This document shows, piece by piece, positions 1 to 32,246 of a DNA stretch of 32,246 nucleotides. The notes beneath the pieces are model-generated. The model was given only the letters and a program-made list of their open reading frames with translations. It had not been told where the DNA came from and did not search any database. The DNA is taken from positions 1 through 32,246 of IMG/VR virus record IMGVR_UViG_3300047287_000201, one strand, 5' to 3'. A program made the translations under genes and the position numbers. The stretch is from a virus. Each line of letters opens with the position of its first letter. Position 1 is the stretch's first letter.

Positions 1-3
1 TTC

Positions 4-19
4 TAATAGATAGTGGTAG
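4..19 (+). promoter_or_regulatory. Degenerate phage-type promoter box
   Basis: TAATAGATA followed by GTGGTAG resembles the boxes at 2582 and 31991 (TAATAGATATAAGTGTAG) but is two bases shorter. It runs directly into GCAATCTTTA, a leader motif also found exactly at 3001. It sits at the window edge and precedes the first gene, so a promoter is plausible, though weaker than the other copies. Confidence 0.4.
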
Positions 20-42
20 CAATCTTTAAAACAGGAGATAAA

Positions 43-207
43 ATGGAAAAGCAATTAGGGTCAGTAATACTAATTTTGGTATCTTTAGTAGGTGTAGGAC
101 TAGCCTTTACGTTTCTAGGTCCGTTTTTTGGGGCGCTTATCCTCCTTAAATCTATCTTTGACGACATCCCAGACGCAATTAAAAAATACAACGAGGAGAC
201 AAAATGA
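43..207 (+). CDS. Small membrane protein, unknown function
   Basis: A 54-residue protein. The ATG at 43 is preceded by GGAG with good spacing. Residues about 7-45 are almost wholly hydrophobic (valine, leucine, glycine, phenylalanine), probably one long or two short membrane segments. They are followed by an acidic and lysine-rich tail (DDIPDAIKKYNEETK), probably cytoplasmic. It is the first gene after the promoter-like box, and its stop overlaps the next start (ATGA). Small membrane proteins of this kind are common among early phage genes. No family is recognised, and a holin is unlikely because it lies far from the endolysin gene. Confidence 0.7.
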   Translation: MEKQLGSVILILVSLVGVGLAFTFLGPFFGALILLKSIFDDIPDAIKKYNEETK

Positions 208-440
208 AATCACTAAAGCAACAATTCAACGTCAAGTTTGAAGAATACCTAAAAGTAAAGCAATTGGAACCGGGTTTGGTACAGGTCCCGGTCGAAAACA
301 TTTTACAAGATTTTTTAGCCTTTTCCCAAACAGTCCCCGCCACAAAAGCCATGTTAGGTAGGGCTTTAACTAAAAAATTCCTAAAAAAACAGTGCCATGT
401 ACGTTTAACTCAAACGTACTTTTTAAACAAAAACATTTAA
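204..440 (+). CDS. Small basic protein, possibly winged-helix-like, before the helicase gene
   Basis: A 78-residue basic protein. Its start overlaps the previous stop and has an exact GGAGACAA ribosome-binding site at 195-202. The middle and C-terminal part (residues about 28-78: VENILQDFLAF, LGRALTKKFLKKQCHVR, TYFLNKNI) resembles the small winged-helix domain at the C-terminus of many phage D5/VapE primase-helicases, where LGRAL...KGF...K...YW is a common pattern. The next gene is such a helicase, so this may be an accessory or a split-off domain. The family assignment is inference from pattern and position only. Confidence 0.65.
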   Translation: MKSLKQQFNVKFEEYLKVKQLEPGLVQVPVENILQDFLAFSQTVPATKAMLGRALTKKFLKKQCHVRLTQTYFLNKNI

Positions 441-458
441 TCGCCTACAGGAGACAGT

Positions 459-1691
459 ATGAGCGAAATCCTTAAGAATCCCAGACTTTATGTCAATAAA
501 TACCTAGAAACAAACAACATTTCGGTGAACGAACGGGGGGAACTTATTTGTTCATCTGGTAAAAACAACCTAGATCTATTTAACACAATGTACCTAGACT
601 ACGACCAACAGGTACGAGCCCATAATGCTAATGAAGCTACAAAAGCTGCCAACATTAGGGACAAAGTATCCGTAATCCCTGAGAAAATGATGCAAAAAGC
701 GCTAGACGAACTCATTTCGTCAAAGAAAATCACGTACCGGATAGAAACTATAAACTCTTTGCAATGTAAAACTGAGGATTTATCGGAAACTAAGAGGTTT
801 ATCCAAGCCTTGACCGGGAAGGTTACAGACGAAGACTTGGCCGTACTAAGCCATTGGATGTGGCAGGTTAAAACCAAAATGAAGCAAGGTTCTCCTTCAT
901 ACCACATTATGCCTATTTTCTTTGGGAAACAGGAAGGTGGTAAAACCGTAGCCCTCAACAAACTAATTGGTCCCATCAACAACTTCCGACTCAACATCTC
1001 CCTGGAACAGATGACAGACGACCGTTACTTTAAAGCTATGTCAGAGAATTTCGTCATCGTGTTTGATGAGATGGAACGGGCTGATCGAACAGACATTGAC
1101 GCCTTGAAGAAACAAGTTACAATTGACTTCAATGATTACAGACCTTTAGGTACAAACTCGGTTTTCAAAGTCCGTCAAGCCTGCTCATTTATTGGGGCTA
1201 CAAATAGACCAGTTGCCGAACAGATCGTTGACTCTACAGGCATGCGACGTTTCTGGCAGGTTGACTGTATGGACAAGCTTGACTGGAATGTACTTAATTC
1301 AATAAATTATACAGCCATGTGGCAAGGAATTGACGAAAACAGAGTAGACGGCTATATCCTCGATAAGATTAACGAAATCAGAGCTAAGCAGCAAGGTTTG
1401 GTCGCCAAAGAGGAGTTGCAGATGTTTATCGAATCAAAAAGTTTGGATAGTACAAAAACTGGTAAAAAAGTGACATCAGAGGATTTATACCGAGAATATA
1501 AGTTTTGGTCACAAGACAACGGGTTTAAACCAATGAACAATGTATGGTTTGGCCGTAAAATGGCAGGTAAAGGTTTTAAAACATCTGTCATAAAAATGGC
1601 AGGGAAAACCCATAACGTATATGACCTCAACACAGACTGCCAACTCGATGACATTTCATCGACCAAAACACTATACAAGGACTTTATCTAA
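459..1691 (+). CDS. VapE/D5-like replicative helicase (SF3-type ATPase)
   Basis: A 410-residue AAA+ ATPase of the virulence-associated-E/D5 type, expected to unwind DNA at the phage replication fork with the primase encoded next. Visible motifs are Walker A GKQEGGKT (156-163), Walker B FVIVFDEME with D203/E204, a sensor-1-like GATNR (246-250) and the conserved basic GMRRFW (261-266), which probably carries the arginine finger. Residues 337-390 look like the usual C-terminal winged helix (DLYREYKFW...NGFKPMN...FGRKMAGKGF). The start is supported by GGAGACA at 450-456. The stop overlaps the primase start (TAATG), so the two are probably translationally coupled. The family is clear. The direct role in replication is inferred from the pairing with a primase. 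Confidence 0.9.
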   Translation: MSEILKNPRLYVNKYLETNNISVNERGELICSSGKNNLDLFNTMYLDYDQQVRAHNANEATKAANIRDKVSVIPEKMMQKALDELISSKKITYRIETINSLQCKTEDLSETKRFIQALTGKVTDEDLAVLSHWMWQVKTKMKQGSPSYHIMPIFFGKQEGGKTVALNKLIGPINNFRLNISLEQMTDDRYFKAMSENFVIVFDEMERADRTDIDALKKQVTIDFNDYRPLGTNSVFKVRQACSFIGATNRPVAEQIVDSTGMRRFWQVDCMDKLDWNVLNSINYTAMWQGIDENRVDGYILDKINEIRAKQQGLVAKEELQMFIESKSLDSTKTGKKVTSEDLYREYKFWSQDNGFKPMNNVWFGRKMAGKGFKTSVIKMAGKTHNVYDLNTDCQLDDISSTKTLYKDFI

Positions 1692-2560
1692 TGGATAACA
1701 TTACGTTTTTTGCTACCTTGTTCGATCCGGATGAATACACATGTTTTGCATCACATATTAAAGGTACTCGTGTATATTCTGTTGAACAACAACTCGATAA
1801 GGCACATACCTGGGCTTCATTTTTCTGTATCAACCCATTAAATCCTTCAAACGATTTAAGCCCTACTGAAGAGTATCATAACATTGATAAACCTCGTCGG
1901 GCCGATCACAACGTTGTGGTTTATCGAAACATTCTCGTTGAAATGGACTCGGTTCCTCTAGATCAGCAAGAGGATTTTATAAAAAACACAGGAATGCCGT
2001 ATAGTTCCGCTGTTTATAGCGGAGGAAAATCAATCCACTATATCATCAGCCTGGAAATCCCCCTTCTGACAGAATCTGATTACCGGGACCTAACCGAACG
2101 AGTCTACAAAGCTTTAGGAGGAAAATCCGTCGTTGATACGTCGTGCAAGAACCCCTCACGACTGTCCAGGGTTCCAAACGCTTTCCGTTACGACAAACAA
2201 CAATACCAAAAACTTATATATGTGGGCGACCGCGTTAAAAACTCTGACCTGGAATCATGGCTAATCTCTAAAAAAGTTTACAAAAAGGAAGAAAAACTAA
2301 ACTTAAAAGCGTTTTCCGACAAGTCAAAACCAGCAACTTATGTATCCAACGGAGTTATATCAGGATTCACACTTAATTTTATCATGTTTGGGGCGCCCCA
2401 GGGTGAACGTAATTCATCTTTGTTTCGGGCAGCATGTGACATGTTCAAATGTGGGTATGGAGAAGACGATGTATATGCACGTCTATCAGGACCTTCTGGC
2501 TTGGACGACCAGGAAGTCCGTAGGACCTTGAAATCCGCCAAAAATAAAGTGACTAAATAA
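1691..2560 (+). CDS. Primase of the archaeo-eukaryotic (AEP/PrimPol) type
   Basis: A 289-residue protein that would synthesise primers, and perhaps DNA, for phage replication. The core has the AEP signatures: an acidic pair in ILVEMD (E84, D86), SGGKSIH with H116, a later aspartate (D149 in VVDTS), and NPSRLSRVPN (154-163), typical of phage primase-polymerases. The C-terminal 65 residues (GERNSSLFRAACDMF...LDDQEVRRTLKSAKNK) match the small helical PriCT-like domain often found behind AEP cores. Its start overlaps the helicase stop. The first catalytic position is Glu-x-Asp rather than the textbook Asp-x-Asp, so activity should not be assumed. No replicative DNA polymerase is visible in the window. 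Confidence 0.87.
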   Translation: MDNITFFATLFDPDEYTCFASHIKGTRVYSVEQQLDKAHTWASFFCINPLNPSNDLSPTEEYHNIDKPRRADHNVVVYRNILVEMDSVPLDQQEDFIKNTGMPYSSAVYSGGKSIHYIISLEIPLLTESDYRDLTERVYKALGGKSVVDTSCKNPSRLSRVPNAFRYDKQQYQKLIYVGDRVKNSDLESWLISKKVYKKEEKLNLKAFSDKSKPATYVSNGVISGFTLNFIMFGAPQGERNSSLFRAACDMFKCGYGEDDVYARLSGPSGLDDQEVRRTLKSAKNKVTK

Positions 2561-2581
2561 TTTACATACGTCTCCTATTTT

Positions 2582-2600
2582 TAATAGATATAAACAGCAG
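2582..2600 (+). promoter_or_regulatory. Phage-type promoter, GATATAA subclass
   Basis: TAATAGATATAAACAGCAG lies 25 bp upstream of the winged-helix gene. The first 16 bases are identical to the box at 4593 and the first 12 to the box at 31991. No conserved -35 box is seen upstream. The fixed TAATA start and spacing suggest a T7-like RNA polymerase. Confidence 0.65.
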
Positions 2601-2624
2601 TAATCTTAAAAAAAAGGAGACCAT

Positions 2625-2885
2625 ATGAAAAAAAGTACAAAACGCCTTTCTTACGAGCAATTCCAAACAGAGCACGGTTCCACCGTCGCTCACAAGATTT
2701 ACCGCTTTCTGCGGGAACAAAATACAGCCCTATCACGGCAACAAATCGCAAACGAAATGGGTATTCGCCTGTCAACTGTATGCGGCCAAATTCACCCCAT
2801 GCTAGACGCAGGACTTGTTGTCACACAAGGGACTACCACCGATCCCGACTCGGGACGTAAGGTCGAACTCATTTTTGCGGTTTAG
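2625..2885 (+). CDS. Small winged-helix DNA-binding protein
   Basis: An 86-residue protein with a classic winged-helix layout. Helix 1 is AHKIYRFLREQ (about 22-32), the helix-turn-helix is LSRQQIANEMGIRLSTVCGQIHPML (36-60), and the wing is DAGLVVTQGTTTDPDSGRKVELIFAV (61-86). This is the pattern of MarR/replication-terminator-like regulators and of many phage early proteins. It has its own promoter (2582) and a GGAGAC ribosome-binding site. A possible operator palindrome lies 40 bp after its stop. It could regulate early transcription or act in replication; the sequence does not decide between them. Confidence 0.8.
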   Translation: MKKSTKRLSYEQFQTEHGSTVAHKIYRFLREQNTALSRQQIANEMGIRLSTVCGQIHPMLDAGLVVTQGTTTDPDSGRKVELIFAV

Positions 2886-2945
2886 CCAAATCGAATTAAA
2901 CGGCACTACAAAAATAATTTTCCCCAAATCGAATACGTTCGATTT
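2886..2945. promoter_or_regulatory. Operator-like palindrome with an extra half-site
   Basis: Positions 2926-2945 form a near-perfect palindrome, AAATCGAA-TACG-TTCGATTT, with 8-base arms. The 11-mer CCAAATCGAAT occurs at both 2886 and 2924, 38 bp apart. The reverse complement of the palindrome matches 31461-31480 at 19 of 20 positions. It lies in the longest gap of the early region, upstream of the gene at 3036. A T-run follows at 2953-2959, so an AT-rich terminator is an alternative. The second copy, next to a DNA-binding protein gene, favours an operator. Confidence 0.55.
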
Positions 2946-3035
2946 AAAAAGATTTTTTTAAAAAGTGTCTAAAATTTTAACAACTTATATTAAAAACAAA
3001 GCAATCTTTAGATTGTAACATACAAGGAGACAAAA

Positions 3036-3233
3036 ATGCAAGAATTAAGTTACGAAACCCTTCTATTAGCGCAACGGTTGTATATATATAAACAAATAGT
3101 GTTGGCAACCCCCACACTTATGGCGACCCTGGACCCTCGGTTTTTCGCCGCCAAAAATGGCCGAGTATATCCGACCAAACTACTGACCCGCACAATCAAA
3201 ACCATGGCGTACAAATCACAGACGCTACAGTAA
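3036..3233 (+). CDS. Hypothetical small basic protein
   Basis: A 65-residue protein of unknown family. The start is strongly supported by GGAGACAA at 3026-3033. The protein is helix-rich at the N-terminus (LSYETLLLAQRLYIYKQIV) and basic at the C-terminus (KLLTRTIKTMAYKSQ), with no signal or clear membrane segment. Its leader carries GCAATCTTTA, as does the leader of the first gene. The palindrome at 2926-2945 lies upstream, so it may be controlled with the gene at 31525. No function can be assigned. Confidence 0.65.
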   Translation: MQELSYETLLLAQRLYIYKQIVLATPTLMATLDPRFFAAKNGRVYPTKLLTRTIKTMAYKSQTLQ

Positions 3234-3249
3234 TCTATATATTAAGGAG
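3231..3249 (+). promoter_or_regulatory. Weak promoter-like box
   Basis: TAATCTATATATTAAGGAG matches 14 of 19 positions of the box at 4593. It overlaps the stop codon of the gene before it, as several stronger boxes do. The AGGAG end also serves as the ribosome-binding site of the next gene, so part of the match has another explanation. Confidence 0.25.
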
Positions 3250-3255
3250 AAAAAA

Positions 3256-3645
3256 ATGAAAAAGAAGTCAAACGCCCAAATGGGCCTCGAACCAAAATCC
3301 TTCCCAAAGCACAAGCAATGGGCTGTAGATCAAGATTATAAAAAAGATCTCGATCCTGAAGCAGCCGAATGGTTAGGTCGCTTTAACCAAGAATACTACC
3401 GAAACCGCTTCGAGTCAATAGAAAAAGACCTGCACAACACCCCAGAACTCAAAAAATCTTGCTACAGCAACGAAAACGCCCGTAACCGGGACCTGTATGC
3501 TATCAAATCAACAGGAAATATGGTCGATGATTTCGGTTATTCCGACGATAATGACCACTTTATTTCGGAGTTGGACTTAGTTTCTGATGGCATAAACCAT
3601 GAAGATTCGTTAATCGCAATGATCGACGCAAAAGGAAACAAATGA
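3256..3645 (+). CDS. Unknown protein, paralogue of the gene at 4799
   Basis: A 129-residue, highly charged soluble protein. Residues 43-81 (FNQEYYR...LHNTPELKKSCYS...ARNRDL) closely match residues 63-101 of the protein at 4799 (FNNEYYR...LHNTDELRKSVYD...AKNRDI). The acidic C-termini also correspond (HEDSLIAMID against TEDTLIEILD). The asparagine/arginine-rich NARNRD motif and acidic tail could suit a nucleic-acid or protein adaptor role, but I recognise no named family. The stop overlaps the start of the phosphoesterase gene. The start at 3256 has AAGGAGA upstream. Confidence 0.75.
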   Translation: MKKKSNAQMGLEPKSFPKHKQWAVDQDYKKDLDPEAAEWLGRFNQEYYRNRFESIEKDLHNTPELKKSCYSNENARNRDLYAIKSTGNMVDDFGYSDDNDHFISELDLVSDGINHEDSLIAMIDAKGNK

Positions 3646-4337
3646 AACAAAGTATTTTAGTTATTTCAGATTTCCACGCCCCGTATAACCACCCAGATGC
3701 GATAGCTTTTTTGGCAGCGTGTAAAAGGAAGTTTAAACCCACAGACGTTGTTTGTATTGGGGACGAGGTTGATTATCATGCCCTGTCATTCCATGACTCT
3801 GACCCAGACCTTCCAAGTGCTGGGGATGAACTCAAACTTGCCATAAAACAAATGAAAAAGCTCTATAAGTTATTCCCTAAAGTGACCGTTATTGAGTCTA
3901 ATCATGGCTCCATGGTCCTTAGAAAGGGATTAGCTAATGGAATGCCCAAAGCTGTATTAAAGAGTTATAACGACATCCTGGAAGCCCCCAAAGGATGGAA
4001 GTGGGTGTTTGACACTAAAATAAAGACTCCAATGGGTCCAGTTTATTTCTGTCACGGTAAGTCTGCCGCCGCTGGCCGGTTGGCCTCTCAGTACGGTATG
4101 TCCACCGTGCAAGGCCATTATCACGAACGTGCTCAGATCACATATATCAGTACACCCGAAAAACTCATGTTTGACGCTCACACAGGCTGCCTAGCAGACG
4201 ATAAAAGTTTAGCTCTGGGTTACAACAAGATTAACCCTAAGCGTCCTATAGTGTCGATCCTAGTAATCATAGATGGTATCCCGCAACTTATCCCGATGGT
4301 TTTAAACAAAAACGGCAGGTGGAATGGTAAATTATGA
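3642..4337 (+). CDS. Calcineurin-like metallophosphoesterase
   Basis: A 231-residue two-metal phosphoesterase. The ordered motifs are all present: SDFH (D10, H12), GDEVDYH (D41, D44, H46), a SNHG (86-89) version of GNH(D/E), CHG with H138, and GHYH (H159, H161). This suggests an active enzyme on a nucleic acid or nucleotide phosphate. Phages carry such enzymes among early genes, where roles in DNA repair/processing or in nucleotide-signal removal are considered; the substrate here is unknown. The usual Asn-His-Asp/Glu is Asn-His-Gly. The gene overlaps its neighbours on both sides and lies between the two paralogous genes at 3256 and 4799. Confidence 0.88.
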   Translation: MKQSILVISDFHAPYNHPDAIAFLAACKRKFKPTDVVCIGDEVDYHALSFHDSDPDLPSAGDELKLAIKQMKKLYKLFPKVTVIESNHGSMVLRKGLANGMPKAVLKSYNDILEAPKGWKWVFDTKIKTPMGPVYFCHGKSAAAGRLASQYGMSTVQGHYHERAQITYISTPEKLMFDAHTGCLADDKSLALGYNKINPKRPIVSILVIIDGIPQLIPMVLNKNGRWNGKL

Positions 4338-4408
4338 ATAAAGTTTTGACAGTTGGTCTAACATTAATCGACATCCAATGGGATGTACCTAAAAAGGAAA
4401 CAAAATAA
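4334..4408 (+). CDS. Possible 24-residue mini-protein
   Basis: A short frame that begins in an ATGA overlap with the phosphoesterase stop and ends in a TAATG overlap with the next gene. The position suggests translational coupling. The beginning, MNKVLTVGLTLIDI, resembles MNKFLTAITTINVI at 4617, so it may be a shortened copy of that gene. At this length it could also be only a spacer that couples translation. Confidence 0.35.
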   Translation: MNKVLTVGLTLIDIQWDVPKKETK

Positions 4409-4566
4409 TGGCAACTACTATCGCTTTAACCATTCTAGTTCTCAAAGTTTTGATGGCTTGTGTCATTTCTTCTTTTATTATTTTGGCATCAATAAGTGTA
4501 TTTATTTGGTTATCTCTAAAATGGGATGACTATAAAGCTTGGAAAGAGAGAATCAAAGACGTTTAA
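4408..4566 (+). CDS. Small single-span membrane protein
   Basis: A 52-residue protein with one long hydrophobic stretch, residues about 4-37 (isoleucine, leucine, valine, phenylalanine, ending FIWLSLKW), and a charged C-terminal tail DDYKAWKERIKDV. The start overlaps the stop of the preceding mini-frame, and AAAAAGGAAA upstream can serve as a ribosome-binding site. It has no recognised family. It is probably an inner-membrane early protein. Confidence 0.55.
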   Translation: MATTIALTILVLKVLMACVISSFIILASISVFIWLSLKWDDYKAWKERIKDV

Positions 4567-4592
4567 CCTAGATAGTCAAATACTAAAATTTT

Positions 4593-4611
4593 TAATAGAT
4601 ATAAACAGGAG
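4593..4611 (+). promoter_or_regulatory. Phage-type promoter, GATATAA subclass
   Basis: TAATAGATATAAACAGGAG is identical to the box at 2582 over its first 16 bases. The AGGAG at its end doubles as the ribosome-binding site of the gene at 4617, so the transcript would have a very short leader. Confidence 0.65.
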
Positions 4612-4616
4612 TAATT

Positions 4617-4796
4617 ATGAATAAATTTTTGACAGCTATAACAACGATCAATGTAATCGGAGCATTATTTTTCGTTTCAACGGTAATGTTCGGTGAACCA
4701 ACCCCAAAGGATGCCTTCATGGCCGTCCTAACCCTAGGGGGTGCTATTGCAGGAATCGGAGCAATTAAAATCCAAAACCTATCAACAAAGGGATAA
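4617..4796 (+). CDS. Small two-span membrane protein
   Basis: A 59-residue protein starting 6 bp after AGGAG. It has two hydrophobic segments, about 4-24 (LTAITTINVIGALFFVSTVMF) and 33-52 (AFMAVLTLGGAIAGIGAIKI), separated by a short GEPTPKD turn. That gives a membrane hairpin with a short polar C-terminus. The N-terminus resembles that of the mini-frame at 4334. The size and topology fit a holin-like or host-membrane-modifying protein. The lysis genes are 26 kb away, so a lysis role is doubtful. Confidence 0.6.
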   Translation: MNKFLTAITTINVIGALFFVSTVMFGEPTPKDAFMAVLTLGGAIAGIGAIKIQNLSTKG

Positions 4797-4798
4797 GT

Positions 4799-5311
4799 AT
4801 GAGTGGAGTTAGCAAGAAAGCTAAAAAAGTACCAAAACGATGGCTCGGTGCCTTTAAACGAGGGCACCGTTTTTCTGACAGAGCGTTCATTGACGAAGAC
4901 CAAGCCTGGGAAATGCTCGAACGATGGGAAGAGTCTGGTGGTTCTGACAAGGAAGCTGAACAAGTCCTAGACTACCTTACCAAGTTCAACAACGAGTATT
5001 ATCGAGGTGTCCTTAAAAAGGGAGATCCTAACGCCCTCCACAACACTGATGAACTTAGGAAATCTGTTTATGACCGGCAAAATGCCAAGAACCGTGACAT
5101 TATGTCGGTCCAGAACGAAACAGTCAAACGCACCAAGTTTAGACCGAATGAAGATGATAATAACGCGGTGGACGCTGGTACGGATGACCTCGACACGGTA
5201 GGTAAGTCCAAATCTAGGTACACTCCTACACTCAATGAAACAGAAGACACTCTTATAGAGATTTTAGACGGTATTAAGCTATTTAATACCCCAGAAGACC
5301 CCGAACAATAA
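4799..5311 (+). CDS. Unknown protein, paralogue of the gene at 3256
   Basis: A 170-residue charged protein. Residues 63-101 share the FN-EYYR ... LHNT-ELRKS-Y ... NAKNRDI block with the protein at 3256, and the C-terminal acidic helix TEDTLIEILDG is shared as well. It differs by a longer basic N-terminus (KKAKKVPKRWLGAFKRGHR) and an extra helix at 32-60 with many acidic residues. The basic start hints at contact with nucleic acid, but this is inference. It is transcribed with the small membrane gene before it, followed by a promoter at 5316. No named family is recognised. Confidence 0.78.
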   Translation: MSGVSKKAKKVPKRWLGAFKRGHRFSDRAFIDEDQAWEMLERWEESGGSDKEAEQVLDYLTKFNNEYYRGVLKKGDPNALHNTDELRKSVYDRQNAKNRDIMSVQNETVKRTKFRPNEDDNNAVDAGTDDLDTVGKSKSRYTPTLNETEDTLIEILDGIKLFNTPEDPEQ

Positions 5312-5315
5312 CGGT

Positions 5316-5333
5316 TAATACTTATAATAGTAG
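5316..5333 (+). promoter_or_regulatory. Phage-type promoter, CTTATAAT subclass
   Basis: TAATACTTATAATAGTAG matches the boxes at 8506 and 11688 in all but one base. It opens the block of small genes leading into the terminase. The leader of about 55 bases (5333-5386) holds no obvious gene. Confidence 0.7.
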
Positions 5334-5386
5334 AACCACCTAACAGAGCCACCCTATATGGACGCTCATAAATAAGGATGCACACT

Positions 5387-5689
5387 ATGGAAAATAATGA
5401 ACAAAATCAAGCAGTTAAACAACCTGCTCAAGACCTTGTAGATAAGGTACAAGCCACAAAAGCCCTCGTTACAACCCATTCTCTATTGGGCATTGGTATG
5501 TTCCAACATCGCCACTCCGAAGCCCTACAGCAATCAATAGATTTTCTAGCAGCTCTCCACAAACAAATCCTAACCGAATGTCTTAAGCATCCTGATGCCA
5601 ATTTGGTCCCTGACTTGGTTGAATACGCAGAGCAGGCTAAGAAACAAGAAGAAAAACTCGTAGAAGATGCTAAAAAGGAACAGGAGTAA
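5387..5689 (+). CDS. Small helical protein of unknown function
   Basis: A 100-residue protein, glutamine- and lysine-rich and strongly helical. A central motif LLGIGMFQHRHSEALQQSIDFLAALHKQI is followed by a charged coiled-coil-like tail (EYAEQAKKQEEKLVEDAKKEQE). I chose the ATG at 5387, with AAGGA eight bases upstream; an in-frame ATG at 5378 overlaps the ribosome-binding site. It is the first gene after promoter 5316 and lies with three other small genes just before the terminase. The function is unknown. Confidence 0.72.
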   Translation: MENNEQNQAVKQPAQDLVDKVQATKALVTTHSLLGIGMFQHRHSEALQQSIDFLAALHKQILTECLKHPDANLVPDLVEYAEQAKKQEEKLVEDAKKEQE

Positions 5690-5693
5690 TCAC

Positions 5694-5984
5694 ATGGCTA
5701 AACCAAAGAAAACTGAAGTAAAAGAATCAACCTTTATTGAGCCCAATGTTAAAATTGAAGGACATGATAACGCATTTATCCAGTATGTGGAAACCGACGA
5801 ACCTGAGCTTACTGCTGTAGGTTATGCTCGTGTTCCAGGAACAAACAACTATGCTGCCTATACCCTTACCTTTAAGGGTGATAAGATCGTTAAAATGACT
5901 GTAGATGAGCCAAATCTGAAGCGTATTGCCGAAGACTCGGCTAAGACTATGTTTGTTAACGAACTTATGAAAGACGAGGTTTAA
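5694..5984 (+). CDS. Small acidic protein, unknown function
   Basis: A 96-residue protein. The ATG at 5694 has CAGGAG upstream. A lysine-rich start (AKPKKTEVKE) leads into an apparent beta-rich domain (VKIEGHDNAFIQYVE, VGYARVPGTNNYAAYTLTFKGDKIVKMTV) and an acidic helix (NLKRIAEDSAKTMFVNELMKDEV). The compact alternation suggests a small globular domain. It follows closely after the previous gene and sits 4 bp before the next. It has no recognised family, and its position before the packaging genes does not reveal its role. Confidence 0.72.
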   Translation: MAKPKKTEVKESTFIEPNVKIEGHDNAFIQYVETDEPELTAVGYARVPGTNNYAAYTLTFKGDKIVKMTVDEPNLKRIAEDSAKTMFVNELMKDEV

Positions 5985-5987
5985 TCT

Positions 5988-6395
5988 ATGTCTAAAGATA
6001 AAACATCCTTCCTTGACCTTATTGGACCACTATTCTACCGACTTAATCTAGTTGAACGCGGGGGAGCTAAACTTTCCCTTACTAACTTGGCGGTAATGGT
6101 ATGTATTGTAAAGATTGCAATCGCTCCTACCATCTCTATTGTTGATATGGGGGCATTGCTCCTTTCCTTGTTGAACTATGGGCATAAGCGATATGAGTCA
6201 AATAAAGTCCATAAAGCTGAACTAGACCGCCAAGATAAGGTTGACGCACAGCTCCACAAACACATTGAAACTCATGCAAAAGCTATTAAGCAATTGACCG
6301 AACAAGTGCAAGCTCAAGCTAAAGTAGTTGAAGAAGCTAAGTCGGTTTTGACTGCTCAGAAGATTTCCTCTGCACAAAAGAGGACTCAACTGTAA
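5988..6395 (+). CDS. Membrane protein with coiled-coil tail
   Basis: A 135-residue protein. Residues about 30-62 are hydrophobic (LTNLAVMVCIVKIAIAPTI, then MGALLLSLLNYG), giving one or two membrane spans. Residues 65-130 form a long, charged, alanine/glutamine-rich coiled coil (KAELDRQDKVDAQLHKHIE..., QLTEQVQAQAKVVEEAK). A membrane anchor with a cytoplasmic coiled coil could tether phage or host complexes at the membrane. The stop overlaps the next ATG. No family name is offered. Confidence 0.7.
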   Translation: MSKDKTSFLDLIGPLFYRLNLVERGGAKLSLTNLAVMVCIVKIAIAPTISIVDMGALLLSLLNYGHKRYESNKVHKAELDRQDKVDAQLHKHIETHAKAIKQLTEQVQAQAKVVEEAKSVLTAQKISSAQKRTQL

Positions 6396-6580
6396 TGACT
6401 ATTATAGACCTTATTGAGGAAGCAAAAAAGAAAGATCCAGAGTTTAAACGTAAAATTGAACACAGGCTTAATAAACGTAAAAAATCTCCTGATTTCGAAT
6501 GGTTAATGGATCAACTCGAAAAGGTATTGGGTAAAGAATACGTAAGAAAAGCCGCTAGGGATTTTTTAAATGGAAAATGA
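6395..6580 (+). CDS. Small basic helical protein
   Basis: A 61-residue lysine-rich protein (MTIIDLIEEAKKKDPEFKRK, LNKRKKSPDFEWLMDQLEKVLGKEYVRKAARDFL), mostly helical and without a membrane segment. It starts in an overlap with the previous stop and overlaps the terminase small subunit start by 11 bases, so it is clearly part of the same run. It may be a DNA- or terminase-associated accessory protein, but only its position suggests that. Confidence 0.65.
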   Translation: MTIIDLIEEAKKKDPEFKRKIEHRLNKRKKSPDFEWLMDQLEKVLGKEYVRKAARDFLNGK

Positions 6581-7016
6581 CAAAAAGACAAAAAAACCCA
6601 AAGCAAATAAGCCCATGAAGGCTCAGAAGGAGGATAGGCTTGTAAAGGTCTATAAACTCCTTTTGGATCAATCGTCTCGTACTGAAATCCTAGAATACTG
6701 TAGTAAAAACTGGGGGTTGCAGCGTGCAAGTGCTGATAATCTCATCCAGGAAGCCTCCAGGATGCTCTCAGATGATGTAAGCAAGAACAGGGATGCTACC
6801 CTAGCCACCTTCGTAAAAGCCCTTGTAAACATCTATAAAGAGGCATTAGCGCAAGGTAATTTACAGGTAGCCAGACAAACGATTATGGACCAGGCAAAGC
6901 TTTTAGGGCTTGATCAAACCACGGTTAATCATATCGTAGAAGATAAGCGAGAACTAGCAAACCTGTCTGACGATGAATTGGATAAGATGTTGAATGACGA
7001 ACGTCCAAGTCACTAA
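6570..7016 (+). CDS. Terminase small subunit (probable)
   Basis: A 148-residue protein directly before, and overlapping, the large terminase. Its layout fits a small subunit that binds the phage packaging site: a lysine-rich N-terminal tail (1-22), a helix-turn-helix region (RTEILEYCSKNWGLQRASADNLIQEA, about 38-63), a helical oligomerisation region with NIYKEALAQGNLQVARQTIMDQAKLLGL, and an acidic C-terminus (LSDDELDKML) as often seen where TerS meets TerL. The assignment rests on this layout plus position. Confidence 0.85.
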   Translation: MENDKKTKKPKANKPMKAQKEDRLVKVYKLLLDQSSRTEILEYCSKNWGLQRASADNLIQEASRMLSDDVSKNRDATLATFVKALVNIYKEALAQGNLQVARQTIMDQAKLLGLDQTTVNHIVEDKRELANLSDDELDKMLNDERPSH

Positions 7017-8508
7017 ACAGGCTGTCAGAGAAGAATACTGGCATCGGGGTAATTTAAGCTATAAACTGCACTCAGCTCAAAAGCAACTAAGCCAAGCGTT
7101 TAATAGTATTAAAACCCCTTTATTCGTGGGTAACTGTTCAAGACAAAACGGCAAGTCCTTCTGGGCTGTGACAAAAGCTATTGAAACCGCCCTTAGAATT
7201 AAAAACGCTCAGATTCGTTATGGCGCAGCTTTCCAATCAGATCTGGTGGATTTCATCATCCCCGCATTCGAGAAGGTCATGGAAGACGCCCCTAAAGCGT
7301 TAAAAGGCAAGTATAAGGTGCAGGGCTCTAAGTTCGTATTCCCCAATGGCTCGACTATCAAGCTGGTGGGGTTGGATAAAAACCCAAACGGTCTTCGCGG
7401 TAATACCCTTGACCTAATCATTATCGACGAGTGTGGCTTTGTAAGCAACTTGGACTATGTTTACAAGTCAGTTATTATTCCAGCTACCACACACAGACCC
7501 AACGCTAAAATCGTCCTTATTTCTACACCCCCATCTACTCCAGCTCACCCTTTTCTAGATTACGTCCAAAAAGCTGAAGCCGAGGGTGGTTATAAAATGT
7601 TTACAATCTTCGATAACCCCATGCTGGATGACGCCACAGTACTACGTTTAATGAAAGAAACTGGCTGTAAAATACCCGAGTCGGACAATGCGCTATCTGT
7701 TATAGCAACCATTAGAAAAAGTAATGTTATAGAGTTTCCAGATGATTGGGTGCTTTCTACTACATTTAGACGTGAGTATCTCTGTGAATTTATTACAGAT
7801 TCCGACCTACAAATCATCCCCGAATGGCAGGATAAGTTTGCCCAAGACTACCCTAAAGACGAATATAGAGTCTTTTATCACAACTATGTAGGTATGGATT
7901 TAGGTACTAAAGACTTTACAGCGTGTATCTTTGGTTATTACGACTTCCGTAAGGCTACCTTGGTCATTGAGGATGAGTTTAAGATGAACGGTCCACAGAT
8001 GAATACCCAGTTACTTGTGGGTGAAATAAAGGCTAAAGAAGCCCAATTATGGGGGGAACAGCCAGTCTTTAGAAGAGTCAGTGATAACAACAACTTACAC
8101 CTCCTCCAGGATATGTCAAGTCTTCATAATCTACACTTTATAGCCACTAATAAAGACACCCTAGAGGCCATGATTAACGAAGTTAGGCTTATGGTCCAAG
8201 CTGGTAGGATTGTAATTAACCCTAAGTGTAAGCAGCTTATTGGCTGTATGAAATATGGTGTATGGGACGAGAAACGTAAAGGATTCGCTAGAAGTACCAC
8301 TTATGGTCACTTTGATGCCTTAGCAGCGTTAATCTACCTAGTCCGTAACTTAGCATTAAACTCTAACCCTATCCCCAAAGACCACGGTTTCCAGAACCAC
8401 AAAGCTTGGCTGGGTAATATAAAAGACCAAATTGGGACTACCGATAACGGTAATACCATGAAAAAAGCCATATTAAGTGGCTTAAAGAAACCTAAGATAC
8501 CGTCTTAA
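6994..8508 (+). CDS. Terminase large subunit
   Basis: A 504-residue DNA-packaging motor with ATPase and nuclease domains. The ATPase shows Walker A in CSRQNGKS (48-55), Walker B LIIIDE (D145, E146) and the coupling motif ISTPPSTP (176-183). The nuclease half has the RNase-H-like acidic set: D302 in VGMDLGTKD, D364 in VSDNNN, and D441 in GHFDALAAL. These cut and thread the DNA concatemer into the procapsid through the portal. The ATG overlaps the TerS frame by 23 bases. The stop codon forms the first bases of the promoter at 8506. Length and motifs are as expected for a complete, active enzyme. Confidence 0.96.
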   Translation: MTNVQVTKQAVREEYWHRGNLSYKLHSAQKQLSQAFNSIKTPLFVGNCSRQNGKSFWAVTKAIETALRIKNAQIRYGAAFQSDLVDFIIPAFEKVMEDAPKALKGKYKVQGSKFVFPNGSTIKLVGLDKNPNGLRGNTLDLIIIDECGFVSNLDYVYKSVIIPATTHRPNAKIVLISTPPSTPAHPFLDYVQKAEAEGGYKMFTIFDNPMLDDATVLRLMKETGCKIPESDNALSVIATIRKSNVIEFPDDWVLSTTFRREYLCEFITDSDLQIIPEWQDKFAQDYPKDEYRVFYHNYVGMDLGTKDFTACIFGYYDFRKATLVIEDEFKMNGPQMNTQLLVGEIKAKEAQLWGEQPVFRRVSDNNNLHLLQDMSSLHNLHFIATNKDTLEAMINEVRLMVQAGRIVINPKCKQLIGCMKYGVWDEKRKGFARSTTYGHFDALAALIYLVRNLALNSNPIPKDHGFQNHKAWLGNIKDQIGTTDNGNTMKKAILSGLKKPKIPS

Positions 8509-8523
8509 TACTTATAATTGTAG
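8506..8523 (+). promoter_or_regulatory. Phage-type promoter, CTTATAAT subclass
   Basis: TAATACTTATAATTGTAG, identical to the box at 11688 over all 18 bases. It starts on the terminase stop codon (TAA at 8506-8508) and leads into the portal gene. The GGAG right after it is the portal ribosome-binding site. Confidence 0.75.
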
Positions 8524-8532
8524 GAGAATCTA

Positions 8533-10551
8533 ATGTCAAATAAATCCGTCCAAAAGCCATACTGGGCTTCAGTTCCCAGTAAAGAGATTGCAGATGAGAT
8601 TCTGGACAGACGTGAAAAATACTATGAATACCTCAGTCTTTCTGGACGCTTAGACTTATATCGCCGTTCATGGGCATACTATTACCGTCCCCGTTTGACT
8701 GGAGCTAGCCTCCAATCTGGTGGGGACCAAGGTGAATTAACCACTTTGTCCATTAACCATTATCGTAACCTATTGTCCCATTTGGAGACAATGACGGTCC
8801 AACAGAGAGCAGCTTTTGAACCTAGAGCTACCAATTCTGACGTAAAATCCCAGTCCCAAGTCATCCTAGCGGCTGGTCTATTAGACTATTACATGCGTGA
8901 GAAGAAGCTAGAAAGACATCTAGTACAAGCTGTTAAAGAAGCTTTGATCTATGGTGAGGCTTTCTGTCGGGTTGAATGGGATGCTACTTCTGGTGAAGAG
9001 TATGGCACAACTGCAACCGGAGCCACTGTATATCAAGGGGACATTAAGTTTTCGAACTATACCCCACTGGATTGCATTAGAGACTTTACTAAACCTGCTC
9101 CAAATTCCGATAGTTATTTTATTTTACGTGAATTTCACAATAAATACGATCTAGCTGCTAAGTATCCAGTCCTAGAGAAAGAGATTCTGGAAGACTCTGC
9201 TGACATGCTAGAACTTGCCAGAACTACAACTATTAACTATTTGGCTTTGGAAGACTCTGATAACATTCCAGTTTATACACTAATCCATAAGCCTACTCCT
9301 GCACTTCCACAAGGAAGATACACACAAGTCCTTGATAATGGAACTGTTCTAATTGATAGCCCACTTCCTTATAAAGAAGCTCATGTCTACCGTATTGCTC
9401 CTGACGAGGAAGATGGCACTATCTTTGGTTATTCTGTTGGTATGGATCTATTGCCTATGCAAGAAGGGCTAGACATCCTTTATTCTACAGCCATGACTAA
9501 CCAAGCCACATTTGGTGTTCAAAACATCCTAGTTCAAAAAGGTTCAGATCTATCAGTTTCTCAGGTAGCTGGCGGACTTAATATGTTGGAATACGACGGA
9601 AAGGGTAATGCTCCTGCTCCACTTAATCTAACTCAAACACCTGCCGAAATCTTCAACTTTATGAGTATGATTGAAAAGCTTATGGAAACTATTAGCGGCG
9701 TTAATAGCGTTGCTCGTGGTAATCCCGAAGCAAGTCTTAAGTCTGGTGCTGCTTTGGCATTGGTTCAATCCATGGCTATTCAATTCAGCCAAAACCTACA
9801 GCGTGCCTATGCCCAGTTAATTGAAGATACTGGTACTGGTACTATTAACATCCTTAAAGACTTTGCTGCTGTTCCGAGAGTTGCTGCTATTGCTGGTAAA
9901 TCTAATCGCCCACTAATGAAAGAGTTTACTGGCGATGACCTTAACGCTATTAATAGGGTCACTGTTGATATGGGCAACGCCATGACCAGAACTACTGCTG
10001 GTAAAGTTAACCTAGCAGAATCATTGATGAAAAACCAATTGATTGAGAACGCAGATCAGTATATTCAAGTGGTTACTACTGGTAGACTTGAACCTATTAT
10101 TGAGGGTAAACAAGCCCAGCTCTTACTTATTAAAGGTGAGAACGAGAATCTTGCAGAGGGTAAGCCAGTACGTGCTCTTATTACAGATGACCATCAAAAA
10201 CACGTATTGGAACATACTACTGTACTATCCAATCCAGAAATTCGTATGGACCCTAATAACCCCATCGTGGCGGCTACTTTGGCTCATATCCAAGAACATA
10301 TTGACATGATGAATAATCCACAGGTTCAACACCTTGGAGCTATCCTTCATAAGGAAGTAATTCCTGGACCTCAACCACCTCAACCTCAAATGCAAGATGG
10401 TGGAACTGCTGACATGTTAAATGCGGCTCCTCCTGTAGTTCAACAAGCTCAAGGGGTCCAACAACCTAACATGCCTAGTCCACCCCAAGGCGCAGATCCT
10501 AGAAGCGCTGCGATCATTGAAGGACAACCTAACCCTAATCAACCAATGTAA
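8533..10551 (+). CDS. Portal protein
   Basis: A 672-residue portal that forms the dodecameric DNA gate at one capsid vertex. The size, position between terminase and scaffold, and content fit podovirus portals: an N-terminal helical region with YLSLSGRLDLYRRSWAYYYRP, a wing/stem region with EALIYGEAFCRVEWD (about 138-152), and a long crown-side helical region with ISGVNSVARGNPEASLKSGAALALVQSMA. The C-terminus, residues about 618-672, is rich in proline and glutamine and probably disordered or part of a barrel entry. The start at 8533 has TAGGAG upstream. No frameshift is seen. Confidence 0.93.
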   Translation: MSNKSVQKPYWASVPSKEIADEILDRREKYYEYLSLSGRLDLYRRSWAYYYRPRLTGASLQSGGDQGELTTLSINHYRNLLSHLETMTVQQRAAFEPRATNSDVKSQSQVILAAGLLDYYMREKKLERHLVQAVKEALIYGEAFCRVEWDATSGEEYGTTATGATVYQGDIKFSNYTPLDCIRDFTKPAPNSDSYFILREFHNKYDLAAKYPVLEKEILEDSADMLELARTTTINYLALEDSDNIPVYTLIHKPTPALPQGRYTQVLDNGTVLIDSPLPYKEAHVYRIAPDEEDGTIFGYSVGMDLLPMQEGLDILYSTAMTNQATFGVQNILVQKGSDLSVSQVAGGLNMLEYDGKGNAPAPLNLTQTPAEIFNFMSMIEKLMETISGVNSVARGNPEASLKSGAALALVQSMAIQFSQNLQRAYAQLIEDTGTGTINILKDFAAVPRVAAIAGKSNRPLMKEFTGDDLNAINRVTVDMGNAMTRTTAGKVNLAESLMKNQLIENADQYIQVVTTGRLEPIIEGKQAQLLLIKGENENLAEGKPVRALITDDHQKHVLEHTTVLSNPEIRMDPNNPIVAATLAHIQEHIDMMNNPQVQHLGAILHKEVIPGPQPPQPQMQDGGTADMLNAAPPVVQQAQGVQQPNMPSPPQGADPRSAAIIEGQPNPNQPM

Positions 10552-10622
10552 TTAAACCGGGACCAATCCAATAACGGAACGTCCCACTTATGCCCATCTT
10601 AAAAGACGGCGAGGAGAATGAA

Positions 10623-11630
10623 ATGAGTGAAGTTAATAACGGTGGTAATCCATCTAACCCATCTAACCCGGTAGCAAATGGCAGCGAATCAGTAGCAGAA
10701 TCTACTGAATTTGTAATGCCCGAACTAACAGGGCAACAAGCTAAAGAACTAGCAGAAGAGTCCAAGGCTACAGGAAAGTCTATTGAAGAGCTTATAAAGG
10801 CTAAACAGGGCGCTTCTAGTAAAGCACCCACCCAACCTACCGCTGAACAAAAAGAAGCGGCCAGAGAAGCTATTAGGAAGTATAAAGTCAAAGTAGATGG
10901 GGCGGAACTAGAAGTTGACGAGAACGAACTACTTAGGGGTTATAGCCATCAAAAAGCCGCTAATAAGATCCTTCAAGAAGGTAAGGCTGCTCGTAAGCAA
11001 GCCGAACAGTTCATCTCTATGATGAGAGATCCTGAAAGTTTCTATGAAGTAGCTAAAAAACTAGGACATGATCCTCGTGGATTGGCTGAAAAGTACCTAG
11101 TTCAACAACTTGAAGAAGAAATGCTTGATCCTCGTGAAAAAGAACTTCGAGATGCTCGTAAAAAGCTTAAAGCTATTGAAGATATGGAGCGTCAACAAAA
11201 AGAAGCCATTGAAAAACAACGTGTGGAAGAAATGAAGCAGAGGTACGTTAAAGATTACCAAACTCAGTTTATTGCTGCCCTACAAGAGTCTCAATTGCCG
11301 CCCACTAAAGCTATGGTGGCTGAAATGGCTAAGTATATTAGCCGTTCTGCTAAGATTGGGTTTAAGATGGAACCTTCTGAGGCCGCTCAACTTGTAAAAG
11401 AAGACATCCAAAAAGCCCAAATTAGCCTTATTGGTAATGCTGATGGCGAAACCTTGCTTAAACTATTGGGAGATGATGTAGCCGCTAAGATACTTCAAGC
11501 TCGTGGATCTAAGGTAAAACAGACCCCATTTAGCACACCCCCTGTTCAAGGTGAGCGTAAAGAGGTTCAACCTACTATTAAAGGCAGAATGACCCCTAAA
11601 CAATGGGCTGAATTTAAGCGTAAAAAGTAA
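10623..11630 (+). CDS. Capsid scaffolding protein
   Basis: A 335-residue, highly charged, helix-rich protein between portal and major capsid, the standard place for the scaffold that shapes the procapsid and then leaves. The N-terminus is acidic and serine/asparagine-rich, the middle has long coiled-coil-like helices rich in lysine, glutamate and glutamine (for example EEEMLDPREKELRDARKKL), and the C-terminus ends in basic TPKQWAEFKRKK, like the coat-binding ends of podovirus scaffolds. I chose the ATG at 10623 because GAGGAG lies six bases before it. An in-frame ATG at 10590 lacks such a site. Confidence 0.88.
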   Translation: MSEVNNGGNPSNPSNPVANGSESVAESTEFVMPELTGQQAKELAEESKATGKSIEELIKAKQGASSKAPTQPTAEQKEAAREAIRKYKVKVDGAELEVDENELLRGYSHQKAANKILQEGKAARKQAEQFISMMRDPESFYEVAKKLGHDPRGLAEKYLVQQLEEEMLDPREKELRDARKKLKAIEDMERQQKEAIEKQRVEEMKQRYVKDYQTQFIAALQESQLPPTKAMVAEMAKYISRSAKIGFKMEPSEAAQLVKEDIQKAQISLIGNADGETLLKLLGDDVAAKILQARGSKVKQTPFSTPPVQGERKEVQPTIKGRMTPKQWAEFKRKK

Positions 11631-11637
11631 TGATTTC

Positions 11638-11668
11638 AAGCCCTTATCAATGATACTGGTAGGGGCTT
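11638..11668 (+). terminator. Hairpin after the scaffold gene, weak terminator
   Basis: AAGCCCTTA and TAGGGGCTT can pair over nine bases (one G-U) around a 13-base loop. No T-run follows, so it may slow or process the transcript rather than end it. It separates the scaffold from the strong promoter at 11688. Confidence 0.4.
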
Positions 11669-11687
11669 ATGACATGAAAATAAATTT

Positions 11688-11705
11688 TAATACTTATAAT
11701 TGTAG
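11688..11705 (+). promoter_or_regulatory. Phage-type promoter for the capsid gene
   Basis: TAATACTTATAATTGTAG followed by AGG. With T7 numbering, the first T would be -17 and the final G +1. It opens a leader of about 180 bases before the major capsid gene. It is one of the two exact copies of the consensus, as expected for the most highly expressed virion gene. Confidence 0.78.
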
Positions 11706-11726
11706 AGGTTTATGTAATAGGACGCA

Positions 11727-11819
11727 TTGCTATCCAAAAATCATAAAACCAAAGCAAAGAAAGATGTAATTTGTAAGAGGATGCTACGGCTACCCTTGAA
11801 GAATGAAGTCGAAAGATAA
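11727..11819 (+). CDS. Possible 30-residue leader peptide
   Basis: An open frame in the long capsid leader, beginning at a TTG with TAGGA just upstream. It encodes a basic peptide (KTKAKKDVICKRMLRLPLKNEVER at the end, given here as the region 11748-11816). It is well framed between in-frame stops, but no other evidence supports translation. The leader may instead work only as RNA. Confidence 0.25.
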   Translation: MLSKNHKTKAKKDVICKRMLRLPLKNEVER

Positions 11820-11838
11820 CCCAAATAACAACACTTAC

Positions 11839-11855
11839 GTACTTAAAATAAGTAC
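11839..11855 (+). other. Leader hairpin before the capsid gene
   Basis: GTACTTA-AAA-TAAGTAC has perfect 7-base arms and sits 23 bases before the capsid ribosome-binding site. It could stabilise the mRNA or keep the site open. A T-run at 11861-11866 follows, so weak termination is also possible. Confidence 0.35.
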
Positions 11856-11888
11856 AAACATTTTTTAAAATATACCTGGAGGTATAAA

Positions 11889-13214
11889 TTGGCTATTGAT
11901 ACTGGAACTCTAAACGCACTTTACAAAGTCGCCTACGCTAAAGGTGTAGAAGACCTTATCCCTAAAACTGGTAAGCTTTCTGAGCTTATCCCTTTCGTTC
12001 CGTCTGAACTTCAGAATGGTAAGCAATATGAACAACCTGTTGTACTTTCTGCTGAAGCAGGATTTACTTACTCTTTGGACACTCAGTCTGCTTATGACTT
12101 GAACGATAGCATCGGCATGAACATGCAGTCCGCTGTTGTTCCTGGCGCAGACATCGTTCTCGACTCCACAGTCGGATACAACCAAGCTGCTCGTGCTTCT
12201 CATTCTCAAACTAGCTTTAAATCAGCTATGTCGGCAAAATTTGAGAACATGCTCAAGTCGTCTGAAAAACGCCTTGAAGCGGCAATGTTGCACGGTCAAC
12301 GTGGTATTGCTGACTTGTCTATCGGTGGTTTCGTAGAAACTGGCTCTGGTGCAACTACGGCAGTTATGACTGTCCCTGCTGCTCAATGGGCAACTGGTCT
12401 TTGGACAGGTTCGGAAAACGCACAAGTTGTATTCTATTCTGATTCTTCAGATACTATTGGCGGTGGTACTAACCTTAACGCTAACTCTGACGCTGACCAA
12501 GCCCTTAAGATTACTAAAGTAGATGTGGATGCACGTCAAGTAACTATCCAAGGTTCTGCTGGTGCAATCGAAGACATCAATGACATCTCGGTTTCTAAAG
12601 CGCTTCGTGTTTACTTCCGTAGCTCTGTTTCTGGTTCTGGCGCTACTTTTGCTTTTGCTGAAATGGCGGGTTTGAAGAAGATTATCACTAACTCTGGTAG
12701 CCTTTTTGGTATCGACGCTTCGGTTTATGACCTTTGGAAAGGAAACACGGTTTCTACTTCTGGTCAGTTGACTATGGCTAAGGTATTGTCTGCCGTTTCT
12801 AAGGCTGTTCAACGTGGTCTTGACAGTGACGCCGTTGTCCTTGTTAACCCATCTACTTGGGCCGATCTTGCTTCTAACCTTGCTGCACTTCGTCGTTTCG
12901 ACGGATCGTACAGCGAGAAGAAAGCTAAGAACGGTTCTAAAGAGCTTGAATACATCGGTCAGAACGGTGCATTGAAAATCATCCCTTACAACCTCGTTAA
13001 AGAAGGCGAATGCTTTATCTTCCCTGAAGACAAAGTTCTTCGTATCGGTGCTCGTGAGCTTAGTCTTAACGACCCTACTCGTCCACAAGATGAGATCTTC
13101 TTCACTATTCCTGGTAAAGCAGGTGTTGGACTCCGTGCATATACTAACCAAGCAGTCTTCGTAGAAGCTCCTGCTCAGTGTGTCTATATCTCTGGAATCG
13201 TTAACTCCCTGTAA
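11889..13214 (+). CDS. Major capsid protein (HK97-fold expected)
   Basis: A 441-residue protein that would build the icosahedral shell. The position after the scaffold, the size, and the composition are those of a podovirus coat protein. It has an N-terminal arm, a long helix-containing region (SFKSAMSAKFENMLKSSEKRLEAAMLHGQ, about 109-137), a beta-rich insertion around 150-250, and a domain with AVQRGLDSDAVVLVNPSTWADLAS (about 308-331). The start is an unusual TTG at 11889, made convincing by a perfect GGAGG six bases upstream and the absence of any nearby in-frame ATG. It is followed by a strong terminator. The HK97 fold is inferred from general phage knowledge, not shown directly. Confidence 0.92.
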   Translation: MAIDTGTLNALYKVAYAKGVEDLIPKTGKLSELIPFVPSELQNGKQYEQPVVLSAEAGFTYSLDTQSAYDLNDSIGMNMQSAVVPGADIVLDSTVGYNQAARASHSQTSFKSAMSAKFENMLKSSEKRLEAAMLHGQRGIADLSIGGFVETGSGATTAVMTVPAAQWATGLWTGSENAQVVFYSDSSDTIGGGTNLNANSDADQALKITKVDVDARQVTIQGSAGAIEDINDISVSKALRVYFRSSVSGSGATFAFAEMAGLKKIITNSGSLFGIDASVYDLWKGNTVSTSGQLTMAKVLSAVSKAVQRGLDSDAVVLVNPSTWADLASNLAALRRFDGSYSEKKAKNGSKELEYIGQNGALKIIPYNLVKEGECFIFPEDKVLRIGARELSLNDPTRPQDEIFFTIPGKAGVGLRAYTNQAVFVEAPAQCVYISGIVNSL

Positions 13215-13224
13215 CCTAAACTTG

Positions 13225-13254
13225 GGTGGGTAGCCTAAAAACTGCCCACCTTTT
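13225..13254 (+). terminator. Terminator after the capsid gene
   Basis: GGTGGGTAG and CTGCCCACC pair over nine bases (one G-U) around an 8-base loop and are followed by TTTT. It is 10 bp after the capsid stop and would cap the abundant capsid transcript, as the terminator after gene 10 does in T7. Confidence 0.8.
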
Positions 13255-13275
13255 AACCTTATAGGAGAAATTAAC

Positions 13276-13806
13276 GTGTCTAAACAACTTATTCTAATCG
13301 ATTCTGACCTTTCTGCTGACCAATTTAAGTCCGTTTGCCCTATGGAAGCTGGTCCTATTGAAGCACTACAATCTCTTGAGAACTACGTTGTAGCTCTTGA
13401 GGGTGGTAACCAAATGGCTGACGTTTCGGCTAAAGTCGGCGCCGTTCAAGCTACAGCAACGGTCACTATGACTGGTACTGCTGCTAACAACGAAACGATG
13501 AAGTTGTGTAACGAAACGCTCACTGCTAAAACCAGTGGTGCCGACCCTGAAGCTGGCGAGTTTAACATCTCTGCCACGCCTAATACACAAGCTGACTCAT
13601 TGGTCCTAGCTATTAACTCTATGCCTGAGCTTGCTGGCTTGGTAACTGCTGCTCGTACTGGTACTGGTGTGGTCACTATTACTGCTGTAATTCCTGGGGT
13701 AATGGGTAATGGTCTGGAATGCGCTGATGTAAACCTAGCAAACACGGCTGTTGTAGGTTTCGCTGACGGCTCAGACGGTACAGAATACTCTCTAGCTAGT
13801 AAATAA
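13276..13806 (+). CDS. Probable head decoration/structural protein
   Basis: A 176-residue protein with a GTG start and AGGAGA six bases upstream. Residues about 56-165 form a small beta-rich domain (TATVTMTG..., NETMKLCNETLTAK..., QADSLVLAINSMPEL..., TGTGVVTITAVIPG), the pattern of a domain often found in phage head-decoration and tail proteins. A segment near residue 380 of the nozzle protein at 22402 has a similar pattern. It follows the capsid gene between two terminators, which fits a high-copy virion surface protein. The exact role, decoration or head completion, is inferred from position. Confidence 0.7.
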   Translation: MSKQLILIDSDLSADQFKSVCPMEAGPIEALQSLENYVVALEGGNQMADVSAKVGAVQATATVTMTGTAANNETMKLCNETLTAKTSGADPEAGEFNISATPNTQADSLVLAINSMPELAGLVTAARTGTGVVTITAVIPGVMGNGLECADVNLANTAVVGFADGSDGTEYSLASK

Positions 13807-13814
13807 CCCTACTG

Positions 13815-13840
13815 AGGGCTGGGGTAACTCAGCCCTTTTT
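13815..13840 (+). terminator. Terminator after the decoration gene
   Basis: GGGCTG and CAGCCC pair over six bases (seven with the flanking A-T) around GGGTAACT and are followed by TTTTT. It separates the head genes from the fibre block, which has its own promoter-like box at 13857. Confidence 0.82.
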
Positions 13841-13856
13841 AGTTTTATGCACTATT

Positions 13857-13874
13857 TACTACTTTTAAGTAGAG
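13857..13874 (+). promoter_or_regulatory. Divergent phage-type promoter, CTTTTAA subclass
   Basis: TACTACTTTTAAGTAGAG matches the box at 25484 at 16 of 18 positions and lies just after the terminator, upstream of the fibre gene. It also contains the palindrome CTACTT-TT-AAGTAG, so an operator is an alternative. Confidence 0.5.
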
Positions 13875-13897
13875 ATGTTTATCTAAAAGGAATATAA

Positions 13898-16759
13898 ATG
13901 AGCGTTACACTCAACATCAATGGGACGGATTACTTTTATCCCGAACAAGGCGATATAGCCTGGGGTCCGGATGCCACTGATTGGGCATCTGCCGTTACTT
14001 CCGGCATGCTCCAAAAAGCAGGAGGTTTATTTCAATTGTTGGCCGAGGTGGATTTTGGCGCCAATCATGGTCTAAAATCTGCTTATTACAAATCTCGAAC
14101 CAACGATGTATCCTCTACTGGAACCCTACGTTTAGCTAGAACCGATGTCATTTCATGGCGCAATGAAGCTAATGATGGGGATCTTGTCCTTTCTGTAAAT
14201 TCTTCAAATGAACTTCTGTTTAACGGTAGTCCTATTGGAGCGGTCGGTTCTGTTTCCAATACTAACAGTATAAATTTAGCCTTAACGGGGACCGATTTAA
14301 CAGCCGATCTAAACCTTTCTGCCGCAGCTGCTTCGTCAAACAATCAAATCGTGAGCCTTTCCATTGAAAATGACGGGCTTAAGGCGCAGATTGCTGATTC
14401 AAACATCATTGCTGCCATTCCAAATGCTTCCGGCTCAACCACTGGTCTATTAACAAGCACTGACTGGACTACATTTAACTCTAAACAAGCTGCTGGAAAC
14501 TACATTACGGCATTAACTGGCGATGTGACGGCTTCTGGGCCTGGTAGCGCAGCCGCAACTATTGCTTCAGGTGTCATTGTTAACTCCATGGTGTCTGCTA
14601 GCGCGGCCATTGCTTATTCCAAGCTTGCGTTGACTGGTTCTATCGTAAACGCTGACGTAAATGCTTCAGCAGCTATTGAACAATCGAAACTAGCCCTTTC
14701 TATCACTAACTCTGAGGTTAACGCTTCTGCTGCCATCGCATTGACTAAACTTGCAGCTATGACAGCTTCAAGAGCAGTTGTTTCTGATGCTTCTGGTTTC
14801 TTAGTTCCTTCCACAACTACGGCGACTGAGATTGGTTATGTAAATGGCGTAACATCTTCAATTCAAACCCAACTAAATGGTAAACAGGCTACTGGAAACT
14901 ACGTCACCTCCTTGACAGGAGATGTAACTGGGTCTGGTCCTGGTGCGACAGCCACAACAATCGCTAATGCTGCGGTTTCCTTGGCTAAAATGGCGAATCT
15001 TTCTGCCAACTCAATCATTGGTAACAACACAGGTTCTCCTGCTACTCCGATTGCTCTTTCTACGGCTCAAACTACCGCTATGCTTGATGATATGGTTGGT
15101 GATTCTGGCTCTGGTGGAACAAAAGGTCTTGTTCCAGCCCCTGGTTCTGGAGACGCTGCTGCTAATAAGTTCTTAAAAGCTGATGGAACATGGGCAACCA
15201 CTCCTTCTGGTTTCTCTAACCCAATGACAACCGAAGGGGATTTAATCCTAGCTACTACAGCAGGTGCAGCTGCACGCTTGCCTATTGGTTCAAATACATA
15301 TGTCCTTACTTCTAACGGAACTACTGCTTCATGGCAAGCTCCAAGCGGAGGATCTGGCATTACTCAGCTTACTGGTGATGTGACAGCAGGTCCTGGTTCA
15401 GGTTCTCAAGCTGCAACAATTGCTGCTGGTGTTATTACTAATTCAATGATTAGCGCATCTGCGGCTATTGCCTTCTCGAAACTTGCTCCTTTAAGCTCTG
15501 GGAGAATTCTTGTAGGTAACGCCTCGAACGTAGCTACCGATGTCGCTGTTACAGGTGACGTAACTATCTCTAACTCTGGCGTAACAGCTATTGGATCTGG
15601 TGTTATTGTAAATGCCGACATATCGGCGTCTGCTGCTATTGCTTATTCCAAGCTTGCCAACGGTTCAGCTCTGTCTGTTTTAGGTCGCTCCTCCAACTCT
15701 TCTGGAGCTAATGCTTCAATTGCAGCTGGAACCAATCATCATGTATTAAGAAGGTCGGGAACATCTTTAGGATTTGGTCTACTTACTAACGATAACATTG
15801 ATTCTGCTGCCGCTATTGCTGTTTCAAAACTAGCAGCAGGAACAAATACATACGTTCTAACAACCGTTGCAGGTGTTCCTACTTGGGCCGCTGCAAGCGG
15901 AGGTGGGGGAGTATCTGCGATTGATGCAGACGAGACAAAAACTGTCGGCTCTGGTGGAGATTACGCTACAGTAGAAGCCGCATTGGAGTATTTCTCAAAT
16001 AAATACCCTGCTTATGTTAATGAGGGTTTTACGGCACAGATCCGCCTTTTGACTGGATTTACTTGGACAGAGCAGATCATAGTAAAAAACGTTGATTTAG
16101 GCTGGATTTATATTACTTCTGTAGATGCTACTGTTCCTGTCGATACTTCTGGATGGTCTATTACTATGCCTGTTGGTGGATACTTACAAACTAGAAAACC
16201 TATGTTTGGAGCTACTAATGGCACTCTTCCAACCCTAGTATCTACCATCTACGACTTTAACGATACTGCTTCGGCGTATGATGTTTCCGGCATTGCCCTT
16301 ATTAATGGCAAGATTCAGATTGAAGGAACTACCTTCAGAGAGATTGACGGAAGTGGTGCAGACATAGAAGATGGAAGCGTAGTTACATCTATCGGTACAG
16401 TTCAGTGGAAAAATTGTGCTAATGGCGGTATTGTTATAAGAACAGGTTCAAGTTATAATCACTCTCGCGGAGTATTTACCTCAAATGGTCATAGTTTTAA
16501 TGGGGGCGCTATCGCCACATACAATGGATTTTTTAATAATAACTCTACTTATGGCCCGGTGTGCTCTGGCTCTGGCGGCGGCATCTATTGTTCAGGTGGA
16601 GCAATCCAGTTCCAATTAGGTAATGCCCAGGTTGGTGGATCTCCAGCTTCTTCAGACATAACCTGCTACAATTCAGGTATAGTTTACGCCAATGGCGCAA
16701 CTGGTGGAGTCAGCAAAACAGCCAACGTGGTTAATGCCGATGGCATTATCATAAAATAA
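13898..16759 (+). CDS. Large tail fibre protein
   Basis: A 953-residue fibre expected to bind the host surface. Residues 1-113 form an anchor domain shared with the fibre at 17133 (YPEQGD-AWGPDATDWASAV, LQKAGG, VDFGAN), probably the tail attachment end. The shaft, about residues 190-670, contains repeated units of the GDVT...SGPG...ATI and I-N-ASAAIA-SKLA types, typical trimeric fibre repeats. The C-terminal 280 residues (from GDYATVEAALEYF) look like a right-handed beta-helix/pectin-lyase-like receptor-binding region with many glycine and serine turns. The ATG at 13898 has AAAGGA upstream. It is complete, with no internal stop. Confidence 0.9.
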   Translation: MSVTLNINGTDYFYPEQGDIAWGPDATDWASAVTSGMLQKAGGLFQLLAEVDFGANHGLKSAYYKSRTNDVSSTGTLRLARTDVISWRNEANDGDLVLSVNSSNELLFNGSPIGAVGSVSNTNSINLALTGTDLTADLNLSAAAASSNNQIVSLSIENDGLKAQIADSNIIAAIPNASGSTTGLLTSTDWTTFNSKQAAGNYITALTGDVTASGPGSAAATIASGVIVNSMVSASAAIAYSKLALTGSIVNADVNASAAIEQSKLALSITNSEVNASAAIALTKLAAMTASRAVVSDASGFLVPSTTTATEIGYVNGVTSSIQTQLNGKQATGNYVTSLTGDVTGSGPGATATTIANAAVSLAKMANLSANSIIGNNTGSPATPIALSTAQTTAMLDDMVGDSGSGGTKGLVPAPGSGDAAANKFLKADGTWATTPSGFSNPMTTEGDLILATTAGAAARLPIGSNTYVLTSNGTTASWQAPSGGSGITQLTGDVTAGPGSGSQAATIAAGVITNSMISASAAIAFSKLAPLSSGRILVGNASNVATDVAVTGDVTISNSGVTAIGSGVIVNADISASAAIAYSKLANGSALSVLGRSSNSSGANASIAAGTNHHVLRRSGTSLGFGLLTNDNIDSAAAIAVSKLAAGTNTYVLTTVAGVPTWAAASGGGGVSAIDADETKTVGSGGDYATVEAALEYFSNKYPAYVNEGFTAQIRLLTGFTWTEQIIVKNVDLGWIYITSVDATVPVDTSGWSITMPVGGYLQTRKPMFGATNGTLPTLVSTIYDFNDTASAYDVSGIALINGKIQIEGTTFREIDGSGADIEDGSVVTSIGTVQWKNCANGGIVIRTGSSYNHSRGVFTSNGHSFNGGAIATYNGFFNNNSTYGPVCSGSGGGIYCSGGAIQFQLGNAQVGGSPASSDITCYNSGIVYANGATGGVSKTANVVNADGIIIK
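14570..15840 (+). repeat. Diverged fibre shaft repeats inside the large fibre gene
   Basis: Six copies of a motif like I-N-x-x-I-x-ASAAIA-SKLA are encoded here, three in tandem at the start and three spaced later, alternating with copies of GDVT-x-SGPG. The DNA copies are diverged, so unequal recombination should be limited. The repeats set fibre length. Confidence 0.75.
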
Positions 16760-16770
16760 TTGGAGTATTT

Positions 16771-17133
16771 ATGTTAACAGTAATTAAAGATGGAAAATTT
16801 ACAGGTACTCAATACGAAGAAGATAAACCAGAATATAGAGCACATCACTCTCAGTATGGCGAGATCTGCGTATGGTATCCAGTAAAACTAGAACCATTAC
16901 CTAATCCAATCCCACAAATTTTCATACCTGTTTGGCCTCCTGTTCCAGAAGGTCTGATTGATCGCGGTGTTTTAACTCTTGAAATGAACGATTTACTCAG
17001 TTATTTAGCTGCTACCGACTATTTGGTGGTTAGAAACATGGAAACTGGTAAAGAAATGCCTCAAGAAGCCAAACAAAAACGTCAAGAAGCAAGAGACAGA
17101 ATCTCTCAAATTAGAATAGAATTGGGTGAATAA
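16771..17133 (+). CDS. Tail fibre assembly-like protein
   Basis: A 120-residue protein between two fibre genes, starting after TTGGAG. It has a beta-rich N-terminus (MLTVIKDGKFTGTQYEED), a proline-rich middle (LPNPIPQIFIPVWPPVPEGLI) and a C-terminal helix region DYLVVRNMETGKEMPQEAKQKRQEARDRISQ. That last pattern (Y-VR--E-G--MP-----R-EARD-I) is common in phage tail and fibre assembly proteins encoded beside fibre genes. Chaperone-type help in fibre folding or attachment is therefore likely but not proven. Its stop overlaps the start of the second fibre. Confidence 0.6.
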   Translation: MLTVIKDGKFTGTQYEEDKPEYRAHHSQYGEICVWYPVKLEPLPNPIPQIFIPVWPPVPEGLIDRGVLTLEMNDLLSYLAATDYLVVRNMETGKEMPQEAKQKRQEARDRISQIRIELGE

Positions 17134-18686
17134 TGGCCGTAAATTTAAACGTAAACGGTATTAATTATGCATATCCAGAAACTGGCGATACTAATTGGGG
17201 TCAATCGACTACTCAATGGGCACAAGCTGTAACCAATGGTACGCTCCAAAAGGCTGGCGGTTCATTTCCACTTACCGCTAATGTTGATTTTGGTGCCAAT
17301 TTTGGTCTGATTTCATCTTATTATACATCTAGAAGTTCTAATACAGCCACTACAGGCTCTATCAGGCTTGCTCAGGCGGATCAAATTTCTTTTAGAAACG
17401 TTACCAATACAGCCGATCTACCGATTACTGTAAACTTGTCTAATGAACTGACATTTAACGGTTCAAAATTATTAACTTCATCTAGCGGTATTGTTAATTC
17501 CGAAATTGCATCAAATGCAGCTATAGCTTTTAGTAAAATGGCAGCTTTGACTGCTTCTAGAGCACTCGTGTCAGACGGTTCTGGTGTGGTTACAACTTCT
17601 TCTGTTACATCTACTGAGCTAGGTTATGTATCTGGAGTAACCTCGGCTGTTCAAACTCAAATTGATGCTAAATTAAACCTAGCTGGTGGAACATTGACAG
17701 GAAGCCTAGTCCTTGCTAACAACCCAACTCTGACATTAGAAGCAGCTACTAAGCAATATGTTGATAACGCCATGCTTGGTATCTCTCCTAAACCACAAGG
17801 GTTTGTTGCAACCACTACAGCAGGAACTTTGGCTTCGGATTTTGAAGCCGGGGATACAGTTGATGGAGAAGTTTTGACTGCTGGTGATATAATTTTGATT
17901 AAAGACCAAGTCTCTTCAGAAGAAAATGGCATTTATATAGTTCAAGCTACCGGCGCACCAGTTAGAAGTACGGATGCTGATACTTGGACTAAACTTTTAC
18001 AGGCATATATATTTATTACAAACGGCACCCAAAACGGTGGAACAGCTTGGTTAAGTAATGCCACTCCTGGTGGGACTATAAATACAACTCCTGTATTATT
18101 CAACCAATTTTCTGGTTCTACTCAATATACAGCTGACGGCCAAGGTATTGAATTAACTGGAACATTGTTCTCCCTAGAATTAGATGGATCAACTTTAACT
18201 AAGTCTGCATCTGGTCTAAGACTTGCCTCGGGTTTGGAATCCTCTATTAATGCCGCACTACCAAATCCCCTAACAACAACAGGTGATCTGATTTATTCCT
18301 CTTCAGGGACAACGGGTGCTAGATTAGGAATAGGTTCTACTGGTCAAATTCTGACTGTATCTGGCGGTTTGCCTTCCTGGCAGAGTTTTAGTTTAAATCC
18401 AGTTGTAGTTGCAAGTTCTACAGGAGCTACTTTAACTGCTGCTGACTCAAATAAAATTTATTTGGTTGACACCAGTTCCGCAAGGAGTTTTCAACTTCCA
18501 TCTCCAGCAGCAGGTCTTATATACACTATAAAAGATGCTACTGGACAAGCTGCTACAAATAACATCTCTATTTTAAGAGCTGGATCTGAACAAATCGAGG
18601 GAATTGCTGCAACTAAACTGCTCCAAACGAACTGGGGTTGTTTTAAAATCGTTTCAGACGGTACTAATTGGTTTATTGTCCATTAA
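17133..18686 (+). CDS. Second tail fibre protein
   Basis: A 517-residue fibre sharing its first ~113 residues with the fibre at 13898 (YPETGDTNWGQSTTQWAQAV, LQKAGGSF, VDFGANFGL). Next comes one ASAAIA-like shaft motif (ASNAAIAFSKMAAL), then a widespread phage fibre module, residues about 215-340, with PKPQGFVATTTAGTL, GDIILIKDQVSSEENGIYIV and STDADTWTKLLQAYIFI. The C-terminal ~110 residues end with DSNKIYLVDTSSARSFQLP and a GCFKIVSDGTNWFIVH end, a common fibre tip. It begins in an overlap with the assembly-like gene. Two fibres with one anchor suggest either two attachment sites or competition for one. Confidence 0.88.
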   Translation: MAVNLNVNGINYAYPETGDTNWGQSTTQWAQAVTNGTLQKAGGSFPLTANVDFGANFGLISSYYTSRSSNTATTGSIRLAQADQISFRNVTNTADLPITVNLSNELTFNGSKLLTSSSGIVNSEIASNAAIAFSKMAALTASRALVSDGSGVVTTSSVTSTELGYVSGVTSAVQTQIDAKLNLAGGTLTGSLVLANNPTLTLEAATKQYVDNAMLGISPKPQGFVATTTAGTLASDFEAGDTVDGEVLTAGDIILIKDQVSSEENGIYIVQATGAPVRSTDADTWTKLLQAYIFITNGTQNGGTAWLSNATPGGTINTTPVLFNQFSGSTQYTADGQGIELTGTLFSLELDGSTLTKSASGLRLASGLESSINAALPNPLTTTGDLIYSSSGTTGARLGIGSTGQILTVSGGLPSWQSFSLNPVVVASSTGATLTAADSNKIYLVDTSSARSFQLPSPAAGLIYTIKDATGQAATNNISILRAGSEQIEGIAATKLLQTNWGCFKIVSDGTNWFIVH

Positions 18687-18694
18687 GGATTTAA

Positions 18695-18925
18695 ATGAGA
18701 CTTGTATCCACTAGATTTACCTCAAATACAACATGGGTTGCTCCGGCTGGAGTGACTCAGATTACTTGTGTCCCCGATGGAGGAGTAGGAGTTGCTATAG
18801 ATGTTGTTCCAAACACTTCGTACAGCATTATTGCGGCTACAAGCCCTGGCTCATTTGGTTCTTTATTCTCTTATAAATTTGCCCCTGCTACAGGCTATTT
18901 TACAATTTTTTGGATTGAAGGATAA
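18695..18925 (+). CDS. Minimal adhesin paralogue without the glycine-rich part
   Basis: A 76-residue protein with AAGGA before its ATG. It keeps the opening FTSNTTWVAPAGVTQITCV and the ending YFTIFWIEG that correspond to FTSSGTWTCPAGVTQVI and FLNVIWVE in the next two proteins, plus VVPNTSYSI for VVPNTTYTI. The long glycine-rich loops are missing. It may be a small core-only adhesin or cap, or the decayed end of gene loss. The clean frame, start site and stop just before the next gene favour a real product. Confidence 0.7.
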   Translation: MRLVSTRFTSNTTWVAPAGVTQITCVPDGGVGVAIDVVPNTSYSIIAATSPGSFGSLFSYKFAPATGYFTIFWIEG

Positions 18926-18926
18926 T

Positions 18927-19562
18927 ATGGCAGTAGGAGGAAAAGGCTTTACATCACAAACTTTTACATCCTCTGGAACCTGGACTTGTCCAGCGGGTGT
19001 AACCCAGGTTATATTGATTGGTTGTGGGGGTGGGCAGGCTGGTGGAAACGGCGCTACTTCAGCGAGTGTTTTGGCAGTTGGAGGAAAAGGAACTGTCCCC
19101 GGAATGAAAACCATAACTGTAGTCCCTAATACAACCTATACGATCACAATTGGCGTTGGAGGCTCTACTGGTGGTGCAGCAGGTGGTAACACTACTTTTG
19201 GGGTATTGGCGACCTTTAACGGTGCTTCTACCGAATTAAATTTTGATTCTAATGTCGGAACAAGTTTTCCGTCACCAGCTTCAGCTCCAACACATGGAAC
19301 AATGGGATGGAGAGCCGCTCCTGGCACTAATGGAGCTAATGCCAGTACCTGGTTAGGTGGAACCGGAGGTGCTTGTGGGACAACAGGTGCAGGTGGAGCA
19401 GGCGGGGCTGCGTCGAGTTCAGGCGCAGGTAGTGCAGGTTCGGCTGCCAGTGCAACAAATTATGGTGCAGGTGGTGGAGCAGGTGGCGCAGGGCCAAGCT
19501 CAGGTGGAGCCGGTGGGGCAGGTGCAGGTGGATTTTTAAACGTTATATGGGTTGAAACATGA
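18927..19562 (+). CDS. Glycine-rich tail adhesin-like protein
   Basis: A 211-residue protein starting one base after the previous stop. The core is TFTSSGTWTCPAGVTQVILIG, then TITVVPNTTYTITIGVGG, then a glycine/alanine/serine-rich C-terminal half (about residues 120-200), ending FLNVIWVET. This is the pattern of the glycine-rich phage adhesin family, where stacked glycine-rich helices carry variable receptor-binding loops (as in S16-type gp38). A role at the fibre tip in host choice is likely from family and neighbours. The in-frame codons farther upstream (from 18801) lie inside the previous gene and are not used. Confidence 0.82.
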   Translation: MAVGGKGFTSQTFTSSGTWTCPAGVTQVILIGCGGGQAGGNGATSASVLAVGGKGTVPGMKTITVVPNTTYTITIGVGGSTGGAAGGNTTFGVLATFNGASTELNFDSNVGTSFPSPASAPTHGTMGWRAAPGTNGANASTWLGGTGGACGTTGAGGAGGAASSSGAGSAGSAASATNYGAGGGAGGAGPSSGGAGGAGAGGFLNVIWVET

Positions 19563-20263
19563 AATTATCTCAAAAAACCTTTACATCTAGTGGGTCATGG
19601 ACTTGTCCAGCAGGCGTAACCCAAGTTATATGCTTAGGACAAGGTGGCGGTGCAGCTGGATTTCCATCTACCAATCAAATAGGTAGGCATGGCGGTCGAT
19701 CTACTTTTTTAGTTCCAGTATTACTTACCGTAACACCCAACACAACATACACAATAACTATAGGTAGTGGGGGTAATGGGTCTGCTGGTGCAGGTAATGG
19801 TGCTGGAGGAGATACAACTTTTGATTCATTAGCAACATTTAAAGGTGCTGGGACTGACCCAAACACCCTTGTAAGATCACCCGGATATAGTGCGGGATCG
19901 ACTAATGCTGTAGTTTCGGGAACCGTTTTAAATAACCCTATATCTATTACAGGAGCAACTTCTGGCGGAGCATCTTTCGCTTACCTAGGAAACGCAATTG
20001 CTTTTGGAAACTATGCTGCAAATGGTTCAAACGGAGGCCCCAGCGGCGGTGGAGGCGGTGGTGGAGGTAATTCTTCCGATGCTGGTATAGGCGGTGTCGG
20101 AGGTAACGGCGGAACATCTGGAAACGCAGGGTCTGCTGGCGGTAATGCTCCTAGTACATCTTATGGCGCAGGTGGAGGCGGCGCAGGTGGTTCAGGTGGC
20201 AGTTTTAGTGTAAATGGGGGCAATGGAGCGGGTGGCAGGCTAATAGTGATATGGGCAGAGTAA
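19559..20263 (+). CDS. Second glycine-rich tail adhesin-like protein
   Basis: A 234-residue paralogue of the previous protein, beginning in an ATGA overlap with its stop. It has the same frame parts: FTSSGSWTCPAGVTQVICLG, VTPNTTYTITIGSGGNG, a long glycine/serine/asparagine-rich region (about 95-225, with an almost pure glycine run near 163-172) and RLIVIWAE at the end. The variable centre differs from its neighbour, which suits alternative or complementary receptor binding. The glycine codon runs raise local GC content and could favour recombination between the copies. Confidence 0.82.
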   Translation: MKLSQKTFTSSGSWTCPAGVTQVICLGQGGGAAGFPSTNQIGRHGGRSTFLVPVLLTVTPNTTYTITIGSGGNGSAGAGNGAGGDTTFDSLATFKGAGTDPNTLVRSPGYSAGSTNAVVSGTVLNNPISITGATSGGASFAYLGNAIAFGNYAANGSNGGPSGGGGGGGGNSSDAGIGGVGGNGGTSGNAGSAGGNAPSTSYGAGGGGAGGSGGSFSVNGGNGAGGRLIVIWAE

Positions 20264-20264
20264 T

Positions 20265-20282
20265 TAATACTTATAATTGTGG
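20265..20282 (+). promoter_or_regulatory. Phage-type promoter, CTTATAAT subclass
   Basis: TAATACTTATAATTGTGG matches the consensus at 17 of 18 positions. It starts two bases after the adhesin stop, and GGAG at its end is the ribosome-binding site of the endonuclease remnant. Confidence 0.7.
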
Positions 20283-20290
20283 AGCAGTGT

Positions 20291-20527
20291 ATGAAACTCG
20301 TTGAAGTATATAAACATATTAGATTAGACACTAACACTGTCTTCTATGTTGGCATCGGAACTAGTCTTTATAGAAAATACGATAAACATGGAAGAAACGC
20401 TTATTGGAAGAACATCGTAAAATTAGCTGGATATAGAGTAGAACTTAACATCAAACACCTAACCTTGTGGAGACAGCTTACTGGAATAAGCAAAAACAAA
20501 ACTACATTGGAGGTTTTGTGCGTATAA
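20291..20527 (+). pseudogene. Truncated GIY-YIG endonuclease
   Basis: The 78-residue product begins with a clear GIY-YIG nuclease domain of the phage homing type: VYKHIRLDTN (GIY part), VFYVGIG (YIG part) and GRNAYWKNIVKLAGYRVE. After LNIKHLT the expected acidic helix with the catalytic glutamate does not follow in this frame. It appears in the -1 frame just beyond (VETAYWNKQKQNYI, from about 20467), so a frameshift probably truncated the gene. I use the ATG at 20291, six bases after GGAG. No slippery heptamer is seen, so a programmed shift is unlikely. It sits among structural genes, which fits a decayed homing-endonuclease insertion. Confidence 0.72.
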
Positions 20528-20832
20528 TTGCTTTCAAACGAGCGGGTACAAACTTCCCCTCCCTCCATAAGGAGTTTATAACAGAATATGTGGACGCATC
20601 CTTGATACCATCCACTGAAGGCTATGAAACTCTTCCGGAGGAGTTTTTTTTAAAAGAACTTGCTAAAAACGAAAAAAGAAACGAAGAACATCTTAAGTAT
20701 TTAGAATTATTAGAGAAATCTAAAATTCAATCGAAAAAAGATGCAGAAACTATAACAGAAGAAAAAGAACGCGCTCTAAAGCGCGAATTTGAACTCTTTA
20801 AACGCTGGCAACGAAACCAAAAAGGAAAATAA
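20518..20832 (+). CDS. Small coiled-coil protein, possible fibre-assembly type
   Basis: A 104-residue protein starting at GTG 20518, four bases after a perfect GGAGG and overlapping the end of the endonuclease remnant. The N-terminal 45 residues look globular (IIAFKRAGTNFPSLHKEFITEYVD, GYETLPEEFF). The rest is a highly charged helix ending ALKREFELFKRWQRNQKGK. A short head with a GYE-L-EEF step and charged coiled coil resembles small tail-assembly proteins, but the family is not certain. The open frame extends upstream to 20467, but that part looks like leftover nuclease sequence. Confidence 0.62.
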   Translation: MRIIAFKRAGTNFPSLHKEFITEYVDASLIPSTEGYETLPEEFFLKELAKNEKRNEEHLKYLELLEKSKIQSKKDAETITEEKERALKREFELFKRWQRNQKGK

Positions 20833-21174
20833 ATGAAATCAATTCAATACAATGAGGTTAACCCATCGGTAACGGTTGATGGAGCTAAGTCAGGTACAGC
20901 TGTAGACGTAAGTCCTTATGGACCGCTTACTTTGGCTGTCCAATTGGTACTTACTTCATCTAGTACGCCATCTGGGATTACAGCTATCCTACAAGGTAGC
21001 CTTGATGGAACTAATTTTTTTGACGTAGGTAGTTCTATTAACTTAACTGCCAATGGGGTTGTTAAACTCACAGCTACTTCGGTCGAATATAAACATTATA
21101 GAGTAACCTATGCTCGTTCTAGTGGATCTATCGTATCTACAGAGCGTTTTATGGTTTACGGTGATCGTATATAA
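20833..21174 (+). CDS. Small virion structural protein (beta-rich)
   Basis: A 113-residue protein whose ATG directly follows the previous stop. It is almost entirely beta-type: VDVSPYGPLTLAVQLVL, then ITAILQGSLDGTNFFDVGS, then VEYKHYRVTYARSSGSI. The QGSLDGTNF-DVG...YRVTY pattern is frequent in small phage virion proteins with a jelly-roll-like or discoidin-like fold. Its place between the fibres and the tail adaptor suits a minor tail or head-tail protein. The exact role is unknown. Confidence 0.68.
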   Translation: MKSIQYNEVNPSVTVDGAKSGTAVDVSPYGPLTLAVQLVLTSSSTPSGITAILQGSLDGTNFFDVGSSINLTANGVVKLTATSVEYKHYRVTYARSSGSIVSTERFMVYGDRI

Positions 21175-21183
21175 AAAGGAGAT

Positions 21184-21435
21184 ATGATGGATAATGCTAA
21201 AGAACTTGAAATTATTATGGAATTAATGGAAGAACTAAAAGATTCCATGGAATACAACAAGGATGACTTCGAAAGTCGTCTTGGTCGTAAAAAACCCGAA
21301 ATTGAGGTTCTAAAAATTGAAGGCGATTTAGAGGAAATGCCTGAAGAAGATATGGAAGATGAATCACCAATGATGATGGAACCATCGGAAGAGGACTCCC
21401 TAAAACAACGGATTATGAAGCTACGAGGTGAGTAA
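21184..21435 (+). CDS. Small acidic protein
   Basis: An 83-residue, strongly acidic, methionine-rich protein (EIIMELMEELKDSME; EEMPEEDMEDESPMMMEPSEEDS), helical at both ends. ATG codons at 21184 and 21187 both follow AAAAGGAG; the first is used here. The stop overlaps the next ATG. Such acidic proteins next to adaptor genes may be chaperones or DNA mimics, but the sequence shows only the charge pattern. Confidence 0.65.
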   Translation: MMDNAKELEIIMELMEELKDSMEYNKDDFESRLGRKKPEIEVLKIEGDLEEMPEEDMEDESPMMMEPSEEDSLKQRIMKLRGE

Positions 21436-22385
21436 TGGCTACGCCACAATACGCCACTGAGCAGCTGATCGAAAACATCAAGCGAAGATGTAGTGTTCCT
21501 ACGTCTCAATTAACGTTTACGGATAATGATTTTGCATTGATGGCAAATGATGAGCTTCAAGGTGAAGTAGCTCCGCTAATTATGTCCACTCGTGAAGAGT
21601 ATTTTGTTGATTATGTGGATGTTGCGGCTCCAGCTGACGGGATTATACCGTTTCCCGAAGAGACCATTGGTAATAAAATACGCTCAGTGTGCTACGTTCA
21701 GGCGGGCAGTCCTCTAAATCTTATAAATCTCCCCCGAATCAATCTGGATGTCGTTGCGGGTGTTGGTTTTTCAAATTACAATACTTTGGCAGGATTTTAT
21801 CTACAAGGAAATGATTTAGTTTTATATCCAAATACTTCTGTACCTACTAATACAACTATTCGTATTTATTACTATAAACGTACTTTAGTATTAGCCTCAC
21901 CAAGTCAATATGGTCGAGTAATTTCAGTAGACCCTAACACAAACACGGTAGTTTTGTCATTTGTTCCTCCTGAGTGGGTGGTTGGTGATAAACTAAATTC
22001 CGTTGGATCAAAACCTCCATTTGCGGTTACAAACGCTTCCGTAGAGATTACCACACTGTCGGCTCCAAGTGTTATTTTAGATAGCGTAGAAGGTATCGAA
22101 GTCGGTGATTATATATCAGAATTAGGATACTCAGCTATCCCCCAGGTGCCTATTGAGGCACATTCTTACTTGGCTCAATTGACAGCTGCCAAATGTCTGG
22201 AATCTTTGGGAGATACCCAAGGGATGCAATCTGCTTTAGCTAAAGCTGATAAGTTGAAAACTGCGCTGATGGTTATGATTTCACAAAGAGTTGACGGATC
22301 GGCAAAAAAGATTGTGAATCCAAATGGCGGAATGCGACTAAGCTCAGGACTGGGTCGTTGGGGCCGACGCCGTGGTGGCTTTTAA
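21435..22385 (+). CDS. Head-tail adaptor / tail tubular A-like protein
   Basis: A 316-residue protein directly before the nozzle gene, the usual adaptor-nozzle order of podoviruses. It starts with helices (ATEQLIENIKRRCSVPTSQ...FALMANDELQGEV), has a beta-rich middle (about 60-235, with repeated V-D-hydrophobic strands and RIYYYKRTLVL), and ends in helices YLAQLTAAKCLESLGDTQGMQSALAKAD and a glycine/arginine-rich tail (GGMRLSSGLGRWGRRRGGF). This layout is that of tail tubular A/adaptor proteins that ring the portal exit. The basic tail could contact the DNA channel. No motif is specific enough to separate the T7 and P22 types. Confidence 0.75.
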   Translation: MATPQYATEQLIENIKRRCSVPTSQLTFTDNDFALMANDELQGEVAPLIMSTREEYFVDYVDVAAPADGIIPFPEETIGNKIRSVCYVQAGSPLNLINLPRINLDVVAGVGFSNYNTLAGFYLQGNDLVLYPNTSVPTNTTIRIYYYKRTLVLASPSQYGRVISVDPNTNTVVLSFVPPEWVVGDKLNSVGSKPPFAVTNASVEITTLSAPSVILDSVEGIEVGDYISELGYSAIPQVPIEAHSYLAQLTAAKCLESLGDTQGMQSALAKADKLKTALMVMISQRVDGSAKKIVNPNGGMRLSSGLGRWGRRRGGF

Positions 22386-22401
22386 TTCCTAAAGGGGAAT
22401 C

Positions 22402-25071
22402 ATGCAACAAAAATTAGATTTATCATTAAGAGGGCTTTACACCTCTGCTAATAATCTTTCTGGAATTCCTCAAGGTGCGCTTGAGATAGCAGATAATGTT
22501 GTTATTAATGCAAAAAACCTTATCGAGTCCCGCAGAGGTCAAACTCAGTATGGTAATCCTCTTACTATCGGAAGCGATCAGGTAAAAAAACTATTTAACT
22601 TTGGATCTTCATTAATCGTTAATTACGATGATAAAATGGCCTACGATTCAGGTGATGGAAATTGGGTAAATTATTCTGGAACATATTTACCTCCGGAAAG
22701 TTCCTTTAACATCAGGAGTCTTGAAGCTCAGCGTAACTTTTACTTTACTTCTAGTGAAGGTATTTGGAAAATTGACTCACTGACAGGTACTCCGAGGGCA
22801 GCTGGTGTTGTTCGTGCATTAAGTGGTACGGCGACATTAACAGGCTCAGCAGGATTCCTAGACGATGATAGTGCGGTTGCCTATAGACTTGTTTGGGGAT
22901 ACCGAGATGTCAATAATAACCTCATTCTAGGGGCTCCATCACAACGATTGGTTGTAGCTAATTCTGCTGGCGGTGCTAGAGACGTAATTTTATCTTTTAA
23001 CATTCCAGACTCTATTACTACCGAATACTTTTATCAAATTTATAGATCATTCGGCACGGCTTCTGCAACAGATGAGCCGGAAGATAACCTACAGCTTGTC
23101 ATAGAGGGTAATCCAACTTCAGGTGAAATTACAGCTAAGGTATTTACTGTAACTGATCAAACTCCGTATAGCTTAATGCGGGCAGCACTATATACCAACC
23201 CTAACCAACAAGGTATCGCAAATGCAAATAATCCTCCACCCTTTGCTGTGGATGTGGATGTTTATAAAAACTGTGCATTTTATGCAAATACTAAGCAAAA
23301 ACAGACACTTAGCTTGGCAATGATTTCTGTTGATTCGCCATCTTTTGGATATGTTTCGGAAACAGGCGACATTACAAATACGTCCGCTGTTATAACTAAC
23401 ATCGGCGACACATCTGCTTTACGTGCAGGAATGAGGGCTGTCGGAACAGGTATCCCTGCGGATACTACTATTGTAACTATTGATTCCGGTACACAAGTTA
23501 CGCTGTCTGCTGCGGCCACAGCAACAAATACAGCTGAACCAATTGAGTTTCAGGACAGATTTACTATTGGTGGTATCGACTATTGGGCCGGAACAACACA
23601 AAGTACAGCCACGAATACATTTATTCTCGAAAATTCATTATCTCCAGGCCAAAACATCAATGATTCGGCAGAAAACCTTATCCAGTTGATCAACACAAGT
23701 CCTTCTAATACGACGCTATATGCTTATTATATTTCAGGCACTGAAGATTTACCAGGTCAAATCCTATTTGAAGAGAGAGGCGTTGGGGGAGCAGCATTTA
23801 CATCTACTTCTACAGCGGGTGGAAGCTTTAGTCCGACTTTACCGACATCTGGTACGTCCATTATCAGTAATAACGACGAAAAACAGAATCGAGTATATAT
23901 CTCTAAACCCGATCAAGTTGAAGCAGTACCTGTTTATAGGTTTTTTGACATTGGATCAGCCAATTTTCCTATCCAGCGCTGTGTAGCTCTGCGGGATGGA
24001 ATCTTTTTCTTTAAACAAGATGGAGTTTTTAGGCTTTCGGGGGAGTCTTTCGAGAGTTTTAACGTAACCCTTCAGGATAACACTGTAGTTTTAAAGGTTC
24101 CAGAATCTGCGGTGCCATTTAATAACCAAATTTTTTGTTTTACAACACAAGGCATTTGTTCTGTTACCGATTCTGGTGTAAAAATTATGTCGGTGCCTAT
24201 TGAAGACACCCTCCTTGAACTTTCTTCTGAACAATACATTAATTTTGTCTCGGCATCGTTTGGGGTAGCTTACGAATCCAGCCGTCAATATATGTTTTTT
24301 ACCGTTACAGAGGAAGACGACGAGTTTGCTACACAAGCGTTTGTTTATAATTCTCTTACGGACAGTTGGACCCGGTGGGTAATGAATAGGACTTGCGGCA
24401 TAGTTAACCCTTCTGTAAATAAACTATTCATGGCTAAAACGGACTCTGGACAAATTCTCATTGAACGTAAAAGTTTTACTAACGAAGACTATGCTGACGA
24501 ACAATACGCAGTTTTAATCGACTCTGTTGATTCTGACACTGAGATTACCCTTATTGATGCTTCTGTCGTAACTGTAGGTATGACTATTGTTCAAGGTGTC
24601 CGAAATGCAGTTATTTCCTCAATAGATGGAAACATACTTACTGTCACCGACACGCAAGGGATGGAATCAGGGGCAGCTACGGTTTATACCCCTATTGAAA
24701 ATAGGATTCAATGGAGTCCTATTGATGCTGAAAACCCAGGGATTCTTAAGCAATTTTCAGAGCTTAGCTTCTTTTTTAAAGACGCCGCTTTTCGCGAGAT
24801 TGAAGCAGGATTTAGCTCAAACGTATCGGTCGGTAAGCAGAGTGTTTCCATAACGTCTAGAGGTACTGGAGGATGGGGCACTTTTGTTTGGGGAGAACAA
24901 CCGTGGGGTGGTCAACTTGGTGGCCAGACTGTTTTAAGGACATATGTACCCAGAGAAAAACAGCGCGGGTCCTGGCTAACAGTATTTTTAAAAACCAATG
25001 AGGCTTTTACTGGATTTAGTCTTCAAGGTGTCAGTGTTATTTATAACCCTATGTCTACTAGATTTAAATAA
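22402..25071 (+). CDS. Tail nozzle / tail tubular B-like protein
   Basis: An 889-residue protein that would form the tail nozzle, through which DNA leaves and to which fibres attach. The opening LDLSLRGLYTSANNLSGIPQGALEIADNVVI...SRRG is typical of podovirus nozzle/stabilisation proteins that plug the portal. It continues as a beta-propeller-like series. Two inserted modules stand out: about 315-380 (SAVITNIGDTSALRAGMRAVG, TGIPADTTIV, VTLSAAATATNTAEPIEF) and about 380-475 (FTIGGIDYWAG..., SAENLIQLIN...). A later copy of the first type lies near residue 705. It is followed seven bases later by the next gene. GGGGA precedes the ATG. Confidence 0.85.
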   Translation: MQQKLDLSLRGLYTSANNLSGIPQGALEIADNVVINAKNLIESRRGQTQYGNPLTIGSDQVKKLFNFGSSLIVNYDDKMAYDSGDGNWVNYSGTYLPPESSFNIRSLEAQRNFYFTSSEGIWKIDSLTGTPRAAGVVRALSGTATLTGSAGFLDDDSAVAYRLVWGYRDVNNNLILGAPSQRLVVANSAGGARDVILSFNIPDSITTEYFYQIYRSFGTASATDEPEDNLQLVIEGNPTSGEITAKVFTVTDQTPYSLMRAALYTNPNQQGIANANNPPPFAVDVDVYKNCAFYANTKQKQTLSLAMISVDSPSFGYVSETGDITNTSAVITNIGDTSALRAGMRAVGTGIPADTTIVTIDSGTQVTLSAAATATNTAEPIEFQDRFTIGGIDYWAGTTQSTATNTFILENSLSPGQNINDSAENLIQLINTSPSNTTLYAYYISGTEDLPGQILFEERGVGGAAFTSTSTAGGSFSPTLPTSGTSIISNNDEKQNRVYISKPDQVEAVPVYRFFDIGSANFPIQRCVALRDGIFFFKQDGVFRLSGESFESFNVTLQDNTVVLKVPESAVPFNNQIFCFTTQGICSVTDSGVKIMSVPIEDTLLELSSEQYINFVSASFGVAYESSRQYMFFTVTEEDDEFATQAFVYNSLTDSWTRWVMNRTCGIVNPSVNKLFMAKTDSGQILIERKSFTNEDYADEQYAVLIDSVDSDTEITLIDASVVTVGMTIVQGVRNAVISSIDGNILTVTDTQGMESGAATVYTPIENRIQWSPIDAENPGILKQFSELSFFFKDAAFREIEAGFSSNVSVGKQSVSITSRGTGGWGTFVWGEQPWGGQLGGQTVLRTYVPREKQRGSWLTVFLKTNEAFTGFSLQGVSVIYNPMSTRFK

Positions 25072-25078
25072 GGATTAG

Positions 25079-25486
25079 ATGAAATTACCTCAACAAAAAA
25101 AAATTCTACGAGAAGATTTAAAAGGGGCTCCAGAATATGTAAATGGGATTATTGATCCTGTAAACAGTTTTATGGAGTCTACCTATCAAGCTTTAAATAA
25201 AAATTTAACACTAAACGAGAATCTTTCAAGTTTTACTAAGGAACTTACTTATAAGACGGTAAGTACCTATCCTACAAATCAACCTGTTACTACATTTAAG
25301 AATTCACTTAAAATACGCCCCACAGGGGTATGGGTAATGCAGGCTTACGACAAAACTACTTATACACCTGCTCCAGGGCCAGTTTATGTCCCATGGATCG
25401 TAGATAATAACGGCGATATAGCCGTACACACAATAACCGGCCTAGAAGCCAATAAAACGTACTTGATACGTTTGGTCGTATTTTAA
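25079..25486 (+). CDS. Small tail/virion protein
   Basis: A 135-residue protein after AAGGA. An N-terminal helical part (LPQQKKILREDLKGAPEYVNGIIDPVNSFMESTYQALNKNLTL) leads into a beta-rich part (YKTVSTYPT, LKIRPTGVWVMQAYDKTTYT, YVPWIVDNNGDIAVHTITGL, TYLIRLVVF). This two-part form is common among minor tail proteins encoded beside podovirus nozzle genes. Its stop codon is the start of the promoter at 25484. Confidence 0.68.
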   Translation: MKLPQQKKILREDLKGAPEYVNGIIDPVNSFMESTYQALNKNLTLNENLSSFTKELTYKTVSTYPTNQPVTTFKNSLKIRPTGVWVMQAYDKTTYTPAPGPVYVPWIVDNNGDIAVHTITGLEANKTYLIRLVVF

Positions 25487-25501
25487 TACTTTTAAATAGA
25501 G
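25484..25501 (+). promoter_or_regulatory. Phage-type promoter, CTTTTAA subclass
   Basis: TAATACTTTTAAATAGAG starts on the stop codon of the previous gene and precedes the internal virion genes. It keeps the TAATAC start and the final G of the consensus, but has CTTTTAA in the middle, like the box at 13857. AGAGG at its end serves as ribosome-binding site. Confidence 0.6.
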
Positions 25502-25507
25502 GTTATA

Positions 25508-27004
25508 ATGGCGTTTTACGAAGATGAAGATGACAAATTAGATCAACAAGACCCCAATGCCGCCCCCGCCGGGCAGCCCACTTCCCCCCAATCTAGCATG
25601 ATTTCTGGTCCTTCTCAGCAGGCGTCGCCAACCAATGGTTCGGCAGCACTGCCCGCATCCGAGACTACCCCAGATAGATCTGGCAATTTTGTCGGTTTAC
25701 AAGATTACCTTAAGGCAAATCAAAACCAAGCGTCTAAACTGGGAGGTCAGGTTGCAGGTCATGTTGAGGGGGCCATTCAACAATCACAAGACGAAATAGC
25801 TCAAATTAACCCTAAATTCAACGAGTTAGCCGATAAAGGACAGATCTCCAACATCAATACAGCTGAAGAGGAAGGTACAAACATTGTAACTTCAGCGGCA
25901 ACTGGTCCTCAGGGTCAAGAATTAGATAAAGACCGTTTTAAAGAAATTTCAAACGCTCGATACCAAGGACCAAATACCTTTCAAGAATCTGAGCTTTTTA
26001 ACCCTGCATATGAAAAATTTAGTAAGGCCAAAAAAGCGGCTGAACTAACTAAAGATGAGTCTGGTAGTCAACAGCTTTTAAAAGACGTATATAAACAAAA
26101 TGCGCCTACTTATTCAGCTGGTGAAAGTCTGTTTGACTCATACCTTTTGAATACTGGTGAAAATCGTCAAAAACTAGCAGATGCTAGACAAAACGCCGGT
26201 GTTATGGAGTCGCAGTGGAACCAGGCAGGTATAGATGCTGATAACTATGCGAAAACACAAAGGGATCTAGCAGACCGTGTCCGAGAAAACGTGAGAGAAT
26301 TTACGAATACCACCCAGGCTACTCGTAATAAAGAAGTTCAAGACGCCCTGGACGCTATTTCAGCAACATGGAATGACGAACAAACAGAATATGCAAACGC
26401 ATTGTTTAATTCTAATGAAGGTAAAAACCTAACACTTACCGATGACATGTTGCAAAAACTGGGCGTAAAAGAAGGTCAGCGCATCTATAATGTTCTCAAA
26501 GGTATGACCTTAGACGATATAAAAAATCAATATGTTAAAATGGATGTATTTGATGAAAATAAAGTTATATCGAAAGATCAACAAGCTCAGCTTGCAGCGC
26601 TCGACGAACTGGCGAGTTTATATGGTGGAGAGCTACTGAATAAATACACATTAGCTGATCAGGCTGGTACTATGACAAAAGATACAGCTTTCGACACTTC
26701 TGGATTTGGTAAGGCGGTCACAGACGCTGAAAAAGCTTTTACTGGTGATGCTGCCGGAACAAACTTTTCTTCCGGGCGAAGAACTAACACTGGTGTAGGA
26801 AACCTTTATTGGGCTGAAGGTGACGTTAACGCTGCCGATTATATCGCCGGTAACCCATTTAACGTTAGAACACATAACCCTATTGCTAACAGACCAGAAC
26901 TTATTTCAGATCAGGTCGCACAGGTTAACAAAAGTTTAAGTGACCAAATTTTAGCATATTTAGGCTCTCAGGGCTACGATAACAAGATTAAAAGAGGAAA
27001 ATAA
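25508..27004 (+). CDS. Internal virion / ejection-type protein
   Basis: A 498-residue soluble protein rich in glutamine, asparagine, alanine and aspartate. Residues 1-58 are acidic, proline- and serine-rich and probably disordered. The rest is mainly helical with several coiled-coil stretches (QQSQDEIAQINPKFNELADKG; ADRVRENVREFTNTTQATRN). Its place first in a run of four such proteins between nozzle and lysis genes matches the internal core proteins that T7-like and P22-like phages eject into the host to guide DNA entry. No enzymatic motif is recognised. The role is inferred from position and composition. Confidence 0.68.
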   Translation: MAFYEDEDDKLDQQDPNAAPAGQPTSPQSSMISGPSQQASPTNGSAALPASETTPDRSGNFVGLQDYLKANQNQASKLGGQVAGHVEGAIQQSQDEIAQINPKFNELADKGQISNINTAEEEGTNIVTSAATGPQGQELDKDRFKEISNARYQGPNTFQESELFNPAYEKFSKAKKAAELTKDESGSQQLLKDVYKQNAPTYSAGESLFDSYLLNTGENRQKLADARQNAGVMESQWNQAGIDADNYAKTQRDLADRVRENVREFTNTTQATRNKEVQDALDAISATWNDEQTEYANALFNSNEGKNLTLTDDMLQKLGVKEGQRIYNVLKGMTLDDIKNQYVKMDVFDENKVISKDQQAQLAALDELASLYGGELLNKYTLADQAGTMTKDTAFDTSGFGKAVTDAEKAFTGDAAGTNFSSGRRTNTGVGNLYWAEGDVNAADYIAGNPFNVRTHNPIANRPELISDQVAQVNKSLSDQILAYLGSQGYDNKIKRGK

Positions 27005-28144
27005 ATGTATCAAAGTGGACGAACTCCTAATATAGATGATTTATACGCAGATTTGCAAACTCCTAGTACCCAAGATTTGCAACTCCAGCTTGAGGAAATG
27101 GTCCTTCAGGGCACGCTTAGTCCAGAACAGGCTCAGACAATCATGCTTGATCCTTCAGCTATGGGCGGTATCACCTTAGATCCAGCGCTAAAACAAGCTC
27201 AAATGGACGCTTTGTTAGGACTACAAGACATTAGTGACTCCGGTGGAATGACAGCCATGGACCGCGCTAACATGTCCAGGATTAGTAATGAAGAGGATGC
27301 CAAAGCTCGCGGTGCTAGAGAAGCTATTATGCAACAAGCCCAAGCTCGTGGAATGGGCGGTTCCGGTATGGAAATCCTATCACAGCTTCAAAATGCACAG
27401 GAATCGGCGTCGAGACGCTCAGCAAGAGATACTGAGGTCGCTGGAATGGCTCAGCAAAGAGCTTTGGAAGCACTTATGCAGGGTGGCAATATGGCAGGTA
27501 ACATTCGTGGACAGGAATTTAGCGAACAGGCTCAAAAAGCTCAGGCCGCTGATGCTATTGCTAAATTTAATGCTCAAAACCAGCAACAGCAGGTAAACAT
27601 AAATACTGCCGCTCGAAATGATGCCCGAGAAAAAAACCTTAACGCCGCACAAACCTTGTCGAACGCCAATACTGGCATAAGAAATCAAGAACAACAATTT
27701 AATAAACAGCTACCACAACAAAAATTTGAAAACGAACTTAAAAAACGTGGAGCGCAAACCGGCGTTCTTCAAGCCAACCAGCAAGCTCAGGGACAAAACT
27801 CCCAAAATCAAGCTAATGCTAATAATCAGATGCTTGGTACAGCACTGACAACCGCTGCTATGTTTATGTCTGACGAACGACAAAAAGAAGACATTGACGA
27901 TTTTGATGCTGGAGCGTTTTTGGATAGTTTAACTGGCAAAAAATATAGATATAAAGACGAAAAGTATGGTAAAGGGGAACAAGCGGGCGTGATAGCACAA
28001 GACCTGCTAAAAACCCCCGAGGGAAGTTCTGCTGTTCATCAAACAGATGAAGGTATGATGGTTGATTCTGGTAAGGCATCGAACCTGGCTTTGGCAAGTG
28101 CTGCCGACCTACACAAACGTCTTAAAAAACTGGAAGGTAAATAA
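27005..28144 (+). CDS. Internal virion protein with S74-like C-terminal domain
   Basis: A 379-residue protein. Residues about 1-270 are glutamine/alanine-rich helices (MLDPSAMGG, MDRANMSRISNEEDAKARGAREAIMQQAQARGMGGSG, long QAQGQNSQNQANANNQ). From residue 289 the C-terminus has SDERQKEDI, then KKYRYKDEKYGKGEQAGVIAQDLLK and MMVDSGKASNLALASAADLHKRLKKLEGK. This matches the S74 chaperone/self-cleavage domain pattern (SD-R-K-DI; S289 and K294 would be the catalytic pair). S74 domains are best known from fibres; a version like this also occurs in internal proteins of some podoviruses. The start directly follows the previous stop. Confidence 0.72.
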   Translation: MYQSGRTPNIDDLYADLQTPSTQDLQLQLEEMVLQGTLSPEQAQTIMLDPSAMGGITLDPALKQAQMDALLGLQDISDSGGMTAMDRANMSRISNEEDAKARGAREAIMQQAQARGMGGSGMEILSQLQNAQESASRRSARDTEVAGMAQQRALEALMQGGNMAGNIRGQEFSEQAQKAQAADAIAKFNAQNQQQQVNINTAARNDAREKNLNAAQTLSNANTGIRNQEQQFNKQLPQQKFENELKKRGAQTGVLQANQQAQGQNSQNQANANNQMLGTALTTAAMFMSDERQKEDIDDFDAGAFLDSLTGKKYRYKDEKYGKGEQAGVIAQDLLKTPEGSSAVHQTDEGMMVDSGKASNLALASAADLHKRLKKLEGK

Positions 28145-29256
28145 TGGCTCTTAAAATAGACCCAATTACAGGTGAGTTAGTTGAAGAACAATCGGAACAA
28201 TTGGGAGGTATTAACCCCAAAGTGGCCGATTATTTGAAACAAAAATATAACATGGGCGAGTTTAGTGTCGAAAACCGTCAAAAACTTGTCGATAGCGAAG
28301 ATGTTGGAATGGGCGACCGTGTTTCGGCTATGTTAGCAGCTGCTGGAGCCGGTTTTTTAAATAAAGATCCGTTTGCAGCTGGACAAAGTGTATTAAAATC
28401 AGCAAAAGCCGATAAGCGTCAAAAAATTGAGGATTTTGATAAAGGTAGAGCCGGTAAAATGCAAGAATTTGCTTTTGACCGTGACCTTACTAAGGCTCAG
28501 CGCGAAGATCAAATTTTGGCTGAAAAACAGGATGTTAATTCTGAACGATCTAAAGCTGTTCAACAATCTCTTGTCGACGATTACGGTATGGACCCGGCTG
28601 TGGCTTCTAAGATTACTGCGGAACAAGGTGAAGCTCGTATTCCTAGCTTAAAAGCTAAGATGGATCGTCAGTTTAAGGAACGTGAGTTCTCTGAGCGTCA
28701 AAAAGACCGTCAATTACAACGTGAGATTATGCAATCTACCCAAGACATTGCTCGTAAAGATAAGCTCGATAACGAGGCTAAGCTTTCAGATAAACAGATT
28801 GGTCAGATTACAGAGTTCGATGATGCCTTAAGTTCTATTGAATCTATTAAGCGTCAAAAAGATGATTTTGATACAGGTCCAGTTTCAGCTATTCAATCTG
28901 GTATTGCTGGAACTATTGGTATTGATGATTCTAAAAAATCTGCATTTAAAGCACAAGTTCAAGATGACTTGGCTCGTTACATTAAATCTATCTCCGGTGG
29001 AGCAGTATCTGATGAAGAACGTGCGTTCTTGATTCAGAATCTACCTACAATGAAAGATAATGATGAAACATTTAAAGCTAAATTAGATGTTGTAGAATCT
29101 AGACTTAAACGTAACCGTGAGAATTTCCTTAAAAATGCAGAAAAAGCTGGTAAAAACGTAAAAAAATTTAAGCGTGAAGAAGCTCCTAAAGAAGAAACTA
29201 AGACTATTAACGGTAAACAATACCGTAAAGTTCAAGGTGGATGGGAGGAAATTTAA
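28144..29256 (+). CDS. Coiled-coil internal virion protein
   Basis: A 370-residue, highly charged protein starting in an overlap with the previous stop. A short N-terminal domain (KIDPITGELVEEQ...NPKVADYLKQKYN) and a glycine/alanine segment (AMLAAAGAGFLNKDPFAAGQS, about 63-83), possibly membrane-active, precede long coiled coils (about 85-235 with many arginine, glutamine and lysine residues). The C-terminal ~50 residues end with KTINGKQYRKVQGGWEEI, a small motif typical at the end of phage virion proteins. It belongs to the same group as its neighbours and would be ejected or packed inside the capsid. Confidence 0.68.
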   Translation: MALKIDPITGELVEEQSEQLGGINPKVADYLKQKYNMGEFSVENRQKLVDSEDVGMGDRVSAMLAAAGAGFLNKDPFAAGQSVLKSAKADKRQKIEDFDKGRAGKMQEFAFDRDLTKAQREDQILAEKQDVNSERSKAVQQSLVDDYGMDPAVASKITAEQGEARIPSLKAKMDRQFKEREFSERQKDRQLQREIMQSTQDIARKDKLDNEAKLSDKQIGQITEFDDALSSIESIKRQKDDFDTGPVSAIQSGIAGTIGIDDSKKSAFKAQVQDDLARYIKSISGGAVSDEERAFLIQNLPTMKDNDETFKAKLDVVESRLKRNRENFLKNAEKAGKNVKKFKREEAPKEETKTINGKQYRKVQGGWEEI

Positions 29257-30296
29257 TGGCTAAGTTTATTTCTGATGAGGAAATGGCTCGATTAGAAGCC
29301 CAATTTCCTGCTAAACCATCTAATTTTATATCTGATGAGGATATGGCTAAACTGGAGAACGAGTCTAAACCTTCTGAACTTGAATCCGGAGGATGGGGTT
29401 TGGCTCAGGGTGCCACTTTAGGTTGGGCTGACGAGCTTGAAAGTGCGGCGAGAGGTATGATGGATGATGCAAAAGCTGTATTTAGCGGTAAAGAAATGCC
29501 AAAAGCGAAGTTCGATTCAATGGGGCGCGTATCAAATCTTGACGAAATTAACGCTGATGTTACATATGATAAACATCTAAAAGAAAGTCGTCAAAAATAT
29601 AAGCAAGCCGAAGAAAGTAATCCGGGTGCGTATGGAACCGGTCAGTTTTTCGGTAGTTTATTACCTGCTTGGGCCATGCGTGCGACTGGACCTGCTGGAT
29701 TATCTGCCCTAGGCGCAGTACAAGGTTGGGGTAGTTCGGAGGCTGAGGATCTTCCCGGCCTGGCACGAGATACCGCCAAAGGCGCGGGTACGGGTTTGGT
29801 TGCCGGTGTAGGTGGAAAAGTTCTGTCTGCTGTAGGCTCAAAAGCTGCTCCAGCAGTTAGTAGATTTACCACCAACGCCGCCGAAGAGATAGCAACTAAT
29901 CCCCTGCTAGAAAAAACAATAAATGCTACAAACCTTACTGGTCGGGCTAAAGGACTAGCTGGTGAGATGGTTAAAAAGATGGGTACGGACCTGGGATTGG
30001 ACTCCAAAGCTACTGACTATATAACTGGTGCTATAGGTCGTAAAGCAGCATACTCAACCCCATTTACTGGTACTATACAGGGTATCTCTGACGTTGCTCG
30101 TGTAGCTCAAAAAGGAGCAATGATAACGGCGGAAAATTTACCGAAATTAGAGCCTTATTTGGGTAAGTTTGGTCCGCTGCTCCGTAAAGCTGCTGAAAGA
30201 GGCGGTACTTCACTTGCTGCTAGGCACTACGTATTACAACAAACCCAACCAGAATACCAGTCAATGATTCGAGAGTTAGAGGGAATGGATGAATAA
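29256..30296 (+). CDS. Internal virion / ejection-type protein with duplicated N-terminal motif
   Basis: A 346-residue protein starting at the ATG that overlaps the previous stop (TAATG), with GGAGGAA just before. FISDEEMARLE is followed about 20 residues later by FISDEDMAKLE, a small tandem duplication. A GGWGLAQGATLGWADELESAARGMM motif (about 45-70) resembles the start region of several large phage ejection proteins. Residues about 125-200 are rich in glycine, alanine and valine (SLLPAWAMRATGPAGLSALGA, AGTGLVAGVGGKVLSAVGSKA) and could insert into a membrane, fitting a pore-forming ejection role. The last ~90 residues are helical. No catalytic motif is seen. Confidence 0.68.
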   Translation: MAKFISDEEMARLEAQFPAKPSNFISDEDMAKLENESKPSELESGGWGLAQGATLGWADELESAARGMMDDAKAVFSGKEMPKAKFDSMGRVSNLDEINADVTYDKHLKESRQKYKQAEESNPGAYGTGQFFGSLLPAWAMRATGPAGLSALGAVQGWGSSEAEDLPGLARDTAKGAGTGLVAGVGGKVLSAVGSKAAPAVSRFTTNAAEEIATNPLLEKTINATNLTGRAKGLAGEMVKKMGTDLGLDSKATDYITGAIGRKAAYSTPFTGTIQGISDVARVAQKGAMITAENLPKLEPYLGKFGPLLRKAAERGGTSLAARHYVLQQTQPEYQSMIRELEGMDE

Positions 30297-30651
30297 CAAC
30301 GAAGATACGCACGCTAAGTTATTGTTAATTCTAAGTAAATTGGACGATACTAAAGAGGATTTAAAGGAATTAAAGGAAGAAACAAAGTCTATCACAAAAG
30401 ACGTTGCTGACCATTCCGCTACTTTGGCTGTAATGGCGGAAGTATTAAAGCGTCAACACGATCAGCTGGCAGAGCATATCCGGCGAACAAACTTGCTGGA
30501 ACAACGAGTTGAGCAGGTTTCAGGGCAACTACATGCGGATATGATTCCCATGAAAGAACATCTAAGTTTCATGAAAAAGTCCGGGAAACTAGCCCTATGG
30601 ATTATCCCCGTCGCTAGTTTTATTATCACTATTATAAAAATGTTGATGTAA
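30289..30651 (+). CDS. Coiled-coil protein with C-terminal membrane anchor, possible holin
   Basis: A 120-residue protein overlapping the previous gene. Residues about 5-95 are charged helices forming a coiled coil (KLDDTKEDLKELKEETK, VLKRQHDQLAEHIRRTNLL). Residues about 98-118 form one hydrophobic span (LALWIIPVASFIITIIKML). This tail-anchored layout resembles XhlA-type hemolysin/holin accessory proteins. Its position directly before the endolysin, in a TAATG overlap, suggests it helps release or time the endolysin. A single span with a coiled coil could instead be an adaptor. Confidence 0.6.
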   Translation: MNNNEDTHAKLLLILSKLDDTKEDLKELKEETKSITKDVADHSATLAVMAEVLKRQHDQLAEHIRRTNLLEQRVEQVSGQLHADMIPMKEHLSFMKKSGKLALWIIPVASFIITIIKMLM

Positions 30652-31070
30652 TGAAAGACCTGATTTCCCTAAACGACATTCTCACATCATCGGGACGTTA
30701 CCCTGAAAGGCTTGATTCACAAGAACTGACAGAAATTGTGAAAGCAAACGCCGAAATTTTAAAAACCCGAGTGAACAAAGCCCTTGAATATGTCGGGGTT
30801 TTGGAAGCAGATGTTTCTTCTGGGTTTAGACCTTCATCCGTAAACGCTGGCGTTCCAAATGCGGCGAAGAAATCTGCCCATATGACTTGTGAAGCCCTTG
30901 ATTTAGTGGACGACGATAAACAGACGCTTTGCAAGCTGTTTACTAGGGAAGTTCTAGAGAAGTTTGACCTTTATCGTGAAGATTCCGACTTCACTAAGGG
31001 CAAGAACACTAACTGGTGTCATCTTCAGACCCGCAAAACTGGTTCGGGCCGAAGGATTTTTACGCCATGA
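30651..31070 (+). CDS. Endolysin, M15-type peptidase
   Basis: A 139-residue cell-wall peptidase of the M15/D-Ala-D-Ala carboxypeptidase type. The zinc-site motifs are visible: SGFRP (57-61), SAHMTCEALD with H77 and D84, and NWCHLQT with H124. These enzymes cut peptide cross-links in peptidoglycan to release phage. The protein lacks a signal peptide or membrane segment, so it needs a holin, probably the preceding gene product. It overlaps both neighbours (TAATG and ATGA). One unusual feature is a cysteine in place of the usual valine/isoleucine before the last histidine. Motif spacing supports activity. Confidence 0.88.
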   Translation: MKDLISLNDILTSSGRYPERLDSQELTEIVKANAEILKTRVNKALEYVGVLEADVSSGFRPSSVNAGVPNAAKKSAHMTCEALDLVDDDKQTLCKLFTREVLEKFDLYREDSDFTKGKNTNWCHLQTRKTGSGRRIFTP

Positions 31071-31456
31071 GACAATCAATCGTTTCATTAATGGCGGGTC
31101 TGTTGATTGGTGCGGTAATTGTTTATTTCCAGTTTCCGAGAATTGAGACAAAAATAGAAGTTCAAAAAGAAACCGAGACTCAGACAAGGACAGTCACTCG
31201 AAGAGTGGTTTTACCGGACGGCACTAAAACCACAGAACGAATTACCGACACGGTTAAAAAAGAGAATGAGAACACTCTAACCCTAACCAAGTCGCAATCT
31301 AAATGGCGTGCGGGAGTGGATGTTAAAGCTTCACTCACGAATTTAGTGCCTCAATACGGCGCTACCGTTGGCTACCGAGCATTCGGGCCGGTATGGGTAG
31401 AGGCAAGCGGCTATCAAGACGGTACTGCGGTCGTAAGGGCCGTTTGGGAGTTTTGA
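31067..31456 (+). CDS. Membrane-anchored lysis-cassette protein
   Basis: A 129-residue protein beginning in an ATGA overlap with the endolysin. One N-terminal span (about 5-22, IVSLMAGLLIGAVIVYFQF) is followed by a charged threonine/lysine/glutamate-rich stretch (KIEVQKETETQTRTVTRR, TTERITDTVKKENENT) and a beta-like C-terminus (GATVGYRAFGPVWVEASGYQDGTAVVRAVWEF). The order holin-like, endolysin, anchored protein is the place for an inner-membrane spanin. The C-terminus, however, looks like a small outer-membrane-protein-like strand rather than a spanin coiled coil. A spanin or cell-envelope role is therefore inference. Confidence 0.6.
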   Translation: MRQSIVSLMAGLLIGAVIVYFQFPRIETKIEVQKETETQTRTVTRRVVLPDGTKTTERITDTVKKENENTLTLTKSQSKWRAGVDVKASLTNLVPQYGATVGYRAFGPVWVEASGYQDGTAVVRAVWEF

Positions 31457-31460
31457 CCTC

Positions 31461-31480
31461 AAATCGAACGTATTAGATTT
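31461..31480. promoter_or_regulatory. Operator-like palindrome upstream of the regulator gene
   Basis: AAATCGAACGTATTAGATTT is the reverse complement of the site at 2926-2945 at 19 of 20 positions. The flanking bases extend it to TCAAATC and GATTTGA arms. It lies 45 bp upstream of a ribbon-helix-helix-like gene, which suggests self-regulation. CTCAAAT occurs again at 31484-31490. Confidence 0.55.
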
Positions 31481-31524
31481 GAACTCAAATATGTTGGCAA
31501 CAATCTTTAAGCTGGACTCTTGTA

Positions 31525-31818
31525 ATGGCAAGACCATTACGATATACTTATATAAGACTTATTGAAAACGAGGAAAACGTGGAAAAAACAGAGAAAAACG
31601 AAACCAAGCTAGTTCAACTCAATATGAGAACCCACACGCTTGAACAAGTTGCCGCTGTTAAGGAACGCACGCATGCCGAGTCGAGCACAGCCGCCATTCG
31701 CATGAGTATTGAAATTGCTGACATGGTCACAAAAACCATCCAAAGAGGCGGCAAGGTTATTTTAGATGTTGATGGCGAAAAACAAGAAATTGTTATGCCG
31801 AGCATGCCTCACCGATGA
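31525..31818 (+). CDS. Ribbon-helix-helix-like DNA-binding protein
   Basis: A 97-residue protein. Residues 27-65 have the ribbon-helix-helix pattern: a short strand TKLVQLNMR, helix A TLEQVAAVKERTH, turn AESSTA, helix B AAIRMSIEIADMVTK. The end (RGGKVILDVDGEKQEIVMP) is common in small RHH regulators. RHH proteins bind palindromes as dimers, and one lies just upstream. The ATG at 31525 has a weak ribosome-binding site but the same distance from its ACAATCTTTA motif as the first gene. A GTG at 31579, five bases after GAGG, is an alternative that gives 79 residues. A weak promoter-like ATACTTATA lies at 31544. Confidence 0.68.
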   Translation: MARPLRYTYIRLIENEENVEKTEKNETKLVQLNMRTHTLEQVAAVKERTHAESSTAAIRMSIEIADMVTKTIQRGGKVILDVDGEKQEIVMPSMPHR

Positions 31819-31828
31819 AAAGGAAAAA

Positions 31829-31993
31829 ATGAACCCAAGAGAACAATTTCATATTAGTTTGTTAGTTGCATCAGTCCGGGCAGCCGACGAAGTTATATCC
31901 CCTGAAAAATGGTTTTCTTTATCATTATTTTTTGAAATTGATTGCATAAGATTTTTTTATTCAAAAATGTGGTCGGACCTTGATGATTTTTAA
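31829..31993 (+). CDS. Hypothetical small protein
   Basis: A 54-residue protein with AAAAGGAAAAA before its ATG, 10 bp after the regulator gene. It has an N-terminal helix (REQFHISLLVASVRAADEV) and an aromatic, partly hydrophobic second half (KWFSLSLFFEIDCIRFFYSKMW). It could be a small membrane-associated or regulatory protein transcribed with the regulator. Its stop codon starts the promoter at 31991. The function is unknown. Confidence 0.55.
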   Translation: MNPREQFHISLLVASVRAADEVISPEKWFSLSLFFEIDCIRFFYSKMWSDLDDF

Positions 31994-32008
31994 TAGATAT
32001 AAGTGTAG
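31991..32008 (+). promoter_or_regulatory. Phage-type promoter, GATATAA subclass
   Basis: TAATAGATATAAGTGTAG combines the GATATAA core of 2582 and 4593 with the TGTAG end of 8506 and 11688, linking the two subclasses. It starts on the stop codon of the previous gene. No convincing gene follows before the terminator at 32073. Confidence 0.72.
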
Positions 32009-32099
32009 GTTGTAGTAGACCTATTTACTTGACTCCAAATAAAGATGGATTGTCTCCCCAAAACTTTATTTCCCCGCTAGTCCCCCTAGCGGGTTTTTT
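32008..32099 (+). ncRNA. Candidate small RNA (about 90 nt)
   Basis: Bounded by the promoter at 31991-32008 and the terminator at 32073-32099. Three hairpins are predicted by eye: TAGGT/ACCTA (32006-32010 with 32019-32023), AAATAAAG/CTTTATTT (32037-32044 with 32064-32071) and the terminator stem. The loop of the second hairpin holds TTGTCTCC (32050-32057), the exact complement of the ribosome-binding sites at 195-202 and 3026-3033, and close to those at 450, 2616 and 34. The only frame inside is 11 codons with no ribosome-binding site. Transcription and target pairing are inference. Confidence 0.5.
32073..32099 (+). terminator. Strong terminator
   Basis: CCCGCTAG and CTAGCGGG pair perfectly over eight bases around TCCCC and are followed by TTTTTT. 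This is the clearest rho-independent type terminator in the window, 65 bases after the expected start of transcription. Confidence 0.9.
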
Positions 32100-32222
32100 A
32101 TGCCCTGGACAAACTATACCGCCCCATCTTTAAACCCTTCTAATAGCCTCGCCATTGATTTTAATGAGAGGGGGTATGGTAGGGCACCCCTAGAGCTAAA
32201 AGACCTTTATAAAACGTTTTAG
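32100..32222 (+). CDS. Doubtful 40-residue frame
   Basis: An open frame starts at the ATG right after the terminator T-run (MPWTNYTAPSLNPSNSLAID..., ending LKDLYKTF). No ribosome-binding site precedes it. The composition looks protein-like, and it could be the start of a gene remodelled by recombination. The rest of the stretch, to the window end, shows nothing I can support. Confidence 0.22.
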   Translation: MPWTNYTAPSLNPSNSLAIDFNERGYGRAPLELKDLYKTF

Positions 32223-32246
32223 AGCGGTTGTGGTACAGCATAGTAA

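Follow-up and report, generated by a model that had tools for sequence, protein, structure and literature searches.

The stretch of DNA analysed here (the window) is a virus contig of 32,246 bases, which by Pfam-A and PHROGs scans has a podovirus-like set of + strand genes (Table 1). No near match to it exists among 50,697 phage records. A portal-protein profile search of IMG/VR gave 80 loci, among them nine nearly complete relatives that are co-linear and circularly permuted; the winged-helix and phosphoesterase genes are both present in only one of these nine, G007 (L102/L103). Two helicase-based scans for relatives returned none that is close, and the helicase-carrying relatives L028 and L024 are organised differently, with a divergent layout, and lack the promoter-plus-seed element described below. 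The proteins at 3256-3645 and 4799-5311, neither with a Pfam or PHROG match, both match one and the same region of relatives (G007 2543-2992) and look like paralogues; in several relatives, their homologues are encoded just upstream of the first late promoter.

Table 1. Positions of the elements and genes discussed in the text, with the basis of each assignment
Feature	Position	Strand	Basis
Promoter-like repeat ATTTTTAATAGATATAA, early/middle class	31986-32002	+	exact copies, core count
Predicted short non-coding RNA	32003-32099	+	promoter, terminator, no gene between; fold
5' hairpin GUAGGUU/GACCUAU	32005-32024	+	predicted fold; start-site dependent
Seed hairpin AAAUAAAG-A-UGG-(AUUGUCUCC)-CCA-AAA-CUUUAUUU	32037-32071	+	predicted fold
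Seed UUGUCUCC, complement of GGAGACAA	32050-32057	+	opening cost; rank and shuffle tests
Intrinsic terminator	32073-32099	+	8 bp with 6 GC, T6
Candidate target: ribosome-binding site of gene 43 (GGAGAUAA)	34-41	+	8 nt, one G-U
Candidate target: ribosome-binding site of gene 204 (GGAGACAA)	195-202	+	8 nt Watson-Crick
Candidate target: ribosome-binding site of helicase gene 459 (GGAGACAG)	450-457	+	7 nt, 9 with G-U
Candidate target: ribosome-binding site of winged-helix gene 2625 (GGAGAC)	2616-2621	+	6 nt; also paired in cis
Candidate target: ribosome-binding site of gene 3036 (GGAGACAA)	3026-3033	+	8 nt Watson-Crick
Cis hairpin GUCUCCUAUUUUUAA/UUAAAAAAAAGGAGAC	2570-2621	+	spans promoter at 2577; ribosome-binding site opening costs
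VapE/D5-type helicase	459	+	protein match
PriCT primase	1691	+	protein match
Winged-helix protein	2625	+	protein match
Metallophosphoesterase	3642	+	protein match
Terminase	6994	+	protein match
Portal	8533	+	protein match
Head protein	11889	+	weak match
M15-type endolysin	30651	+	protein match

At the right-hand end of the window, a promoter-like repeat and an intrinsic terminator bracket a short stretch with no convincing gene, as the preliminary description had proposed. The 17-mer ATTTTTAATAGATATAA recurs exactly at 2577 and 4588, with a partial copy at 4, and TTTTTAATAGATATAA (31987) is present in three exact copies. The core TTAATANNTATAA matches seven times in the window, always on the + strand and always between genes, and never on the opposite strand; the expected number from shuffled sequence is 0.06. 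Because of this excess, and because the late class of such elements is kept in relatives, the core element is, judged from its sequence, a genuine regulatory repeat; it is most likely a promoter. No common -35 element was found for the core repeats. A pattern search for the promoter returned ten IMG/VR contigs, none of which encodes a protein like those of the window, so that the sharing looks like chance.

Genes 2625 and 4617 are preceded by repeats of the same class as the one at 31990, which is not of the late class. The late class, TTAATACTTATAA, lies ahead of late genes at 5315, 8505, 11687 and 20264, and its counterpart in relatives, TTAATACTTTA, precedes the portal gene and occupies other intergenic sites in G007, and is also present in L002, L006, L007 and L012. 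Described more broadly as TTAATACTT(TA/ATAA), the late promoter family comprises the sites at 5315, 8505, 11687, 20264, 25483 and 13856 and is conserved in L102/L103, L012, L007 and L002; it has no -35 element, and no phage RNA polymerase was recognised that might serve it. A single-subunit RNA polymerase was likewise not recognised among 20 proteins compared with Pfam-A and 30 compared with PHROGs, several large proteins being unmatched.

Other regulatory elements lie elsewhere in the window and in its relatives. Between 4592 and 4869, a 59-codon ORF (4617) lies behind an early-class promoter; the strong terminator that comes next (4846-4869) falls within the beginning of the following ORF (4799), an arrangement that suggests a second short unit or an attenuator. 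The inverted repeat GTAATGGCAAGACCATTAC at 31520-31579, placed between a -35-like TTGTAA and a -10-like TATACT upstream of a small gene at 31579, looks like a repressed promoter. In the relative G009 (L105 1400-2075), a non-coding stretch of about 500 bases, with TTGCACATTTCGGTGCATTT twice beside it, lies upstream of an early-type operon. A conserved, covarying RNA motif, NGRYGC-loop-GCYAYCN, occurs in the window at 11720-11735 and 11779-11795, with a permuted form at 5348-5364. Most relatives whose capsid is at least 60% identical carry it in the leader of the capsid gene, usually as two copies at about -136 and -89, and the permuted order, GCYAYCC-loop-GGAYGC, appears once, behind the first late promoter. 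The matches (15 and 8) compare with about 0.5-0.7 in randomised sequence, the closing pair varies between G-C, A-U and U-A with 8 double-change cells versus 3.0 in shuffles, and no capsid-leader copy matches an Rfam family; the motif is possibly a protein-binding operator or an antitermination signal.

The stretch 31990-32099 is best explained as a predicted transcription unit for one RNA, and a short RNA is probably made from it. The predicted transcript is about 95 nt long (92-99 nt), its start being uncertain between 32001 and 32008, and it ends at a terminator of sequence CCCGCTAG-TCCCC-CTAGCGGG-TTTTTT. This terminator, introduced as the strongest of the window, is one of three strong ones (the others are at 4846 and 13816) and not clearly the strongest. 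A coding explanation was rejected: the sole ATG frame within the unit has 11 codons (32046-32081) and no ribosome-binding site, and a 40-codon ORF at 32100, which begins within the tail of the terminator, matches no Pfam family. The 97-nt form of the RNA is predicted to fold into three hairpins at -27.0 kcal/mol, compared with -16.3 ± 3.1 kcal/mol in shuffles (z = -3.45), and its fold beats 199 of 200 shuffles. When the terminator is left out, the fold is ordinary (z = -0.7 for 32008-32072), and in these models much of the excess stability is due to the terminator.

The 8-bp stem of the middle hairpin, AAAUAAAG/CUUUAUUU, had been recognised from the start, but the 19-base loop assigned to it is closed further by the pairs UGG/CCA, which leave a predicted loop of 9 nt, AUUGUCUCC, with an opening cost of only 0.1-0.24 kcal/mol for any start from 32001 to 32008. 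The seed within this loop is, as first reported, the exact complement of the ribosome-binding sites of genes 204 and 3036, and the partial pairings described for the first gene, the helicase gene and the winged-helix gene are also present (Table 1); the first gene begins with an ATG at 43, and position 34 is that of its ribosome-binding site. Four of the seven GGAGAC occurrences on the + strand are early ribosome-binding sites, and most of the candidate target sites open at a cost of 0.4-2.7 kcal/mol.

Any CUCC pairs with ribosome-binding sites, a caution given at the outset and justified by the controls: 12 of 120 loop permutations that keep CUCC do as well as the native loop on the early sites, and part of the pairing effect is therefore generic anti-Shine-Dalgarno complementarity. 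UUGU, the tetramer that precedes CUCC, ranks first among the 256 tetramers at the eight early starts and second at the six early starts that bear GGAG, whereas it ranks 204th at all late starts. The early-minus-late difference is equalled by a single one of the 120 permutations that keep CUCC, and the native early pairing by 12 of 2520 permutations of the full loop. Among dinucleotide-shuffled RNAs, 17 of 1000 contain a 9-mer as good, and 2 of 1000 contain one that is unpaired. Shuffled-loop controls, proposed in the preliminary description, thus favour the loop, which fits early sites and not late ones and is open in the fold. The nominal probability of the match is about 0.002-0.02 depending on the control, for a hypothesis that was formed post hoc and concerns six to eight targets; given this small number, the post hoc origin and the generic share, it is treated as suggestive that the loop matches early ribosome-binding sites better than chance and late ones not.

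Only two of 909 native + strand 70-mers beat the loop; they overlap, and both hold the cis element at 2570. Here GUCUCCUAUUUUUAA (2570-2584) and UUAAAAAAAAGGAGAC (2606-2621) stand on either side of the promoter at 2577-2593, and the modelled cost of opening the ribosome-binding site of gene 2625 is 13.2 kcal/mol in a read-through RNA versus 3.4 kcal/mol in an RNA that starts at 2594. The predicted hairpin would thus bury this site in read-through transcripts only. Some late genes of phage T4 are known to have such an arrangement. It suggests that pairing of GUCUCC with GGAGAC is used by the present phage in its early region, and the trans reading gains plausibility from this.

The best single explanation of the locus, with a probability of roughly 45%, is that it encodes a trans-acting small RNA directed against the ribosome-binding sites of the early module. 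It is preferred because of the rank of the native loop at early starts and the shuffle results, and because the sole better native stretch is the cis element. The early/middle-class promoter at 31990 would give rise to an RNA of about 95 nt ending at the terminator, and the 9-nt loop would pair in trans with the GGAGAYAA-type ribosome-binding sites of the first genes, namely 43, 204, 459 and 3036 and, more weakly, 2625. Pairing would block ribosomes and lower the output of early proteins, the helicase among them; late genes, with GGAGAA, GGAGTA, GGAGGT or GGAT, would escape repression. The promoter repeat, the terminator, the predicted fold, the complementarity and its specificity are read from the sequence; production of the RNA, its timing and the repression we infer. 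That the RNA is made late, as first supposed, finds no support, since its promoter has an early/middle-class sequence and late genes use TTAATACTTATAA; such a promoter would produce the RNA alongside its targets, which counts against the mechanism. A more far-reaching version is doubtful. It holds that a virulent-type phage has a dedicated small RNA that reads a GGAGAYAA ribosome-binding site code used only by the early module, and that gene 2625 carries the complement in cis, the two together forming a two-layer RNA code that splits early from late translation without a protein.

No close relative with this region was found in the collections searched. The seed is absent from G007 and from blastn comparisons of the region with 32 relatives, which gave pieces of 17-19 bases at most; a promoter-plus-seed pattern scan of IMG/VR had no match, blastn for homologues of the RNA in phages or plasmids found only chance pieces, and those TTGTCTCC matches in relatives that were checked are antisense or, at about 1590 in L105, belong to a non-coding region that is unrelated. 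In G007, the nearest complete relative, a terminator with a similar CTAG stem stands at the late end (L103 14915-14938), with no such promoter or seed beside it and with the preceding gene reaching to within about 40 bases. Loss of the loop where the terminator is kept had been named beforehand as an observation that would speak against the small RNA. It is what G007 presents, yet it weighs little because the neighbouring genes are unrelated.

In an unlikely alternative, the promoter at 31986 serves replication or packaging at a genome end: transcription from it would prime replication or help processing, and the short RNA, halted at the terminator of the late operon, would be a by-product. 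The T7 end promoters phi-OL and phi-OR are situated near genome ends with no gene behind them, and phi-OR has a role in replication. Both are counted as promoters of T7, and a link between phi-OL and genome entry has been described (PMC6171733). The promoter at 31986 resembles them in its position close to one end of the record, with no gene following it, and in G007 the late operon ends in a terminator of this type. It differs from them in its shorter motif, in the terminator that follows at once and in that no T7-like polymerase was recognised; moreover, the relatives are circularly permuted contigs, the ends of the record need not be physical ends, and the early-specific seed is left unexplained.

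If the ends are joined, on circular or concatemeric DNA, the early genes come to lie about 190 bases downstream, and the promoter could read through the terminator into the early operon from gene 43 onward. The two hairpins that stand behind the promoter and directly before the terminator would then be an attenuator or antitermination site, comparable to the put RNA of HK022, which acts as an antitermination site. The unit at 4592-4869 likewise stands just before a gene. This cis-acting leader is rated slightly lower again: it presupposes joined ends, the early operon has a partial promoter copy of its own at 4, and the specificity of the seed is not accounted for.

A Rfam scan of the RNA gave nothing at the gathering level and no match to C4, and the sub-threshold matches are mostly terminator signal. 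The best of them is the Betaproteobacteria toxic small RNA (RF02278), at 23 bits with a gathering score of 50. Its consensus begins with UGUCUCC and finishes in a GC-rich terminator, and the alignment places the same heptamer, then a terminator, in the RNA described here; the middle part is unlike. Members are 57-92 nt long in B. cenocepacia and toxic when cloned in E. coli, their role being unknown (PMC4603805). Because 13 of 14 control genomes also give sub-threshold matches to this family, membership was rejected; host mRNAs nevertheless stay among the possible targets on account of the shared heptamer. On such a reading, an improbable one, the UGUCUCC seed would silence host mRNAs with GGAGACA, and the pairing with early phage genes would reflect their host-like ribosome-binding sites; the weak match and its frequency in controls tell against it. 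Least probable of all is that the unit is a promoter decoy or relic whose complementarity is fortuitous, an idea that fits the lack of conservation in distant relatives and the ease with which any CUCC pairs with Shine-Dalgarno sites, but not the joint occurrence of an exact promoter repeat, an open loop and early-versus-late specificity.

Known phage small RNAs mostly target a single phage gene or host genes, and a phage RNA of the present design was not found in the literature searched. If the proposed trans-acting small RNA is real, a shared early ribosome-binding site read by one RNA would let a phage mark temporal gene classes at translation initiation. The idea is directly testable, as small changes in the loop and in the ribosome-binding sites should cancel out. 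A phage precedent is the c4 RNA of phages P1 and P7, in which a complementary segment, likely in loops, prevents translation of a phage gene by covering its ribosome-binding site (PMC12197685). Both are phage RNAs complementary to such a site; c4 acts on the ant mRNA, whereas the predicted RNA is flanked by a promoter and a terminator of its own, and its candidate targets are several early genes at a distance. In design, it also resembles the C-rich-loop (UCCC) small RNAs of Firmicutes, such as LhrC of Listeria, RsaE, RNAIII and SprD of Staphylococcus and FsrA of Bacillus (PMC4132741). Like these, it is short, with CUCC or UCCC in a loop complementary to Shine-Dalgarno sites; its independent promoter and intrinsic terminator are predictions, its C-rich seed is unpaired in the predicted fold, and its complementarity exceeds chance nominally and post hoc. 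In the Firmicutes RNAs, too, one seed can target several mRNAs. Those RNAs are cellular and experimentally demonstrated, whereas the one described here is phage-encoded and predicted, and its seed extends to UUGUCUCC, a match to the early sites of the phage and not to Shine-Dalgarno sites as a whole.
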